From: Synechococcus sp. Nb3U1
GTDB lineage: Bacteria; Cyanobacteriota; Cyanobacteriia; Thermostichales; Thermostichaceae
NCBI RefSeq assembly: GCF_021533835.1
Contig: NZ_JAKFYQ010000001.1
Coordinates: 840,079-904,078 of the forward strand
Direction of reading: 5' to 3'
Length of the DNA stretch: 64,000 nt
The position numbers were made by a program, and so were the translations under genes. Numbering within the stretch: position 1 is the first letter of the stretch; each line of letters opens with the position of its first letter. The notes below the pieces were generated by a model. That model was not told where the DNA came from and searched no databases. It saw only the letters and a list, made by a program, of their open reading frames with translations. Of this stretch, positions 1-64,000 are shown in pieces.

Positions 1-302
1 CAAACCTCGATTTCTTCCTCTTGGCTACGGGCTTTGTCTTGGACGCGGCTGAAGTTTTGTAAGTAACTCACCACTTGGCGGGCTGCTTCGCTGATGCGAG
101 AAACCTGACGGCTACCCGATATTTCCGCCAGAACCAACGACCCATCCTTAAAGCGGTTCGCATCCTGGGCAATGCGACCCTCGAGGGTAATGGCTTCTTC
201 GTTGACCGCCACCCAGGTATTGTCTTGTTGCTGCTTAGCCAGCAATTGCAGAGACGACTTGGCAAACCCAATTGGCTTGGATAGCTCTGCTATGTACAGC
301 AC
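1..302 (-). CDS. hmpF: Probable pilus motility/taxis protein HmpF, N-terminal part
   Basis: An open frame enters from the left edge and starts at a GTG at 302. An AAGGAG Shine-Dalgarno lies five bases upstream and decides the start. The 100 visible residues begin MLYIAELSKPIGF and contain an 'SLQLLAKQQQDNTWVAVNEE' stretch and a 'VVSYLQNFSRVQDKARSQEE' stretch. From memory this matches the conserved head of cyanobacterial HmpF, a long coiled-coil protein that works with type IV pilus motors in gliding or phototaxis. The coiled coil would lie outside the window. The identification rests on recalled sequence, so it is moderate. The gene is divergent from trpC. Confidence 0.6.
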   Translation of the reverse strand, partial: MLYIAELSKPIGFAKSSLQLLAKQQQDNTWVAVNEEAITLEGRIAQDANRFKDGSLVLAEISGSRQVSRISEAARQVVSYLQNFSRVQDKARSQEEEIEV

Positions 303-661
303 ACCCGGACTCCTTCAAAACAGTAGCGATGATCCAAACCCTGACTTAGCCGAGCTGAACTCCCATCCCGGGAAGTTGGGATGGCGTCTAGGGTGCAGCT
401 AGTCAACCTATCCAGGCTCAACAGCCAATGCCCGCGCTTTGTCCACCCCGGTTTGATCCACATGCTTGGCAACACAGTAGCCAACTTGGCCCCTATCCTA
501 ACTTGCAGTCTAACCAGCTTCCGCTCAGATCGTTCACCCCAAGAGCAAGAAAAACCGCTTTCCTGCAACTAGGCTGGCGGGGGGCTGCAGTAACTATTCA
601 AACTGTCACCGAAAAACTAGAGTAGTCTAGGGTGTGGTGTGGAGTTCTGTTGAGGGGTTCT
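303..661. other. Intergenic region between divergent hmpF and trpC
   Basis: No convincing gene. It holds the Shine-Dalgarno of the minus-strand gene at its left end and a perfect 7-bp inverted repeat, CCATCCC at 363-369 and GGGATGG at 378-384, with an 8-base loop. No T-run follows on either strand, so it is not an obvious terminator. It may lie in the leader of the minus-strand gene. The trpC Shine-Dalgarno (GAGGGG) ends the region. The short frames here are not supported. Confidence 0.5.
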
Positions 662-1582
662 ATGGAGCTACGAGATGAAACCCTGACCATCCGTCGTCGT
701 TCTCCTGCTCCAGCGGTGGTGGTGGCCTCCCAGGTCTATCAAACCGCCTCACCTGAGGCCGAGCCCCGCCACATTTTAGAGGAGATTGTCTGGCACAAAG
801 AGCAGGAAGTGGAGCGCCAGCGTCAACAGGTGCCCCTTAAGCAGTTGCAGCAACAGGTGGCCCAAGCTCCTCCCACCCGAGATTTTGTGGCGGCACTCAC
901 CCAATCTCTCCATCCGGTTTCCTTAATTGCAGAGGTGAAAAAGGCTTCTCCCAGCCGCGGCGTCCTCCGGGATCCCTTTGATCCGGTGGCAATCGCCCAA
1001 AGCTATGTGGCAGGGGGGGCCAGTTGCCTATCGGTACTGACAGATGAGCGGTTTTTTCAGGGCAGTGGCGAGTCTCTGCGGCAAATTCGGGCGGCGGTGG
1101 GGATCCCGTTGCTGTGTAAAGAGTTCATTCTCTATCCCTACCAGATCCTCTGGGCCCGCTCGCTGGGAGCAGATGCAGTGCTGTTGATTGCGGCTATCCT
1201 CTCGGATGCGGACTTGGGCTATTTTCTGAAGCTGATTGCTCAGTTGGGTATGGCGGCTCTGCTGGAGGTGCATACCCCCCAAGAGTTGCAGCGGGTACTG
1301 CGTTTACCCCAGCTGAAGGAGGCCAAGGGGCGGGTGCTGATTGGCATCAATAATCGGGATCTGAGAACCTTTACGGTGGATTTGAACACAACCCACAATT
1401 TGTTGGCGGCCTACCGGGATCCCCTCGCAGATCTACCGGTTGTGAGCGAATCTGGCATTCATACTGACGCTGATTTGCAACAGTTGCAGGCTTGGGGGGT
1501 ACGCTCCGTTTTGGTGGGGGAAGCCTTGGTCAAGCAGCCGGATCCTGGCCAAGCAGCTCGGCACCTATTGGCATCTCACTGA
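662..1582 (+). CDS. trpC: Indole-3-glycerol phosphate synthase
   Basis: Closes the indole ring from 1-(2-carboxyphenylamino)-1-deoxyribulose 5-phosphate in tryptophan synthesis; cytosolic. The 306-residue protein carries a roughly 45-residue N-terminal extension typical of cyanobacterial TrpC ([15 protein letters not shown]...) and then a TIM barrel. Visible active-site blocks are [29 protein letters not shown] and VVSESG, which hold the catalytic Lys and Glu residues of the family. The ATG at 662 is chosen over the in-frame ATG at 632: it has GAGGGG just upstream and matches the family start. It is not next to other trp genes. Confidence 0.95.
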
Positions 1583-1619
1583 ATGGGGATCACATGGATC
1601 CCAGGGATCACTCAGACCG

Positions 1620-1847
1620 ATGAAACGCATTCCTGTGCCTGCTCATGTCCACTACGAATTTTTGCTGCGGGTTCTGGAGCGGCAGACTTTTCCGGCAGTC
1701 GAAGAACAGGATTTTAACAATCGGGCCCGCATGCAAGAGCTGATCAACTCCCTGCGTAAGGCCCTGACCCAACAGCAGCAACTGGAAGAAGACTGGCGAC
1801 AACGGGGTTATCAAGTGGATCACCGTTGGAATATGGAAGAACCGTGA
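1620..1847 (+). CDS. Small conserved cyanobacterial protein, possibly DUF5340
   Basis: A 75-residue protein, MKRIPVPAHVHYEFLLRVLER..., charged and mostly helical by eye. The 'VHYEFLLRVLERQTF' opening and a predicted helical C-terminal half resemble a small cyanobacteria-only family that I recall as DUF5340; the family number is uncertain. No signal peptide, membrane segment or catalytic motif is visible. It follows trpC by 37 bases on the same strand and could be co-transcribed, but no functional link is evident. Confidence 0.6.
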   Translation: MKRIPVPAHVHYEFLLRVLERQTFPAVEEQDFNNRARMQELINSLRKALTQQQQLEEDWRQRGYQVDHRWNMEEP

Positions 1848-1929
1848 CCCCTCTTGACTCTCCAGTGGACTGTAAGGTTTAGCATCAAGCCAACTGAGCT
1901 ATTCCCGCAAGCAGCCCCGCACTCTAGCC

Positions 1930-2030
1930 GTTAGGGTGTCGGCGTAGCCTGTCGTAGGCATAGCGTCGGGAGGATGTCACTTCTACAACCCTCTTCGGGG
2001 GGTAGCACCTTACTCTCAGGAGGTTTTCCA
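1930..2030 (+). promoter_or_regulatory. Leader of the copper genes with UUCG hairpin
   Basis: ACCCTC (1988-1993), the tetraloop TTCG and GGGGGT (1998-2003) form a compact stem-loop. It lies 15 bases before an AGGAGG Shine-Dalgarno (2018-2023) that serves the ATG at 2037. A UUCG-capped stem is very stable and may protect or gate the mRNA. Just upstream, 1940-1972 contains a short GTAGGCATAGCG-type repeat seen in variant form elsewhere in cyanobacterial spacers. No copper operator was recognised. Confidence 0.35.
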
Positions 2031-2036
2031 ACCAAG

Positions 2037-2231
2037 ATGCAGACTGCGTTGACCGTGCCCAAGCTAGCCTGTTTGGCCTGTGTAGAAACGATTACCCAAG
2101 CGGTGCAGCAACTGGATCCACAAGCCCATGTCCAGGCAGATCCCAAAACCAAGCAGGTGGTGATCACCTCCGAGCGCCCTGTGAGTGATTTGCGGCAGGC
2201 TCTCATCCAAGTGGGCTATCCCCCGGTATAG
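2037..2231 (+). CDS. CopZ-like heavy-metal-associated domain chaperone
   Basis: A 64-residue single HMA (ferredoxin-like) domain, the fold of Atx1/CopZ chaperones that hand Cu(I) to P1B ATPases. The metal loop reads CLAC within LACLACVETI, in place of the usual GMxCxxC; both cysteines and the two-residue spacing are kept. The end, LRQALIQVGYPPV, is family-like. The ATG at 2037 is chosen because everything upstream lacks the fold; the AGGAGG is 13 bases away, a little far. The copper ATPase gene follows 110 bases downstream, which supports a copper role. Confidence 0.75.
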   Translation: MQTALTVPKLACLACVETITQAVQQLDPQAHVQADPKTKQVVITSERPVSDLRQALIQVGYPPV

Positions 2232-2341
2232 CCCATTCGTGGCTGGAAACGGTCTGATCCAAACAGATGCTCTTTCTACAAGTAGCTGCCTTTGTCCTTC
2301 TTGGGGGGATGGGTGGCTACCGATTTCATCCAGGTGTTGCC

Positions 2342-4633
2342 ATGTCTGCTCAAAAAGTATCGTCGGGTGCGTTATCGGTCTTTACACCCCCTGGCGAGGG
2401 CACTTGGCAGTTGGCCTTGCAGGGCATGAGTTGTGCCTCCTGTGCCCACAGCATCGAACAGGCTCTTACCCAGGTGCCGGGGGTATCCCAGGCATCTGTT
2501 AATTTTGCTACGGAGCAGGCCACGGTCAAAGGGGATCCCAAGCTGGTGAATCCACAGGGGTTGATTCGGGCAGTGGAGCAGGCGGGGTATCAGGCGCGGT
2601 TGATCCAAGACGACTGGCCGGATCCCACAGATGCAGAGCGGATCGCTCAACGGGCCGCCGAACGAGAATTGCGGCTGAAGGTAGCCATAGGGGTGAGTAT
2701 CAGTACGGTGTTGGTGATTGGATCCCTACCGATGATGCTGGGGATGGAGATCCCAGGTTTTCCCATGTGGCTGCACAATCCTTGGTTGCAGTTGCTGTTG
2801 ACGGCCCCGGTGCAGTTTTGGGTGGGCAAGCATTTTTATCGCGGCGCTTGGGCGGCTTGGCAACGGCGTTCGGCGGATATGAATACGTTGGTGGCCTTGG
2901 GAACGAGCGCAGCTTTCTTCTATTCTCTTTTCCCGACGGTTTTTCCTCACTATTTCTCTCAACAGGGGCTGCAGCCGGATGTGTATTACGAGGTCTCGGC
3001 GGTGGTCACCACTCTGATCCTGGTGGGCAAGTGGATGGAGCAACAGGCCAAAGGGCAAACCTCTGAAGCGATTCGCAAGCTGATGGGGTTGCAACCCAAA
3101 ACGGCGCGGGTGATTCGCCAAGGTGTGGAGCGGGATATCCCGATTCGGGAGGTGCAGGTGGGGGATCAGATCCGAGTGCGCCCTGGAGAAAAAGTGCCAG
3201 TGGATGGGGTCGTTCTAGAGGGATCCTCGGCGGTGGATGAGTCGATGGTAACCGGGGAGAGCTTGCCCATACAGAAGTCTGTAGGAGATGAGGTGATTGG
3301 GGCAACGTTGAACCGGACAGGTAGCTTTGTGATGGAGGCCCGCCGGGTAGGTAAAGACACTGTACTGGCCCAGATCGTGCGCTTGGTCCAGGAAGCTCAG
3401 GGATCCAAAGCGCCCATTCAACAGTTGGCGGATCAGGTCACGGCTTGGTTTGTCCCGGCGGTGATTGGAGTTGCCATCCTCACTTTTATCCTTTGGTGGG
3501 TGCTGGCAAGTAACCCGACCTTGGCCCTGGTGAATACGATTGGCGTGCTGATTATCGCCTGTCCCTGTGCCTTGGGGTTGGCTACCCCCACCTCGATTAT
3601 GGTGGGTACAGGGCGGGGGGCAGAATTGGGGGTACTGATAAAAAGTGCCAATAGCCTGGAGCTGGCCCATCGTTTGTGCACCGTGGTCTTGGACAAAACC
3701 GGTACCCTCACCGAAGGCCGTCCCACCGTCACGGATATCTGGACGAATGGCCCCTCTTCCCTGGCTGTGTTGCGCCTAGCAGCGGCAGTAGAACGGCACT
3801 CGGAGCATCCCTTGGCTCAGGCAGTGGTACAAAAAGCTGAAGCAGAGGGGATCACGATCCCTGCAGTTCAGCATTTTCAAGCGATGGTGGGCAATGGGGC
3901 GGAAGCCTGGGTGGAGGATCAGAGGATTCGCATCGGTCGGCTAAGTTGGTTGCAGGAGCTGGGGATCCTCTGGGATCCCGCTTGGGCAGAGCAGGTGCAA
4001 GCCTGGGAAAGCCAGGGCAAAACCGTGATCGGGGTGACTCAATCGGAAAGTTTGCTGGGGCTATTGGCGATTGCTGACCCACTTAAACCCACCTCCCCTG
4101 AAGCCGTGCAACAGCTGCAACAGATGGGCCTGGAGGTGATCATGCTCACGGGCGACAACCCAACGACTGCCGAAGCGATTGCTCAACAGGCAGGGATTCG
4201 GCGAGTGATTGCCCAAGTGCGCCCCGATCAAAAGGCAGCTCATATACGCCAATTGCGGCAGCCTCAACACCTTGTGGCGATGGTAGGGGATGGCATCAAT
4301 GATGCGCCCGCTCTGGCTGAAGCGGATGTGGGCATTGCCATCGGCACAGGTACGGACGTGGCCATAGCCGCCAGCGATATCACCCTGATGTCGGGAGATT
4401 TGCGGGGCGTGGTTACCGCCATTCAATTGAGTCGGGCCACCCTCAACAACATTCGGCAAAACCTATTTTTTGCCTTTATCTACAACACCCTTGGGATCCC
4501 GATTGCGGCGGGGGTGCTCTACCCCTTCACTGGCTGGCTTCTCAACCCAATTGTGGCGGGAGCAGCCATGGCCTTGAGTTCCGTCTCGGTGGTGACCAAT
4601 GCTCTGCGGCTGCGGCGGTTTCGACCTCGTTAA
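2342..4633 (+). CDS. copA: Copper-translocating P-type ATPase (CopA/CtaA/PacS type)
   Basis: A P1B-1 ATPase that pumps Cu(I) across the plasma or thylakoid membrane; 763 residues. Domains in order: one HMA domain with GMSCASC (Cys31, Cys34), a pair of N-terminal helices, an actuator domain with VTGES, the metal-site helix with CPC (Cys407, Cys409), the phosphorylation motif DKTGT (Asp451), the nucleotide-binding SEHPLAQ, and TGDN and [10 protein letters not shown] in the hinge. The start MSAQ at 2342 is preferred over the in-frame ATG at 2267, whose first 25 residues are not family-like. The product could serve thylakoid import (PacS) or cytoplasmic-membrane import (CtaA); sequence alone does not decide. 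Confidence 0.92.
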
Positions 4634-4662
4634 GAGTCGAAGACAAAATGGCAAAGAAAAAA

Positions 4663-4681
4663 GGTAGGTTCATCACCTACC
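4663..4681 (-). terminator. Intrinsic terminator downstream of hsp20
   Basis: Read on the minus strand: a perfect 7-bp stem GGTAGGT/ACCTACC with a 5-base loop, followed directly by six T residues. This is a textbook Rho-independent terminator. It lies about 165 bases after the hsp20 stop codon and 30 bases beyond the convergent copA stop. Confidence 0.75.
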
Positions 4682-4704
4682 CCAATAGAATCCTCATTCT
4701 TAAC

Positions 4705-4748
4705 TTGCAATCATGTTGCAATCATGTTGTAATCATGCTGAAATCACA
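4705..4748. repeat. Four tandem 11-bp iteron-like repeats
   Basis: TTGCAATCATG at 4705-4715 and 4716-4726, TTGTAATCATG at 4727-4737, and the decayed copy CTGAAATCACA at 4738-4748. The period of 11 bp is close to one helical turn, so the copies face the same side of DNA. Further AATCA units follow to about 4835. The block is AT-rich compared with its surroundings. Confidence 0.7.
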
Positions 4749-4801
4749 GCCCCTTCAACTACAAATCATAGTTGAATCAGTGAATCAGGATGAGAGCTAT
4801 G

Positions 4802-4829
4802 GATGTGGATGTAAACCCAAATCCACATC
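4802..4829. repeat. Perfect 9-bp inverted repeat
   Basis: GATGTGGAT (4802-4810) and ATCCACATC (4821-4829) flank a 10-base loop, just beyond the hsp20 stop codon at 4845. It would fold in the hsp20 3' untranslated RNA. No T-run follows it in the minus direction, so the better terminator is at 4663-4681. Confidence 0.6.
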
Positions 4830-4844
4830 TAAATCACATCCAGA

Positions 4845-5288
4845 TCAAGAAACAACATTCACTTTAACCAGTTGGGCTTTCTCCGATTCCGCCTTCGGTA
4901 ACGTTAGGGTCAGGATCCCATCTTTGTACTCCGCTTTCACCTGATCATGTTGGATCCGGTTTGGCAGCGGGATTACCCGTTGGAAACGCCCATAGCGGAA
5001 CTCACTGCGGGTTACTCCTTTGTCTTCAGAGCGTTTTTCAAATCGCCGTTCCCCACTGATGGAAATCGCCTCCGCTGTCGCTTGAATGTCCAGATCGTTG
5101 GCATCCAAACCGGGCAACTCCAGCTTCAAGGTAATGGCTTCTGGGTCATCATGCATTTCTACTGCGGGCACAAATGCAAATCCAAGATCCCCATCGTTGG
5201 CACGGGGAACCAGACGGTCAAACATCCGGTTCATTTCCCGTTGGATTTCATCAATTTCACGAAATGGATCCCAGCGAACGATATTCAT
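4845..5288 (-). CDS. hspA: Small heat-shock protein, Hsp20 family
   Basis: An ATP-independent holdase with an alpha-crystallin domain; 147 residues. It starts MNIVRWDPFREIDEIQREMN, the classic bacterial class A opening. The alpha-crystallin core runs from about residue 40 to 135, with ELPGLDANDLDI, the SGERR strand and YKDGILTLTLPK. The ATG at 5288 is decided by a strong AGGAGG in the leader; the longer in-frame ATG at 5339 would put that site inside the gene. Cyanobacterial homologues (Hsp17/HspA) protect thylakoid membranes and phycobilisomes during heat. The leader is structured (see 5295-5364). Confidence 0.93.
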   Translation of the reverse strand: MNIVRWDPFREIDEIQREMNRMFDRLVPRANDGDLGFAFVPAVEMHDDPEAITLKLELPGLDANDLDIQATAEAISISGERRFEKRSEDKGVTRSEFRYGRFQRVIPLPNRIQHDQVKAEYKDGILTLTLPKAESEKAQLVKVNVVS

Positions 5289-5294
5289 AAATCG

Positions 5295-5364
5295 TCCTCC
5301 TGACATGATCTTCATGTTTTGCTTTAACTTCCGATCCAAACCTAGAGGCTTGACACAACCTCTA
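5295..5364 (-). promoter_or_regulatory. Structured leader of hsp20, possible RNA thermometer
   Basis: On the minus strand the 5' region holds two perfect hairpins. TAGAGG/CCTCTA (5343-5348 and 5359-5364) has a 10-base loop. CATGA/TCATG (5304-5308 and 5312-5316) has a 3-base loop and ends five bases before the GGAGG Shine-Dalgarno (5295-5299). Synechocystis hsp17 is known to be controlled by a short 5' UTR thermometer; the same logic is inferred here. The outer dyad could instead be a repressor operator. Confidence 0.4.
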
Positions 5365-5450
5365 TGCTTCTAATTTAGGCAATAGTAGCCGGAGATATGT
5401 AGGGTTTTCTGGAATGTCTTTAGGGGATTTGCCGCCCCTGCTGGAATGGA

Positions 5451-5744
5451 CTAGGGCTCGGTACGTTTGGGCCGACGATTGGGTCGTGTTTGCAACCACA
5501 TGCTGAGACCTGTCGCCGCTATGACCAACAATCCCAATCCGTTCAAGAAAGGATAAACCGCTTGCAGATTCAGAGGCCCCCATTGGCCTTTGTGGATTTG
5601 GATGAGCCAGTAGTAGTCGAAGTTTTGATTGAGAAGGGCAATTTGGTACAGGGATCCCGTCAGCACAGTCACCACCAACGGCAAAAACAGGATGGGGGCG
5701 AGAATGCGGTGGATCTTGCGGATTGTCATCTTGTTCAGGACCAT
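5451..5744 (-). CDS. Small PepSY-like membrane protein
   Basis: A 97-residue integral membrane protein. Helix 1 covers about residues 10-33 (HRILAPILFLPLVVTVLTGS) and helix 2 about 60-85 (YPFLNGLGLLVIAATGLSMW). The His-Arg at the start of helix 1 and the HKGQW motif before helix 2 resemble the first two helices of PepSY-associated membrane proteins, but no PepSY domain is present. GGAGAG before the ATG at 5744 supports the start. It lies 83 bases after the VOC gene on the same strand. Function unknown. Confidence 0.65.
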   Translation of the reverse strand: MVLNKMTIRKIHRILAPILFLPLVVTVLTGSLYQIALLNQNFDYYWLIQIHKGQWGPLNLQAVYPFLNGLGLLVIAATGLSMWLQTRPNRRPKRTEP

Positions 5745-5827
5745 GGGGTTCTCTCCAAAGCGGGGGTCTTACTTTAGTAATGGTACGAGTTGAGCGCTTG
5801 AGTGGTTTTGCCCGCCCCTGAACCCGG

Positions 5828-6340
5828 TCAAACGAGACTCTCATGCCGCGACTGGCTCAATACCTGATATTCCATCGGATCAAAAAAGGGATCCCCAGCT
5901 ACATAGGCTCGACCGGGGGAGAGATCCGGCAAGGGATCTGCCTCCGCTTGGCCATCGAAAGTCAGCTCCAACAGCACCCCGTTGGGATCGTAGACAAACA
6001 GTTGCCATAGGCTGGTTCCCGGCACGATGAACTCACGACAGGAAAGGCCTAACTGGGCGATCCGCCGCTTCAATTCGTGGAATCCTACTGCCTGAAGGGA
6101 AACGTGATCAATGGCTCCGGTTTCTAAGGGAGCCACCCCTGATTTCCCCAAGGCTGGGCCACCGGCGTAGATGTGAAGAATGGCAGGATTTTCGGGGGTT
6201 GGGCAGGCCAGCCATGCTCCCGGAAACCCAAAGTTGGGGCGGGGAACTTGCCGCATACCCAGGATCTGGGTGTAAAAGCGGATCGTGGCTTCCAAATCGT
6301 TGGTTTTAATGGCGATGTGAAATAAGCCCGTGAGCACCAT
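5828..6340 (-). CDS. VOC/glyoxalase-fold protein
   Basis: About 170 residues with the vicinal-oxygen-chelate fold of glyoxalases and extradiol dioxygenases. The first beta-alpha module starts VLTGLFHIAIKTNDLEATIRFY and the second DHVSLQAVGFHELKRRI; metal-ligand candidates are His in FHIAIKT, His in DHVSL and Glu in GVLLELTF, the usual set. The start at 6340 follows the family; an in-frame ATG at 6394 is possible. Substrate cannot be told. It follows accA by tens of bases and may share its transcript. Confidence 0.8.
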   Translation of the reverse strand: MVLTGLFHIAIKTNDLEATIRFYTQILGMRQVPRPNFGFPGAWLACPTPENPAILHIYAGGPALGKSGVAPLETGAIDHVSLQAVGFHELKRRIAQLGLSCREFIVPGTSLWQLFVYDPNGVLLELTFDGQAEADPLPDLSPGRAYVAGDPFFDPMEYQVLSQSRHESLV

Positions 6341-6431
6341 AGTTCCGTGCGCAATCCCTAGGTCATCGATCGACGAGTCATCCATCCTCCGCATCAGGTC
6401 AGGCCAGATCCCTTCCCCATCTCTGACTGGG

Positions 6432-7409
6432 CTAACGGGTCACCTCCAAAAAGGATCCCATGCGGCGAAACTTCTGGTAACGATCCTCCCGCAGTTGTCG
6501 GCCACTTAAGCTAGAAAGCTCCTGTAGATGTCTTAGCAGGGCTTGCTTTAGGGCTTGGGCTGCTTCCACCGGAGCGCGATGGGCACCTCCAACGGGTTCG
6601 GGCAGGATCTCGTCGATGACTTCTAGTTGCAGCAGATCTTGAGCAGTGATGCGCAGGGCCGCCGCTGCTTGTGGGGCTTTTTTAGCATCTTTCCAGAGAA
6701 TCGTTGCACACCCTTCCGGGGAGATCACTGAATAAACAGCATGTTCAAACATCAACACCCGGTCGCCAATACCGATGGCCAAGGCTCCACCGGATCCCCC
6801 TTCACCGATGACGGTGCAGATAATCGGGATCTCCAAGCGGAAGAGGGCTTGTAGGTTGGCGGCGATCGCCTCTCCTTGTCCCTCTTCTTCTGCCTTCAGG
6901 CCGGGGTAGGCCCCCGGAGTATCAATAAAGGTGAGTAGGGGGAGGCCAAAACGGTGGGCATGTTCCATCAGTCGGAGCGCCTTGCGATAGCCAGCCGGAT
7001 TGGGCATGCCGAAGTTGCGGTGAATGTTGTCTTTGGTGTCACGGCCTTTTTGGTGGCCCAGGATGACAACCGGCCGATCTTCTAGTTTGGCCAAACCACC
7101 GACAATCGCTGGATCATCCTGGCCGTGGCGATCTCCGTGTAGTTCGAACCAGTCGTCGCAGATGGTTTGCACGTAGTCGAGGGTGCTGGGGCGACGGGGG
7201 TGACGGGCCACCTGCAGGCGTTCCACCGGGGTAAGCTGGCGGAAGATCTCACGGCGCAGTTCTTCAGCTTTAGCTTCCAGTTGGCGAATTTGCTCGGAAG
7301 CTTCGATCTCATTGTCTTCTGCCAAAGAGCGAATCTCCTCAATGCGTTGCTCTAGGGCAGCGACAGGCTGCTCAAAATCCAGCAGCATACGGTCGGTAGA
7401 TTTGGTCAT
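6432..7409 (-). CDS. accA: Acetyl-CoA carboxylase carboxyltransferase subunit alpha
   Basis: Forms the carboxyltransferase with AccD, moving the carboxyl group from biotin to acetyl-CoA in fatty-acid synthesis. It is 325 residues, the normal length. The N-terminal helical part ([18 protein letters not shown]) is followed by the crotonase-like domain with [51 protein letters not shown] and [10 protein letters not shown], all family hallmarks. No good Shine-Dalgarno precedes the ATG at 7409. A second ATG seven codons in (7388) is an alternative. Confidence 0.96.
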
Positions 7410-7625
7410 GACCGATCCAAAAACGGGCTTTGGGTTGGATAGGGTTGAACGTCGATCTTCTCATATCCGGTTCCTCACAGGCAGAAAAAACAGAATCCTT
7501 CTGCTCTTTCCCGTCAGACACCCCCCTATTAAGCTTCCAGAATCTCCAGCACACAGTCCTTTGACTTTCTGGGTAAGGTAAAGAATAGGGTTAAGAACAA
7601 ATCACCCGTTTCGGGAAGGGATCCC

Positions 7626-8150
7626 TTGCCTACGACCAAAAATGCACCGACACTTGCTCCACTGCCCCCTTGGCTCCGCTGGGCCATGGTGGGATCCGTG
7701 GTTGTGGCCATTGGGCTGGGGGCTTTTTGGCAACATGGGCAACCGGAGCGACAGGTGCGCGTTCACACTGAAACCTTGTTGCGGGCGGTAGAGGGACGCG
7801 ATTGGGAACGGGTGGAGTCGCTCTTTTCCGAGGCTTACACCGATGACTGGGGGTTTGATAAGCAAACGGCGCTTTCCTACGCTCAGCAGGTTTTTGGCCA
7901 ATTTTTTCGCCTGCGCATTCAGCCGCAGGAACTGCAGGTACAGATCAGCCAAGGGGATAGGGGGAATGCCACCGTTTGGTTTGTGATCGAGGGATCCGGC
8001 GATCCCTTGGCCAACCTAACTCGGGATCAGGTGAATGCGTTGGAGCAACCGTTTCAGTTTTTCTGGCAGCGCCCTGGGGGCAACCCCTATCGTTGGGAAT
8101 TGATCCGCATCGAGAACCCTGACTTGGAAATCCCTGCCGTTCGTTCTTGA
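7626..8150 (+). CDS. Membrane-anchored hypothetical protein, possibly NTF2-like
   Basis: A 174-residue protein read from a TTG at 7626, with an AAGGGA just upstream; an ATG at 7686 inside the membrane segment is an alternative. One transmembrane helix (about residues 19-35, RWAMVGSVVVAIGLGAFW) is followed by a soluble domain. The helical opening LLRAVEGRDWERVESLF and later strands ending in YRWELIRIENPD suggest an NTF2/SnoaL-type fold, but no active residues can be named. It is divergent from accA. Function unknown. Confidence 0.6.
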   Translation: MPTTKNAPTLAPLPPWLRWAMVGSVVVAIGLGAFWQHGQPERQVRVHTETLLRAVEGRDWERVESLFSEAYTDDWGFDKQTALSYAQQVFGQFFRLRIQPQELQVQISQGDRGNATVWFVIEGSGDPLANLTRDQVNALEQPFQFFWQRPGGNPYRWELIRIENPDLEIPAVRS

Positions 8151-8187
8151 GCGAATGCGGGGTTTTTGTCCTGTGGTGCTTAGCTGT

Positions 8188-8742
8188 TTATAGAGTTGAC
8201 GAGGGGCTGGGGCTGAACCACAGGTCGGGGTCGATGATGAACAAGTGGGAGAATGCTCCCGAGGCGGGAACCCACTGGACGATCCCTCGTTGGCGAGCTT
8301 GAGCGGCATTGCGGCTGGGGACGGGCTGTAGTTGAGAGAGGGGCAAACGGCGCAACAGGGGTGGGGTGGGGATGGGCAGACCTACTTGCTGTTGATCAGG
8401 CCCCCGCAATAGGATCAGGGCTTGGGGTTGGAAGGGCAGGTGTTTGCCCAACAACAAACGACCAGGATTGAGCAGAGGAATGGGATGATCTTCGTCGCTG
8501 GATCCAGGCGAAAGCCTGAGGCGAACCGACGGGATCCCATAGCCTAGATTGGATTCAAGTTCCCCTTGAATGTCCTGCCAGGCCAAGACTCGCTGTGGCC
8601 GCAGGATCGGCAGCCCAAAGTCGAAGAACTCCGTCCCGTTGACGCGATGGGATCTTAGCTGAAAGGTGATCAACTTCTGTTGATGACTCAATGCTTCCTG
8701 CTGGGCTAAGCGCCGGGAGCGTAGCGGAGACAGTAGAGCCAT
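8188..8742 (-). CDS. Hypothetical protein, possibly a diverged CheW-type coupling protein
   Basis: 184 residues. The segment LITFQLRSHRVNGTEFFDFG and the later 'GRLLLGKHLPFQPQALILL' are reminiscent of CheW strands, but similarity is weak. The main support is context: it starts three bases after the stop of the hybrid CheA on the same strand, with GGGAGG seven bases before its ATG. CheW-like proteins link chemoreceptors to CheA. If the upstream kinase is dead, this gene may have lost its partner. The family assignment is low confidence; that the gene is real is more secure. Confidence 0.5.
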   Translation of the reverse strand: MALLSPLRSRRLAQQEALSHQQKLITFQLRSHRVNGTEFFDFGLPILRPQRVLAWQDIQGELESNLGYGIPSVRLRLSPGSSDEDHPIPLLNPGRLLLGKHLPFQPQALILLRGPDQQQVGLPIPTPPLLRRLPLSQLQPVPSRNAAQARQRGIVQWVPASGAFSHLFIIDPDLWFSPSPSSTL

Positions 8743-8745
8743 GGG

Positions 8746-9861
8746 CTACCTCCCACTTAGTACAGTCGGAGCAGAAGCTTGGAGCACTTGCCGCAGGGAA
8801 GAGATCAGCTCCTGTTCCTGAAAGGGCTTAGAGAAATAGGCGGTTGCCCCCAAGGTGTGCGCCAGTTGTCGGTGTTTGTCGCCGCTGCGGGAAGTGAGCA
8901 TAAACACAGGGAGTTGACGGTGAAGTGCGTGAGCCCGGATCTGAGCCAACAGGCCAAACCCATCCAGACGGGGCATTTCGATATCGCTGATCACCGCCTG
9001 TACCGGGATCCCGGCCTGCAACTGTTCTAACGCCTCTTGGCCATCGCGGGCTTGTTCGACGCGAAATCCAGCCTTCTCCAGGATCATGACCAGGAAACGC
9101 CGCACATTCACCGAATCTTCCACCACCAAAAGGGTGGGCTGATCGCACTCCCTGTCGTGTAAATCACGCTGGCCGGAGGAGGCGTGGAGTGGGCTCATCG
9201 CCAGAGAAGTAGGTTCCGGCGGGGATCCCTGGCTTCGGATCCAAGCGAGTAGGGCGGGTATATCCACCAGAGGCACAATCCGCCCATCCGCCAGAAGGGT
9301 GCAGCCGGAAAATCCAGGCGGTAGAGGCAGCCCCTCTTCTACAGGGCGCAGGGTGACTTCTTGTTCCCGCCAGTAGCGATCCACCTGCAGACCCAAAGGT
9401 TGGTTGCCCTCCACCACCAACAGCACGGTGGGTTGATCAATCGTAGGGGAGTCGTTGGTTTCCAGCCGTTGCCGCAGTCGGCTGAACTGAAACCACCTTC
9501 CCAACGGGATGAGGGGCACTTGATGGTCTTCCCAAACGAAAAAATCGGGGATCGCGGGGGCAGCCGTTAGTTCTGAGGGAATTAGCAATTCCTCCACCGC
9601 ATTCGCTGGGAAGGCCAACCAAAGACCGTTGCATTCTGCCAGCAACACCCGCGTCACCGTCAAGGAGAGCGGCAGGGTCAGGGTAAAGAGGGTGCCCTGC
9701 CCCGGCCAAGATTCCACCTGCACCCGTCCACCTACCTGTTCGAGGTTGGTGCGCACCACGTCCATCCCCACCCCCCGTCCGGAGAGATCGCTCACCTGAT
9801 CTGCCGTGCTAAAGCCAGGTTCAAAAATCAGCTCCAGCAGCTCTTGTGGGGGGGGTGGCCA
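8746..9861 (-). pseudogene. Hybrid CheA kinase, C-terminal part after frameshift
   Basis: Continues the CheA-like kinase begun at 11029. In order it has the rest of the HATPase domain (EPGFSTADQVSDLSGRGVGMD), a CheW-like regulatory domain (TVTRVLLAECNGLWLAFP...), and a receiver domain with VVED, the acceptor Asp in VISDIEMP and Lys in FSKPF. The frame joins the upstream part at a run of eight C residues on the minus strand (9848-9855). Seven C would make one continuous kinase. An ATG at 9933 lies in this frame but encodes no domain, so separate expression would give no complete kinase. Confidence 0.75.
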
Positions 9862-11029
9862 GATCGGATTCCTGGAAACCCATTTGCAAGGCCCGCGCCC
9901 AGATTTTATCCAAGCGGATCCCGGCCCCATCATCTCGAACGGTGAGAAGGGTGCGATTGCCTCGGTGGGCAGCGGTAATTTCGATCAGCCCCTTGGCAGG
10001 TTTGCCCTGAGCAAGGCGAGTTTCGGGATCCTCAATGCCGTGGTCAAAGGCATTCCGAATCAGATGCAGCAAGGGATCCGCCAACAGCTCCAGGAGGGAG
10101 CGTTCGATCAGGGTGGATCCCCCCCAAACCCGTAACTCCACTGGCTTACCATAGTCCAAACTCATCTCCCGCAGAGAGCGGGGAAACCGATCCGTCAGCT
10201 CAGACAGGGGTTGCATCCGCACCTGTGCAAGACGGGTTTGCATTTGCCGGGAAGTGCGGGTAAGTTGTCGGGCATGGCCTTCGGTTTCTTGCAGGGCGAT
10301 GTCGATATCGCCGGTCACCTCATCGATCTGGACGACGGTTTCCATCACCTCTTGGGCTAGAAGGTGCATTTCGCCGTAGCGATCCATCTCTAGCAGATCG
10401 AATTCTCTGGCAAACAGGCTGGCTTGAAAGGGATCCCGGATGCCAACCTCATGGCCTTCCGTGACAAGCGGAGAATGGGTAGAGGCAGTAGCAACCCGGT
10501 CGTAACTGTTGCGCAGGCGGCTGTTGGTTGCTTCGAGGGCGCGTACCCGTCGTTTCAGCAAGCTCACCAGCTCCCGCAGCCGTTGCAGGTTGCCATTCAA
10601 ACCATTGCGCTCGGTGGAGAATTCCCCAAACAGTTCCTCTAGGTGTTCCAATTGTCGGGCCGGCACCCGCACCATGCCATCGCTGGGGGAGGGCAAGCCA
10701 GGATCCAACTTGGGGCCGGGAACTGCAGGTGCTGCTACGGGAAGAACCGCCGCTGGGTCAATGGCAGCCTGGCGGGATGGGAGCTGCTGGCGTGAGTGGG
10801 GCAGAGTCCTTACTTCAGAGGGTGGGCTGGGATCCCAGGCGGTGGGCAGCAGATCGAACTGGCCAATCAGCACCAAAGCCTGAGACCGCCGCCACGCTTG
10901 TAAAGCAGCCTGAGCCAGGGACAACACCTGCTCCTTGGCCTCCACAGGGGTTGCTTCTAAGGTTTGGGCTAGGGATCCACAGAGGGTGGCGAAAGCGGGC
11001 AAGTCCAACATTTCCCCCAGTGCCCCCAA
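9821..11029 (-). pseudogene. Hybrid CheA kinase, N-terminal part, truncated and frameshifted
   Basis: Related to cyanobacterial PixL/PilL-type CheA. The readable frame begins after a TAG at about 11061 with the tail of an HPt-type helical domain (REEFLIASQELGALGEMLDLP) but has no phospho-accepting His domain. Then come the dimerisation helices (VRVPARQLEHLEELFGE) and the first half of the HATPase domain with the N box (LIRNAFDHGIED) and DDGAGI. The frame ends 36 bases past the C8 run at 9848-9855. Possible starts are TTG 11029 or the ATG six codons later. Loss of the HPt and the frame break make normal kinase action doubtful. Confidence 0.75.
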
Positions 11030-11058
11030 TTCTTGGCTGGCGATGAGAAATTCCTCCC

Positions 11059-11631
11059 TCAGGCAGGGTTGTGGCTACGTAGGGATCCCACTTCCCATTG
11101 GCCCAAAGCAGGTAGAGCCCCGAGTCGGATCATCTGTCTTTTCAGACCTGAGCTGGGGGAAAGAAGCAAGTTTTGCAGCACTTCCTCGCTCATCCAGTCG
11201 CTTAATTTCCGAATGGCCTCAACAGATACCAGCTGCTCTTCTGCTATCCAACCCAAAACCTGGAAATCTGCTGCCATAGGGCCAGAGTCTTGGATTAAAA
11301 GTAATTCCGCTTGCTGACGAATGCGCAGACAAACCTCGCGGGTGAGAGAGAAACTCTGATGGCTGAGACGCCGCAAATGACGATCCAATCGTTCCAGCGG
11401 GTCAAGGCTGTGGCTAGCAAAAACAAACCGACCTTGGCTAAAAAACAGTGACCAAGTGCTCAGAATTTCTGAGGCAATTGAGTCATCCTGATAGCGCACA
11501 ATCCCTGTAAAATCAGCTTTTGCTTCCAACAAATGAGTGGGAACTTCCATGAAAGTGGCTGGGCGATCCATCAATTGAGCCATACCGAGATGATTCCCCA
11601 CACTTATATCTCCATCTGAATCGAAAAACAC
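11059..11631 (-). pseudogene. PATAN (DUF4388) domain fragment
   Basis: 190 residues similar in layout to the N-terminal PATAN domain of PatA/PixG response regulators; compare 'ADFTGIVRY...LFFSQGRFVFAS' here with 'QFTTGYLRI...YYHGRLIFSA' in the gene at 41769-43004. The receiver domain of PatA/PixG is missing, and the tail is unlike the full-length paralogue. Its stop lies next to the headless CheA, as if an internal deletion joined the first gene of a chemosensory operon to the last. Starts at 11631, 11583 or 11550 are possible. It could still be a free-standing PATAN protein. Confidence 0.55.
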
Positions 11632-11916
11632 CTCCGGCCAATGTCAAGCCTTTTGAATATCTAAAAACCATAGATGCGCAAAACAGATGAAAAATATTCA
11701 ACAAAGACACTTCAGCTCCAAGACCCCGGCTCTGCCTCTAGGGCATGAGGAAAGTCAAGCCAAATAGCTTGGAGGTAGGCCCCGTTCAATGTTTGGTATG
11801 GGTACAACACCGACACAATATTACGAGATATTGATTTTGATTGAGTATAGAGCTCAAGAAGGACAAATCTCTTCCGCAAAAATACTGAAAGCTCCTGCAC
11901 AAATGCCAAATATCCC

Positions 11917-12381
11917 CTAAAGCTGATCCAACTGGGACTGGCAGCGGCGCAACAACTGCCGACTTTCCTCGAAGCTGATTTGCTCTAGGGCTTCACCGAA
12001 AGAGCACCAACGGTAGTCCGCCACCTCTTCCGGTTGTAGACGAAGGGCGGGTGGGGGGGATTGGTGGGGGAGCAGGGCAACGTAGTAGGTGACGGTTTTG
12101 GCAATTAAGTTCCCCTGTTTGTCGATGAAATGATAAGTCTCCTGTAACGTTAGGGGGGTGGACTGGTGGGGAAGGGTGAGCACCTGATAGTTGGTGAGGC
12201 CGGTTTCTTCCTGGAGCTCCCGTTGGGCGGCTTCTAGGTCGGTCTCTGGGCCATCTTTGTGCCCCTTGGGAAAGGCCCAATGTCCTTTCTGGTGCTGAAT
12301 CAGGAGGTATAGATAGGGGGATCCCTGGGTAGGGGTGGCGGGAATCACGGGGATCAGGCCATAGGCAGCATCCGTCAGCAT
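11917..12381 (-). CDS. Nudix hydrolase, Ap4A/MutT type
   Basis: A 154-residue hydrolase of nucleoside diphosphate-X compounds. The Nudix box is complete: G in GHKDGPE, then REL, EE and GL as in Gx5Ex7REUxEExGU. The preceding HWAFPKGH and the bis-5'-nucleosyl-type layout suggest diadenosine polyphosphate cleavage, but substrate is inferred. The upstream gene stop (12390-12392) overlaps a TTG at 12393 that could also start this gene; the ATG at 12381 is preferred, with GGAG upstream. Translational coupling to the upstream gene is likely. Confidence 0.85.
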   Translation of the reverse strand: MLTDAAYGLIPVIPATPTQGSPYLYLLIQHQKGHWAFPKGHKDGPETDLEAAQRELQEETGLTNYQVLTLPHQSTPLTLQETYHFIDKQGNLIAKTVTYYVALLPHQSPPPALRLQPEEVADYRWCSFGEALEQISFEESRQLLRRCQSQLDQL

Positions 12382-12389
12382 GGGGGTGC

Positions 12390-13637
12390 TCAATCTCCGA
12401 ACAGTTTGAGGGCAGGTGGCCTGGGGCCAAATACCTCGTTGGGATCCACCTGCGGGCTTTCCACCCCCTGCAACGGCGAGAGGGGGCGGCCTGTGTCGAA
12501 TTGAAACAGGTAAATGGGCAACCGGTCGGAACCGAGGGGTAAAAAGGCCAAGGTATCGATCTGGGTTAGCGCATTGCGGCTGGCCGGACGGGTCAGGTTA
12601 AAGGCGGCGATGCGGTCTTCCAGGCGGGTCTCAGGGGAAGTGCGCCCGCCAATGCCGATGCTGAACTGTTGGTTGCCCTGCTCATCCACTCCCAAAGTCT
12701 GCACATCCCCCAATTCGATGCGTGGGGTACTGTCTGACAACCCGGCCACCACCGGCAGATCGTCTACGGGTGGTTGCGAGGGGACAAAGCGCAGTTGCGT
12801 CCCCTCCGGCAAAATCCGATGCTCCTGATAGTCGTGCTGGATGGAAAGGGATCCCCTAAACACCCGGCGAGTCAGGCCCTCTAAGGTCCAAAACCCATAG
12901 CCCAAAGTGATGCGGGTTCTCTCCGGCAGCCAGTAGCTTGCTCCTCCCTCGGCGGGCACAGCCGTAAACCCAATCAGAGCATAAGCCTGTCCCCAAACCC
13001 CCGAGAGAAATAGCAGAGCCTGCCGAGGCAAGCCGGATTCGGGATCCAGCCACAGTTCCCGCAATTGGCCCTCCTGAATGGGTTCCAGGCGCAGATGCTG
13101 GGCAGGGGATCCCGCCAAATCCACTAACTCTGAAGAAAGCACTCGATAGCGACTGGGCGGTGCCTCCAGATTAAAGCCCACCGAGGGCAACAGCGCCTCT
13201 GGTCGGTTCACATACACCGAATACAGCCCCAGCAAATCCGACTGGTTCACCACCTCCAACTGGCGGGAATCCAACAGGCGAATCCGATCCCCTTCCGCCA
13301 CCCAAGCTTGCCAACTGCCGTCGCGGCGGTAAAGCACATCCAACGTGGCCGTAAAGGTTTGGGATCCCTCCACCCGCACCTGCTGGCGATATTGCAGATT
13401 GGGCAAAGGAGGAAGTTGGCGTAGGGCGGTGTTGTAGCGGTTCAGCCACTCTAGGGGATCTGGGTTTGAGCTTTGAGCGGCGGTTGTCGGCTGTGCCGCT
13501 GGCTCAGGGGATTGGGCGAAGGCTGTGGGCACTGTGGGCAGGATCTGAACACCACCGAGTAGGCTCCACAAAAGCATCACCCCCCACTGGCATCCCTGTC
13601 GGCGCAGCTTCTTCATCCTGGCTGATTTTGGGAGCAT
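12390..13637 (-). CDS. Secreted protein of unknown function, possibly LolA-like
   Basis: 415 residues with a signal peptide (positively charged MLPKSARMKKLRRQG, a hydrophobic core, then PTAFAQS as probable cleavage site). The mature part contains YRQQVRVEGSQTFTATLDVLYRRDGSW and a 'LRLEPIQEGQLRELWLDPES' stretch, which recall the half-barrel LolA/RseB-type lipoprotein-binding fold; this is inference. The ATG at 13637 has AGGTG at good spacing and puts the signal peptide at the start; an earlier in-frame start at 13694 does not. Its stop overlaps the start region of the Nudix gene. Confidence 0.65.
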   Translation of the reverse strand: MLPKSARMKKLRRQGCQWGVMLLWSLLGGVQILPTVPTAFAQSPEPAAQPTTAAQSSNPDPLEWLNRYNTALRQLPPLPNLQYRQQVRVEGSQTFTATLDVLYRRDGSWQAWVAEGDRIRLLDSRQLEVVNQSDLLGLYSVYVNRPEALLPSVGFNLEAPPSRYRVLSSELVDLAGSPAQHLRLEPIQEGQLRELWLDPESGLPRQALLFLSGVWGQAYALIGFTAVPAEGGASYWLPERTRITLGYGFWTLEGLTRRVFRGSLSIQHDYQEHRILPEGTQLRFVPSQPPVDDLPVVAGLSDSTPRIELGDVQTLGVDEQGNQQFSIGIGGRTSPETRLEDRIAAFNLTRPASRNALTQIDTLAFLPLGSDRLPIYLFQFDTGRPLSPLQGVESPQVDPNEVFGPRPPALKLFGD

Positions 13638-13726
13638 CGGTTCACCTCGTACCCCTGCTCTTGTTGCTTTTGTCCTGATTGGAGCGCTTCCCACACCTGA
13701 GAATGGCCCGCTTACTTTCTATACAC

Positions 13727-13915
13727 CTATTCGATCGAAATGGACTTGGGCCCCTCGCCAGAGGAGGATTTATCTTCCATCATCAGCCCCTGAGATTCCA
13801 GCCAACTGCGTAAGGGATCCTGCTTGATGTCCAAACCCAGCAGGCCGCTCAGCAAACCACCACAGAAAGGAACGGGATGGCTCAGAAATTCTTTCCAAAC
13901 ATCATTCGTTTCCAT
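13727..13915 (-). CDS. Small conserved cyanobacterial protein
   Basis: 62 residues starting METNDVWKEFLSHPVPFCGG. The opening with NDVWK, HPVPF, a Gly/Leu-rich segment GGLLSGLLGL and DPLRSWLESQ recalls a small cyanobacteria-only protein of unknown function. The middle is hydrophobic but too short for a sure membrane helix. The ATG at 13915 is preferred over an in-frame one at 13933 because the extra six residues are not family-like. It lies 89 bases upstream of the secreted-protein gene on the same strand. Confidence 0.65.
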   Translation of the reverse strand: METNDVWKEFLSHPVPFCGGLLSGLLGLDIKQDPLRSWLESQGLMMEDKSSSGEGPKSISIE

Positions 13916-14060
13916 AGCCACAGCACCAATCACCCCCCAATCCTAGCAGGGTGACTTAGGCGGGGATCCCGACACCCCACCCTACGGCCAACCCATCCCA
14001 CTTCCCCGCGGGCCTACTGTTGTTAGATATACTCGACTCAGCGCTCCGTGGGCATTCCCG

Positions 14061-15356
14061 ATGTCGTCCAGAGAACCGCTTGGTAAAATCCTGTTGGTAG
14101 ATGGGGATCCAGCAGCTAACCAGCAGCTAAAGCTCCGGCTGGAGCAAGGTGGATACAGCGTCATCGTGGTGGAAAGTGGTGCCAAAGCCCTAGAAGCGAT
14201 TGTTCATCAACCGCTGGATGTCATTTTGATGGAGTTGGCCCTACCGGGTTTGAATGGCTTGGAGCTGCTGCAAATGATCCGCTCGGCCCGTTCCCGCATG
14301 GAGTTGCCAGTGTTGATCCTTTCCGGTCGCACGGATCCCGACACGATGGTGGCAGCCTTTGATCTTGGCGCAGATGACTTCGTGACCAAGCCCTTCACCC
14401 CAGAGGTGGTACTAGCCCGCATTCGCTCCCAAATCACCCTGGCCGCAACCAAACGGGCTAGTGCTCCCAAGCAGCAGGACAGTGTTGGCAATGGGCGTTA
14501 CCAAATCGAACGCTTGGTCGGTATCGGCGGCTTTAGCCAAACCTATTTAGCCCGAGATACCCACCGCCCCGGCCACCCTCGCTGTATAGTCAAGCGTCTA
14601 CAGCGCATGGACGACAAAGATGGAGAAGGCAAAGACTGGACGGATGAGCACAGAAAGGTGATGGAAATTGCCAAGGCAGCCTTTGCACGGGAGGCCGATA
14701 TCCTGGAAAAGCTGGGCAGTCATCCCCATATCCCTAAGTTGTTGGCTCACTTTGAAGAGAATGAGCAATTTTACACCGTGCAGGATTTCGTGCAGGGATC
14801 CTCGCTGCGGCAACAGTCGAATCAGGGGGTGATCTGGTCACCGGCCCAAACAGCTTACTTTCTCTGCGAGCTTCTCAAGATCCTCACCTTTGTCCATCAG
14901 CACGGCGTGATTCACGGCGATATCAAGCCCTCCAACATCATTCAAACCCAGAGGGATAAGCGCACCTATTTCACCCTGATCGACTTTGGTGCCATCAAAC
15001 GCATCGAAGACCCGCCGAGCGAACACATCACCAGTTTTATCGGCACCACCGGCTATGCCCCCTACGAACAATATTCTGGGCGGCCCCGCTTCAACAGTGA
15101 TATTTTTGCCCTCGGTCGGGTAGCGGTGGAAATGTCCATGGGAACGTTGCCGGAGATCGGGGAATCTCTGGAGGAAGCCATTCCCTTTGGATTTGGGGAT
15201 CCCCGCCTGTTGGCCATTTTGGAGCGGATGATCGCCACCGATGCCGACGAGCGCTACCCCACAGCTCAATCAGTCTTAGAAGAGATCCTGCCCCTGCGCA
15301 AGCAACTGCTGGCGGAACTGGCCACTGTCCCCCAGGAGCCCGTCCCAACAGATTAG
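14061..15356 (+). CDS. Receiver-Ser/Thr protein kinase fusion with degenerate receiver
   Basis: 431 residues. A receiver-like domain (about 8-125) is followed by a eukaryotic-type kinase (about 150-420). Kinase motifs are intact: glycine loop GIGGFSQTYL, Lys in CIVKRL, catalytic HGDIKPSN, DFGAIK and GTTGYAPYEQY; HGD in place of HRD is common in cyanobacterial kinases. The receiver is not canonical. The acceptor Asp is replaced by Glu (LMELALPG), and one of the acidic pair is Gly (LVDGDP), while the Lys in TKPF is kept. A Glu here often mimics phosphorylation, so the receiver may be locked in one state and serve as a docking domain. The substrate is unknown. Confidence 0.85.
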   Translation: MSSREPLGKILLVDGDPAANQQLKLRLEQGGYSVIVVESGAKALEAIVHQPLDVILMELALPGLNGLELLQMIRSARSRMELPVLILSGRTDPDTMVAAFDLGADDFVTKPFTPEVVLARIRSQITLAATKRASAPKQQDSVGNGRYQIERLVGIGGFSQTYLARDTHRPGHPRCIVKRLQRMDDKDGEGKDWTDEHRKVMEIAKAAFAREADILEKLGSHPHIPKLLAHFEENEQFYTVQDFVQGSSLRQQSNQGVIWSPAQTAYFLCELLKILTFVHQHGVIHGDIKPSNIIQTQRDKRTYFTLIDFGAIKRIEDPPSEHITSFIGTTGYAPYEQYSGRPRFNSDIFALGRVAVEMSMGTLPEIGESLEEAIPFGFGDPRLLAILERMIATDADERYPTAQSVLEEILPLRKQLLAELATVPQEPVPTD

Positions 15357-15407
15357 GTTTCGTAAACTCCAAGACTGAGCAGACACATCTTGTCCCTCAG
15401 ACTGGCA

Positions 15408-15911
15408 CTATTTCAATCCTATTGGGGCTAGATCCTGGCTGATGGCCTCTGCTTGAAACTGGCCGCTCATGCCCATCACCCGCCATTCGGCACTGCGAGT
15501 TCCCTGGCGAAAGCGTAATGTGCGCGCCCGCAAGGGCACCACTTCCACCACCTGCGGCGGAAAGTGCTGGTACTCGCCCAAATACTCTCGATAATCAGGC
15601 GGAAGATCCGATTGGCTGCTAATTTGAATCCAGAACACCTGCCCTGCTTCGTTGCCGTAGGCGCGGATCTGGTCTTGGCCCTGGTAGTGCTCTACACCGC
15701 GCACCTGTTGCCGCCCTACAACCATCGGTTCGGCCCACTCCGGTAAGGGATCCCCCAAACTCAACGCCCACCCCGCTACGGATAGCCCCAGCCAACCGAT
15801 CAGCACCAACCCGATTGTGCTAGCAGTACGTAGCACCTTCCCCCAGTCCAAAAACCTTTTTCGCAACCGTTTGCTCCCTGTTCGAACTCGGATCCCATCT
15901 TGCCTTGGCAT
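15408..15911 (-). CDS. Membrane-anchored hypothetical protein
   Basis: 167 residues. A basic N-terminus (MPRQDGIRVRTGSKRLRKR) is followed by one hydrophobic helix (ASTIGLVLIGWLGLSVAGWAL), a probable signal anchor or uncleaved signal. The rest is a soluble domain with no motif that I recognise. The ATG at 15911 has GGAG upstream; the longer frame to 15959 adds residues of no clear value. It lies three bases after the stop side of the neighbouring aspartic-protease-like gene on the same strand. Function unknown. Confidence 0.55.
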   Translation of the reverse strand: MPRQDGIRVRTGSKRLRKRFLDWGKVLRTASTIGLVLIGWLGLSVAGWALSLGDPLPEWAEPMVVGRQQVRGVEHYQGQDQIRAYGNEAGQVFWIQISSQSDLPPDYREYLGEYQHFPPQVVEVVPLRARTLRFRQGTRSAEWRVMGMSGQFQAEAISQDLAPIGLK

Positions 15912-15962
15912 CGTAAAGTTTGCTCCAGAACTCAACCCAACGGCACTCACAAATCTCACCCG

Positions 15963-17078
15963 TTAGCGCAAGCGAAAACCCACCCGACCTCGCTCAATAT
16001 CAAAGGCAATATCAGCATTAAAAAACAGGGGCATGCCCAACAACTGCTTATTCAAAAGCCCGTTCACAAAAATGCGATCCCGACTGGGGGTAACCGGGAA
16101 ACCAACCCGGATGCGGTAGTCAAAAGCCCCCTCCAAAACCGCCCGCCACTCTGCCCCGGCTGGCAAGGTAGAGGTAGAGAAGGGAGCTGCCCCCAACAAA
16201 CTGACATTGAGAAAAATATCCGAAGAACCGCTGTCGAAATTGGTGGGGCTGAGGACATTTTGAATCGAGGTATTGCTGATGGTATAAGCAGCTTGTAGGG
16301 CTTCATCCCGCCAAATGGGAGTGCCATCGGGAAAGGTGCCCACTTGTGGAAATTGCCGAAAATTAAAGCCAGCGGTATTGGCATCCGTCAGACCCACCGT
16401 AAAAATGCCTTGGGGAGATTCAAATCCGCCGGTTTGGATAATGTAACCCGAACGAAAATTGCCCGGTAAGCGAGTGAGCGGACTAAACACCTCGCGATCC
16501 GCACTGCGCTCATCCAAAGCGGTACCGAGGATCCCAGCGAAGGGCCGCCCTTCCCCAAACAAGGTTTCCGAACAGCCACCCACCAATGCATCCACGCAGG
16601 TGATCTGGTCGATCAACTGCACTGTCACGGGTTCTCGACTTTGAATACCCCCCAAGCTAAAGGGAGCACGAGCCAAGACACCGATGAATTGAGTGCCATC
16701 TCCAAAAGTCACGGTAGAAGGGGTCGTAGTTCGTTCTAGTCCAAAAGCACCCACCGCACTAGACACAATGCGTAGCCCTGCTGAACCCGTATCCAGAAGT
16801 AACTCGGCACTCCCCCCCGCCACTCCCACATTCAAGCCCAGCAACTTAAAGCGGCTGTTGCCCAGGGTGCGCACCGGCATCGGGATTGATTCAGCTCCCA
16901 ACTGAGGCGGAGGAGGCACCAATGGAGGAGCCGTAGACTCACTTTGGCCAGAACAGCCACTGCTGCCCAGAACACAAACCAATGCCAGCAGTACCCCCCA
17001 GCGCCAGGCCACGGCCCACAGGGATCCCCACTGCGATCCATCGAGTTGTCTGGCTAGCTTTCCAGGCAGGGTATACAT
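15963..17078 (-). CDS. Pepsin-like aspartic protease-type lipoprotein (DUF3443-like)
   Basis: 371 residues. A hydrophobic leader ends in a lipobox-like GSSGC (Cys42), so the protein is probably a lipoprotein. The mature part has two aspartic-protease-type triads: LLLDTGSAGLRI (Asp96) and NFDSGSSDIFL (Asp283), each preceded by strands of the pepsin type. The layout recalls DUF3443 and other bacterial bilobed aspartic proteases. Both Asp residues are present, so activity is plausible but not shown. Cysteines near 162 and 170 could form a disulphide. The flanking genes also encode secreted or anchored proteins. Confidence 0.65.
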   Translation of the reverse strand: MYTLPGKLARQLDGSQWGSLWAVAWRWGVLLALVCVLGSSGCSGQSESTAPPLVPPPPQLGAESIPMPVRTLGNSRFKLLGLNVGVAGGSAELLLDTGSAGLRIVSSAVGAFGLERTTTPSTVTFGDGTQFIGVLARAPFSLGGIQSREPVTVQLIDQITCVDALVGGCSETLFGEGRPFAGILGTALDERSADREVFSPLTRLPGNFRSGYIIQTGGFESPQGIFTVGLTDANTAGFNFRQFPQVGTFPDGTPIWRDEALQAAYTISNTSIQNVLSPTNFDSGSSDIFLNVSLLGAAPFSTSTLPAGAEWRAVLEGAFDYRIRVGFPVTPSRDRIFVNGLLNKQLLGMPLFFNADIAFDIERGRVGFRLR

Positions 17079-17258
17079 GGATCCACTTCAGTTGAATCAA
17101 GGTGAATCAAGGGTGAACCGGAGCCTGCCAACAGGATCCTTTGCAGTCGCTTGGCAGAATTTGGGTGGATCCCAACTCAAGGTCAGTTTACACAGAGCTT
17201 GTCTGCAGCAGTCGCGCAAGAGCGCAGTCAACTTGGGGGTTGAGGGGCTAGCTCCAAG

Positions 17259-17882
17259 CTAGATTCCCGAGATCATGGGCAATTCGGATTGCCAATCGGT
17301 GATCTTTTGGAAGCGAAAGGCCCCCGCCAAAGCCCCCCAAACCTGTTCGTGGGTTGTCGGATCCCTGCCTTGATCGTGGCTGCTAAACTGGTTTTCGCTC
17401 AGTTCAATGCTGGTTTGTAGATAGGTGGTTTGGCCTTTGCGCACCACACAACACCTCTGCCCCGGTTCAGTTGCCCCCACAAAGAGGGATCCCTGCTGCT
17501 GTACATGAACATCACACCCCGGCAGATAAGTGATATCCGCAACCTTCAATTGACTCAGTTGGTCAGCCTGTTCCCGCGCACAACCCCGCCATCGCTCCGG
17601 TTCTAAAGGTCGATAGTTGCGGATTACCATTCCAGCGGCGGTTTGTCCCAATTCCACCACTGCCTGACGATAGGGATCCTCCAAATGGCCCCCATAGGCT
17701 TGCTCCACATAAAAGCCAATCCCCGAAAAAACTTGAGTGGGCAACGGGCGATAGGCCACACGGATCTGGGCGAAAAACGGCGGGTTTTCCCAGGCTTGCT
17801 CTTGGTTGCTAAAGTCTCCTGCCAACCAGCGCGCCATCTGCAACAGCTCTGGGGAAAAGTGGGGATGCAGTGAAGCAGACAT
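17259..17882 (-). CDS. cpcT: CpcT/CpeT-family phycobilin lyase
   Basis: 207 residues of the CpcT/CpeT family (DUF1001 in older naming). Members attach phycocyanobilin to Cys153 of the phycocyanin beta subunit. Recognisable parts are the opening LLQMARWLAGDFSNQEQA, FGIGFYVEQAY-like 'GIGFYVEQAYGGHLEDPYRQ', the LPGCDV segment and the C-terminal 'HEQVWGALAGAFRFQK'. It is divergent from cpcBACE, whose CpcB has Cys153, so the match of function and place is good. The exact Cys specificity is inferred. Confidence 0.85.
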   Translation of the reverse strand: MSASLHPHFSPELLQMARWLAGDFSNQEQAWENPPFFAQIRVAYRPLPTQVFSGIGFYVEQAYGGHLEDPYRQAVVELGQTAAGMVIRNYRPLEPERWRGCAREQADQLSQLKVADITYLPGCDVHVQQQGSLFVGATEPGQRCCVVRKGQTTYLQTSIELSENQFSSHDQGRDPTTHEQVWGALAGAFRFQKITDWQSELPMISGI

Positions 17883-18627
17883 CAGCAGATACTCAAAAGT
17901 TCTGTAAAGGTGTATACCGAAAATTCCAGGCCATTGAGGAGGATTTTCTCAGATTTTGCCCTCAACCTCAGCTCTATCAAAGCCTCTTGGCAATTATTAA
18001 TTTATGTATTCTTTATGAGAATGTCCATTGGTACCCCAAAGACAGCTATAGCTGTTGCTGCTGGAGCAAGATCAAGATTTTTACCTTCCTTAAAAAGATG
18101 AAGTCTCGTCAAGGAAGATTTTCTTTTGTAAAAATTAAGGCTACAAAGGATAGAACAGACTGGCCTGAATCCCTGGTTCTGAAGGCTTCTGGGCTCCTTT
18201 GCGTCGAGTAAAGACCCTTTACATTTTTTGACTCAATCGATTCCTGCCTTCGGGGTAGAAAAGGACTGGAAACAAGGCGAGCCAGCTTTTCCTCGTCTGC
18301 CCAGTTGAGATTGCCGTTCGTGCTCCCGCTCTGGGGGGTGCGTAGCGCCATCGGGGATCCCTTGAGCGTTGGATCCCGCAGGTTGCACCGTCAAGGGGTT
18401 TTGCCCCTCGGGGGTTGGTCTGTAGTGGCTGAGGCTTGCAGGGGGTCGCTTGCCCATCTTGGTTCTACTGGCTTTGATCCCGTCGGCAGGTCTGTTTGCG
18501 GAAACAGCGCCCCTCGGCAACAGGGATCCAAGCATCAGCGCATTCCTGCCCAGCGTGTGCTCTCAGCCCCGTCGAAGGGAATGTTGATTCATAACCTCTT
18601 TTGCTTTCGCTAGGGAGATCTCAAACC
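17883..18627 (+). promoter_or_regulatory. Divergent cpcT/cpcB control region and cpc leader
   Basis: 745 bases without a convincing gene. The left half is AT-rich and must hold the cpcB promoter and, on the other strand, that of cpcT; I cannot fix either. A perfect 7-bp dyad CTTCCTT/AAGGAAG sits at 18085-18091 and 18111-18117. The right half is GC-rich and probably a long 5' leader, with AGGGG/CCCCT (18394-18398, 18404-18408) as one hairpin and GGGAGA as cpcB Shine-Dalgarno at 18613-18618. Long leaders are usual for cpc operons. A 113-codon frame at 17870 is judged chance. Confidence 0.5.
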
Positions 18628-19146
18628 ATGAATGATGTATTTGGCAAAGTTGTTGCACAAGCCGATTCCAAAGGTGCCTTTCTGGGGGCCAACGAGTTTT
18701 CTGCTCTACAGCAGGTGATTGCCGAAGGCAACAAGCGTCTGGATGCCGTCAACCGGCTTACCAGCAATGCCTCCAAGATCGTTACCGATGCCATCCGTGA
18801 GCTGTTCGCCGAAGAGCCTAACCTGAATGCTCCTGGTGGCCCTGCCTACCCCAGCCGCAACGTGGCGGCCTGTATGCGGGATATGGACATCATCCTCCGC
18901 TACGTCACCTACTCCGTGGCCGCTGGTGATGCCAGTGTGCTGAATGAGCGCTGCTTGAACGGCTTGCGGGAAACCTATCAAGCTTTGGGTACTCCCGGCA
19001 GCTCGGTTGCCAATGGCATCCAAAAAATGAAGAAAGCCGCTGTGGCGGTGGTGAATGACCCCAATGGCATCACCCGTGGCGATTGCAGTGCTTTGGTGGC
19101 GGAAGTGGAATCCTACTTCGATCGCGCTGCCGCTGCAGTGGTTTGA
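18628..19146 (+). CDS. cpcB: C-phycocyanin beta subunit
   Basis: Light-harvesting biliprotein of phycobilisome rods; 172 residues, the standard length. Bilin-binding Cys82 (AACMRD) and Cys153 (GDCSAL) are both present, and the globin-like helices are typical ([24 protein letters not shown]). An unusual point: the position that holds Asn72, normally methylated by CpcM, is Pro here ([10 protein letters not shown] where others have GGNAY). The start MNDVFGKV at 18628 is clear from the family and from GGGAGA upstream. First gene of the cpcB-A-C-E operon. Confidence 0.98.
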
Positions 19147-19340
19147 TCCGGATTGGGCTTTCGGATTTGTCGGATCTGTTCAAGCTATTTTGCCCAGGTA
19201 GTGGGATCTGGGTCGCCTGTTGGGATCCGGTGCACGAACAATCTTCTTTCTGCATCTTTTTGCAGTTGCACCTTTGAAATTTTGCTGAAATTTTGCCTTG
19301 TTTTTTTGCGTCGAGCTTAAGTAAAGGAGCGTTTTGAATC

Positions 19341-19823
19341 ATGCAAACCCCGATCGTTGACGCCATTGCCACCGCCGATAGCCAGGGGCGTTATCTGAGC
19401 AACAGCGAACTGCAAGCCATCAATGGCCGCCTTCAACGTGCTGCCGCCAGCATGGAAGCGGCTCAAGCTCTGACCAGCCGGGCCGATGACCTGGTACGCA
19501 GTGCCACCGAAGCGGTGTATGCCAAGTTCCCCTACACCACCCAACCCGGTGGGCAGTGCAACAATCAAGCTGGCAAAGACAAGTGTGCCCGTGATGTGCG
19601 CCACTACCTTCGCTATGTCACCTACTGCTTGGTGGCGGGTGGCACCGGCCCCATGGATGAGTATCAGTTGGCCGGGATCCGCGAGATCAACACCGCCTTT
19701 GAACTCTCCCCCAGCTGGTTCATCGAAGCCTTGCGCCACATCAAAGCCAACCACGGCTTGAGTGGACAAGCGGCTACTGAAGCCAACACCTACATCGACT
19801 ACGCCATCAACGCCCTCAGCTAA
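19341..19823 (+). CDS. cpcA: C-phycocyanin alpha subunit
   Basis: Partner of CpcB in the (alpha-beta)3 rod disc; 160 residues, two or three short of most homologues because of a shorter loop before the bilin site. The chromophore Cys is Cys82 in KCARD (Cys84 in usual numbering). There is an extra Cys73 in the loop (GGQCNNQAG). The end DYAINALS is standard. The 194-base gap from cpcB is long for this pair. GGAG lies upstream of the ATG at 19341. Confidence 0.98.
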
Positions 19824-20117
19824 GCCAGCTCAACCTAGGGTGGGATCCTCCGAGCTGCCTTGGGGTAATTCTGAGGGTTGCTTAAAGGGTTGTGCACCCT
19901 TCTGAGGGAAGGTCATTGGAACAGTCATTTGGGGCAACGGTGGTGAGCCTGTCGCCTGGTGGATGGATCCCTTCTGCTCTGCTTGGGCGAGGGTTCAATC
20001 TCCCGGATAGGGGAGCACCGCTGTTGCTCCAGTTTGATCTAGCCGGTACACGGGTGACCGATAAACGGGTGATCACGGAAGCCTTTTGTAAATACCAGTT
20101 CAATTAGGGGAATCAGC
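19824..20117 (+). other. cpcA-cpcC spacer with hairpin
   Basis: 294 bases with no gene. AAGGG (19885-19889) and CCCTT (19897-19901) form a small stem that lacks a T-run, so it could be a 3'-end stabiliser or a weak attenuator. That would fit the usual excess of cpcBA over linker transcripts. A GTGATCAC palindrome lies nearer cpcC. The cpcC Shine-Dalgarno is a weak GGGGAATC. Confidence 0.4.
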
Positions 20118-20975
20118 ATGAGTGCAATCACAGTGGCAAGCCAGATGGGGATCCGGGGCATAACAGATACCACCCCATTAGAATTGCGCCCCAATGCCAG
20201 CCAGGATCAGATCAATGCAGTGCTGCGGGCCATCTATCGTCAGGTGCTGGGCAATGATCATTTGTTTGGAGCCGATGTGGATGAATTGGCCAGTGCTGAA
20301 TCGCTGCTGCGCCAAGGTAGCCTGACGGTGCGGGAATTTGTGCGCTTGATCGCCAAATCCGAAGCCTATAAAAAGCGGTTTTTCTACCCCAACTCCCAAA
20401 CCCGCGCTATCGAACTCAACTTCAAGCATCTGTTGGGCCGCGCCCCCACGGATGGCAAAGATATTGCCCGCCATTTGGATATTTACCAATCCGGCGGCCA
20501 TGGAGCAGAAATCGACTCCTACATCGATAGCCCAGAATATCTGGAATCCTTCAGCGACAACATTGTCCCCCACCCACGCGGTTTTGAGTACCGTCGCTCC
20601 TATTCCACCCGAGACTTTACCAATCTGTTCGCCCTCTACGGCGGCTACGCCAACAACGACCGTTCTCAAGGGGCCAGACCACGCTTGATGACAGCTTTGG
20701 GAACTGGGTTTACCCCCGCGATTCGGCGCATTGGGGTGCGGGGTCTGTTGCCCCCTAGCCCCATTTCCAAGCACCTAGGGCCCCCAACGGGCGGATCCGA
20801 CCGCATGTTCTGTGTGGAAGTGACCCATCTGCTCAACCCTGCCTCTGCCTTGGCCACTTCTAGCCGGGTGCGCAAATCCAACCAGCAGATCTTCGTTTCT
20901 GCCGATCAACTGTCGGCGACGATGCAGCGGGTGCTCAAATCGGGAGCCAAGATCGTCAGCGTTCGTAGCGCCTGA
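20118..20975 (+). CDS. cpcC: Phycocyanin rod linker polypeptide (CpcC type)
   Basis: A rod linker that joins phycocyanin hexamers; 285 residues. The N-terminal PBS linker domain spans about 20-160, with ELRPNASQDQINAVLRAIYRQVLGN, VREFVRLIAKSEAYK, FKHLLGRAP and DNIVPHPRGFEYR. A Pro/Gly-rich hinge follows. The C-terminal CpcD-type domain starts near 232 (DRMFCVEVTHLL) and ends ATMQRVLKSGAKIVSVRSA. No separate cpcD gene is seen between cpcC and cpcE, so capping must come from elsewhere or from this domain. Confidence 0.93.
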   Translation: MSAITVASQMGIRGITDTTPLELRPNASQDQINAVLRAIYRQVLGNDHLFGADVDELASAESLLRQGSLTVREFVRLIAKSEAYKKRFFYPNSQTRAIELNFKHLLGRAPTDGKDIARHLDIYQSGGHGAEIDSYIDSPEYLESFSDNIVPHPRGFEYRRSYSTRDFTNLFALYGGYANNDRSQGARPRLMTALGTGFTPAIRRIGVRGLLPPSPISKHLGPPTGGSDRMFCVEVTHLLNPASALATSSRVRKSNQQIFVSADQLSATMQRVLKSGAKIVSVRSA

Positions 20976-21008
20976 TCTCGCCTTACTGTTTCCTTTGCCA
21001 TTGCTGCT

Positions 21009-21815
21009 ATGACCACTGCTGTTCCTCTGGATCCCAATCCGCCGGTGGATCTGACCCCTGCAGGACAGATCGCCAAGCTGCGCTACGGGGATCCGGGGGA
21101 ACGCTACTATGCTGCCTGGTGGTTGGGGCGTATGCGCATCCCGGAAGGGATCCCGGCCTTGATCGAAGCGTTGACAGATGAGACCGATCGCACTGCTCAG
21201 GGGGGCTACCCGCTGCGGCGCAATGCCGCCCGTGCCCTGGGTAAATTGGGGTCTCCCGCCGGGATCCCGGCCTTGACTGAGGCCCTGCGGTGTTCCGACG
21301 GTCAGGTGGTGGCGGCGGCGGCCCAAGCTCTGGCTGAGATTGCTCTCCAGCATGGGCCTGAGGAATTGGGCTCTGTACTGCTCGAGGGGTTGCGCTTGGT
21401 GGAGAAAGGGCTAGAAACAGAAGCCCTGGCCGCCCTAGAGGCGATCATCGAAGCCCTCGGCCAATTACAACTGGCCACTGCCCTTGAGCAGATTCGTCCC
21501 TACCTGGAACACGACTCGATTCGTCTACAATGTGCGGCAGCCCGAGCCTGCTATCGCCTCACTCAAGATCCTGTCTTTGCCCAGCGTCTGCTGCCGGTGT
21601 TGGCCCACGAAAATGTGCATCTGCGGCGGGCCGCCCTCCTGGATTTGGGGGCCACTGGTTATTTGCCAGGCGCTAGGGCGATTGCGGTGGCGGCAGTGGA
21701 GGCCAATATCAAGCTGCTTGCCCTGAAAAGTTTGGTGGAAGCGAGTCTTTCTGACTCGGCGAAACTCGATCCAGAGCTGCGTGAGGTTCTGTTGTTGATC
21801 GACGAGCTGCTTTGA
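21009..21815 (+). CDS. cpcE: Phycocyanobilin lyase subunit CpcE
   Basis: With CpcF it attaches phycocyanobilin to Cys84 of CpcA. It is 268 residues, built of HEAT/PBS-lyase repeats such as YYAAWWLGRMRIPEGIPAL, 'RRNAARALGKLGSPAGIPAL' and 'VAAAAQALAEIAL'. The 33-base gap from cpcC and the shared strand place it in the cpc operon. The usual partner cpcF is not in this window. An intrinsic terminator follows at 21846-21869. Confidence 0.92.
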   Translation: MTTAVPLDPNPPVDLTPAGQIAKLRYGDPGERYYAAWWLGRMRIPEGIPALIEALTDETDRTAQGGYPLRRNAARALGKLGSPAGIPALTEALRCSDGQVVAAAAQALAEIALQHGPEELGSVLLEGLRLVEKGLETEALAALEAIIEALGQLQLATALEQIRPYLEHDSIRLQCAAARACYRLTQDPVFAQRLLPVLAHENVHLRRAALLDLGATGYLPGARAIAVAAVEANIKLLALKSLVEASLSDSAKLDPELREVLLLIDELL

Positions 21816-21845
21816 CACGAGGACGTGTGCTCATCCTCATCTACA

Positions 21846-21869
21846 GTCGTCCCGTTGGGGCGGCTTTTT
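21846..21869 (+). terminator. Intrinsic terminator of the cpc operon
   Basis: GTCGTCCC (21846-21853), loop GTT, then GGGGCGGC (21857-21864) make an 8-bp stem with two G-U pairs, followed by TTTTTGTTT. It lies 31 bases after the cpcE stop and should end the cpcBACE transcript. Confidence 0.85.
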
Positions 21870-21982
21870 GTTTGGGTCACCACACCACCCCCCAACCGCT
21901 AGCGGTATAAGCAGAGCCCTAGGACGGATCTTGACGGATCTTGATCGTGAACGGGATCCCCCTGCTGACACTCCCCAGATAT

Positions 21983-22011
21983 TTGACACAGAAAGATGAA
22001 TTTCGTAAAAA
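21983..22011 (+). promoter_or_regulatory. Candidate sigma-70 promoter of the DUF4278 gene
   Basis: A consensus -35 box TTGACA (21983-21988), a 17-base spacer and TAAAAA (22006-22011) as -10 box. It lies about 105 bases before the ATG at 22116. The region between the cpc terminator and this box also has a tandem 10-bp repeat GACGGATCTT at about 21922-21942 and a CCGCTAGCGG palindrome. Confidence 0.55.
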
Positions 22012-22115
22012 TGGATACAGAATAATCTTGTTTTTTACCCTTCTAGCCATTTGAGTGCGGCGGAAGGGCTCCCGTTTTGTAAAGCCCAGTCCTTGTTTTT
22101 CATTGGAGTCTCCTT

Positions 22116-22499
22116 ATGCAACTGACCTATCGGGGCATCGCTTATGAGTTTGTCCCCCCCTCTGGCACGTGGCAAGAGCAAGATCGGATTGTGCCCTACC
22201 GGGGGCTGGAGTGGAACTGGCATTCTCAATCGGCAGTCATGGTTCTGCCAGATGCCTTTGCCCTCACCTACCGTGGCATTGCGCTCCATCCCGCCCCGAT
22301 TGCGACGCTTGGGATCCCTGTGGCGGAAGTAGCCCCATCGACGGTTACCTCCTCTCGGAAACACTTCATGGCCATGCTCGAGGAAACCCATCGACAAAAT
22401 CTGATGCACCGGCTGCAGGAGCGAATCCGTTCCGCCCAAGCCCGTGGTGATGAGCATTTGCTGCAACAACTGGAACACGAGCGGCAACTGCTGGCTTAA
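22116..22499 (+). CDS. DUF4278 domain protein
   Basis: 127 residues with two copies of the DUF4278 motif: it opens MQLTYRGIAYEF and repeats LTYRGIALHP near residue 50. DUF4278 is a short, mostly cyanobacterial module of unknown function. The C-terminal half is helical and charged (HRQNLMHRLQERIRSAQARG), perhaps a coiled coil. GGAG eight bases before the ATG supports the start. It is probably transcribed alone from the promoter at 21983-22011. Confidence 0.82.
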   Translation: MQLTYRGIAYEFVPPSGTWQEQDRIVPYRGLEWNWHSQSAVMVLPDAFALTYRGIALHPAPIATLGIPVAEVAPSTVTSSRKHFMAMLEETHRQNLMHRLQERIRSAQARGDEHLLQQLEHERQLLA

Positions 22500-22708
22500 G
22501 CTGGCCCAATCTCTTTGTCGGCACGCTCTATCTCTCCCCATCTCAGCTGCTACACCCCCGACCAAGCCTAACGGCTAGGGTTGGAGCCCTGCGACGCATC
22601 TCGGCGGATTTGGCTCAATGGGTTTGGCGGAAATCCCAGATAATGGTGTCTTGGCTGCGGGTACTCCTCTGAGGTTTCTAGCCGCCGTTGGTGGCCAATG
22701 TTGTGGGG

Positions 22709-24379
22709 ATGGGTGATGTTGCGGGGAAGCCGATGATTGAGGATGCTGCGACTCAGGAAGAAACCCCGGTGGGATCCCCGCTGCCATCCCGCTCTTTGCT
22801 TTCGGTGGCGGGTTTGGTGGCCGGGGCTACTTTGCTCAGCAAGGGCATGGGGTTCATTCGGCAAGCCCTGATCGCGGCGGTCTACGGCTCGGGGCCAGAG
22901 TACAGCGCCTTTGGGGTGGCCTACATTCTGCCGGGCTTTCTGCTGATTTTGCTGGGGGGGATCAACGGCCCTTTCCACAGCGCCATCGTCAGCATCCTGA
23001 AGAAACGGCGGGATCCCGCCCTGGAAGACCCGGCTCGATGGTTAGAGTCGATCTCCACCTTGGTGGGCTGTCTACTCTTGCTGGTCACCCTGGGCTTGTG
23101 GTGGGGGGCGGAGTGGGTGGTACGCCTGAACGCGCCAGGGGCGAGTCCAGAAGTTCACGCTTTGGCTGCCACCCAACTGCGGATCATGGCCCCCTTAGCG
23201 CTGCTTTCAGGGTTAATCGGCATTGGCTTTGGGGCGTTAAATGCCGCCGAGCATTATGCTTTGCCCGCCCTCAGCCCGCTGATCTCCAGCTTGGCTGTAA
23301 TTGCGGTTTTGCTGGCCTTTGGGTGGACGGGGATCCCATCTTTGATCGCCTGGGGCATCGTGATCGGGGCGGTAGCCCAGTGGTTGGCCCAGGTGCCCTT
23401 GCAAATACGGTTGGGGTTGGGACGACCACGCCTACGGTTTGAGTGGGGATCCCCCCAGGTACGGGCGGTGGGGCTGCTGATGTTGCCGGCTGTGATCTCC
23501 TCCGGGATGATCCACATCAACGTCTATGTGGATATGTTTTTTGCCTCCTTCGTGCCGGGGGATCGCACCATTGGCAACCTGGGATACGCCCAACTTTTGG
23601 TGCAAACTCCCCTCGGGATCCTCTCCAATATGGTGTTGGTGCCCTTCATGCCCCTCTATGCCCAGTTGGCCGGGGATGTGTCCCTCTGGCCAGAACTGCG
23701 CCAACGCATCCGACAGGGCTTGATGATTACAGCAATTTTGACTTTGCCCCTGTCGATGCTGCTGGTGGCTCTGGCGGAGCCGATTGTGCAGGTGGCCTAT
23801 CAACGGGGTCGCTTCACTCCGGAAGTTACCCAGGAGGTAGCGGCCCTGCTGATGGCCTATGGCGTTGGTATGAGCTGCTATCTGCTGCGGGATGTATTGG
23901 TGCGCATTTTCTACGCCTTAGAGGACGGAGCCACCCCCCTGCGCATCAGTGCCCTTGCCATTGGTCTCAATGCGCTGCTGGACTTTCTTTTCCTTAGAGC
24001 TTTTGGAGGGCCGGGCATCGCCCTGGCCACCGCTGGTGTCAATGTTCTGGCCTTGATCGGGCTAGGGATCCAGTTGCACAGGCGCTTGGGGGGGATCCCT
24101 TGGCTAGAGATGGGTCGCAGCCTGCTGCCTCTGCTGGGCATCACCACCTTAGCTGGGGGCCTGAGTGCCTGGCTCTGGATTCAGTTGCGCACGGTTGCAG
24201 TGCTCGGATCCCCATTCCTGACAACACTCATTTGGGCCGGATTGGCGGCTGGGCTGGGCTTAGGACTGTTTACGGTGGGGGCGCTGTTTTTGCGGATCCC
24301 GGAAATGGACTGGGTGGCAGCCCAAATCCGGGATCGCTCTGGTCGTCTTATGGGTAAGTTGAGCCGAGGCCGGAGTTAG
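22709..24379 (+). CDS. murJ: Lipid II flippase MurJ (MviN family)
   Basis: Flips lipid-linked peptidoglycan precursor across the plasma membrane; about 556 residues with 14 predicted helices of the MOP superfamily. Family landmarks include GFIRQALIAAVYGSG near the first helix, RTFYALEDGATPLRIS-like 'RIFYALEDGATPLRIS' and the Arg/Asp-bearing cavity helices. The exact start is uncertain: ATG 22709 is chosen, with TTG 22688 and ATG 22733 possible. The stop overlaps that of the convergent sigma-factor gene by four bases, so the two transcripts must overlap. Confidence 0.9.
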   Translation: MGDVAGKPMIEDAATQEETPVGSPLPSRSLLSVAGLVAGATLLSKGMGFIRQALIAAVYGSGPEYSAFGVAYILPGFLLILLGGINGPFHSAIVSILKKRRDPALEDPARWLESISTLVGCLLLLVTLGLWWGAEWVVRLNAPGASPEVHALAATQLRIMAPLALLSGLIGIGFGALNAAEHYALPALSPLISSLAVIAVLLAFGWTGIPSLIAWGIVIGAVAQWLAQVPLQIRLGLGRPRLRFEWGSPQVRAVGLLMLPAVISSGMIHINVYVDMFFASFVPGDRTIGNLGYAQLLVQTPLGILSNMVLVPFMPLYAQLAGDVSLWPELRQRIRQGLMITAILTLPLSMLLVALAEPIVQVAYQRGRFTPEVTQEVAALLMAYGVGMSCYLLRDVLVRIFYALEDGATPLRISALAIGLNALLDFLFLRAFGGPGIALATAGVNVLALIGLGIQLHRRLGGIPWLEMGRSLLPLLGITTLAGGLSAWLWIQLRTVAVLGSPFLTTLIWAGLAAGLGLGLFTVGALFLRIPEMDWVAAQIRDRSGRLMGKLSRGRS

Positions 24380-25482
24380 CCCATCGCCTCTAGGTAATCG
24401 CGCACCCGGTTACGCCGCTTCGGTTGCCGTAGCTTTTGCAGGGCCTTGGCCTCAATTTGCCGAACCCGTTCCCGCGACAGATCCAAGGCGCGTCCAATCT
24501 CCGCCAGAGAATAGGTACGCCCATCCCCCAGGCCGAAGCGCATACGGATCACATCCCGCTCACGGGTGGTTAGATCCGAGAGCAAATGCTGCAGATCTCG
24601 ATGCAGTGCCTCCCGCATCATGGTTTCTTCCGGCGAAATGTCGTCGGTTTCCAGCAGATCCCCCAGTTCGGTATCTTTGTCTTTGCCCACTTTGGTTTCG
24701 AGGGAGACAGAGCGGGGCACCCGCACCAGTAGCTCCCGTACCTGGGGAGGGGTCATCTCCAACTCAGAGGCGATGTCTTCGATGGTGGGGGTACGGCCCT
24801 TCTCCTGCGAGATTTTGCGTTGCGCTTTCTTGATTTTGTTCAGCTTTTCGGTGATGTGGACGGGCAGCCGGATGGTACGGCTTTGGGTGGCGATGGCGCG
24901 GGTGATGCCCTGCCGGATCCACCAGTAGGCGTAGGTGCTGAAGCGATAACCTTTTTTCGGGTCAAACTTCTCGACGGCCCGTTCCAACCCAAGGGTGCCT
25001 TCCTGGATCAAATCGAGCAGCTCCAGGCCGCGGTTTTGGTATTTCTTCGCCACCGATACCACAAGGCGCAGGTTGGCCTTGATCATGTGCTCCTTAGCAC
25101 GGTTACCAATCCGCTGTATCTGTTGTAGCTTTTCAGGGGTAAGGTGCTCCCATTCGGGGTTTTGGTTAGCCTTGGCGGCCCATTCCGCTTGGGTGGGATC
25201 CCGCCCCAAATCTTTCTGCAGGCGCAGGCGCAACTCCAAGAGCTTCATGTAGTCCTGGACTTTTTGGGCTAGGGACACCTCTTCATCCCGCCCCAGCAAA
25301 GGGACGCGGCCAATCTCTTGCAAGTAGAGGCGTACAAGGTCGGTAGAGCGGCGGGCAGGTTCCTCTTCTAAAAACTCGCTATCGACCATATCAACCTCCA
25401 CCCCCTCGGTGTTATCGAGGAGATCAGTAGGGCCATCGGCCATCGATAAAACGTCGTTGAGATCAGGTTCGTAGTTAGACAT
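24376..25482 (-). CDS. sigA: Principal RNA polymerase sigma factor (RpoD/SigA)
   Basis: Group 1 sigma-70 factor for vegetative promoters; 368 residues. It has region 1.2 (DLVRLYLQEIGRVPLLGRDEE), region 2 (MIKANLRLVVSVAKKYQNRG, DLIQEGTLGLERAVEKFDP, FSTYAYWWIRQGITRAI), region 3 (LNKIKKAQRKISQEKGRTPT) and region 4 (TTRERDVIRMRFGL ... SRERVRQIEAKALQKLR). The long acidic N-terminus and region 3-4 wording fit SigA better than group 2 factors. The ATG at 25482 (MSNYEPDLNDVLSM) is chosen; an upstream extension to 25608 looks non-coding. Confidence 0.95.
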   Translation of the reverse strand: MSNYEPDLNDVLSMADGPTDLLDNTEGVEVDMVDSEFLEEEPARRSTDLVRLYLQEIGRVPLLGRDEEVSLAQKVQDYMKLLELRLRLQKDLGRDPTQAEWAAKANQNPEWEHLTPEKLQQIQRIGNRAKEHMIKANLRLVVSVAKKYQNRGLELLDLIQEGTLGLERAVEKFDPKKGYRFSTYAYWWIRQGITRAIATQSRTIRLPVHITEKLNKIKKAQRKISQEKGRTPTIEDIASELEMTPPQVRELLVRVPRSVSLETKVGKDKDTELGDLLETDDISPEETMMREALHRDLQHLLSDLTTRERDVIRMRFGLGDGRTYSLAEIGRALDLSRERVRQIEAKALQKLRQPKRRNRVRDYLEAMG

Positions 25483-25990
25483 GTAAGGTGTGGCTATAGC
25501 GACAGAGGCGGGTGGGCAAGTGGACTGAAAGGGTAATAACGGCAGTACAGAGCGGGTTAAATCTAGTGTTCCCCAACAACGGTGTGGCCTCGCGCTATCA
25601 TCATCCAAGTGGATGTGGCACTACCCTCTTCAGGAGCTTGGCTTCTAGATTGCGCCTCATCAAGGGAGACGGAAGCAGCAACGGAGGGATCCGTTTATAG
25701 TAGAGCGTGAGCCTCTTATCATAACTTAATTATAGTTGCTCTTCTCGATTCAGATGCATGAGATCTAACGTAGAGCTTTGCTGTCTCAACCGTCACAGCC
25801 ACTGCCGAAAAGCGTATTGCCCTCGGGGAGGTCTCTGCTAAAGCCAGCAATTATTTCGGACAATGGTGGGGAGCGAGGCGGTCGGCCAATCCTCGAGGCC
25901 TGAATCGTCTGAACAACGTGTAAGCCATTCAATAAAATGGATTGAAAATGGATTGTTCCTGTTCAAATACCCCAAGAGGGATTCAGATCC
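25483..25990. other. Intergenic region between divergent sigA and CCB1-like gene
   Basis: 508 bases with no gene that I support. The middle (25690-25760) is AT-rich, contains TTTATAGT and CTTATCAT on the plus strand and ATTATGATA-type sequence on the minus, and is the likely promoter zone for both neighbours. No riboswitch or terminator was recognised. The part next to sigA is probably its leader. Confidence 0.4.
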
Positions 25991-26614
25991 ATGGTGGAAG
26001 GCAAACTGGCGATGGTAGAGAAACTGAGCAGAAGCAGGGTTAGCTCTACTCAAGCCCTTGGACTAGCGATTGCTCTGCCAGACAGCACTCTGAGGGGGGA
26101 GACGGTCTCGACCTTAACGCTGACGGCGCTACTGGCCATCGGGCTATTCTTTTTTCTGCGAGCTTCTGGCAAAGATCGAGTTGAGGCTCGTCTTTATTCT
26201 AGCAACCGTAGTTTGGAGGAAATGGGATCCGCCCTGCGAAGCCATTTGCGAGGTCGGGGCTACCAACTGCAGTCCACCGATTCAGAGGGCATTGCCACCT
26301 TTGCAGGAGAGGCTAGGGCCAGTGCGGGGTTGGCGGCTTTTTTGACGGGGCTGGCGGGGTTGGGCTTGGCCTGTTTGGCCCTGGTGGTGCATACCCTTGA
26401 GCCCCAATGGGGAGGATGGCCCTGGATGCTGATGCTGGCTTCCCCTTGGGCGGGTTGGTACTATCGGCAGCGCAACCAACGGCCAGAACAGGTTCGCTTA
26501 AAACTACAGGAAGCGGAGCTTGGAGCGCGGCTGTGGGTAGAGGGGCATCGGGATGAGCTGGACGTATTGGCGGCCACCTTTGCTCTGCAGGAACGGGATC
26601 CCGATGAGGGCTAG
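25991..26614 (+). CDS. CCB1-like cofactor assembly of complex C (cytochrome b6) protein
   Basis: 207 residues with three or four membrane helices: [19 protein letters not shown] (about 41-59), a pair in '[20 protein letters not shown]' and '[17 protein letters not shown]', then a soluble tail. Opening '[20 protein letters not shown]', the mid-protein [14 protein letters not shown] and the 'PEQVRLKL' strand match my memory of CCB1, one of the factors that attach haem c_i covalently to cytochrome b6. The ATG at 25991 is the longest choice; 26012 is possible. The stop overlaps that of convergent mutS by four bases. Confidence 0.7.
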
Positions 26615-29298
26615 AGCAAATCGGGGAAGAGCGGCATGGAGGTGTTCGCACTAGCGGCAAGTTGTGGCAAGGACAGTTGATCGCCGCTGGGGATCCCATC
26701 CTGAGCTGGCTTTTTTGTTTTGGGGGGATGATCTCGCCCTTGGTTTCTCAGGCCCAGGCCGATGCGACTGTGCTTTTCTACTAACTCCAAGACTTGCTTG
26801 GCCCGTTCAATCACCGGCTTGGGCAGACCCGCCATGCGCCCCACCTCGATGCCATAGGAGCGATCTGCCCCCCCTGGCTGCACCTGGTGCAAAAAGATGA
26901 TGTGATCTCCCAACTCTTTCACCACCACCTGAAAGTTGGCTACATTGGGCAGCAGCGTTTCCAGTTGGTTCATCTCGTGGTAATGGGTGGCAAAGAGGGT
27001 ACGGGCCCGCACTTGGGTGGCCAAGTATTCCGCCACTGCCCAGGCAATGGAAAGACCATCGAAAGTCGCTGTACCGCGCCCGATCTCGTCTAGCAAGACC
27101 AAAGAACGCTCGCTGGCATGGTTGAGGATGTTGGCGGTCTCGTTCATTTCCACCATAAACGTGGATTGTCCGGTGGCCAGATCGTCCACCGCCCCCACCC
27201 GCGTAAACACCCGATCACAAAGGCCCAACTCTGCTCGTTCTGCCGGGATAAAGCTGCCCATCTGGGCCAGGATTTGGATGAGCCCAATTTGCCGCAGGTA
27301 GGTAGATTTGCCGGACATATTCGGCCCCGTCAGCACCATCAAATCGGTGCCCTCAGGGGATCCCAAATCAACAGAGTTGGCCACGAATAACCCACTCGGC
27401 AGCGATTTTTCCACCACGGGGTGGCGGCCCCCCTCAATGTACAGGCGGCGATCCTGGGTGATGTGGGGACGGCTATACCCCTGTTGCACCGCCACTTCCG
27501 CCAGACCCAGCAGGGCATCTACAGCGGCGATGGTTTGGGCGATTTGGCGAATGGATTCGGCCTCGGATCCCGCCTGGAGGCGCAGCTGCAAAAACAGTTC
27601 GTATTCCCGTTGGTTGATGTCGGTCTGGGCGGTGAGGATGCGGGCTTCTTTTTCCTTCAGGTCGGGGGTGATGAAGCGCTCCTCGTTGGTCAGGGTTTGT
27701 TTGCGGATGTAGCTCTCTGGCACTTGGTTGGCCTTGGCGCGGCTGATGCTTAGGTAATAGCCGAAGGCTTTGTTAAAGCCCACTTTCAAGGTTGGGATCC
27801 CGGTGCGATCGCGCTCAATTTTCTCCAAATTGGCAATCCACTGTCGGTCTTGCTCCACCTGTTGCCGCAGCTGATCCAACGCCGGATCCACCCCCGGTTG
27901 AATCAATCCCCCTTCCGTTAGGATGGGCGGTGGCGAGGGGAGCAGGGTGCGCCCAATCAGCCGACCCAAATCCGACAGGGCGGGATCCACCTGTTGTAAG
28001 CTTTGCAGGAGAGGGGTTTGGGCTTCCGCCACCAAGTCTGCCAGATCCGGCAGTTGGCTCAAAGAGGATCCCAAAGCCACCAGTTCCCGTGGGTTGGCCG
28101 TGCCGGAGCTGACGCGGCTGGCCAAGCGCTCCAGATCGTAGAGGGAGTCCAGCAGGGAGCCGAGGCGGGTGCGCAGGGAGGGATTATCCAGCAATTCTTG
28201 GATCGTGTCCTGACGGGTTTGGATCTGATCTGGATCCAACAAAGGCTGCAACAGCCAACGTCGCAGCGCTCGTCCCCCCATGGCGGTGCGACTGTGATCT
28301 AGCACCCAGAGCAGGGATCCGGCAAACGCACCTTCCCGGATCGTCTGGGTTAGCTCCAGGTTGCGCCGGGTTTGCGGATCCAACATGAGGTAATCCGTCA
28401 GTTGGTAGGTGCGGGGGGGCTGAAGCAGGGGATGGATCCCCTCTGGGGAGGGTTGCACCAGGTTCTTCTGGGTTTCTTCTAGGTACTGCAGCAGTCCGCC
28501 TGCCGCCCGAACCGCCAGGGGCAGCCCCGCACAACCCAACCCCTCCAAAGATCGCAGGCGGTAGGTTTGCAGCAGATGATCCCGAGCCACTGTCAACTCA
28601 AACGGTTCTGGGGGGCGCAGGGTATAGCTATACTGGCTGGGTAGATCGAGGAGGGCTTGGGGATCCCCGGGGCGAATCAAAGTCAAGCCCAGGCCATCCT
28701 CCGCTGGGATCAAGATCTCCGCTGGTTGGAGCCGCGCTAGTTCTTGCTCAAGTCTCTCCAGCCCCGTACTCTGGCAAACCCAAAACTCTCCTGTAGAAAT
28801 ATCGGCATAGGCCAAGCCCCAGGGGGGATCCGGCTGTTTCAGGTTTTTGAGGCGGACGATGGCTGCCAGATAGTTGTTTTGCCGGGCTTTTAGCAGTTCT
28901 TCTTCCAAAAGAGTACCCGGAGTGATTACCCGCGTCACTTCCCGCCGCACCAAGCCCTTGGCCTGATCTGCTGGCTCCATCTGTTCACAGACGGCGATGG
29001 CATAGCCCTTGCCTACCAACTGGGCTGCGTAGCGCTCGAAGGCATGATGAGGCACGCCACACATCGGGATCCGCCCCAGCGCTCCCCCCTCTCGCCCAGT
29101 GAGCACCAGCTCCAGCTCCCGCGAGACGATGTAAGCATCCTGAAAAAACATCTCGTAGAAATCCCCCAGCCGGTAGAGCAGGAGGGCATGGGGATATTGC
29201 CGCTTCAGCTCTACGTAGTGCTGCATCATCGGAGTGAGCAGGGTGGGATCCACAGTCAGGGCATCCCAGGTTGGGGCAGGAGAAGAGGATGAAGACAT
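26611..29298 (-). CDS. mutS: DNA mismatch repair protein MutS
   Basis: Recognises mismatches and recruits MutL; 895 residues, normal MutS1 size. The mismatch-binding domain has the Phe-x-Glu motif in [11 protein letters not shown]. The ATPase domain has Walker [15 protein letters not shown], Walker [17 protein letters not shown] and the signature [15 protein letters not shown] short Ser-rich N-terminus precedes '[13 protein letters not shown]', which is typical. The C-terminal tail after '[15 protein letters not shown]' is variable and family-like. Confidence 0.97.
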
Positions 29299-29686
29299 AG
29301 CGGCACACTCAACAATCTCAAAAATAAGGATCTAAGGTAAGGATCCTGTCCGACAATCCGGCGAAAACGACGGCCAGCTCTAAGCCGGTAGGCATCAGGC
29401 TGACCCTCAGGATCATTGTGTTAGCACGCAATGGCTTAGGCTGTTGCGGAAACCGATGCGGGCAAAGGCTGATAGCTCAGCCGGATTAGACCCATTCCCT
29501 GCAACTCTTCTCCAGACTTACTGGTACTGACTTGCAATATCTAAAAAGCACTGATATCCTGACAACTACACAACTATTGAGGTTAACTCTCAATAAAAGG
29601 CTTGTCTTTTTCCGTGCTCTAGGCAGTTTTTGCGCCTTAAAGGAGCTTGATTTTTCTAATCATCCCAGACTTTAGAGGTTCTTGAG
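29299..29686. other. Intergenic region upstream of the iron-uptake cluster
   Basis: 388 bases between divergent mutS and the FecCD permease gene. The mutS side shows no clear element. The right half carries the promoter and Fur-box-like dyad listed separately. A stretch at 29470-29510 (GATAGCTCAGCCGGATTAGA) looks like a tRNA D-arm but lacks the rest of a tRNA. Confidence 0.5.
29532..29595 (+). promoter_or_regulatory. Promoter with Fur-box-like operator for the iron-uptake operon
   Basis: TTGCAA (29532-29537), 17 bases, then TATCCT (29555-29560) make a plausible sigma-70 promoter. Just downstream lies a dyad with perfect 7-bp arms, TATTGAG (29575-29581) and CTCAATA (29589-29595). Read as a 7-1-7 Fur box from 29578, it is TGAGGTT-A-ACTCTCA, matching TGAGAAT-N-ATTCTCA at 11 of 14 positions. 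The place near +10 to +25 suits repression by Fur when iron is plentiful. Confidence 0.55.
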
Positions 29687-30724
29687 GTGCTGGTTGGCAA
29701 TGAGCGTTCGCTGTCCACTACTGATAGCAACTGTAGTCAGAAATTATGGCGATCTCGTCCTGTTGGTCTAGCTTGTCTGCTACTCAGTGGCGTCAGTGTG
29801 CTGCTGTTGTTTTCTTTGTCTTTTGGTTCTGTGCCCATGAGTGGGGGGGAGGTTTGGCAAGCTTTGTGGCGACAGGGGGATCCCACCCGGCAGACGATTC
29901 TTTGGCAGTTGCGGATGCCACGGGCTTTGTTGGCGCAGCTGGTGGGGGCAGCTCTGGGCATGGCTGGGGCTTTGTTGCAGGGAATGCTGGGCAATGGCTT
30001 GGCGGATCCCTATTTGTTGGGGATTTCAGCAGGGGCAGGTCTGGCGGCGGTGGGGTTGCTGACACTGGGGGAATGGAGCCGTTGGGTGCCCTTGGCAGCT
30101 TGGGCGGGGGGCTTGCTCACCACCCTGTTGGTGTACCGATTGGCACGCACCAGGGTAGGGGTGTCGGTGGAGCGGCTGATCTTGGCGGGGGTGGCGGTGA
30201 GTGCCTTATTTGGAGCCATCAGTTCTACTTTGCTGCTGATGGCAGATGAGCGGGTGCAGGTGGCCCTAACCTGGCTGATCGGCAGCCTGAGCGGGCGGGG
30301 CTGGCCGGAGGTGCAGGTGGCCGGGGTTTACATCCTCTTGGGATTGGGGCTGGGTTGGGGGCAGGCGCGAGCTTTGAACCTACTGGGGTTGGGAGAGGAG
30401 ATGGCCGTCAGCCTAGGGATCCCTATAGCGCGGACGCGGGTCGTGATCGGCTTGGTAGCGGCGTTGTTGGCGGCGGCGGCGGTGAGTGTCGGGGGGCTGA
30501 TCGGCTTTGTCGGGTTGGTGGTGCCCCACATGGTGCGGCAGACGGTGGGATCCGATCACCGTTGGCTATTGCCCCTCTCGGCCCTGGCAGGGGCGGGGTT
30601 GCTGGGAGGGGCGGATATCTTGGCCCGTTTGGGATCCGTAGAGCTGCCAGTGGGGATCGTGACTGCCCTGATGGGAGCCCCCTTTTTTGGCTGGCTGCTG
30701 CAGCGGCGAGGGATGGGTCTATGA
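29687..30724 (+). CDS. FecCD-family ABC permease for iron chelate or haem
   Basis: 345 residues, about ten helices, of the BtuC/FecCD/HmuU family that moves iron-siderophores, haem or cobalamin across the plasma membrane. Hallmarks are LRMPRALLAQLVGAALGMAGALLQG, NGLADPYLLGISAGAGL, ISTLLLMAD-type helix, the coupling-helix GFVGLVVPHMVRQ and a C-terminal ELPVGIVTALMGAPFF. The start is a GTG at 29687. Its TGA overlaps the ATG of the ATPase gene (ATGA), which shows coupling. The haem-type receptor downstream makes haem a likely substrate. Confidence 0.93.
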   Translation: MLVGNERSLSTTDSNCSQKLWRSRPVGLACLLLSGVSVLLLFSLSFGSVPMSGGEVWQALWRQGDPTRQTILWQLRMPRALLAQLVGAALGMAGALLQGMLGNGLADPYLLGISAGAGLAAVGLLTLGEWSRWVPLAAWAGGLLTTLLVYRLARTRVGVSVERLILAGVAVSALFGAISSTLLLMADERVQVALTWLIGSLSGRGWPEVQVAGVYILLGLGLGWGQARALNLLGLGEEMAVSLGIPIARTRVVIGLVAALLAAAAVSVGGLIGFVGLVVPHMVRQTVGSDHRWLLPLSALAGAGLLGGADILARLGSVELPVGIVTALMGAPFFGWLLQRRGMGL

Positions 30725-31551
30725 AGGAAGGGGTGACACTTCTGCGGGCGGAGCACTTGACGGGGGGCTATGGATCCCAACCGGTGGTGCGGGATCTAAG
30801 CCTGGAGGTGGAACGAGGGGAATGGCTGAGCATTGTCGGCCCCAATGGATCCGGCAAATCTACACTGTTGCGGCTGCTGAGCCGGGTGTTACCGCCCTTA
30901 TCCGGACGGGTGGAACTGAACGGCAGGGATATCCATCATCGGCAACTCACCCCACAACAGGTGGCCCAGCAGCTTGCCCTTTTACCCCAACAGCAGCGGA
31001 TCCCCCAGGGGCTGACGGTGCGGCAGTTGGTGAGTTTGGGGCGTTCCCCCCATCAGCGGTGGTGGCAATGGCAGTTGCAGCGAGCAGATTGGCAGCGAGT
31101 GAATCAGGCCTTAACCCAGACCGGACTGGGATCCCTGGCGGAGCGACGACTGGAAACCCTATCGGGTGGAGAACGGCAGCGGGCTTTCTTGGCTCTGGCT
31201 CTGGTGCAGGAGCCGCAGGTGTTGCTGTTGGATGAGCCCACCACTTTTTTGGATCTGCGCTACCAGCTGGAGTTGCTGGAGCTGTTGCAACAACTCAATC
31301 AGGAGCGGGGGTTAACGGTGATCACGGTGTTGCACGACCTGAACCTGGCAACCCGCTACAGCCAACGCATTGCTCTGCTGGGATCCGGCCAGTTACAGGC
31401 GATGGGATCCCCACGGGAAGTCTTGACCCCCAGTCGGGTGGCCCAGGTGTTTGGCCTGGAAGTGGAGTGGATCCTTACCCCGGTGGGTTGGCAGCTTTGT
31501 CCCTTAGCCACTGTGGGAGCCAGTGGAGAGTCCGTGCCTCTGTCAGTGTGA
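30721..31551 (+). CDS. ABC transporter ATPase for iron chelate or haem (FecE/HmuV type)
   Basis: 276 residues. Walker A GPNGSGKST, Q-loop in LLPQQQRIPQ, signature LSGGERQRAFLALAL, Walker B VLLLDEPTTFLD and switch His in VLHDLNLA. The FecE-type 'LTVRQLVSLGRSPHQ' is present. The start ATG at 30721 overlaps the permease stop; an upstream open frame is only the shadow of the permease. The C-terminal tail is long for the family but ordinary. Confidence 0.93.
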   Translation: MKEGVTLLRAEHLTGGYGSQPVVRDLSLEVERGEWLSIVGPNGSGKSTLLRLLSRVLPPLSGRVELNGRDIHHRQLTPQQVAQQLALLPQQQRIPQGLTVRQLVSLGRSPHQRWWQWQLQRADWQRVNQALTQTGLGSLAERRLETLSGGERQRAFLALALVQEPQVLLLDEPTTFLDLRYQLELLELLQQLNQERGLTVITVLHDLNLATRYSQRIALLGSGQLQAMGSPREVLTPSRVAQVFGLEVEWILTPVGWQLCPLATVGASGESVPLSV

Positions 31552-31636
31552 GGGATGACACGGGTGATGGGTTGGTTTTGAATTTTTTTCTGAACTTTTG
31601 AACTTTTTTCTGTGAGTTTTCTGTGAGTGAGGCGAT

Positions 31637-34084
31637 ATGAGCGTTATCGGTCGTTTGTCCAGAGTCGTGAGTTTGGGGTTGAGTGTTGGTTTAGGCTGGG
31701 GATCCCTGGCTTGGGGCCAAGCCCAACAGGTGACGGAGTCCCTGTCAGACCCGGCGGTGCTGGCTCAAGCGACCCCAGCTCCTGTGCAAGGGGCAACCCC
31801 CTTGCAAGAACAGATCCGGGAGCTAGAAGCGCAGATAGAAGCGGCCCGCCAACGGGGGGATCAGGCGGAAGTAGAGCGGCTGCAGGCGGATCTGCGGGTG
31901 CTGCAGCAGGAGGGTACACCGGTTTTTAACCTGCAACAGGTTACCGTCACCGGCACCCGCACCGAGCGCTCCTTAGTAGATTCCCCCGCCAGCATTACAG
32001 TGATCGACCGGGAACGCCTGCGGCAGGAGCTAATCCAAAATATTCAGGACTTGGTGCGCTACGAGCCGGGGGTGAGTGTACGACGGGATCCCCGCTATGG
32101 GTTTCAGGATTTCAATATTCGTGGCCTAGATGCCAACCGGGTGCTGATTCAGGTGGATGGGATCCGGCAGCCGGAACGCTTTACCTTTGGCCCTTTCAAC
32201 ATTGGACGAGACAGCTTCGAGCTAGAAACCCTAAAAACCGTAGAAATTATCCGTGGCCCCGCCTCTACCCTCTACGGCAGCGATGCTCTTGGGGGAGTTG
32301 TTACCTATACAACTTTAGATCCGGGGGATCTACTAGGGGAGCGGGATAGCCACGTGGGCTTATCCAGTCAGTACGACAGCAGCAACCAAGGATTTGTCAA
32401 TACCGTGAGCTTGGCGGGACGGCAGGACAACTTGGAGGCTCTACTCATCTATACCCGCCGGGATGGCCGGGAAACCGATATTAAAGCCGATTCCAACCTT
32501 GTTAACCCCCAGAGGGAAGCGGGAGACAACGTCTTGGCCAAGCTGGTCTATCGCTTTGACGAGTACAACAGTCTCAACTTGACCGGAGAGTATTTCAACC
32601 GTCGCACCACGACCACCACCACTCCCCGCAACTTGGCAACGGGCATCAGCTTCTTTGAAGAAACTATTGACACGGAGCGGACTCGATTCAGCCTGGAATA
32701 CCGCTATGCCAACCCCGATACCCCAGCCTTTGAGTTGGCCACTGCGCAGATTTACTACCAGCCGGCTCGCACCCAAGAACCCAGTGTGGAAAATCGCACC
32801 ATCACCGTGCAGGGGCAGCCGGTGCCTGTCCGAAGGGATACGTTTAACGAGCTAATCAGCAACATTTTAGGGGCGAATTTGCAGGCTCAAAGCCGTTTTC
32901 AAACCGGGGATATTGCCCACCGCTTGGTGTATGGAATGGATCTTTCCACCACTCGCAACGAGCGGCCCCGCAACCGCTTCCAAACCAATCTACAAACAGG
33001 GGCAGTCACCCAAAACATTCCCCCCGATACATTCCCCACCAAAGATTTTCCCGACTCCGATACAGTGCGTTTCGGCCTTTATCTCCAGGATGAAATTGAC
33101 TTTAATGGCGGCAACCTCACCCTCATCCCCGGGATCCGCTACGACACCTACAACCTCACCCCCAGCCCGGATGAAGACTTTTTGCGCAGCGGAGCAGAGG
33201 CTGTCAGCCTGTTTGCTGATGCCATCTCCCCCAAGCTGGGCCTTGTGTGGAGCCTCAACCCCAACCTCACCTTCACAGCCCAGTATGCGGCGGGCTTTCG
33301 TGCCCCCCAGTACAACGAGATCAACAGCGGTTTCACCAACCTCACTAGTCCCTTTTTTCGCTACCGCACCCTCTCCAACCCCAATCTACGCCCAGAAACC
33401 AGCCAGGGCTTTGAGGTGGGCTTGCGGGGGATCTACCCTCAGGCCAGTTTTAGCTTGGCTGCCTACTACAACACCTACAACGACTTTATCGAAGCCTTCC
33501 GAGAAGTGGGATCCGAACCTTCTCCCCCCGGATCCGGCCCGCCTGGTGGCCCGCCACCGCCGCCGGTGATTCTTTTCCAGAGCCAAAATGTCAGCCGTGC
33601 CCGCATCTATGGGGTAGAGGCCACAGGCCAGTATTTCTTCAGCCCAGATTTGACAGGTTGGAGCCTGAATGGCAGCTTTGCCTGGGCGGTGGGGGATAAT
33701 CTCACCGACAATGAACCCCTGCTTTCCATCGAGCCGCTAACGGCGGTGCTGGGGTTGCACTACGACGATCCCAGCCAGATTTGGGGAGCCAGATTGATTG
33801 CCACTTTGGTAGCGGATCCCCGCGATCCGCAGCGGGAGCCTGTGCAAACCAACCCCAATGCTCCCCCCCAAATTCCCTTTGTAGCCAGTGGCTACAGCGT
33901 CGTGGATCTGTTGGCCTACTACAACCTGGATAACAATTGGCAGTTGAACTTTGGGGTGTTCAACCTCTTCGATGAGAAGTATTTCCTCTACTCCGAAACT
34001 CGCAGCCTGTTTGTGGGCCCGGAAGTGGAGCGGCGTGCCCAGCCCGGCAGGAATGTGGCTTTGAATTTTTCTGCTCGTTTTTAG
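31637..34084 (+). CDS. TonB-dependent outer-membrane receptor, haem type
   Basis: 815 residues. Signal peptide (about 1-29, ends SLAWGQAQ), then a cyanobacterial-type linker with a short coiled coil (LQEQIRELEAQIEAARQRGD), a TonB box-like VTVTGTR, the plug (ASITVIDRERLRQE ... RGPASTLYGSDALGGVV) and a 22-strand barrel ending NVALNFSARF. FRAP and NPNL motifs, known from haem/haemoglobin receptors of the HmuR group, are both present, but no His lies between them. A Pro-rich insert near residue 635 may form an external loop. TTTTCTGTGAG repeats precede the start in a short leader. Substrate inferred as haem or another iron complex. Confidence 0.88.
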   Translation: MSVIGRLSRVVSLGLSVGLGWGSLAWGQAQQVTESLSDPAVLAQATPAPVQGATPLQEQIRELEAQIEAARQRGDQAEVERLQADLRVLQQEGTPVFNLQQVTVTGTRTERSLVDSPASITVIDRERLRQELIQNIQDLVRYEPGVSVRRDPRYGFQDFNIRGLDANRVLIQVDGIRQPERFTFGPFNIGRDSFELETLKTVEIIRGPASTLYGSDALGGVVTYTTLDPGDLLGERDSHVGLSSQYDSSNQGFVNTVSLAGRQDNLEALLIYTRRDGRETDIKADSNLVNPQREAGDNVLAKLVYRFDEYNSLNLTGEYFNRRTTTTTTPRNLATGISFFEETIDTERTRFSLEYRYANPDTPAFELATAQIYYQPARTQEPSVENRTITVQGQPVPVRRDTFNELISNILGANLQAQSRFQTGDIAHRLVYGMDLSTTRNERPRNRFQTNLQTGAVTQNIPPDTFPTKDFPDSDTVRFGLYLQDEIDFNGGNLTLIPGIRYDTYNLTPSPDEDFLRSGAEAVSLFADAISPKLGLVWSLNPNLTFTAQYAAGFRAPQYNEINSGFTNLTSPFFRYRTLSNPNLRPETSQGFEVGLRGIYPQASFSLAAYYNTYNDFIEAFREVGSEPSPPGSGPPGGPPPPPVILFQSQNVSRARIYGVEATGQYFFSPDLTGWSLNGSFAWAVGDNLTDNEPLLSIEPLTAVLGLHYDDPSQIWGARLIATLVADPRDPQREPVQTNPNAPPQIPFVASGYSVVDLLAYYNLDNNWQLNFGVFNLFDEKYFLYSETRSLFVGPEVERRAQPGRNVALNFSARF

Positions 34085-34151
34085 GGATCTTCCCGGTGGG
34101 AAAGTCCTGAATCTAGTACCCCTGAATCTAGTTCTGGTGATGCCTTGACCC

Positions 34152-35636
34152 ATGCTTGCTGAGCGATCCACCCTCCCCTCTAAGGGATCCCACTCTCCTC
34201 GGAAGGGATCCCAGGGTTCACTTTTGCTGCACTTGCAAGGGTGGTATTGGCAGCAGGAAGGTATTGCCTACGGGGTTGGACTAGTTTGGTTGGAATTGGG
34301 CCTGTGGGCGCAGGAGCGAGGCCAAGGATCTAGCCGAGGCTCGAACGGGATCTTGGGGATCCGATGGATCCAGTACAGCGAAGGGATTCTCAGCTATGCC
34401 CTGCGGGCTAGCTGTTGCTGTACAGCCCTGTGTGTGGCCCGTATCTATTTAGAAGAGGATTTAGCAGATCCTCCGGCTCCACGGGTGCAGACAAGGGATC
34501 CCCAGCCGCTGCGCTGGGAGAGCTGGGTTTCCCTACTTTTGCATGTGCTGGTGCTACTGGGGGTGGCCTGGTGGGGATCCCGGCCTTTGCCAGAACGGGA
34601 AACTCCAATCCCGATTACCCTTTTGCTGGAGGAACCGGCAGAAGAGCCAGCATTATCCGAGGCGGATTTGGAAGCAGCTTCAGAAGCACCTTCACCAGAG
34701 CAGATCCCCAAGGCATCTGTCCCGCTGACGCCAACAGAACCTCTTCCAGAAGATCTGCCGGCCCCGCCCCCCGAACCCGACCTACCCCCATCGGAGCCAA
34801 TCCCACCACCAGATCCACCGGATCCGGTTTTGACAGAGCCCATACCTCAAGAGCAGGAGATCTCCCCCATTCCGGAGACCGAATCTTTGCTGTCCCTACA
34901 AACTCCTACACCCACCCCCGAACCCATCCCTACCCCCCCACCGCCCCCAACTCCTACCCCCCAACCACCTACTCCGTTGATTACCCCCACGCCTGCCCCT
35001 ACAGCACCGCCACCCCCTCCCCCGCCAATTGAGACTCCCTCACCCACCTCTACCCCCATTCCCGCAGCAACCCCAGAGCCGATACCCGCACCAGTGGTTA
35101 CCCCAACCCCCGCCCCGATTGCCCAGGAGCCCCCCCTGGATCCCGCTGCTGCCGCGAACCCCGTCCCTCCAGCACCCCGCTTTACCCCCCTGTTACAAGG
35201 GATTCAAGCCGCTGCTCCTGCCTCAACACCCCGTGGCAGCGAATCCGGCTCGCCGGAACCCTCTGGTGAGCCAAGCTCCAGTTCATCTGCCCTTACTGCC
35301 CCCGGAGCTGCGGCATCTCCCAACCCAGCTCCACCCGCCGTTGCCGCCAACCCACAACCGGATACCCTGGCCCAACCGATTCCGGGCCGCAATCCCCCTC
35401 CCCAATATCCCCCTCAAGCCCGTCGCCTCAACCAACAGGGACAGGTGCTGCTGCAAGCCAAGGTCAACAGCCAGGGGCAAGTGCAAAATGTGGAAATTCT
35501 CACCTCCAGTGGCTTTCCAGCCTTAGACAACGCGGCTCAACAGGCAGTGCAGGGCTGGCAATTCACCCCGGCTTTGAGAAACAACATTCCCATTGATTCT
35601 TGGGTAACTGTGCCCATCCAATTTGCCCTCAACTAA
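34152..35636 (+). CDS. tonB: TonB energy-coupling protein with unusual N-terminal extension
   Basis: 494 residues, about twice the Escherichia coli TonB. An unusual cytosolic N-terminus of about 120 residues is rich in Trp, Tyr and Gly and has a cysteine cluster (ASCCCTALCVA, about residues 86-96). Then comes one membrane helix (about 125-143, WVSLLLHVLVLLGVAWWG), a long Pro-rich periplasmic spacer with TPTP and PPPP repeats, and a normal TonB C-terminal domain (VLLQAKVNSQGQVQNVEIL ... VPIQFALN). It powers the receptor encoded upstream. An internal start just before the helix cannot be excluded. Confidence 0.9.
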   Translation: MLAERSTLPSKGSHSPRKGSQGSLLLHLQGWYWQQEGIAYGVGLVWLELGLWAQERGQGSSRGSNGILGIRWIQYSEGILSYALRASCCCTALCVARIYLEEDLADPPAPRVQTRDPQPLRWESWVSLLLHVLVLLGVAWWGSRPLPERETPIPITLLLEEPAEEPALSEADLEAASEAPSPEQIPKASVPLTPTEPLPEDLPAPPPEPDLPPSEPIPPPDPPDPVLTEPIPQEQEISPIPETESLLSLQTPTPTPEPIPTPPPPPTPTPQPPTPLITPTPAPTAPPPPPPPIETPSPTSTPIPAATPEPIPAPVVTPTPAPIAQEPPLDPAAAANPVPPAPRFTPLLQGIQAAAPASTPRGSESGSPEPSGEPSSSSSALTAPGAAASPNPAPPAVAANPQPDTLAQPIPGRNPPPQYPPQARRLNQQGQVLLQAKVNSQGQVQNVEILTSSGFPALDNAAQQAVQGWQFTPALRNNIPIDSWVTVPIQFALN

Positions 35637-35665
35637 TTGCTTTTAATTCGCTTTGGAGATTGCTC

Positions 35666-36550
35666 ATGCTGTCTCGTTTTTCCCGCCGTCAAACCTTGGC
35701 CTTCGCTCTCTCTGGCCTGGGAGCCTGGGGCTTAAGCCGTGCTGTCAGGGCACAGGGGGGGATCCCACAACCCTTGCCGGAAGTTCCTGTCGATAGAGTT
35801 GCCAGCCTTACCACCCTGACAGCGGATATTCTCTATCATCTGGCCCCGGATAAACTGGTGGGGATCCCCGCAGGACAATTGTTGGAATCCGATCCACGCT
35901 TTCAGGGCCTTGCCCGGTTGGGTCTAGGCAACCAGCCCAATCTGGAGCAAATTATTGCTCTACAACCGGATTGGGTAGTGGGAGCCAGTGGTTTTCACAA
36001 CGCCTTGGCAGAACGGTTGCAGGAACTGGGGATCCCCACCTATCTTACCCAGGTCAACAGTTGGGCTGCCCTCGAAGAGACGATCACTACCCTGGCCACT
36101 GCCCTAGGCGCAGATCCTCAACCGTTGCTTCAGGAGTATGGATCCCTCTTACCCCAGCAACAGCCCGATCCCCAACCCAAAACCCTGCTCCTGGCGGGCA
36201 CCCAACCCATTCTCTCTCCCAATCGGCAAAGCTGGGCGGGAGATCTGCTGGAACGCTTTGGTGCGGACAATCTGACGGCCACCCTGCAAAGCCAAGGGCA
36301 ATTTCGGGGCTATGTCACCCTTTCGGCGGAGCGCATCCTGGAGGCCAACCCGGAGATTCTGTTGGTGGTCAACCCGGAGGCATCGGATCCCTTAGCCTTC
36401 TTCCAGTCCCGTCCCTTCTGGAATCAACTGCAGGCGGTACAAACCAAGAGGGTGTATGGGTTTGACTATTACGGCTTGGTGAATCCCGGTAGTCTGGAAA
36501 AAATCAAGGTAGCCTGTGAGCAGTTGGCACAAGTTTTACGAGGTGGCTGA
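35666..36550 (+). CDS. Periplasmic iron-chelate/haem-binding protein (FecB/BtuF type)
   Basis: 294 residues. A twin-arginine signal (SRRQTLAFALSGLG, cleaved near VRAQG) sends it folded to the periplasm. The bilobed class III fold is clear: VDRVASLTTLTADILYHLAPD, a long central helix, and 'EILLVVNPEASDPL'. It hands substrate to the FecCD permease. The ATG at 35666 has GGAG seven bases upstream; it starts 29 bases after tonB, so it belongs to the same operon, which therefore runs permease, ATPase, receptor, TonB, binding protein. Confidence 0.9.
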   Translation: MLSRFSRRQTLAFALSGLGAWGLSRAVRAQGGIPQPLPEVPVDRVASLTTLTADILYHLAPDKLVGIPAGQLLESDPRFQGLARLGLGNQPNLEQIIALQPDWVVGASGFHNALAERLQELGIPTYLTQVNSWAALEETITTLATALGADPQPLLQEYGSLLPQQQPDPQPKTLLLAGTQPILSPNRQSWAGDLLERFGADNLTATLQSQGQFRGYVTLSAERILEANPEILLVVNPEASDPLAFFQSRPFWNQLQAVQTKRVYGFDYYGLVNPGSLEKIKVACEQLAQVLRGG

Positions 36551-36639
36551 TGATATTGATATCCTCTGCTTTTCCTTAATTTCTATGTATAGCTTTTTCT
36601 AGCGGGACACAGTCCTTAATGTGCCGAACCTCGGATACT

Positions 36640-37314
36640 CTAGATATCTGCCCACTTTCGCAACAAATTGGCATAGGTTTTGGAGAGTAAATCAAATTGG
36701 CGAGTTTTGCCAGATTTCTGAAATAGTTGCTGGCGTACCGTTTCTAGGTCAAAGAGAATCTCCCGTTCCTGCGGATCCCTCACCAAGCTTTGCACCCAAC
36801 TGACTGCGGCCAGACGGATCCCATGGGTAACACTTGCGACTCGATGCAAGGTTGAGGCGGGATAAAGAACCATGGCACCAGCGGGCAATTTATAGGCCCG
36901 TTCCCCTTCGCTGCTTTCTATAGTTAACTCTCCTCCCTCATAATCTTCGGGATTACTTAAAAATAATGTAAAAGCAATATCTGAGCGCATCACCTGCTGT
37001 TGGGTCACCATCAGGCCATCATCCGTGTGGATCCCGTAGAACATACCCCTCTGATAGCGGCTGACCAAAATGGGATGTATCACTTTAGGCCGAGCCGCCA
37101 ATTGAAACAGTGAACTGCGAGCCAGAGCCGCAGTGATGATCTCCTGTACTCTCTGCCCTTGAGAGGATCCCTTGGGCAGTTGCATATTGTTTTTAACCAG
37201 CTTGGCATTCCACCCTGCTGTTATTTTTCCATCCATAAAATCTGCTTGACTCAGCAGCTCTATAATCTCATTAAGCTCTACCAGGCTGAGAACATCCGCA
37301 ATACATAAAATCAT
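36640..37314 (-). CDS. PKHD-type Fe(II)/2-oxoglutarate hydroxylase (PiuC/YbiX family)
   Basis: 224 residues. The non-haem iron ligands are His and Asp in YGIHTDDG and a distal His in YPASTLHRV; the 2-oxoglutarate Arg is in HGIRLAAVSW. The family often sits beside TonB-dependent receptors and is iron-responsive, which fits the neighbouring uptake cluster; the substrate is unknown. It is convergent with the binding-protein gene and divergent from the VTT-domain gene. The gene is less GC-rich than most of the window. Confidence 0.88.
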   Translation of the reverse strand: MILCIADVLSLVELNEIIELLSQADFMDGKITAGWNAKLVKNNMQLPKGSSQGQRVQEIITAALARSSLFQLAARPKVIHPILVSRYQRGMFYGIHTDDGLMVTQQQVMRSDIAFTLFLSNPEDYEGGELTIESSEGERAYKLPAGAMVLYPASTLHRVASVTHGIRLAAVSWVQSLVRDPQEREILFDLETVRQQLFQKSGKTRQFDLLSKTYANLLRKWADI

Positions 37315-37543
37315 GTCAGCGCCTTGCCAAAATAGAGATTAGTCGAGAAGAGCTATATGACTGCTTTCTTATAAAGAAATTATCCTTTAAGCTGAAGCCT
37401 TTTCTGACTTCATGTACGACACAAGGTAAAGAAGAAATTCTTGTCAGACAAAGGATTGACCTGCATCGGCTGTAGTATGTATTACTGGAAAAGACTGTAT
37501 CCTTGATTGTCAAAAATCAAAACCGGCAATTTATAATAATTGT

Positions 37544-38452
37544 ATGATACTTAATGATGTGCATTTTCTCTCTTACATTATGCAATCACCACAAGGGATC
37601 CGACAAAGACAGCTTTGTAACCAATTGGGCTTAGATTACAAAACGGTTGCCGCAGCAGCCAAAGCAATGGGGCTTAGCACCCATGACTATCTTCAGCAGC
37701 AGACCGGCTGGATCCTCAAGGATGATTTGTATTATCCTCCAGGCACAACATTTGCTCACTCAGATGGTCAGCTAGATACTCACCCAGCAACACTGCCAAC
37801 TTCCTCAATTTTATTAGCTCCCATATCCAGAAAGTCTAAGGATATCTTTTCTCTTTTTCTCTTGCTTTCTATCCTAATCCTATCAGTTTTATTGGCCAAT
37901 CGACTGGATGCTGAGACAATCCGAGAATCCATCGCTAGCTTGGGTCTGTGGGCCCCCATTGCCCTCATTGGGTTACGTTCCATAAGTATTCTCATCCCGG
38001 CTATACCCAGTACCGTTTATTCCATCTTATCGGGAACCCTCTTTGGCTTTGGAGCGGGCATTCTTTACATAGCGATTGCTGATTTTCTGGCCTGCATGCT
38101 TAATTTTTATTTGGCTAAGCGATTTGGAAGACATTTGGTTCAAAGGATGGTTGGACAGAAGTTCATGTATAAGGTTGATGCGCTCTCGAGCAACTATCTA
38201 GAGAACAATGTTTTTCTTACTTCAGGCTTTTTAATGACGGGCCTGTTTGACTTTGTTTCTTATGCGGTTGGACTAAATCAAATGAAATGGCACAATTTTA
38301 CTCTGTCTTTGGTGCTGGGTATTGCAGTTTCTACTCCTCCTGTAGTAGCCCTTGGGGCCGGTGTTCTAGAGCAGGGAAGGTGGCTCCTGGGTTTGGCTCT
38401 GTTGGGAATGTTTGCTCTGGCTATGCTGACAGGGTGGTTAAATAGAAGGTGA
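37544..38452 (+). CDS. HTH domain fused to VTT/TVP38 (SNARE-associated) membrane protein
   Basis: 302 residues. The first 60 or so resemble a helix-turn-helix: GIRQRQLCNQLGLDYKTVAAAAKAMGLS. Then comes a membrane domain of the TVP38/TMEM64/DedA (VTT) type with 'LIPAIPSTVYSILSGTLFGFGAGILY', a re-entrant Gly/Phe-rich segment, and 'FLTSGFLMTGLFDFVSYAVGL'. The family includes lipid scramblase-like and transporter proteins. The HTH fusion is unusual. An ATG at 37580 would still keep it. The gene is AT-rich compared with the window, which may mean transfer. Confidence 0.75.
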   Translation: MILNDVHFLSYIMQSPQGIRQRQLCNQLGLDYKTVAAAAKAMGLSTHDYLQQQTGWILKDDLYYPPGTTFAHSDGQLDTHPATLPTSSILLAPISRKSKDIFSLFLLLSILILSVLLANRLDAETIRESIASLGLWAPIALIGLRSISILIPAIPSTVYSILSGTLFGFGAGILYIAIADFLACMLNFYLAKRFGRHLVQRMVGQKFMYKVDALSSNYLENNVFLTSGFLMTGLFDFVSYAVGLNQMKWHNFTLSLVLGIAVSTPPVVALGAGVLEQGRWLLGLALLGMFALAMLTGWLNRR

Positions 38453-38499
38453 GGATTTCAAACTGCTCAGCATTAGGAATGATGCGACATCATTAAAAT

Positions 38500-39153
38500 T
38501 TAATAGTCTAACCCTATCTTCTTAATTTTCTCCGCATAAATTGCCAGGGAGCGATCCTTTAGACGGCGGAGCAATTTAGCTTGTTCATAAAGATGGAAAA
38601 ATCTTGTTACCGTTACCCGGGTTGTCCCGATTATTTCACTTAGGTCTTGGCGGGTGAGAGCAGGATTGAGGCGATAACTTTCCCCCTCAGAAGTTCCAAA
38701 TCTTTGAGCGATCCAAACCAACAGATGCAGCAATTTTGGGTAAAGTTTTCGACATTGTAAGATGCGAATCATTTCTTGACAACGCTGTATATGCTGCAGG
38801 GTTGCCTCTTGGATCCAACTTGGTTCCTGCTGACAAGAACATTGCAGTTGTTCTACGGGTAAAAGTCTGGCTTCCACCCAGGATAAGCACTCTGCCCCCA
38901 CCTCTTGAAGTAAATTTTGTTCCCATCCAACCACATCGCCATTTCCCCACACTCCGAGAGTTAATAGCTCTCCTTCGATCCCACAAGTGATGGTGCGCAG
39001 CACGCCTGTTTCGATTTGCCACAGGATTCCCCCTGTAAGAGGCAAGGGATCCCCCCGCTTAAAGGTTCTGGTCTCCCCCAGTGCCGTTGTGGGAACAAGC
39101 GGAAGCGGTGAAAAGGGAGGTGAGAAAGTAGCAACAGGTTGGATGGAACTCAT
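38500..39153 (-). CDS. Crp/Fnr-family transcription regulator
   Basis: 217 residues. The N-terminal half is a cyclic-nucleotide-type beta barrel (TFKRGDPLPLTGGILWQIETG), without the conserved cAMP-binding residues. The C-terminal winged HTH reads LTRQDLSEIIGTTRVTVTRFF, as in NtcA-like regulators. The AGGAG six bases before the ATG at 39153 decides the start. It is 29 bases after the secreted iron-related gene on the same strand and probably shares its Fur-box promoter. The effector is unknown; a redox or metal signal is possible, but no Cys pattern proves it. Confidence 0.85.
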   Translation of the reverse strand: MSSIQPVATFSPPFSPLPLVPTTALGETRTFKRGDPLPLTGGILWQIETGVLRTITCGIEGELLTLGVWGNGDVVGWEQNLLQEVGAECLSWVEARLLPVEQLQCSCQQEPSWIQEATLQHIQRCQEMIRILQCRKLYPKLLHLLVWIAQRFGTSEGESYRLNPALTRQDLSEIIGTTRVTVTRFFHLYEQAKLLRRLKDRSLAIYAEKIKKIGLDY

Positions 39154-39182
39154 TAAGGCTCCTATGAGGGTTCAAATAAGGT

Positions 39183-40307
39183 TCAAATCGCTGAACCAAA
39201 GGCCTCTCTGGGTAGGGAAAGTTGATCAATGGCCTGATTCACAGCGTCTTTGAGGGTGGTGGCATTGGGAAACTCTTCGATAGCCCAAAGGGTTTCATGT
39301 AGAGCTTTGCCCTCTTCGGGGTTAGCGCGACCCAAGGTATCTCCAGCCGCCAGCCAGGCCCCGCGAATTGACCATTGAGCCGCCAAGGCAGTATCCCCAC
39401 CTGCGGCCACTGCCGCGTCCAAATCCGCCACCCGATCCAAAAACAGCAGTAGTGCCGCCACATCCAAAGCTTGTTGTACGGAAGTTGCCTCTGCTTCTGG
39501 CCAACGTTTTTCCAGTAGAGCCGGTTGACCTGCCGCCAAAGGTTGTGTCACCCTCTGGGTTGGGTGTTCGGGTAGCCCGAAGCGAGTGCTGATTCGGCTC
39601 ATCTCCGCATGCAGAGAGTGCTGGCCTTCCACGCCATACCAAAAGGCAAACAGCTCGCTCCAGTTTTTTGGGGATCCGTTGGCCAAGCTCCAGTTGTTGT
39701 CTTGGGGGCCACGGATGGAGGCTTCCGTCAGCTCCAGCCGACACCAATTCAAGACGGTGGCCAGGATCCCCGATCGGATGGCGGCAATGCGGGCTGCATC
39801 CGACAGGGAACGACGTTGGTTTTGTCCCGAAAAGGCTCCCGTACCCATCAGGGCAGAAGTTAAAAATTGATGTTGAAAGGTGGGATCCCATCCCAGGGCG
39901 ATGGCACCGGGCAATGTGCGTGGCATTCTACCTTGGTAGTCATCGGCAAAGAACGCCAGAGAATGGGAGCTATCCCGCCAGTTGAAATGCCGCCCAAAAG
40001 CATACCGTTGCAAAGCAGCCGAATAATCCGGTGGAAATGCGGTCAAAGCGCCGTTGATCTCGGCAATATCTAGGCTGAGGCGGTTGTGGGGCCGCACATC
40101 GGCAGCTGTCGTAAACCCCTCCGCCGACAGAGCAAAGGAAGGCATCTCCGCCCGCGCCGGATCCCCACGGCCTAGGCCAAGCAGGAGCACACTGGCCAGT
40201 AGCCCCCTTCCAATCCCTTGTTGCCAGTCAGTGTAAGTAAAACTGGGGAACCAGCCCAAGCCAGCCTGGGGGTTACGCAACGGCAGCTGGACATGAAGTG
40301 TGGACAT
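39183..40307 (-). CDS. Secreted protein, possibly FEA1-like iron-assimilating protein
   Basis: 374 residues with a Sec signal (helix GIGRGLLASVLLLGLGRGD, cleaved near PARAE). The mature protein is alpha-helical. 'FLTSALMGTGAFSG', 'ARIAAIRSGILATVLNWCRLEL' and the 'NWSELFAFWYGVEGQHSL' helix recall the FEA1/H43 periplasmic proteins that green algae secrete under low iron. This is remembered resemblance only. AGGAGA eight bases before the ATG at 40307 decides the start. A Fur-box-like site 70 bases upstream supports an iron role. Confidence 0.5.
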   Translation of the reverse strand: MSTLHVQLPLRNPQAGLGWFPSFTYTDWQQGIGRGLLASVLLLGLGRGDPARAEMPSFALSAEGFTTAADVRPHNRLSLDIAEINGALTAFPPDYSAALQRYAFGRHFNWRDSSHSLAFFADDYQGRMPRTLPGAIALGWDPTFQHQFLTSALMGTGAFSGQNQRRSLSDAARIAAIRSGILATVLNWCRLELTEASIRGPQDNNWSLANGSPKNWSELFAFWYGVEGQHSLHAEMSRISTRFGLPEHPTQRVTQPLAAGQPALLEKRWPEAEATSVQQALDVAALLLFLDRVADLDAAVAAGGDTALAAQWSIRGAWLAAGDTLGRANPEEGKALHETLWAIEEFPNATTLKDAVNQAIDQLSLPREAFGSAI

Positions 40308-40377
40308 GTATAGTGTCTCCTGGCGGATGAATGAGCATGAGATGGGCCTAGCCAAAGATCACAGGGCCGCTCGCATT

Positions 40378-40392
40378 TGAGAATAGTTCTTA
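40378..40392 (-). promoter_or_regulatory. Fur-box-like site upstream of the FEA1-like gene
   Basis: Plus-strand TGAGAAT-A-GTTCTTA is a 7-1-7 site that matches TGAGAAT-N-ATTCTCA at 12 of 14 bases, with one perfect half. It lies 71 bases before the minus-strand gene at 39183-40307 and 170 bases before divergent recF. The minus strand here also reads TATTCT, a possible -10 box, so Fur binding would block the promoter. Confidence 0.5.
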
Positions 40393-40562
40393 ATAAGTTA
40401 TCCCATGAATGCCGGTTGCTCGCAAGCCTTTGTCCTGCAGATGTTCAGCCTCAGATCCTGTGTAGAGTTGGGAAAGTCTGTGAGAGCTTATAGTGAGCTA
40501 AGCCTCAGTCCGTAAAGCTCCCTGAGGTAGAGAGTCACCGTCTTCCTCTTTTCTCGATTTCT

Positions 40563-41738
40563 GTGTATCTGCGTTCCCTTCATCTGCGGCATTTTCGCAA
40601 CTACAGCGATCAAGGGATTCACTTTGGCTCGCCCAAGACGATCTTGGTGGGGGATAACGCTCAGGGCAAAACCAACCTGCTGGAGGCCGTAGAACTGCTG
40701 GCTACATTACGCTCACGGCGGGCTAGTCGGGAGCGGGAGTTGGTCAGTAACGACTCCCCTCAGGCTCAAATTGCCGCCACCATCGAACGGCTGGGGGTGG
40801 CGCACGAACTGGTGATGGATCTGCGCAGCAGTGGCAGGCGCTCCCTCAAGGTGAACGGGCAACCGCTACGCCGTCAATCGGAGTTTCTCGGCCAGGTGAA
40901 TGCCGTTTTGTTTTCCAGCCTCGATCTGGAGTTGGTGCGGGGTGGGCCAGAGTCCCGGCGCAACTGGTTGGATGGGGTGTTGACTCAACTGGAGCCTATT
41001 TACACTGGCTTGCTGGAGCACTACCGCAAGGTGCTGAAACAGCGCAATGCCCTCCTGAAAGCCCAGCGGGATCCGGCAGGGCATTTCTCAACGGATGTCG
41101 CCACGGAAATGGCCTTTTGGAATGACGAGTTGGCCACCGCAGGCAGCCGCATCATGCGCCGACGGGCACGACTACTACAGCGCTTGGATCCTCTGGCGGA
41201 ACATTGGCATCAGGCCATCAGCGGTGGACGGGAAACCCTGAAGCTGACCTATCGTCCCCAAGTGCCTCTGCCGGATCCCCAGACTACTGCTGAGGTGGTG
41301 CAAGCCCAGTTTATGCAGGAAATTCAAGCGAAAGCCACGGCTGAACTGGCTTTGGGCAGCTCCTTGGTGGGGCCTCATCGGGATGATGTGGAGATGAGCA
41401 TCAACGATAGCGCCGCCCGCGCTTATGGATCTCAGGGACAGCAACGCACCTTGGTGTTGGCTCTGAAATTGGCGGAGCTAGAGCTGATCGAGCAGGTGAT
41501 CGGGGAGCCACCCTTGCTGCTATTGGACGATGTGCTGGCGGAGTTGGATCTGCATCGGCAAAACCAGCTCTTAGATGCCATTCAAAGCCGCGTGCAAACC
41601 CTGGTCACTACCACTCATCTGGGATCCTTCGATGCCCGTTGGCTTAGGGCTGCCCAGATCGTTCAGGTGCAGGGGGGGCAACTCTCTCCCTACAAAGCCT
41701 GGGATCCCAGCTCTATGGGCGAGGCGGGATCCCCTTAG
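40563..41738 (+). CDS. recF: DNA replication and repair protein RecF
   Basis: 391 residues. A Rad50/SMC-type ATPase that helps load RecA at gaps. Walker A is GDNAQGKTNLLEA, Walker B LLLLDDVLAELD, and the signature GSQGQQRTLVLALKL. The start MYLRSLHLRHFRNY is the family start and reads from a GTG at 40563. It stands alone, without dnaA or gyrB. It is convergent with the PATAN regulator gene, 30 bases apart. Confidence 0.95.
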   Translation: MYLRSLHLRHFRNYSDQGIHFGSPKTILVGDNAQGKTNLLEAVELLATLRSRRASRERELVSNDSPQAQIAATIERLGVAHELVMDLRSSGRRSLKVNGQPLRRQSEFLGQVNAVLFSSLDLELVRGGPESRRNWLDGVLTQLEPIYTGLLEHYRKVLKQRNALLKAQRDPAGHFSTDVATEMAFWNDELATAGSRIMRRRARLLQRLDPLAEHWHQAISGGRETLKLTYRPQVPLPDPQTTAEVVQAQFMQEIQAKATAELALGSSLVGPHRDDVEMSINDSAARAYGSQGQQRTLVLALKLAELELIEQVIGEPPLLLLDDVLAELDLHRQNQLLDAIQSRVQTLVTTTHLGSFDARWLRAAQIVQVQGGQLSPYKAWDPSSMGEAGSP

Positions 41739-41768
41739 TGTGAATTTGTGCGAAGGGCATCGGGTTCT

Positions 41769-43004
41769 TCACGCGTTGGCCTGATCTCCGAGGGAGGTAG
41801 GGACTCCCCGGAACAGGGTGGGTTGCTCCACCTTGATCCCCAGACCCGACAATGGATTCTGCAAGTGGGGCTGTTGGGCCAAAAGGCGCTCTATTTCGGC
41901 ATTCAGTTGAGTTTCGGTGAAGGGTTTGGTGAGGTAAGCCGTTGCACCCGACCATTTGCCGCGGATGCGATCCAACAGGCCATCTCGCGAGGTGACCATG
42001 ACGATGGGAATGGATTTGAACTCCTCCAAATTGCGCACAATCCGGCATAGCTCCAGCCCATCGATCCCCGGCATTGTTACATCCATGAGCAGCAAATGGG
42101 GCCGGTACTGAAACAGCAGGTGGAGCACTTCGGAAGGGTTGCCCGTTGTAATCACTTGATACTTGGGCAACGATTGCCGCATGATCTCCTGCATCACCAC
42201 GCTGTCATCCACCGCCAGAATGGTAATCGGGTTGTGGCGCTTGGCCTGAAGCAATTCTGGGGGCGTTTGTAGGCTGATCAAGCCTTTTTTCAGCCATCCG
42301 GCAAAGAGGGTGGCTACTTCCAGCCGATCGCGGGAGAGCCTCTTGGCGATCACCTCTAGCGACTGACCCTCTTTGGTAAGGCTGTGGAGCTTTTGCCGCT
42401 GTTCTTCGGTGATGCGATAGCGATTGACGCGCTCCCAGTTGACCACCGGCACCGCCAGCATCGTCGGGATCGCCACCTTCAGGGCCACCCATTGATCGCA
42501 CCGTTGGGCAGCCTCCTGGAGCAGCGGCCCCAGCTCGAAACCGCCGATTGGGGCATCTTGGGCCACCCGCTCTTGCACCTCAAAGCGACAGGTGCCCGCC
42601 CGCTCAAACAGATACCGGTCAAAGTCTGTCAGGAGGTTCAGCCACAGGGCATCTTCCACCTCCCCCGGCTTGAGCAGGGCCAGTTGGGTCATGCCTTCGA
42701 TCAGCTCCTGCAGCGAGTTCTCTTTCATCAGGCGCTCCTGCACCACCCGGATTGCCCGCTGCGACCAGCCCAAGTTCAGGCGGGGGATAAAGCGGCACAG
42801 GCGCTTGAGAAAAATCTGGATATCAAGGGGTTGATCGGCGGAGAAAATCAGCCTGCCGTGGTAGTAGGTGAGCACCCAAGACTCTGTCCCTTCAGAGGGA
42901 TCCGCCCCTCTAAGGTGAATGCGCAGATATCCGGTTGTGAACTGTCGGCTTTGCTGCCTGAGCAGGGGGGCAAGCTCCTCAGATCCGAACACAAAACGGG
43001 ACAT
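41769..43004 (-). CDS. PATAN-domain response regulator (PatA/PixG type)
   Basis: 411 residues. An N-terminal PATAN (DUF4388) domain (FTTGYLRIHL ... VLTYYHGRLIFSADQ) is followed by a helical middle with a winged-helix-like part (LHSLTKEGQSLEVIAKRLSR) and a canonical C-terminal receiver. The receiver has AVDDS, the acceptor Asp in LLMDVTMPG and Lys in LTKPF. PixG/PatA homologues set the direction of phototaxis and pilus placement, or heterocyst pattern in filamentous forms. It is intact, unlike the PATAN fragment at 11059-11631. Confidence 0.9.
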   Translation of the reverse strand: MSRFVFGSEELAPLLRQQSRQFTTGYLRIHLRGADPSEGTESWVLTYYHGRLIFSADQPLDIQIFLKRLCRFIPRLNLGWSQRAIRVVQERLMKENSLQELIEGMTQLALLKPGEVEDALWLNLLTDFDRYLFERAGTCRFEVQERVAQDAPIGGFELGPLLQEAAQRCDQWVALKVAIPTMLAVPVVNWERVNRYRITEEQRQKLHSLTKEGQSLEVIAKRLSRDRLEVATLFAGWLKKGLISLQTPPELLQAKRHNPITILAVDDSVVMQEIMRQSLPKYQVITTGNPSEVLHLLFQYRPHLLLMDVTMPGIDGLELCRIVRNLEEFKSIPIVMVTSRDGLLDRIRGKWSGATAYLTKPFTETQLNAEIERLLAQQPHLQNPLSGLGIKVEQPTLFRGVPTSLGDQANA

Positions 43005-43170
43005 GTGGCCTTCTCCGGGTCAATTGGGGTTGCATCACCTCACCCATACACCCAAATTCCTGGCAAGGAAAAGTTTACAATCCGTTCATCTTAGCGCTCT
43101 CTTGCGCCATTTCTGTAGCGAGAAAACCCTGTTCTGAGGCAGTTGCTTTATACAGAACGTTTACTGGAGC

Positions 43171-43911
43171 TTAATGGAGGGGGGAAAGATAGAGCGCCTG
43201 TCGCTGGGCCTGGAGCAATTCTTGGATCCCGCTTTGGGCTATATCCAGCATCTGCATCAACTGGGGACGGCTAAAGCAGGTTTGTTCAGCAGTGCCCTGA
43301 ATTTCGATAAAGGATCCCTGCTCGTTCATGACGATGTTCATATCCACCTCCGCCTGGCTGTCTTCCTCGTAGCACAGATCCGCGATCACCTCTCCCTGCA
43401 CAATCCCCACCGAAAGGGCCGCCACCTGCTGCCGCAAGGGGGATCCCTGTGCTGGATCGAGCAAGCCCTGTTTATATAGCCAGGTGATGGCATCGTGTAG
43501 GGCCACATAGCCCCCGGTAATCGCCGCGGTGCGCGTGCCCCCATCCGCCTGCAACACATCGGCATCCAGAATGATGGTGCGGGATCCCAGCTTCTGAAAA
43601 TCTAGGACGGTGCGCAGGCTGCGCCCAATCAGCCGTTGGATCTCGGCGGTACGGCCCGACAGCTTCATCAGCTCGCGCGGTTGTCGGGGTTGGGTGGCTC
43701 CGGGCAACATGCGGTATTCGGCCGTCAGCCAGCCCTGGCCTTTATCCCGCAAAAAGGGGGGGACTTCTTCAGCCACACTGGCGTTACAGAGAACGTGGGT
43801 ATGGCCAAACTTGACCAAAACTGATCCGGGCGCATAGCGGGTAAAGTGCCGCTCAAAAGAGACCGAACGCAATTGGGCAGGAGTGCGACCATCTGGGCGT
43901 TGCCAGCTCAT
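43171..43911 (-). CDS. rph: Ribonuclease PH
   Basis: A phosphorolytic 3'-5' exonuclease that trims tRNA 3' ends; 246 residues, standard size. Hallmarks: [11 protein letters not shown] at the start, [18 protein letters not shown], '[20 protein letters not shown]', [19 protein letters not shown], and the metal/phosphate-site segment near [15 protein letters not shown]. The ATG at 43911 gives the family start MSWQRPDGR. Confidence 0.96.
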
Positions 43912-44060
43912 GAGAAATCCAAGAAGGGCTCCCTCGCATTGTCGGCCATGTGGGCCAAAGGGCTCTCAGGGCTTGGGATCTTTACAGATGTCATCTGTCG
44001 AGGCCGGGGATCCCTGAGCAAAAAGGCTACAGTAAGAAGACCGTTAACATTCCTTCACGC

Positions 44061-45515
44061 ATGATTCCACTCCTGCTGCGACGGCTGCGCGGACTCACCC
44101 CCACCCCGCTGCGGGGCATTCACTGGACACCGGAGCTATTCGGGATCCTCTTGGTGTACTTTGTGCAGGGGGCAGTGGGGTTGGCACGGCTGGCCACCAG
44201 TTTTTACCTCAAAGACAGCTTGGGGTTGAGTCCGGCCCAAGTGGCGGCCTTAACGGGTATTGCGGTGATTCCCTGGACTCTCAAACCTTTATACGGCTTG
44301 CTGTCGGATACGCTACCGATTGCTGGTTATCGGCGAAAACCCTACCTAGTGCTTTCTGGCCTGTGGGGATGCGGGGCTTGGTTGGGCATGGCCTTCTGGG
44401 CGCCGACGGCAGGTCTGGCAACAATGTGGGTGGTGCTGGGATCCCTGGCGGTGGCGGTGGGGGATGTGATCGTCGATTCGCTAGTGGTGGAGCGGGTACG
44501 GGAGAGCGACTGGGCCAGTACCGGCACGCTGCAATCTTTGACATGGGGGGCGACGGCCTTAGGATCCCTGTTGACCGCCTACTGGGGGGGAGCGCTCTTG
44601 GCCCACTATCCGCCCCAGGTGGTGTTTGGGGCGACGGCCTTTTTGCCCTTGTTGATCGCTTGCTCGGCCTCAGTGATTGTTGATCATCCGGTCGCTCTGT
44701 CTCAGGGCTGGGATCCGCTGCAACAACAGGTGGGGGAGGTATGGCGGGCGGTGCGGCAGCCCAGTATTTTGTTGCCGGTGCTGTTTGTGTTTGTCTGGCA
44801 GGCAACCCCTAGCGCAGATGTGGCCTTTTTTTACTTCGTCACCAATGATCTGGGGTTTGGACCAGAGTTTTTGGGGCAGGTGCGGCTGGTGACGAGCATC
44901 GCCAGTTTGATCGGGGTGGGGATCTTTCAGGTCTATCTGCGGCGGATCCCACTGCGTCCTTTGTTTGGCTGGATGACGGTGATCTCGGCGGGGTTGGGCC
45001 TGACCAGTCTGATCTTGGTCTATCACTGGAACCGGGGCTGGGGCATTGATGACCACTGGTTTAGTTTGGGGGATAGCCTGGTGCTGACGGTGGCGGGGCA
45101 AATTGCCTTTATGCCGGTGTTGGTGCTGGCAGCGCGGCTGTGTCCACCGGGGATCGAGGCCACTCTGTTTGCTCTGCTGATGTCGGCGTTTAATTTGGCA
45201 GGGTTTCTCTCGCAAGAACTGGGATCCCTGCTCATGTACGGGCTGGGGGTGACAGAGCAAGATTTCACCACGCTGGGGATGCTGTTGATCTTGACGAATC
45301 TCTCCACGCTGTTGCCGCTGCCGTTTTTGGGGTGGCTGCCGGAAGGGTTCGCGCCAGCAGCGACCTGTCGCATCCCTTCAGGAGGTGTAGACCTAGAAGC
45401 AGAAGCCCATACTTCTTTAGAGAGTTTGTTGCGGGATGTGCGCACAGAAGAGGCTGAGGCGGCCTTGGCAATAGAGGCAATTCCCCTGGGAGAAGCTGAT
45501 CCGACCCATTCTTGA
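44061..45515 (+). CDS. Folate-biopterin transporter family (MFS) protein
   Basis: 484 residues with twelve helices. The wording 'YFVQGAVGLARLATSFYLKDSLGLSPAQVAAL', 'IAVIPWTLKPLYGLLSDTLPI' and YRRKPYLVLSG is typical of the FBT family; a Synechocystis member has been shown to move folates. The C-terminal 50 residues are acidic and soluble (ESLLRDVRTEEAEAALA). The ATG at 44061 is preferred over the earlier frame start at 43950, which encodes no family sequence. Confidence 0.9.
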   Translation: MIPLLLRRLRGLTPTPLRGIHWTPELFGILLVYFVQGAVGLARLATSFYLKDSLGLSPAQVAALTGIAVIPWTLKPLYGLLSDTLPIAGYRRKPYLVLSGLWGCGAWLGMAFWAPTAGLATMWVVLGSLAVAVGDVIVDSLVVERVRESDWASTGTLQSLTWGATALGSLLTAYWGGALLAHYPPQVVFGATAFLPLLIACSASVIVDHPVALSQGWDPLQQQVGEVWRAVRQPSILLPVLFVFVWQATPSADVAFFYFVTNDLGFGPEFLGQVRLVTSIASLIGVGIFQVYLRRIPLRPLFGWMTVISAGLGLTSLILVYHWNRGWGIDDHWFSLGDSLVLTVAGQIAFMPVLVLAARLCPPGIEATLFALLMSAFNLAGFLSQELGSLLMYGLGVTEQDFTTLGMLLILTNLSTLLPLPFLGWLPEGFAPAATCRIPSGGVDLEAEAHTSLESLLRDVRTEEAEAALAIEAIPLGEADPTHS

Positions 45516-45575
45516 GGGGTTCGCCCTTGGTATGGGATCCTGACAACGTTCTCACGCATCCGCTGGGGATCCCTG

Positions 45576-46253
45576 ATGGAATGGAATGCTCTTTCGGGTT
45601 CTTTGGGTTCATTGGTGGAGGGCAGTGCGGTGGTGGTCTCGGCCTTTTCAGGCATGATCGCAGCCCGACGCAAACGAATGGATTTTGTTGGCACCTTCAC
45701 CGTCGCGGCCATTACCGCTTTTGGGGGTGGCACCCTGCGGGATGTGCTGCTGGAACGCCGCCCCCTCTTTTGGGTCAGCCATCAGGAATATCTGATTCTG
45801 ATCTTTGGGTTGGCGCTGGTGTTTCTCTACCTACCTCAGCTTTTTCAGCCCTTGCACCCTTTGGCAGAAAAAACCTTTGACCTCATCGATGCGTTGGGGC
45901 TAGGACTGTTTAGCGTTGCCGGGTGTGCAGCAGCGCTAGAAGCCGGAATGCCGATCTTCATCGCCTCCCTGTTCGGGGTGATTACCGGGGTCTTCGGTGG
46001 CATTCTGCGGGATGTGATGATCAACCAAATTCCGATTGTGTTTCGGCAAACCAGTCTGTATGCCACCTGCTCGTTTGTGGGCAGCTGGGTGTATCTCCTG
46101 ACTTTGCCCATCGAGATCCCGTTTGCCGATTTGGGAGGGATCCTGGCAACGATCCTTCTCAGACTGGGATCCATTCACTACAATCTGACCCTGCCTCTGC
46201 CCCCGCATCTCAAGCCCGGTGTATCAGAACAGGAGGAGGAGCGCCTGGGGTAA
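45576..46253 (+). CDS. TRIC-type cation channel family protein (UPF0126/YadS)
   Basis: 225 residues with two repeated three-helix units. Each has a glycine hinge and an RDV motif: AITAFGGGTLRDVLLERRP and GVITGVFGGILRDVMINQIP. Bacterial TRIC homologues form trimeric cation channels. The gene follows the MFS transporter by 60 bases on the same strand and may be co-transcribed. The C-terminus after the last helix is short and polar. Confidence 0.9.
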   Translation: MEWNALSGSLGSLVEGSAVVVSAFSGMIAARRKRMDFVGTFTVAAITAFGGGTLRDVLLERRPLFWVSHQEYLILIFGLALVFLYLPQLFQPLHPLAEKTFDLIDALGLGLFSVAGCAAALEAGMPIFIASLFGVITGVFGGILRDVMINQIPIVFRQTSLYATCSFVGSWVYLLTLPIEIPFADLGGILATILLRLGSIHYNLTLPLPPHLKPGVSEQEEERLG

Positions 46254-46281
46254 AGGGTGCTCTTGGATGTTGAATGGCTGA

Positions 46282-46305
46282 AGGGTGCTTCACTTCCAAC
46301 ACCCT
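46282..46305. terminator. Possible bidirectional terminator hairpin
   Basis: AGGGTG (46282-46287) and CACCCT (46300-46305) pair with a 12-base loop between two convergent genes. AAATATATT follows in the plus direction, so termination is weak or partial. The right arm touches the stop codon of the minus-strand gene. Confidence 0.35.
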
Positions 46306-46984
46306 AAATATATTGGGTGGTATCTTCCCCTTCCTCAGCCAATAACGACAAGGCCCGAAAGCGCAGCCCTACCACCTGATCGTAGAGGGGGTTGAGTTTA
46401 CACATGGGGGGAATGTGCATGACTTTGTGGCCAAACACCACCACATCCCGCTCAAATGGGCACTGGGAGGGGATCATACGACACAAAAACCGTGCCACCT
46501 TTGGGTTGTGGACTTGGATCCCGTCCATCCAGTGGCGCAAGGGATCCAACGGATCGGTGTGGCTGGTATCGGCCTGGGTGGGGGTAAGGGTTTGGCGGGA
46601 TCCCGCTTCTGAGGTGGCAAGAGTGGTTTTCAACAGGTTGAGCTGGGGTAGCTCTAGCCCGAGGGCGGTGGCAAATTGGTGTAACAGCTGATCTTCCGAC
46701 TCGGAATACACCCCATCGGCAACGGCTGTCATCACCGCTGTTCGTAGGAAATCCTCTCGAAATTGCGACTGTAGCTGGGCTGCCAACGCCTCTGGTGAAA
46801 GGGGATCCAGCGTTTTGCCCTCCTCTTGCGGCCATTCCGAGCGGATTAAGTCTTCGATCAGGGCTTGCTCTTTGGGGTCATATTCTCCATCTGCCCAGGC
46901 GATGCTGAGCAATCCGCGCAGCCATACCTCAGCTTGTTCTGGCGAGCACTCTTGCTGAAGGGAGGGGGTGGAATGGGTCTGCAT
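46304..46984 (-). CDS. TerB-like protein with Mo-nitro_C domain
   Basis: 226 residues. The first 125 form a TerB/DjlA-type helical metal-binding-like domain (LLSIAWADGEYDPKEQALIEDL and VMTAVADGVYSESEDQLLHQF, each with an acidic loop). The C-terminal 75 match the 'Mo-dependent nitrogenase C-terminal' domain, with 'MDGIQVHNPKVARFLCRMIP', CPFERDV, HIPPMCKLNPLYD and GLRFRALSLLAEE. Despite the name, that domain occurs in many cyanobacteria without nitrogenase. The function is unknown. The convergent TRIC gene lies 50 bases away. Confidence 0.8.
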   Translation of the reverse strand: MQTHSTPSLQQECSPEQAEVWLRGLLSIAWADGEYDPKEQALIEDLIRSEWPQEEGKTLDPLSPEALAAQLQSQFREDFLRTAVMTAVADGVYSESEDQLLHQFATALGLELPQLNLLKTTLATSEAGSRQTLTPTQADTSHTDPLDPLRHWMDGIQVHNPKVARFLCRMIPSQCPFERDVVVFGHKVMHIPPMCKLNPLYDQVVGLRFRALSLLAEEGEDTTQYI

Positions 46985-47125
46985 GGAGGATCCCCATCAA
47001 GCCAACTTCACTGCCATTTTAGGGGGCTACGGTCAACCCCGACAGCCCAAGACAGGAAAAGTCTCAACTGGGGATCCCACTCCTAGGGCAAAAGCTGCGG
47101 GTCTTTGGGGATTGTAACGGGTTCC

Positions 47126-48241
47126 TCAGCGAATGTACTGGGCCAAAGCTCGCGAAGGATGCCCCACCCGCAATTTGCGCAGAGCATCCCGCTCGATCTG
47201 CCGAATCCGCTCCCGCGTCAGATTAAAGTGATCTCCCACTTCCCGCAGGGTTCTTGCCTGTTGCCCATCCAATCCATAGCGCAACTCCAAGACTTGCCGC
47301 TCGATGGGTTTTAGGGTTTGCATAGCAGAACGCACATCCTGCTGCATCGACTGCACGAGGATCCCTTGAATGGGTTGCTCCTGGCGCTCATCCTGCAACA
47401 GATCTCCAAGGCGGCTTTCCCCCTCCTGCCCGACGGGCACATCCAACGACAAGGGCAAAGCAGCAGCCTGCTGGATCATGCGCAATTTTTTGACCTTGAT
47501 GCCCAGAGCCTCCGCCAGTTCCACTTCAGTGGGTCGTCGCCCTTGGGATTTCATCAGTTCACGACTGGTGCGTTTGAGGAGACGCACTTTGTCCACCATA
47601 TGTACCGGCAAGCGAATTGTCCGGGCTTGGTTGGCAATGCAGCGGGTAATGCCCTGGCGAATCCACCAGTGAGCGTAGGTGCTGAAGCGAAAGCCCCGCT
47701 CGGCATTAAACTTCTCGGTGGCCCGAATCAACCCTACGTTGCCCTCCTGGATCAGATCCAAAAAGGGCACCCCCCGATTGAGATATTTTTTGGCAACACT
47801 GACCACCAGGCGGAGGTTGGCATTGATCAGCTTGCGTTGGGCCCGTTCCCCCTGCCGAAGGCGGGAGCGTAAGGTGGGTACCGAAATCTGCAGTACCCCT
47901 GCCAGCTCGGCTTCACTGGGATCCTCGCCCTTCTGTTCTTGCCATTCCTGTCGGGCTTGATCGATGCGGAGCTTTTGCTGAATTTTCCGTGACAGCTCAA
48001 TTTCTTCAGTGTGATCGATGCGGGGTACACGACCAATCTCATTGAGATAGTGATCGACAGCATCTTCGTTTAGCCGGGATCCGTTGGCGCTGGGCTCTAG
48101 ATCAGCCTCCACGGGGATCCCTTGCCCATCTGGAGTCGCTGCGGAGTCAGACCAGAAATCGTCAAGTTCCTGAGAGGAAGAGGCGGACACTTGAGGATGA
48201 GGACGCGAAAAAGCCACAGTCAGGGGAGGAGAGAACTTCAC
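47126..48241 (-). CDS. Group 2 RNA polymerase sigma factor (SigB/SigC/SigD/SigE type)
   Basis: 371 residues. An alternative sigma-70 factor close to RpoD: region 1.2 (DAVDHYLNEIGRVPRIDHTEEI), region 2 (NLRLVVSVAKKYLNRGVPFLDLIQEGNVGLIRATEKFN), FSTYAHWWIRQGITRCIANQ, and region 4 (IERQVLELRYGL ... TRERIRQIERDALRKLR). Group 2 factors handle stress, nutrient and dark responses in cyanobacteria; the subgroup cannot be set here. The start is a GTG at 48241 without a strong Shine-Dalgarno. Confidence 0.93.
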   Translation of the reverse strand: MKFSPPLTVAFSRPHPQVSASSSQELDDFWSDSAATPDGQGIPVEADLEPSANGSRLNEDAVDHYLNEIGRVPRIDHTEEIELSRKIQQKLRIDQARQEWQEQKGEDPSEAELAGVLQISVPTLRSRLRQGERAQRKLINANLRLVVSVAKKYLNRGVPFLDLIQEGNVGLIRATEKFNAERGFRFSTYAHWWIRQGITRCIANQARTIRLPVHMVDKVRLLKRTSRELMKSQGRRPTEVELAEALGIKVKKLRMIQQAAALPLSLDVPVGQEGESRLGDLLQDERQEQPIQGILVQSMQQDVRSAMQTLKPIERQVLELRYGLDGQQARTLREVGDHFNLTRERIRQIERDALRKLRVGHPSRALAQYIR

Positions 48242-48579
48242 CTACCAGTCTAGGAAAGTTTCTTCTGCTGCCGCGAGCGAAAATCGATCATGCCCTTTTT
48301 TTGCCCAGGGATTTCTTGGAAACAGACAGAGCCTCAAGCGGGATCCAATTCTAGAAGTGGCTATCAGAAGTTGGTTATCTCCGAAAAAACCGGTAAGCGA
48401 TTTTCGATCAAGCCTTGTTGTAGGATTGTATTTAGGCAAGCAAATACCACACCACAACCTCAGAGCGATTCATATGCATCTGGGGCAGAAGTCTTTGCCA
48501 GCCCAAGCTATCATGCAAAGCTTGGCAGGTCGTTGGCCCTCTCAGCTTAGCTAAAGAATCTTTACAATCCTTCGCTCCC

Positions 48580-48840
48580 ATGGAGTTCAACCCCGACCAG
48601 AACTCTCCCTCGGCCAATTTGATTGGGGAACGGGTGCGCTGGGTGCGTGAGCGGCTGCAACTCACCCAAGATCAGCTGGCGGGTCGCTTGGCTAAGTACG
48701 GAGTGCAGTTGGACTACGTCAAGATCGGCCAGGTGGAAAAGGGGAAACGGCGGGTGATCGATAAAGAATTGGTGGCCTTTGCCAAAGCACTGGGGGTCTC
48801 CGTGACCTGGCTCCTCAGTGGGGATGAATCCCATCTGTAA
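48580..48840 (+). CDS. XRE-family helix-turn-helix protein
   Basis: 86 residues, a single Cro/CI-type HTH: LIGERVRWVRERLQLTQDQLAGRLAKYG with the turn at TQDQLA, then IGQVEKGKRRVIDKELVAFAKAL and a C-terminal WLLSGDE, as in short DNA-binding regulators. It is divergent from the group 2 sigma-factor gene, with 340 bases between, so it might regulate it; no operator was seen. The ATG at 48580 gives the full domain. Confidence 0.85.
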   Translation: MEFNPDQNSPSANLIGERVRWVRERLQLTQDQLAGRLAKYGVQLDYVKIGQVEKGKRRVIDKELVAFAKALGVSVTWLLSGDESHL

Positions 48841-49162
48841 TGGGTCTCAGAGGGAGAACCCAGGGAAGATCTCCTTAGAACAGCCGGGATCCTTGGCGAA
48901 AACACGTAAATATTTTGAATTTTTTGGATACACTAGTTGCTAATTTCCGTATTTATACTGTAAGCTTGGCCTATCTCAAGCTTGGTTTTAGCTTTTCTCG
49001 AGCTTGCTCCACCGCAGACCTTTGGGGCAGATACCTTTGATCTCCCGCGACTACGGAATTTTCTCAAAAGCGATCCCGATCACCGACTTCTTCATCTAAG
49101 CTTGATACTGTCGATTTTCTGTCAAGGCCACTGCACCCCAACCGCCTCTGCGAGGTTTATCG
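48841..49162. other. Intergenic region after the XRE gene
   Basis: 322 bases without a gene. A stem TGGGT/ACCCA lies just after the XRE stop, without T-run. TATACT near 48954-48959 may be a -10 box for the next gene. AAGCTTGG occurs at 48962-48969 and 48978-48985, with further AGCTTG copies near 49000 and 49100, a short direct-repeat set of unknown meaning. GAGG precedes the ATG at 49163. Confidence 0.4.
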
Positions 49163-49525
49163 ATGTTCTCCTTCTTCAAGTCCAACGACTCCAATAATCG
49201 ACAAACTGGATCCCACCGCACTCCCGCCTCCAGTAAAACCACCGGTACGCAGCGGATCCCGAATTACAACCGCATGTCTGCCCCTCATGAGGTGCTCAAG
49301 CAGGAAAAGCAGCTTAAGCGGGAACAGGAGTTTACCGAAATGGAGCGCTCCATCAACCGCATCCACTACTTTTTCCAAAAGGCGGATATGCCGCTGGAGA
49401 TGCGGCAGGTGATGACCTACCGCAAGCTGATGGAGCTAGATTATTTCACCCCGCAAGCGGCCAAAGAGCTGATCCGCCAGTGGCAACAGCAAGAAGAGCA
49501 AGACCAAGAACGCCGTCGGGCTTGA
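49163..49525 (+). CDS. Hypothetical protein with charged helical C-terminus
   Basis: 120 residues. A polar, probably unfolded head (residues 1-40, rich in Ser, Thr, Asn and Arg) is followed by helices with 'QEFTEMERSINRIHYFFQKA' and 'MRQVMTYRKLMELDYFTPQ', and a Gln/Glu-rich tail. I do not recognise the family. The conserved-looking 'DMPLEMRQVMTYRKLMELD' and a GAGG Shine-Dalgarno suggest a true gene. It is convergent with the PLD/HhH gene. Confidence 0.6.
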   Translation: MFSFFKSNDSNNRQTGSHRTPASSKTTGTQRIPNYNRMSAPHEVLKQEKQLKREQEFTEMERSINRIHYFFQKADMPLEMRQVMTYRKLMELDYFTPQAAKELIRQWQQQEEQDQERRRA

Positions 49526-49718
49526 TCGAGGGAGTTGCTCCTCGCTGTGGCATTTTGTGGCCCCTAAGGTGCGGGAGGTTACTGAGATTTAGTCCTTCGC
49601 TTTGTAGCTAGCGTTAGCGGGATGGGCGTTAGGAATACGACCCGACGGCTCCCTCCCCGAGTTCAGCCAAGCTGTTTTGAGCGCATTTCCTCGGATCCCA
49701 GTCTTTTCGAGACAAGAA

Positions 49719-51488
49719 CTACCAGCTCACCTGCTCCCGCAACTGTTCTAGACGAGCCGGGCCAATGCCATTCACCCGCTGCAGATCCTCCAAAGAAGAA
49801 AAGGGACGGGCCTCGATGATGCGCTGAGCAATCGCCGGGCCAATGCCGGGCAACTGTTCCAATTCCGCGGCTGTGGCCGTATTGATGTTGATACGTGCGG
49901 ATCCTGCCGGTTGAGCGGCGGGGGTGATGGCCACCGGGGGGGCAGTCGGTTGTGGCTCTGGAATCCCCTCCACTTCTAGCTCCAGATCCGGCTCCGGCAA
50001 AGCAGCTGTGGCGGGTACAGGGTTGGGGCAGAGGCGGGATCCCTCTTCGGCCCGTTGTTGTAGGCGGCGGCTAGGGCCAAAGCGGGCATCAGTGATCAGT
50101 CGGTCGAACTCGCGCACAAAGTGATCTACCACCTGGCTGTTGCGGATGATCAACAGGTTCTCGTCATTGGTGTGGTTGGCCGCCACCGACCAATTGTGGG
50201 ATCCCGTGATCACCGTGGCGCTAGGAGTACCAGGGTCGATAATGCCGAACTTGTGGTGTAGTTTATCGGTACGGGCCAGATTGGGCACCCCTACCAACTG
50301 AGCGGGCATCGTCCAGGGCAAACGCACCGGATCCACCGTGCAGTTTTCCCCAGGCAGCAGCAGCCCCCACATTTCTAGGGTGCGGCTGTAATCCCGAAAG
50401 GCAAAACCAGGGTCGAACACGCCGCGAATTTCCACATTGCGCTCCCGGCGCAGTTGCTTCATCTGGTTGGCAATGCCTTGATCGGTGAAGACAAACAGGG
50501 CCAGATCCACCTGTTGCTGCGCTTGGGCTAAAGTGGCGGCGATGATGCCGTTGGAGGTGGCTTCGTAGGGTAGAGAACGGCTGCTGGGGGAAAAATGCAC
50601 CCCCACGATCGCATCGGCAATAAAGACGGTTTCTAGCGGTCGTCTGGGCTTTTGCACTCCGAACAGGCTGTCGGGCAAACCGCCGGGGCCATCCCCCCAC
50701 AAGACGTTGAATTCATCGGTGTAGATGCGGGCTAGCTCGGGACTGTCCAGGAGCACCATGTGGTTGGCATTGCCAACACTGCCGGGAGAATCAAAATCGC
50801 CGTGGATATCAGAAAGGGTGAAATTGGCGGATCCCATCAACACTTTTTGCCCGTCAATGACAACAAACTTGTGGTGCATCAGACCACTCCCCTTAGAGCC
50901 GTCGGCGGTGTCATCCAGCCAGGGCACGTTGCCCCGATCCAACACCGCATACACATCCCGTGTGGCGATCTCCTCTTGCGAAAATTGCCCATCCCGGTTC
51001 ACATCTACCAGGTTGCGATACTCCTCAAATTTGCCTCGGCTGCGCTCATCTAGCGCCTGGACTTGGCTAGGGGTGAGCTCATGCCAGGCCCGCACGTAGG
51101 AGTTTTCAGTAATAAAACGCACAGGGATCCCGGCCTGGCGACGTTCCACCAAAGCTTGGGCGATCAGGGGCAGGTTCAATTCTTGGACGGCAATATCGAC
51201 GGAGTTTTGGGCCGAGCGAATCTGCGACACGATCAGGTCTTCCAGGTTGTAGCCGTAGCGATAGATCTGTCGATAGGGATCCCGGTAAGTGCTTTCGCGG
51301 CTTTGGTTAAACTCCACTCGAATGCGCGGATGTTGGGGCAGGGCGGCAAGGGTGGGCAGATCTGGATCCCGTTCGTAGGGTCTAGGCCTAGGGCCGACCC
51401 AGTAGCCAATCACCACCAAGACAAGAAGCAATGCTACCCAGGGCAACCAACGGCGAATTTGCCGTAACCAGGAAGGGATCCCGTTCAT
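49719..51488 (-). CDS. Membrane-anchored phospholipase D-family nuclease with ComEA-type HhH
   Basis: 589 residues. N-terminal membrane helix (about 14-30, LPWVALLLVLVVIGYWVG), then two PLD domains with HxKx4D motifs: MHHKFVVIDGQ (His205, Lys207, Asp212) with GSANFT, and LHHKFGIIDPG with GSHNWS. A canonical EF-hand loop, DVNRDGQFSQEE (162-173), lies inside the first domain. After a Pro-rich linker the C-terminus is a ComEA helix-hairpin-helix module (NINTATAAELEQLPGIGPAIAQ). The parts suggest a calcium-responsive, outward-facing DNA-binding nuclease. ATG 51488 has AGGTGG upstream; an earlier frame start at 51608 adds no domain. Confidence 0.85.
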   Translation of the reverse strand: MNGIPSWLRQIRRWLPWVALLLVLVVIGYWVGPRPRPYERDPDLPTLAALPQHPRIRVEFNQSRESTYRDPYRQIYRYGYNLEDLIVSQIRSAQNSVDIAVQELNLPLIAQALVERRQAGIPVRFITENSYVRAWHELTPSQVQALDERSRGKFEEYRNLVDVNRDGQFSQEEIATRDVYAVLDRGNVPWLDDTADGSKGSGLMHHKFVVIDGQKVLMGSANFTLSDIHGDFDSPGSVGNANHMVLLDSPELARIYTDEFNVLWGDGPGGLPDSLFGVQKPRRPLETVFIADAIVGVHFSPSSRSLPYEATSNGIIAATLAQAQQQVDLALFVFTDQGIANQMKQLRRERNVEIRGVFDPGFAFRDYSRTLEMWGLLLPGENCTVDPVRLPWTMPAQLVGVPNLARTDKLHHKFGIIDPGTPSATVITGSHNWSVAANHTNDENLLIIRNSQVVDHFVREFDRLITDARFGPSRRLQQRAEEGSRLCPNPVPATAALPEPDLELEVEGIPEPQPTAPPVAITPAAQPAGSARININTATAAELEQLPGIGPAIAQRIIEARPFSSLEDLQRVNGIGPARLEQLREQVSW

Positions 51489-51657
51489 CGTTCCACCTGC
51501 CAAGCCTGTCACACCAACACCATATCGCCTCAAAGCAGAGCTTTCGAGTAGCCGGTGTTGCGGCAACAGTACCCCGAGAATTCCCTTCTCCCCCTTTGTA
51601 ATTCCCAAGCTTGCTTTTTAAAATTGGGGCGAACATTTCAATTGATTAAATTTAATC

Positions 51658-52209
51658 ATGATTCGTAAATTTTCTCTGGCTGGGTTGGCCATCCTCGCCG
51701 CTGCGCTGCTGGCTGCCTGCGGAAGTTCTAGTGGCGACACGGCGGTGTCTCCTCCTTCCCCTCCGCCCACCGTATCTCCCAGCCCTACTCCTGCTCCGTC
51801 AGATATTGTTACGATTGCTGCCGGTAATCCCGACTTCAGCACTTTGGTCACCGCCTTGCAGGCCGCAGATTTGGTTGGGGCACTCCAAGCAGAAGGCCCC
51901 TTCACGGTCTTTGCCCCCACCAACGATGCTTTTGCTGCTTTGCCCGAAGGAACTGTAGAGAGTCTGCTCCTGCCAGAAAATCAGGCTGAATTGGTACGCA
52001 TTCTCACCTATCACGTTGTGCCTGCTGCCGCCCCATCCAGCGCGCTCAGCTCTGGCCAGCAGGTGACCACCTTAGAGGGATCCCCTGTGACTGTCACCAT
52101 TGAAAATGGCGTGATCAAAATCAACGACGCGACGGTAATCACCCCCGATATCGAGGCGGCCAATGGCATTATCCACGTCATTGATGCGGTGCTGATTCCA
52201 CCCCAGTAG
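51658..52209 (+). CDS. Fasciclin-domain lipoprotein
   Basis: 183 residues. Lipoprotein signal with lipobox LLAAC (Cys21), a Ser/Pro-rich linker (about 22-48), then one FAS1 domain: DFSTLVTALQAADLVGAL, EGPFTVFAPTNDAFAAL, 'LVRILTYHVVPAAAPSSAL' and a C-terminal NGIIHVIDAVLIPPQ. FAS1 domains mediate adhesion at the cell surface. It starts 169 bases from the PLD/HhH gene on the opposite strand. Confidence 0.93.
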   Translation: MIRKFSLAGLAILAAALLAACGSSSGDTAVSPPSPPPTVSPSPTPAPSDIVTIAAGNPDFSTLVTALQAADLVGALQAEGPFTVFAPTNDAFAALPEGTVESLLLPENQAELVRILTYHVVPAAAPSSALSSGQQVTTLEGSPVTVTIENGVIKINDATVITPDIEAANGIIHVIDAVLIPPQ

Positions 52210-52306
52210 GGGCATAGCGCATCATAAGATTTATAAGATTCTGTAGATCAGATCTATCAAATCTAGTAGGTCTAGTAGATCCAGCGGTTTTGGGGAGGAA
52301 CCCATC
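52210..52306 (+). repeat. AT-rich spacer with short TCTAGTAG repeats
   Basis: 97 bases with GATTTATAAGATT and the near-tandem TCTAGTAGG/TCTAGTAGA at about 52262-52280, plus AGATCAGATCT. It separates the fasciclin gene from the small membrane-protein gene and probably holds the promoter of the latter. Confidence 0.35.
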
Positions 52307-52528
52307 ATGGAACGGCCCAAATGGGTAGCGGTTGTCACAGGGATCCTGGCGATTGCGCTGGGGGTGGGCTATCTGCTGTTGGTACAGCTCCTGGATTATC
52401 GCGGGGGTGAATTTCTGCCCGCGCCGCTGGATCCGCTTGCCGTTATGAGAGGGGGATTCAGGCTCTCGGAGAGTTTGATTCCCTCTGGCTGGCAAGGATC
52501 CTTCAAACTCCACGGCTTTCTGAGTTGA
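52307..52528 (+). CDS. Small conserved cyanobacterial membrane protein
   Basis: 73 residues. One membrane helix (about 6-27, WVAVVTGILAIALGVGYLLLV) is followed by LLDYRGGEFLPAPLDP and a short polar tail. The RPKWVAVV start and the D-x-R-G-E-x-LPAP block recall a small cyanobacteria-only protein. GGAGGAA lies upstream of the ATG. It precedes menA by 66 bases on the same strand and may be co-transcribed. Function unknown. Confidence 0.65.
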   Translation: MERPKWVAVVTGILAIALGVGYLLLVQLLDYRGGEFLPAPLDPLAVMRGGFRLSESLIPSGWQGSFKLHGFLS

Positions 52529-52594
52529 AGCACTCTACTGTATAGAACAGGTAGAGATTTGCTCATACAGCCAGAACCGCCAAGGAGAACTCGC

Positions 52595-53536
52595 ATGGAT
52601 CTCGGTGCTAGCCCAGTGCAACCTTCCGAACAGGCTTCCTGGAGCGGCCCCTCGCGCAAACAACTGTGGATAGCCGCCATCAAGCCTCCCATGTACAGTG
52701 TGGCGATCATGCCGATTTGGGTGGGATCCGCCATTGCCTATGCTCAGGTGGGGGCGATGGATTGGCGGGTTTTGGCGGTATTTTTGGGGGCTGCCATCTG
52801 CATTTTGGCCTGGATCAACATCAGCAATGATGTCTTCGATGCACAAACGGGTATCGACAAAAACAAGCATCACTCGCTGGTGAATCTGACGGGTAAGCCG
52901 GAGCAGGTGTTTTGGGTGGGCAACGCTTTCTTAGCCCTCGGCCTACTGGGAATCCTATGGCTGAGCTGGCGGCAATCGGATCCGACGGTGCTGGTGCTGG
53001 TGTTGATCGCCTGTGGGCTGGGGTATGCCTACCAAGGGCCACCCTTGCGTCTGGGCTATCAGGGCATTGGGGAGATCCTCTGCTTTTTCAGCTTTGGACC
53101 ATTGGCGGTTCTGGCCGCCCACTACAGCCAAATTCAAACCTGGTCGCTGACGGGGCTAGCGGCTTCTTTGGTGGTGGGGATGGTCACCAGTTTGATCTTG
53201 TTTTGTTCCCATTTTCATCAGGTTCAGGATGATCTGGCCTCCGGCAAGCGCTCGCCGGTGGTGCGGCTGGGGACCCTGCGCTCGGCTCGCCTTATCCCCT
53301 GGATCTGTGGCAGCATTTTTGGGTTGACGGCGATCTTTGTGGGTTTGGGGATATTTCCGGTTTGGACGTTGCTCAGCTTGGCGGGGATCCCCTTTGCGGT
53401 GCAGCTGTCGCGGTTGTTGGGTACCTATCATGACCAGCCGCAGCGAATTAGCCAATCGAAGTTCATCGCTGTCGCTCTGCACTTTTGGGTGGGGCTATTT
53501 CTGGGGTTGGGGTTTATGCTGAGTCGCCTTGGCTGA
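52595..53536 (+). CDS. menA: 1,4-dihydroxy-2-naphthoate phytyltransferase
   Basis: Prenylates 1,4-dihydroxy-2-naphthoate in phylloquinone/menaquinone synthesis at the membrane; 313 residues of the UbiA superfamily with eight or nine helices. The two Mg-diphosphate motifs are ISNDVFDAQTGIDKNKH and FHQVQDDLASGKRS. The protein starts with a polar 20-residue head and then LWIAAIKPPMYSVAIMP, as in cyanobacterial MenA. AAGGAG before the ATG at 52595 sets the start. Phylloquinone serves photosystem I, or menaquinone-4 in some members. Confidence 0.93.
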   Translation: MDLGASPVQPSEQASWSGPSRKQLWIAAIKPPMYSVAIMPIWVGSAIAYAQVGAMDWRVLAVFLGAAICILAWINISNDVFDAQTGIDKNKHHSLVNLTGKPEQVFWVGNAFLALGLLGILWLSWRQSDPTVLVLVLIACGLGYAYQGPPLRLGYQGIGEILCFFSFGPLAVLAAHYSQIQTWSLTGLAASLVVGMVTSLILFCSHFHQVQDDLASGKRSPVVRLGTLRSARLIPWICGSIFGLTAIFVGLGIFPVWTLLSLAGIPFAVQLSRLLGTYHDQPQRISQSKFIAVALHFWVGLFLGLGFMLSRLG

Positions 53537-53686
53537 GTCGCCGGTTCGAGCCCAAGCCGACAGGTGTGCGGGGGATCCCCCGGATGCTACTGGGAAATTT
53601 AAGATAAGCTACAGCCTAGTGTGCCGGAGCGGGGTATCGGCTCCAGCGCAGGTTAGGGGTTGAGGTGAGAGAGCAGCGAGAACAGC

Positions 53687-55546
53687 ATGCGGCGATTATT
53701 CAATTCCAACCTGATCGTGGCCCTGTTGGGGAGCGGGATCCTGGCTGCTTTGATTGGCTGGGCTTTGTTCATCGATATCGAAGAAGTGAAGGTGGAGGCG
53801 CCTCCCGTCGAGCAGCCGGCCTCCGTTAGCCGCAGGGTGGATATTCTCGGTCGTCGGGGAGGCTATCAGCGTTGGCGGTTGATCGCCGAACAGGTGGACT
53901 CGGCAACAGGCCAGCAGGTGTTTGAGCAGGGGGCGCACGGGTACTTTTACGGGGAACCTGCCCCCCAGCGCCAGGGAGAGCCGGATCCCTTTTTTGATAG
54001 CAGCGAACAAATGACCTGGCGAGCCAACCAAGCCCGCTACAATGCCACCGCTGATGAACTTCACCTGCAGGAAGATGTCCGGGTGCAGAGTGATGATGGC
54101 AGCCTGCTTCTGACTAGCGCCCTAAAAGTGACCCCCGAAGAGCGCATCGAAGTGCCGGCAGAGTTCACCCTTAAGGGGCAGGAAATGGTGCTGCATGGCC
54201 GCTCCGGCTCCTTTAACTTTCAATTTGCCCTCCTCAGTGCCCAACAGGGCAAGCTGATCGTGTTGCCCCCCGATAGCCCTGCGGCCACCCAAATTGCCAT
54301 GGCTGATCCTGCTAGCGCCCCCCAATGGTTAGCCAGTGCTGCTGCGGATCCCGGCTCCACTACCATCACTGCTGACCAGATCACCTACGACCGCACCAAC
54401 CAAGTGGCCCAGGGGGAAGGCAACCTGCTCATTCAAGAAAGTGGCATCGAGATTCGCGCCCCTCAGGGCACCTACCTACGCCAGCAGGCCCAAAGTATTT
54501 TGTCCGGAGGGGTGGTGTTGCAGGAGTTGGCCAGCGATGGCGATCGGGATCCGCTGCTGGCGGATCTGGCGTTGGCCCAGGCTTCTCCCAACCCCGAATC
54601 CACTCAAGATCAACAAGATCAGGAGGTGACGATCATCGCCGACCGCCTCACCTACGACCGCAACACCCAAATTGCTCAAGGGGAAGGCAACCTGGAGATC
54701 CAACAGGGGGAAACCCTCATCGAGTCCGCCCAGGGCACCTACCGCCGCCGCGAATCCCAGAGCATTTTGACAGGGGGGGTCACCCTACGAGAACCGGGCC
54801 GGGTGCTGACTTCCGCCCGCCTAGAGGGCAACCACCGCGACAAGATCTTCTTCTTTGAGGAAGACGTGCTCTACCAGCAGATGGCCGCTGCCACCCCCAC
54901 CCCAGAAGGGGGATCCCTGACGAATGAGCTGAGGCAGGCGGAAACTGAAGTGCGAGCTGCCCGTTTGGTCTACAATTCCCGCACCGAAACCTCGGAGTTT
55001 AGCGATGCCGTGGAGTTTATTCAGCGGGGACGTAAAGCCAGGGCGATGCAAGCCACGATTACGCCTGAGATGGTGGAGTTGAGTGGGGATGTGCTGATTG
55101 AGCAAATTGAGGGGGATTGGCTGGCGCAGCGCCTTCAAAATCCAGAGACTCAGGCGGATGTAGATCAACCCACGGTGATCTATGCGGATCGGGTGGAGAT
55201 CGACCAGGCCAGCAGCGATGCCCGCTTTTTTGGCAATGTGGTGATCGTGCAGGCCAATCGGGCCATTGAAGGAGATCGCGCCGATTACTTTGATCAAGAA
55301 CAGATTTTCAAAATCACCGCCGAACGGGATCCCGTTGTCCTCTGCGATCGGGGTGATATGAACCCAATCCCGCGCGGCAGTACCGAAGCCTTACCCGGTC
55401 GGAATGCGTTGGATCAGATGTGTCGAGGTGCCAACCGCCTCAGCGGTAAGTGGGTCACCCTCGATATGGATCGGGATGAATACACCGTCGAAGGAGATGA
55501 GGCGCAGCAGGGGATGTTTCAATTTCGCATCACCGATTCCCTCTAA
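53687..55546 (+). CDS. LptC/LptA (OstA) fusion-type LPS transport protein
   Basis: 619 residues. One N-terminal membrane helix (about 8-28) anchors an LptC-like domain (YQRWRLIAEQVDSATGQQ, WRANQARYN). Two nearly tandem OstA/LptA repeats follow: ITADQITYDRTNQVAQGEGN ... GTYLRQQAQSILSGGVVL and IIADRLTYDRNTQIAQGEGN ... GTYRRRESQSILTGGVTL. A third, diverged OstA module ends the protein. It should form the periplasmic bridge for LPS. It is the first gene of an operon with the LptF/G permease and LptD analogue downstream. Confidence 0.85.
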   Translation: MRRLFNSNLIVALLGSGILAALIGWALFIDIEEVKVEAPPVEQPASVSRRVDILGRRGGYQRWRLIAEQVDSATGQQVFEQGAHGYFYGEPAPQRQGEPDPFFDSSEQMTWRANQARYNATADELHLQEDVRVQSDDGSLLLTSALKVTPEERIEVPAEFTLKGQEMVLHGRSGSFNFQFALLSAQQGKLIVLPPDSPAATQIAMADPASAPQWLASAAADPGSTTITADQITYDRTNQVAQGEGNLLIQESGIEIRAPQGTYLRQQAQSILSGGVVLQELASDGDRDPLLADLALAQASPNPESTQDQQDQEVTIIADRLTYDRNTQIAQGEGNLEIQQGETLIESAQGTYRRRESQSILTGGVTLREPGRVLTSARLEGNHRDKIFFFEEDVLYQQMAAATPTPEGGSLTNELRQAETEVRAARLVYNSRTETSEFSDAVEFIQRGRKARAMQATITPEMVELSGDVLIEQIEGDWLAQRLQNPETQADVDQPTVIYADRVEIDQASSDARFFGNVVIVQANRAIEGDRADYFDQEQIFKITAERDPVVLCDRGDMNPIPRGSTEALPGRNALDQMCRGANRLSGKWVTLDMDRDEYTVEGDEAQQGMFQFRITDSL

Positions 55547-55624
55547 AGTACCCAGCCGGGGATCCGCTCTGGGGTGTCAGGGGCTGGGGGTGTTGGGAAG
55601 GCTGACTGAAGTTGTGGAGGTGAG

Positions 55625-56830
55625 ATGACCACCCAATATGCCGATAGCGCGCCGCGCTCCACAGAACCCGATCCCAAACCCCGTACCGCCCCTCCCCGGA
55701 GAGGCGGTTTTTGGGGATCCCTGCAGTTGGGGGCAGGCTTTTTGGAGCTGTACCTTTTCAAGGAGATGATTCGCCCCTTCTTTCTGGGGGTGGCGGGGGG
55801 CACCGTAATGATGCTGGGCAACCAGCTATTCATTTATGCCGATCTATTAGTGAAAAAGGGTGCTCCTCCGCTAACAATTTTGCACATTCTCATCCTCAAT
55901 CTGCCCGCTATCCTGGTGGTGACCTTCCCGATTGCCGGCCTATTTGCCACCCTGCTAACCCTCGGCAAAATGGGAGCCGACAGCGAGATCATCGCCCTGC
56001 GTGCCGCCGGGATCCCTTATCGCAAAGTGTTTATTCCGGTGCTCTGTATTGGGTTGCTGGTGAGTGGTTTGGCCCTGTTTACCAACGAAGTGATTGTGCC
56101 CCAGACCAACCAGAAGGTGAAAACCCTGAACAAGAATCTGATCTTGGCTCAGGATGCCATCCTGTTTAACCCGGAAGAGATCGTGCGGGTAGATGATGAC
56201 CTCTGGTTTCATGTCGGCTCCATCGACCCCGAAACCGGCTTGATGCGGGATTTGGTGATTTTGGATCGCAAAGCGGAAACTGGGCATTTGCGCTACCCGC
56301 AGGTGATTTCTGCCCAAACGGCCCAACAAGTGGGGCAATCTTGGCAACTGCGGGACGTGGTGGTGCGTCGTTATGACCAGCAGGGGCGTACCTACTACGA
56401 GGGCCAAGTAGAAGAAATGGAGCTGAACATCGTCAATAAACTGGTGGGCCTGATCTACGCCGAAAAGGTGCCCCAAGAACAACGGGCTGGAGAGTTATGG
56501 GATCAGTGCCAGCGCTACCGACAGGAACAGCGCCCCTCTGCAGATGTCGCCCGCTGCCTGACGGAATATCACCTCAAGTTCGCCATTCCCTTGGCCAGTT
56601 TCTTCGCTGTCCTAGTGGCGGCCCCCTTGGGTCTGCAAACGGTGCGGCAAACCGGACGCTACGGAGGCGTGGCGCTAGCGATTGTTCTGGTGTTTATTTA
56701 CTATGTACTGATGAGCCTGGGGCGAGCGATGGGTCGAGTGGAGCATATCGATCCTTGGCTAGCGGCCTGGTTGCCGAATATGATTTTCGGTGGGGTAGGC
56801 TTTTCTTTACTGTGGCGGTTTTTACGGTGA
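55625..56830 (+). CDS. lptF: LptF/LptG-family LPS export permease
   Basis: 401 residues of the YjgP/YjgQ family: LFKEMIRPFFLGVAGGTVMML in helix 1, 'LPAILVVTFPIAGLFATLLTLGKMGADSEI' in the helix 2-3 region, a jellyroll periplasmic domain in the middle, and three C-terminal helices (FAIPLASFFAVLVAAPLGL ... YYVLMSLGRAMG). It moves LPS from the membrane to the LptC/A bridge. Cyanobacteria often have a single copy in place of LptF plus LptG. It starts 78 bases after the LptC/A gene; its TGA overlaps the GTG of the next gene. Confidence 0.92.
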   Translation: MTTQYADSAPRSTEPDPKPRTAPPRRGGFWGSLQLGAGFLELYLFKEMIRPFFLGVAGGTVMMLGNQLFIYADLLVKKGAPPLTILHILILNLPAILVVTFPIAGLFATLLTLGKMGADSEIIALRAAGIPYRKVFIPVLCIGLLVSGLALFTNEVIVPQTNQKVKTLNKNLILAQDAILFNPEEIVRVDDDLWFHVGSIDPETGLMRDLVILDRKAETGHLRYPQVISAQTAQQVGQSWQLRDVVVRRYDQQGRTYYEGQVEEMELNIVNKLVGLIYAEKVPQEQRAGELWDQCQRYRQEQRPSADVARCLTEYHLKFAIPLASFFAVLVAAPLGLQTVRQTGRYGGVALAIVLVFIYYVLMSLGRAMGRVEHIDPWLAAWLPNMIFGGVGFSLLWRFLR

Positions 56831-59800
56831 AATCCTGCAACTTCCCAGATGGCTTTGGCTCTTGGGCGAGAACCGCCTGGTTGGCCTTGTGTTGTAGCGG
56901 ATCCCTTTGGTTGGTGATGGGGGAGGCGGTTTTTGCGCAGCTGGAGCCCCTACCCACCGAGATGGAGGGCTATCAGCGGTTTTGGGCCATGCAAACCCCC
57001 GCCCAACGCCTACAACTGGCCCGCCGGGATCCCCGCCCAGAACCCACCGCCCCCTCGGGTGCAAGCTTGTTGGGAGATCCCCTGACTCTGGCGGAGGCGC
57101 AACAGCCCAGCCAGGCTGGTGCTCCCTCGATTTCCTCCACCGTTGCCTCTGCTTCTGCATCCCCTCTAGCGACCGCTGGGATCCCGGATGCTTCGCCACC
57201 ACCCATCACGGCCCCAACGAGTTCCTCCTATTCTCAAGAGCAAGAAACGGCTCCTGCCACAGCCCTCACCTCGGAAGAGCTGAACCGGCAGCGCATCCAA
57301 CGTCTGTTGGCGGAAGGGGCGGCAGCCCATGCCCAACGACAAGCACAACAGGCCACAACCCCGCCAACGGCGGGGCGGGTTCAGGCGACACCTAATCCCC
57401 CAGCTCCGACCCTGACCTCGACTCAGCCCCCACAACCCACGACTTCCCAAGCTTCCGCCCTGCGGGTGGAAGAGCAACCCTGGCTGCGCTCCAACGATGG
57501 GTTGGAGCCATTCACCCCCGGTTCCTCCTCCTCCGAGACCGTGGCCGTCGGCAAACCCGAGGAGAACGCCAGTGAAGAAGAGGAGTTGGGTCGGATCCCG
57601 TCTTTCCCGGAAACGGCCCCGCTGTTGATTTCGCAGGCGGGTGGAGAGCTGGGGCTGAGGGGTATGCTCTCCCAGGGATCCCCTTTGGATCCGGAGCTGG
57701 TAGAAAACTTCCCCCTGCTACAGAAGGGATCCCCGTCCTCCATCGAAGCAGAACCTGAAACAGAAGCATCAACAGAAACATTGACCTCTACCTCGGGTTT
57801 GTCTCTGGCTCCAGAACTGCTAGAGCGTTTCCCTCTTTTGAGAACCTTGGGAGCTGAAGCGGATTCCCCCTCCTCAGATCTGCAGGCGGCGCTCCCCCCC
57901 ACTCCAGATCTGCCCGGATCCAGCAGCCAAGGATCCCAGATTCGCCAGCAACTGTCGGCCACCGCCACCGCCCAACGACAAATCCCCCTCGATCCGGATC
58001 AAATCAACGTCAATGGGGATGTGCTCAGCTACATCGCCGAAGAGGATCTGGGCATCGTCGAGGGGAACGCCCTGATCCAGCTTTCCGATGGCACCCGCAT
58101 TACCGGCAACCGGCTGTTGTTTTATCGGCGAGAACGGCGCTTGCGCAGCGATGGCCCCTTCCTCATGGAGCAGCCCCCTGGCCCGCAAGGACGCGGGATA
58201 CGCCAAATTCAAGGGGAAAACCTGGATCTGGATATCCCTAGCCGTACCGCCCAATTTGAAACCTCGCTGGTGATCCTGCCGGGGGAAGAGCCGGGGACGA
58301 AAGTTTTTGTGCGCAGCGAAGAGACCACCGCCCTTTTGGGGGATCAGATCTTCTTCGAGAAGGCCACCATCACCACCTCGCCAGAGCCGCCCATTACCCA
58401 CTACGTGCAGGGGGATCGGGTGGAGGTGTTCCCGGATGACCGGGTGATGGTCTACGACGCGCGCATGTTTGCTGGTGGGGAGCTTACCGAGCAGGGCGAT
58501 CTGCAGGCGGGCACCCAGATCGCCTACTTTCCGCTGTTTGTGTATAGCTTGCGAGATCACCAGTGGATTCTGCCCGGGCAAAGCGAAACGGAAGGGGTGT
58601 TCGTCAAGTCCAGCTGGGCCTATCGCTTCGATGAGTACAACTTCGGCGGCTTGCGGGTGGATGCCATCCAGAAAAAAGGCTTGGGGGTGGGCTTCCTGCA
58701 CGACTACATTCTGCCCATCACCGACAGCGTCAACTATGGGCGGGCCCAATTTTATTTGGTCACAGAAGCGGATCAACAGCGGATGTCCAGTCGCTTCCGG
58801 GTGGATCACAACTTCAACTTTTACGCCGCCACGATTTTTGGCCAAGCGGGGCAACTGCGGGGTCAGCTCAACCTCAACCTGGACAACACCTACCGTCCGG
58901 CGGGGGGGCGTAACGATAACGCCGATTTACGCCTCAACTCCACCTTCCAGGGGGATCTTTCCACCACCACCCTGAACATCAGCCGCACCGGATCCCAGGA
59001 GCGGGGCACCTACAGCTTTCCTCTTACCCTCAGCCACAACCAACGCTACGGGGGCGTGCACTGGCTGCAATCGGACTTGCGGCTGGACTACAACCAGCGG
59101 GTGAGCATTCAAGATGGCCCCGACTTTGCCGATGCCCGTCTGACTTTGGGTACGCAACTAACCCCGCCCGGCTGGGGAGGTAGCTACCGCCTCAATTACC
59201 GCGCCTACAGCAGCTCCAATGGCGACAACGAGCCACGCCGCAACTTCGAGTTGGCCTTCAACCCCGACCTAATCCGCATCACCCCCGATATCTCCCTCAC
59301 CAATGCCCTCACCCTGACCCAGGAGCAACAACCAGATCGAGAAGTGGGATCCGGCCTCAACTTTTTTAATCGCTACGAGCTGCGCTCCAGCCTGCGGTTT
59401 AACGACATTCAACCGGCCCGTTGGGTGACAGTTATACCCGGCTCCATCGACTACAGCCAGGTACTCTACTCCACCCCCGACCAGGAATCCACCGTCAGTC
59501 TCAACCCCCGCCTTAGCCTCAGGCCTGCCGACTGGAACACCATCGATCTGCGCTATAGCCGCACCTTCTACGGCAACAACTCCGTGCCCTTTCAGACCCT
59601 TTCCACCAGCCCCAAAGATGTGGATCGCATCAACGCCAACATCAGCTTCTTTACCCCCCGCGATCTCCTGCCCAACGTGCCACCTGGCTACATTGCCTTT
59701 GAAGATGACCTGCCTGGTGAGCTGCCGATAGCCCTGACGTTCCCTGATGATACACAAGAAGATTTGGAGGCGATCGCCACCCGGAACCTGCAGGAATTGC

Positions 59801-60381
59801 AGGCGGAGGTGAAAAATCTGCTGCGTCTGGACACCACCGCCGGCTACGACTTCATCAACCAAAAGTGGGATGTAGTCAACGCCAACTTCACCTGGAACAC
59901 CACCCCCGATCTGTTCAACATTCAGTTGCAAACCGCCTATGACCTGAACGAAGGGGAACTGCGGCCAGTCCGCCTACAATATCGGGGACGTAGCAGTACC
60001 ACCTTCAACCGGGATCAGCGCTCCGGTTTGGATGTGTATGAGCCAGGGATCAGCTATTCCTTGCAAGCTGTCTACGACCCCAAACTGGGTGAGATTTCCA
60101 CCTACGGGGTGGATCTAGATGCCACTATCGGCACGCAATGGCAAAATCACTGGCGGTTCCGATTGGGCCTGACGGAAGAAGGGATCCGCCGTGTGGAAGT
60201 ACGTCGTGATCTGCGGGATTTTGAGTTGCGCTTAGCCTACGATCCGACAGCAGAAATGCTGCGTTTGGAAGGGATCCTGGTAGCCTTCCCCAGTCGCCCG
60301 GTGGGTCTGACCCAAGAGCGAGGAGATTTTCTCCTGACTACCCCTGGCGGCGCCTTTAGTTTGGATGATTTGGGGCGCTGA
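56827..60381 (+). CDS. LptD-like outer-membrane protein (DUF3769)
   Basis: 1184 residues. The start is inferred as a GTG at 56827, overlapping the permease stop (GTGA); GTG 56812 is possible. A signal peptide ends near EAVFAQLE. A disordered Ser/Pro/Gln-rich region fills about residues 45-380. Then comes an OstA-type domain (INVNGDVLSYIAEEDLGIVEG ... ITGNRLLFYRRERRLRSDG) and a large beta barrel with alternating aromatic strands to the end. This is the cyanobacterial DUF3769 analogue of LptD, which inserts LPS in the outer membrane. The operon position agrees. Confidence 0.85.
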   Translation: MKSCNFPDGFGSWARTAWLALCCSGSLWLVMGEAVFAQLEPLPTEMEGYQRFWAMQTPAQRLQLARRDPRPEPTAPSGASLLGDPLTLAEAQQPSQAGAPSISSTVASASASPLATAGIPDASPPPITAPTSSSYSQEQETAPATALTSEELNRQRIQRLLAEGAAAHAQRQAQQATTPPTAGRVQATPNPPAPTLTSTQPPQPTTSQASALRVEEQPWLRSNDGLEPFTPGSSSSETVAVGKPEENASEEEELGRIPSFPETAPLLISQAGGELGLRGMLSQGSPLDPELVENFPLLQKGSPSSIEAEPETEASTETLTSTSGLSLAPELLERFPLLRTLGAEADSPSSDLQAALPPTPDLPGSSSQGSQIRQQLSATATAQRQIPLDPDQINVNGDVLSYIAEEDLGIVEGNALIQLSDGTRITGNRLLFYRRERRLRSDGPFLMEQPPGPQGRGIRQIQGENLDLDIPSRTAQFETSLVILPGEEPGTKVFVRSEETTALLGDQIFFEKATITTSPEPPITHYVQGDRVEVFPDDRVMVYDARMFAGGELTEQGDLQAGTQIAYFPLFVYSLRDHQWILPGQSETEGVFVKSSWAYRFDEYNFGGLRVDAIQKKGLGVGFLHDYILPITDSVNYGRAQFYLVTEADQQRMSSRFRVDHNFNFYAATIFGQAGQLRGQLNLNLDNTYRPAGGRNDNADLRLNSTFQGDLSTTTLNISRTGSQERGTYSFPLTLSHNQRYGGVHWLQSDLRLDYNQRVSIQDGPDFADARLTLGTQLTPPGWGGSYRLNYRAYSSSNGDNEPRRNFELAFNPDLIRITPDISLTNALTLTQEQQPDREVGSGLNFFNRYELRSSLRFNDIQPARWVTVIPGSIDYSQVLYSTPDQESTVSLNPRLSLRPADWNTIDLRYSRTFYGNNSVPFQTLSTSPKDVDRINANISFFTPRDLLPNVPPGYIAFEDDLPGELPIALTFPDDTQEDLEAIATRNLQELQAEVKNLLRLDTTAGYDFINQKWDVVNANFTWNTTPDLFNIQLQTAYDLNEGELRPVRLQYRGRSSTTFNRDQRSGLDVYEPGISYSLQAVYDPKLGEISTYGVDLDATIGTQWQNHWRFRLGLTEEGIRRVEVRRDLRDFELRLAYDPTAEMLRLEGILVAFPSRPVGLTQERGDFLLTTPGGAFSLDDLGR

Positions 60382-60466
60382 GCATCAGGTGAGATGAGAA
60401 GTGGTATTTCTGCCAAGGTTCTCACCGGATCTCGATGACATAATGACTGTAAGATTGACTACAAGT

Positions 60467-61315
60467 CTACTGCCACTGGAAAGTAACCGTGACGCGATCC
60501 CAGTTGGCCTCCGTTTTCAGCACACTGGCAAAGGCCTGTTCTCCGGCAGGCACATCGCTGGGCTCAAACCCCGCCACCCGTGTATCCACCACGTTTTCCC
60601 CTTGATAAAAGCTAAAGCGGGCTTGGGCATTCAACACGGTGCGGGTACTGCGGTTGATCGCCTCCACACTCAGGCGGCTGCCGGCTCCCACCCGTTCTTC
60701 CCGAATTTGCCCCACAATGACAAAATCGCCCGGATTGGCAGCAGATGCCGCTGGGGTTGCGGTGGGTTCAGGAGAAGGCGGCTGTTGGGCGGTCTCGCTT
60801 GGGCCAGGATCCGATTGCTGCAGAAGCTCCAAAACTCGAGCCAGTTCCTGCTGAAAGAAAACAAAGGCTTCCCGCGATTGGTTAGCCACCTGCGCCAAAA
60901 TCAGCCGATCCGACTCTTCTACCGGAATCTCCAGAAGAGGGCTGGCCCCGCTTAAGGTGACTTGAATGCTGGAGACCTCTTGGTTGATGAACTTATCCAG
61001 GTAGGGAAAGAGGTTGAGAATGCATTCCTGAAAGGATCCCATCGGCATGGTGCGGTTGTTGGTCAGCACCAAGTCGGCACGCTCACAACTGTCCCGATCC
61101 TCTAGGTCGATTTCCATCGGCACCTGAAAGGATCCCAGGCTGGTATTGGTAATGGTGACCGTAATGCCGTACACGTCCTGCCGCCAACCGTGAATGATCT
61201 CCAAACTAGGACTGGTCACTTCCTCGGTGAAATACTCTCCCGCCCAGGTTAGGGATCCCCAAGAAACTAGGACAGGCGACAGCACAGCGGTCAGGCGAAC
61301 AAGTTTCCAATTCAC
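60467..61315 (-). CDS. Secreted hypothetical protein
   Basis: 282 residues. Signal peptide (VRLTAVLSPVLVSWGSLTWAG). The first mature domain is beta-rich (ITVTITNTSLGSFQVPMEIDLEDRDSC) with two Cys that may bond. A helix of about 30 residues and a Pro/Ala/Thr-rich linker follow. A second beta domain (IVGQIREERVGAGSRLSVEAINRSTRTVLNAQARF, split by me here) ends with TVTFQWQ and resembles FxLYD-type domains that occur in secreted proteins. I do not recognise a family. It is convergent with the LptD-like gene. Confidence 0.6.
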   Translation of the reverse strand: MNWKLVRLTAVLSPVLVSWGSLTWAGEYFTEEVTSPSLEIIHGWRQDVYGITVTITNTSLGSFQVPMEIDLEDRDSCERADLVLTNNRTMPMGSFQECILNLFPYLDKFINQEVSSIQVTLSGASPLLEIPVEESDRLILAQVANQSREAFVFFQQELARVLELLQQSDPGPSETAQQPPSPEPTATPAASAANPGDFVIVGQIREERVGAGSRLSVEAINRSTRTVLNAQARFSFYQGENVVDTRVAGFEPSDVPAGEQAFASVLKTEANWDRVTVTFQWQ

Positions 61316-61968
61316 CTCAGCTCTACCTCACATACAGCTAGGTTGCTTATCCGGTCAGTGCTACAGGGATCCCTGCTACCCCGGAATGGGAATAGCCTAA
61401 CCTCAGATCTCATCCTGAACCAAGAGGAACAAACAGGTTTTGCACAAGCCAGAGGATTCTTGTGGGAGGCATCAGGCCTGTACAAGAGATGCTATCTCTC
61501 ATCCTCGACAACCCTCTGTAGATTCAGCTCTTGCGCGGTTTTCCTACAACAATGCTTGTGTCCTTGAAAGACTTTACCTGAAAGATTGTAGAAAAATACT
61601 CTGGTGACATAGCCTATGCAAGGTGACGAGCGTTGCCCTATGGGCCGCTACAGGCGAACGCGCTAGCGTGCCCTTGGCCTCAAGAGCTGTATTAGCTGTA
61701 TTATGTGTGTTCAAAATAGGTGTATCCAAAATAGCCATCTCGATTCATGGGTGAGATTCATGAATGAGATTAACTCTCAAGGATAGTTCTGTATAGATCT
61801 CTACATAGATCATGTATAGATCGAAATCAAATAGAACTTTAAAATCCTCAAGTTGGGAATTTATTGTACGTGACGGTAGCTTGACAGGAATTAGGCTGCA
61901 TAGATACCATAATTTCATGTCAGCCAGCCTAATTCTGCGGGTCACACTGGGTTAAGGGCCATTCAGTC
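61316..61968. other. Long intergenic region upstream of the c-di-AMP riboswitch
   Basis: 653 bases with no supported gene. At 61627-61676 there is a cyanobacterial spacer-repeat-like stretch (GGCGAACGCGCTAGCGTGCCC). The stretch 61740-61930 is AT-rich and includes GATTCATGAATGAGATT and repeated TATAGATC/ATAGATCAT units; it probably holds the promoter of the transporter operon. A 66-codon minus-strand frame at 61745-61945 has no Shine-Dalgarno or known domain and is not called. Confidence 0.5.
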
Positions 61969-62096
61969 TGCCGACTCACCGATCTAAATGCAGAAGCGGG
62001 GGAACCATTTCCAGGGGCTTACTCTGAGCATACGCCAGGGAGAGTATCTCTTAGCTCTAGCCCGTCAGCTAACTCCGTCGGCATTAAGAGGTGGCT
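61969..62096 (+). ncRNA. Candidate c-di-AMP (ydaO/yuaA) riboswitch
   Basis: P1 pairs TGCCGAC (61969-61975) with GTCGGCA (62077-62083), seven perfect base pairs. Inside are the conserved GCGGGGGAACC at 61996-62006, an AGGGGCTTACTC segment in place of the usual GGGG-UAAUC, CCAGGGAGAGTAT, and CCCGTCAGCTAACTCCGTCG before the 3' strand of P1. ATTAAGAGG follows P1, as in the known pseudoknot part. These blocks come in the order of the ydaO motif (Rfam RF00379). The class usually turns expression off when c-di-AMP binds. The next gene, an ABC permease, starts 142 bases on. Confidence 0.85.
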
Positions 62097-62238
62097 AAAG
62101 AATGAGGGATCCGTCTGTGAGCGGAGTTTCGTTCGTTAGAGACCTACGGGGCTGAACATCAGTGGTGACAGAGGTTTTTGGGCTTTTGGCCAGAGTCCTC
62201 TGCTTTCTCCTATTACTTCACTCCCCACGGATGCCCCT

Positions 62239-63069
62239 ATGCAGAATAGATTTGATGATACGGCTGCCTGGGTGCGGCGACTGTGGGCCTGGGTCTTTCA
62301 AGAGCAAATACTTTGGCCTTCGGCCGGATTCGGGATCCTCTTGGCCTTGTGGTGGGGGATAGCCCTCTGGCGCAGCGACTTGATGCCCACCCCACCTCAG
62401 GCGTTCGTGGCCAATTTGGATTACATTTTGCATCCCTTTTATCGCCGGGGCCCCGGGGACTTGGGGATAGGCTGGTTGCTTTTGGCCAGCCTAAGGCGAG
62501 TGCTGACAGGTTTTTTGTTGGGTGCTGTTGTGGCCATTCCGATGGGATTTTGGCTGGGAATGTCACGTTCAGCATGGCTGATGTTCAACCCGATCGTGCA
62601 GATATTGAAGCCGGTTTCTCCCCTGGCTTGGTTGCCGATTGCTCTTTCTATCTTTAATTTGGCCAATCCTTCCGCCATCTTCGTAATTTTTATCACTTCC
62701 CTCTGGCCTACGATCATCAATACTGCCGTCGGCGTGGCCAGTGTGCCGCAAGATTATCTGGATGTGGCACAGGTATTGGAAATGCCTCGTTGGCGGCAAA
62801 TCCTCAAGGTTATTTGGCCGGCAGCCTTGCCCTACATCTTTACAGGCTTGCGGATTAGCTTGGGGATCGCCTGGTTGGTGATTGTGGCGGTGGAAATGCT
62901 CACGGGCGGCATTGGTATTGGCTTTTTCGTCTGGGATGAGTGGAACCGTCTCAATCTCAGCGCTGTATTTTTATCGGTGCTGGTGATTGGAGTGACGGGG
63001 TTGGTGTTGGACTACCTATTGGGCCAGATCCAAGTGTGGGCGACCCATCGACCGGCAGCCCAAGGCTAA
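62239..63069 (+). CDS. ABC transporter permease, NrtB/CmpB/SsuC family
   Basis: 276 residues with six or seven helices of the BPD_transp_1 family for nitrate, bicarbonate, sulfonate or taurine. The coupling-helix EAA motif is in VPQDYLDVAQVLEMPRWRQILKVIWPAALPY; 'GFFVWDEWNRLNLSAVFLSVLVIGV' near the end is typical of NrtB and CmpB. It sits downstream of the c-di-AMP riboswitch and upstream of a matching binding-protein gene. Order permease first, then binding protein, is unlike nrtABCD or cmpABCD. The substrate is open. Confidence 0.9.
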   Translation: MQNRFDDTAAWVRRLWAWVFQEQILWPSAGFGILLALWWGIALWRSDLMPTPPQAFVANLDYILHPFYRRGPGDLGIGWLLLASLRRVLTGFLLGAVVAIPMGFWLGMSRSAWLMFNPIVQILKPVSPLAWLPIALSIFNLANPSAIFVIFITSLWPTIINTAVGVASVPQDYLDVAQVLEMPRWRQILKVIWPAALPYIFTGLRISLGIAWLVIVAVEMLTGGIGIGFFVWDEWNRLNLSAVFLSVLVIGVTGLVLDYLLGQIQVWATHRPAAQG

Positions 63070-63248
63070 CCGAGAGGGATCCCGCGGTTCGGCTCATCAT
63101 CCTGGCAATGACTAACCTGGCAATGACTAACTAGGAGCAGGGCCTAATATCCCCACATTGAGGTAGGAAGTTGCTCTGGTGCTGGTCTTTGATTTGATTT
63201 TCTTTGATTTTCTGACTTGATCTATCGATACGATTGCGAGGTTTTTTC

Positions 63249-64000
63249 ATGCTCTCAAGACCTCATTCCCGGCGCAGCTTATTGCGAGGGTTGGGCGCCG
63301 CCGGGGCTGGGATCCTAACAGGCAGGATCTATCCAACCGTACAAGCAGCCGACATCGAGCCAGTGGTGGATCCGAGTTCTCTGGAGAAGCCCAATTTGAC
63401 GGTGGGCTATGTGCCGGTCAACGATTGTGCCCCGTTTGCAGTGGCCTATGAGAAGGGCTTCTTTCGGAAATATGGGCTGAATGTCCGCCTCAATCGCGAA
63501 TCTAGTTGGGCCAACTCTCGGGATGGGGTAATCTTCGGGCGGTTGGATGCTTCGCCTGTGGTGGCCGGGGCTGTAACCAATGCCCGCTTGGGGGCGGAAG
63601 GAGCGCGGCGAGCGCCTATGTGTGCGGCCATGACCATTCACCGCCACGGCAATGCCATGACCATGAACCCTGCCATGTGGGAGGCTGGCTTGCGGCCTTG
63701 GTATGAGTATGCCGGGAATCTAGAAGCCTTTGGGCGAGACTTTCGTGGCTACTTTCAAACTTTGCCCAGCCAGCGGCGACTGTGGGCCACGGTGCTCAGT
63801 TCGGCCATTTACGAATACTTCATCCGGTATTTGGCCGCTGATGCCGGGATCAATCCGATCGCAGGGTTTCGTATCATCATCATTCCGCCGCCCCAGATGG
63901 TGACCAACATTCGTATTGGCGCCATGCAAGCCTACATGGTGGCGGAGCCATGGAATACCCGCGCCATCACGGGCAATGAGGGGGTAGGGTTCACCTTCGC
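63249..64000 (+). CDS. Tat-exported NrtA/CmpA/SsuA-like substrate-binding protein, 5' part
   Basis: Starts at ATG 63249 and runs off the window; 250 residues are seen. A twin-arginine signal (HSRRSLLRGLGAAGAGIL) comes first. The binding fold begins NLTVGYVPVNDCAPFAVAYEKGFF and continues with FRKYGLNVRLNRESSWANSRD, the conserved 'GRLDASPVVAGAVTNARLGA' and 'GAMQAYMVAEPWNTRAI'. This is the NrtA/CmpA type. It should deliver anion to the permease upstream. Nitrate, bicarbonate and sulfonate cannot be told apart by eye. The ATPase genes would lie beyond 64000. Confidence 0.9.
   Translation, partial: MLSRPHSRRSLLRGLGAAGAGILTGRIYPTVQAADIEPVVDPSSLEKPNLTVGYVPVNDCAPFAVAYEKGFFRKYGLNVRLNRESSWANSRDGVIFGRLDASPVVAGAVTNARLGAEGARRAPMCAAMTIHRHGNAMTMNPAMWEAGLRPWYEYAGNLEAFGRDFRGYFQTLPSQRRLWATVLSSAIYEYFIRYLAADAGINPIAGFRIIIIPPPQMVTNIRIGAMQAYMVAEPWNTRAITGNEGVGFTF

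Follow-up and report, generated by a model that had tools for sequence, protein, structure and literature searches.

A c-di-AMP riboswitch leads the operon of a distinct NrtBAD-like importer in Synechococcus sp. Nb3U1 and other cyanobacteria

In Synechococcus sp. Nb3U1 the operon of an ABC importer of the NrtBAD type is led by an RNA of the c-di-AMP riboswitch class, and the same pairing of RNA and importer recurs in other cyanobacteria. The reading that we favour, and hold with fair confidence, is that a true c-di-AMP riboswitch leads the operon of a distinct clade of NrtBAD-like importers, which would take up a small anion for ion and turgor balance. The RNA is an additional member of an already known riboswitch class, and the osmotic role of that class is likewise known. 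Positions given below are those of the window, that is, of the whole 64-kb stretch of DNA that was analysed; genes lying beyond its end are located on L032.

The riboswitch and its operon

The element upstream of the permease gene is a true member of the c-di-AMP riboswitch class RF00379. The match extends over the full model (1-134), with a score of 60 bits against the RF00379 gathering score of 38 bits. The features of the locus are as follows.

61959..62098, + strand: c-di-AMP riboswitch aptamer (RF00379, ydaO/yuaA), 60 bits, E 2e-11; core nearly invariant in 3 species of the genus
61969..61975, + strand: P1 helix, 5' strand, TGCCGAC, read in the sequence
62077..62083, + strand: P1 helix, 3' strand, GTCGGCA, read in the sequence
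62083..62238, + strand: leader from the aptamer to the first gene, the presumed expression platform, starting with a conserved purine-rich AAGAGG
62239..63069, + strand: ABC permease, NrtB-like, 276 aa; TIGR01183 237.6 bits; PF00528
~63234..64000, + strand, running past the window end (L032:5313-6698): substrate-binding protein, NMT1_2 (PF13379), 461 aa
L032:6794-7351, just outside the window: Usp gene
L032:7366-8256, outside the window: NtrCD-type ATPase; TIGR01184 353.2 bits

This is the sole Rfam match in the window and the one RF00379 match in the genome, which also encodes a DAC-domain cyclase in single copy. The first-pass annotation had assigned the element to the ydaO/yuaA motif on the strength of P1 and three further motifs, and had proposed the RF00379 search that now bears the assignment out. 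All of these motifs are located in the sequence: in addition to the two strands of P1, GCGGGGGAACC is found at 61996-62006, CAGCTAACTCCGTCGGCA at 62066-62083 (containing GTCGGCA at 62077-62083) and ATTAAGAGG at 62083-62091. The aptamer core of Nb3U1, GGGGGAACC and CCCGUCAGCUAAC, is intact, and the conserved RF00379 core (GGGGAACC and CCCGUCAGCUAAC) is present. What the Nb3U1 element has in common with its class is the full-length match above cut-off, the core motifs and a leader position before a transporter operon. The difference lies in the target, which is usually named as a potassium or osmolyte system and here is an NrtBAD-like importer; a further contrast is that the leader of the relatives looks translational.

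The permease gene starts 140 bases after the end of the Rfam match and is followed by genes for the binding protein, Usp and the ATPase, the last two outside the window. Permease and ATPase both exceed the NCBIfam cut-offs for nitrate transport (209 for TIGR01183, 'nitrate ABC transporter permease', and 291.8 for TIGR01184), and the NrtB/CmpB-like permease and binding protein that had been read downstream of the RNA are in place. The binding protein has a twin-arginine-like N-terminus. Among solved structures it comes closest in sequence to the C-terminal domains of CmpC/NrtC (E ~1e-63), with NrtA and CmpA next.

Of three species compared within the genus, Nb3U1 alone has a Usp gene inserted between binding protein and ATPase. 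The absence of Usp between A and D in one of the others (G388) implies that the insertion is variable. Usp genes elsewhere carry a c-di-AMP riboswitch of their own.

Conservation of the pair

RF00379 is present in 93 of 386 sampled cyanobacterial genomes, and orthologues of the binding protein (taken as at least 63% identical) are present in 54. For 49 of these 54 orthologues an RF00379 RNA lies on the same strand and no more than 2.5 kb upstream, counting one (G233) that scores 29.5 bits, i.e. under the cut-off. Outside the 49, G070 has a partial aptamer at the start of a contig, and in G039 and G008 the locus is split by contig ends, with a riboswitch plus a length-matched permease carried on a different contig; in G048 and G064 (2/54) a riboswitch upstream of the orthologue is seemingly absent. 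A second collection of 80 organism-named loci, which overlaps in species with the 386-genome sample and was searched with a loose motif pattern, has the riboswitch upstream in 76 (72 found by motif, four more by Rfam). Two of the remaining four loci are cut off by sequence ends and two (L224 and L268) have no detectable riboswitch.

Within the genus, of which six genomes were compared, riboswitch and operon occur together in three (G000, G332 and G388) and neither occurs in the other three. In the three species that have the pair P1 is, like the aptamer core, nearly invariant, and the flanks have diverged. The survey of related genomes that had been proposed as a check on the association speaks for it. 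Judged by these sequence comparisons, the pairing of riboswitch and importer is ancient and conserved across cyanobacteria.

Leader and mode of control

The leader of Nb3U1 differs from that of its relatives, and the model of the expression platform rests on 46 relatives whose leaders are about as long. In these, a hairpin follows the aptamer, starting within the purine-rich stretch that is conserved downstream of P1, and a second helix can form between the 3' arm of this hairpin and the Shine-Dalgarno region. With both structures drawn by eye on the alignment and then counted, so that the counts somewhat favour them, the hairpin shows pairing in 88% of cells (no more than 44% when slid) and has 60 two-sided cells as against 25 in shuffles, and the Shine-Dalgarno structure is paired in 83.5% of cells, with mostly one-sided changes and little covariation. 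The two structures are mutually exclusive. RNAalifold run on the raw leader alignment returns only 8 pairs, and the minimum-energy fold of the 302-nt Nb3U1 leader is no better than shuffles (z -0.95).

In a few genomes (G033 and G045) the purine-rich stretch adjoins the start codon, and at four loci (L209, L218, L231 and L233) the leader measures merely ~53 bases. Mutually exclusive hairpin and Shine-Dalgarno helix, purine-rich stretch near the start and short leaders together point to translational control, and the importer is probably regulated at this level.

The purine-rich stretch is also found a few bases before the start of CitMHS/ArsB-type genes at L056 (G135) and L038 (G045), and of the permease gene at L054 and L085; at such loci it may itself serve as the ribosome-binding site. 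Two candidate transcription terminators in the leader are weak and barely exceed shuffles, and neither is convincing. A promoter search yielded two sites where 1.2 are expected, which is not significant alone, and the following candidate was set aside as unconserved in two relatives of the genus.

61881..61910, + strand: sigma-70-like promoter candidate, TTGACA-18-TACCAT, 10/12 matches

Other targets of the riboswitch in cyanobacteria

A survey of the DNA around 113 RF00379 RNAs from cyanobacteria finds three main kinds of first gene, accounting for 92 of them: an NrtB-like permease (39), a CitMHS/ArsB-type transporter of 445 residues (27) and Usp (26). The order is riboswitch-B-A-D, often then Usp and CitMHS/ArsB, sometimes with a second riboswitch. 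At many loci (L242, L246 and L257, for example) paired c-di-AMP riboswitches stand ~4 kb apart, one before B-A-D and one before Usp and CitMHS/ArsB. Further targets, named by eye from their sequence, are a CPA2-like cation antiporter and a P-type cation ATPase (G298/G066, L035 and L036; G105, L111).

Riboswitches for c-di-AMP have been verified in cyanobacteria (reviews: PMC10117731, PMC9896922). The one in Synechocystis regulates slr0753, a gene with a putative role in chloride efflux (PMC10117731), whose discovery is discussed in PMC9896922. This target belongs to a protein family other than that of the importer, and Nb3U1 has only a distant, 26%-identical homologue of it. The CitMHS/ArsB family presumably includes Slr0753, to judge from the first of the two reviews. 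The CitMHS/ArsB-type target, one of the three main ones of this RNA in cyanobacteria, is probably of the Slr0753 type and as such would be a putative chloride exporter. If CitMHS/ArsB does export, it is hard to see how one simple sign of control could suit importer and exporter genes whose leaders are alike. No NrtBAD-like target is named in the papers found; it may already figure in the original target lists.

Substrate of the importer

Permease, ATPase and binding protein are homologous to those of the NrtABCD and CmpABCD importers. The Nb3U1 operon is set apart from these by the order B-A-D without a fused regulatory NrtC/CmpC-type ATPase, by membership in a clade of its own, by changed ligand residues, and by the riboswitch and Usp. 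The regulatory C-terminal domains of CmpC and NrtC are the closest to the binding protein by sequence, yet they are fused to an ATPase, whereas here the protein is separate and exported.

The binding proteins linked to the riboswitch group in a single clade (support 100/100), whose stem measures 1.23 changes per column. Its sister group (87/89) consists of proteins from nirA/nrt clusters of other cyanobacteria; the nearest binding proteins that lack a riboswitch are 38-47% identical and are encoded in gene clusters that also contain nirA and nrt-type genes. The riboswitch-linked permeases also form their own clade (96/93).

In the structure of NrtA the nitrate ligands are Trp102, Gln155, His196 and Lys269. 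Aligned with these, the clade shows Trp, Asn, Tyr and Arg, and the Tyr and Arg, which stand in place of the His196 and Lys269 of a nitrate importer, do not vary among the 15 orthologues aligned. In CmpA the same two positions are occupied by Gln and Glu. As aligned, the site retains a positive charge (Arg for Lys), which is consistent with an anion, but differs from both the nitrate protein and the bicarbonate protein. The fold family and the Arg replacing a nitrate-binding Lys make an inorganic anion a plausible substrate.

Further operons of this superfamily are present in the genome, named here from sequence and context: nirA-nrtABCD-narB (L178), cmpABCD (L179), an ABC operon of the cyanate type with a cyanase-like gene after it (L181) and one of the sulfonate type (L182). 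An NrtC subunit with its regulatory domain is absent from the riboswitch-led operon, which comprises only B, A, Usp and D, and the combination of a CmpC subunit with a CmpA-type ligand site is not found there. The conserved neighbours are Usp and the CitMHS/ArsB-type transporter, not nitrogen or carbon genes; among the named loci no nitrogen gene is a conserved neighbour.

The first-pass annotation had proposed that c-di-AMP controls uptake of an inorganic anion, possibly nitrate or bicarbonate. This is partly supported: control of an ABC importer by c-di-AMP has good support, the riboswitch leading an NrtB/NrtA-like operon and being conserved with it, and an inorganic anion is plausible. Nitrate or bicarbonate as the default substrate is weakened by the separate nrt, cmp and cyanate-type operons, by the placing of the binding protein (in a tree suggested at the time) in a distinct long-branch clade, by the changes of His196 to Tyr and Lys269 to Arg and by conserved neighbours other than nitrogen or carbon genes. 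The importer probably carries something other than nitrate or bicarbonate.

Proteins of the NMT1_2 type bind varied ligands, which leaves some room for an organic cargo (a compatible solute or sulfonate), taken up as by other c-di-AMP-controlled osmolyte transporters. We consider this rather unlikely: the closest relatives are inorganic-anion proteins, and the pocket retains the Trp of NrtA and has Arg for Lys. In its favour, the riboswitch class is linked to osmoprotectant transport, cyanobacteria included (PMC5986932; PMC3766115).

Uptake of nitrate or nitrite, which would tie c-di-AMP to nitrogen supply, is unlikely. It is no worse than disfavoured, given that the nearest relatives without a riboswitch sit in nirA/nrt clusters. 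The family models name the genes at 62239-63069 and L032:7366-8256 nitrate permease and nitrate ATPase, but these labels derive from two subunits that leave specificity unset, and for the permease and ATPase of this clade they are probably misleading. The long stem, the altered nitrate site, the genome's own nirA-nrtABCD-narB cluster and the lack of nitrogen genes as conserved neighbours all count against nitrate.

It is very improbable that the Nb3U1 aptamer has decayed and lost its response to c-di-AMP. The segment after P1 does deviate (GACUC, as against AAUC or AGUC in most relatives), P2 is poorly paired in the Rfam alignment, and 60 bits falls in the lower part of the score range across the phylum. 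However, the same deviation is common to G388, and core and P1 are intact and have been kept among the three species despite the divergence of their flanks.

Least credible is uptake of bicarbonate, with c-di-AMP acting on carbon supply at the RNA level besides SbtB: c-di-AMP affects carbon-concentrating genes in Synechocystis (PMC10117731) and the CmpC domain is the closest solved relative, but that closeness involves a regulatory domain, cmpABCD is separate in the genome, and CmpA has Gln and Glu against the Tyr and Arg of the riboswitch-linked clade.

Proposed mechanism and implications

The favoured reading, of a c-di-AMP riboswitch leading a small-anion importer, is built around what is observed of RNA class, operon, conservation, regulon partners and hairpin covariation; the parts that we infer are the binding of c-di-AMP, control at translation, the direction of the response and the substrate. 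The importer would consist of the permease, a lipoprotein or Tat-type binding protein and the ATPase. Made by the single DAC-domain cyclase, c-di-AMP would bind the aptamer and stabilise P1, altering the fold of the leader and hence how much importer is made. The leader of most relatives can adopt either the covarying hairpin directly after P1 or the helix covering the Shine-Dalgarno sequence. The cargo would most likely be a small anion and less likely another small solute, and the importer would act in ion and turgor balance alongside Usp and the CitMHS/ArsB-type transporter, the remaining two principal targets of this RNA. A more specific version, which we put forward only tentatively, has a c-di-AMP-controlled, ATP-driven importer of an anion, perhaps chloride, in one regulon with Usp and the Slr0753-type anion transporter.

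It is the conserved target, not the RNA class, that is the interesting part. Genes that family models label as nitrate transport are likely misnamed here. Control of potassium by c-di-AMP is well known, but control of the balancing anion is not; the chloride-type reading, if true, would be the anion counterpart to it, and a conserved c-di-AMP-controlled cyanobacterial importer offers a concrete route to test anion control.
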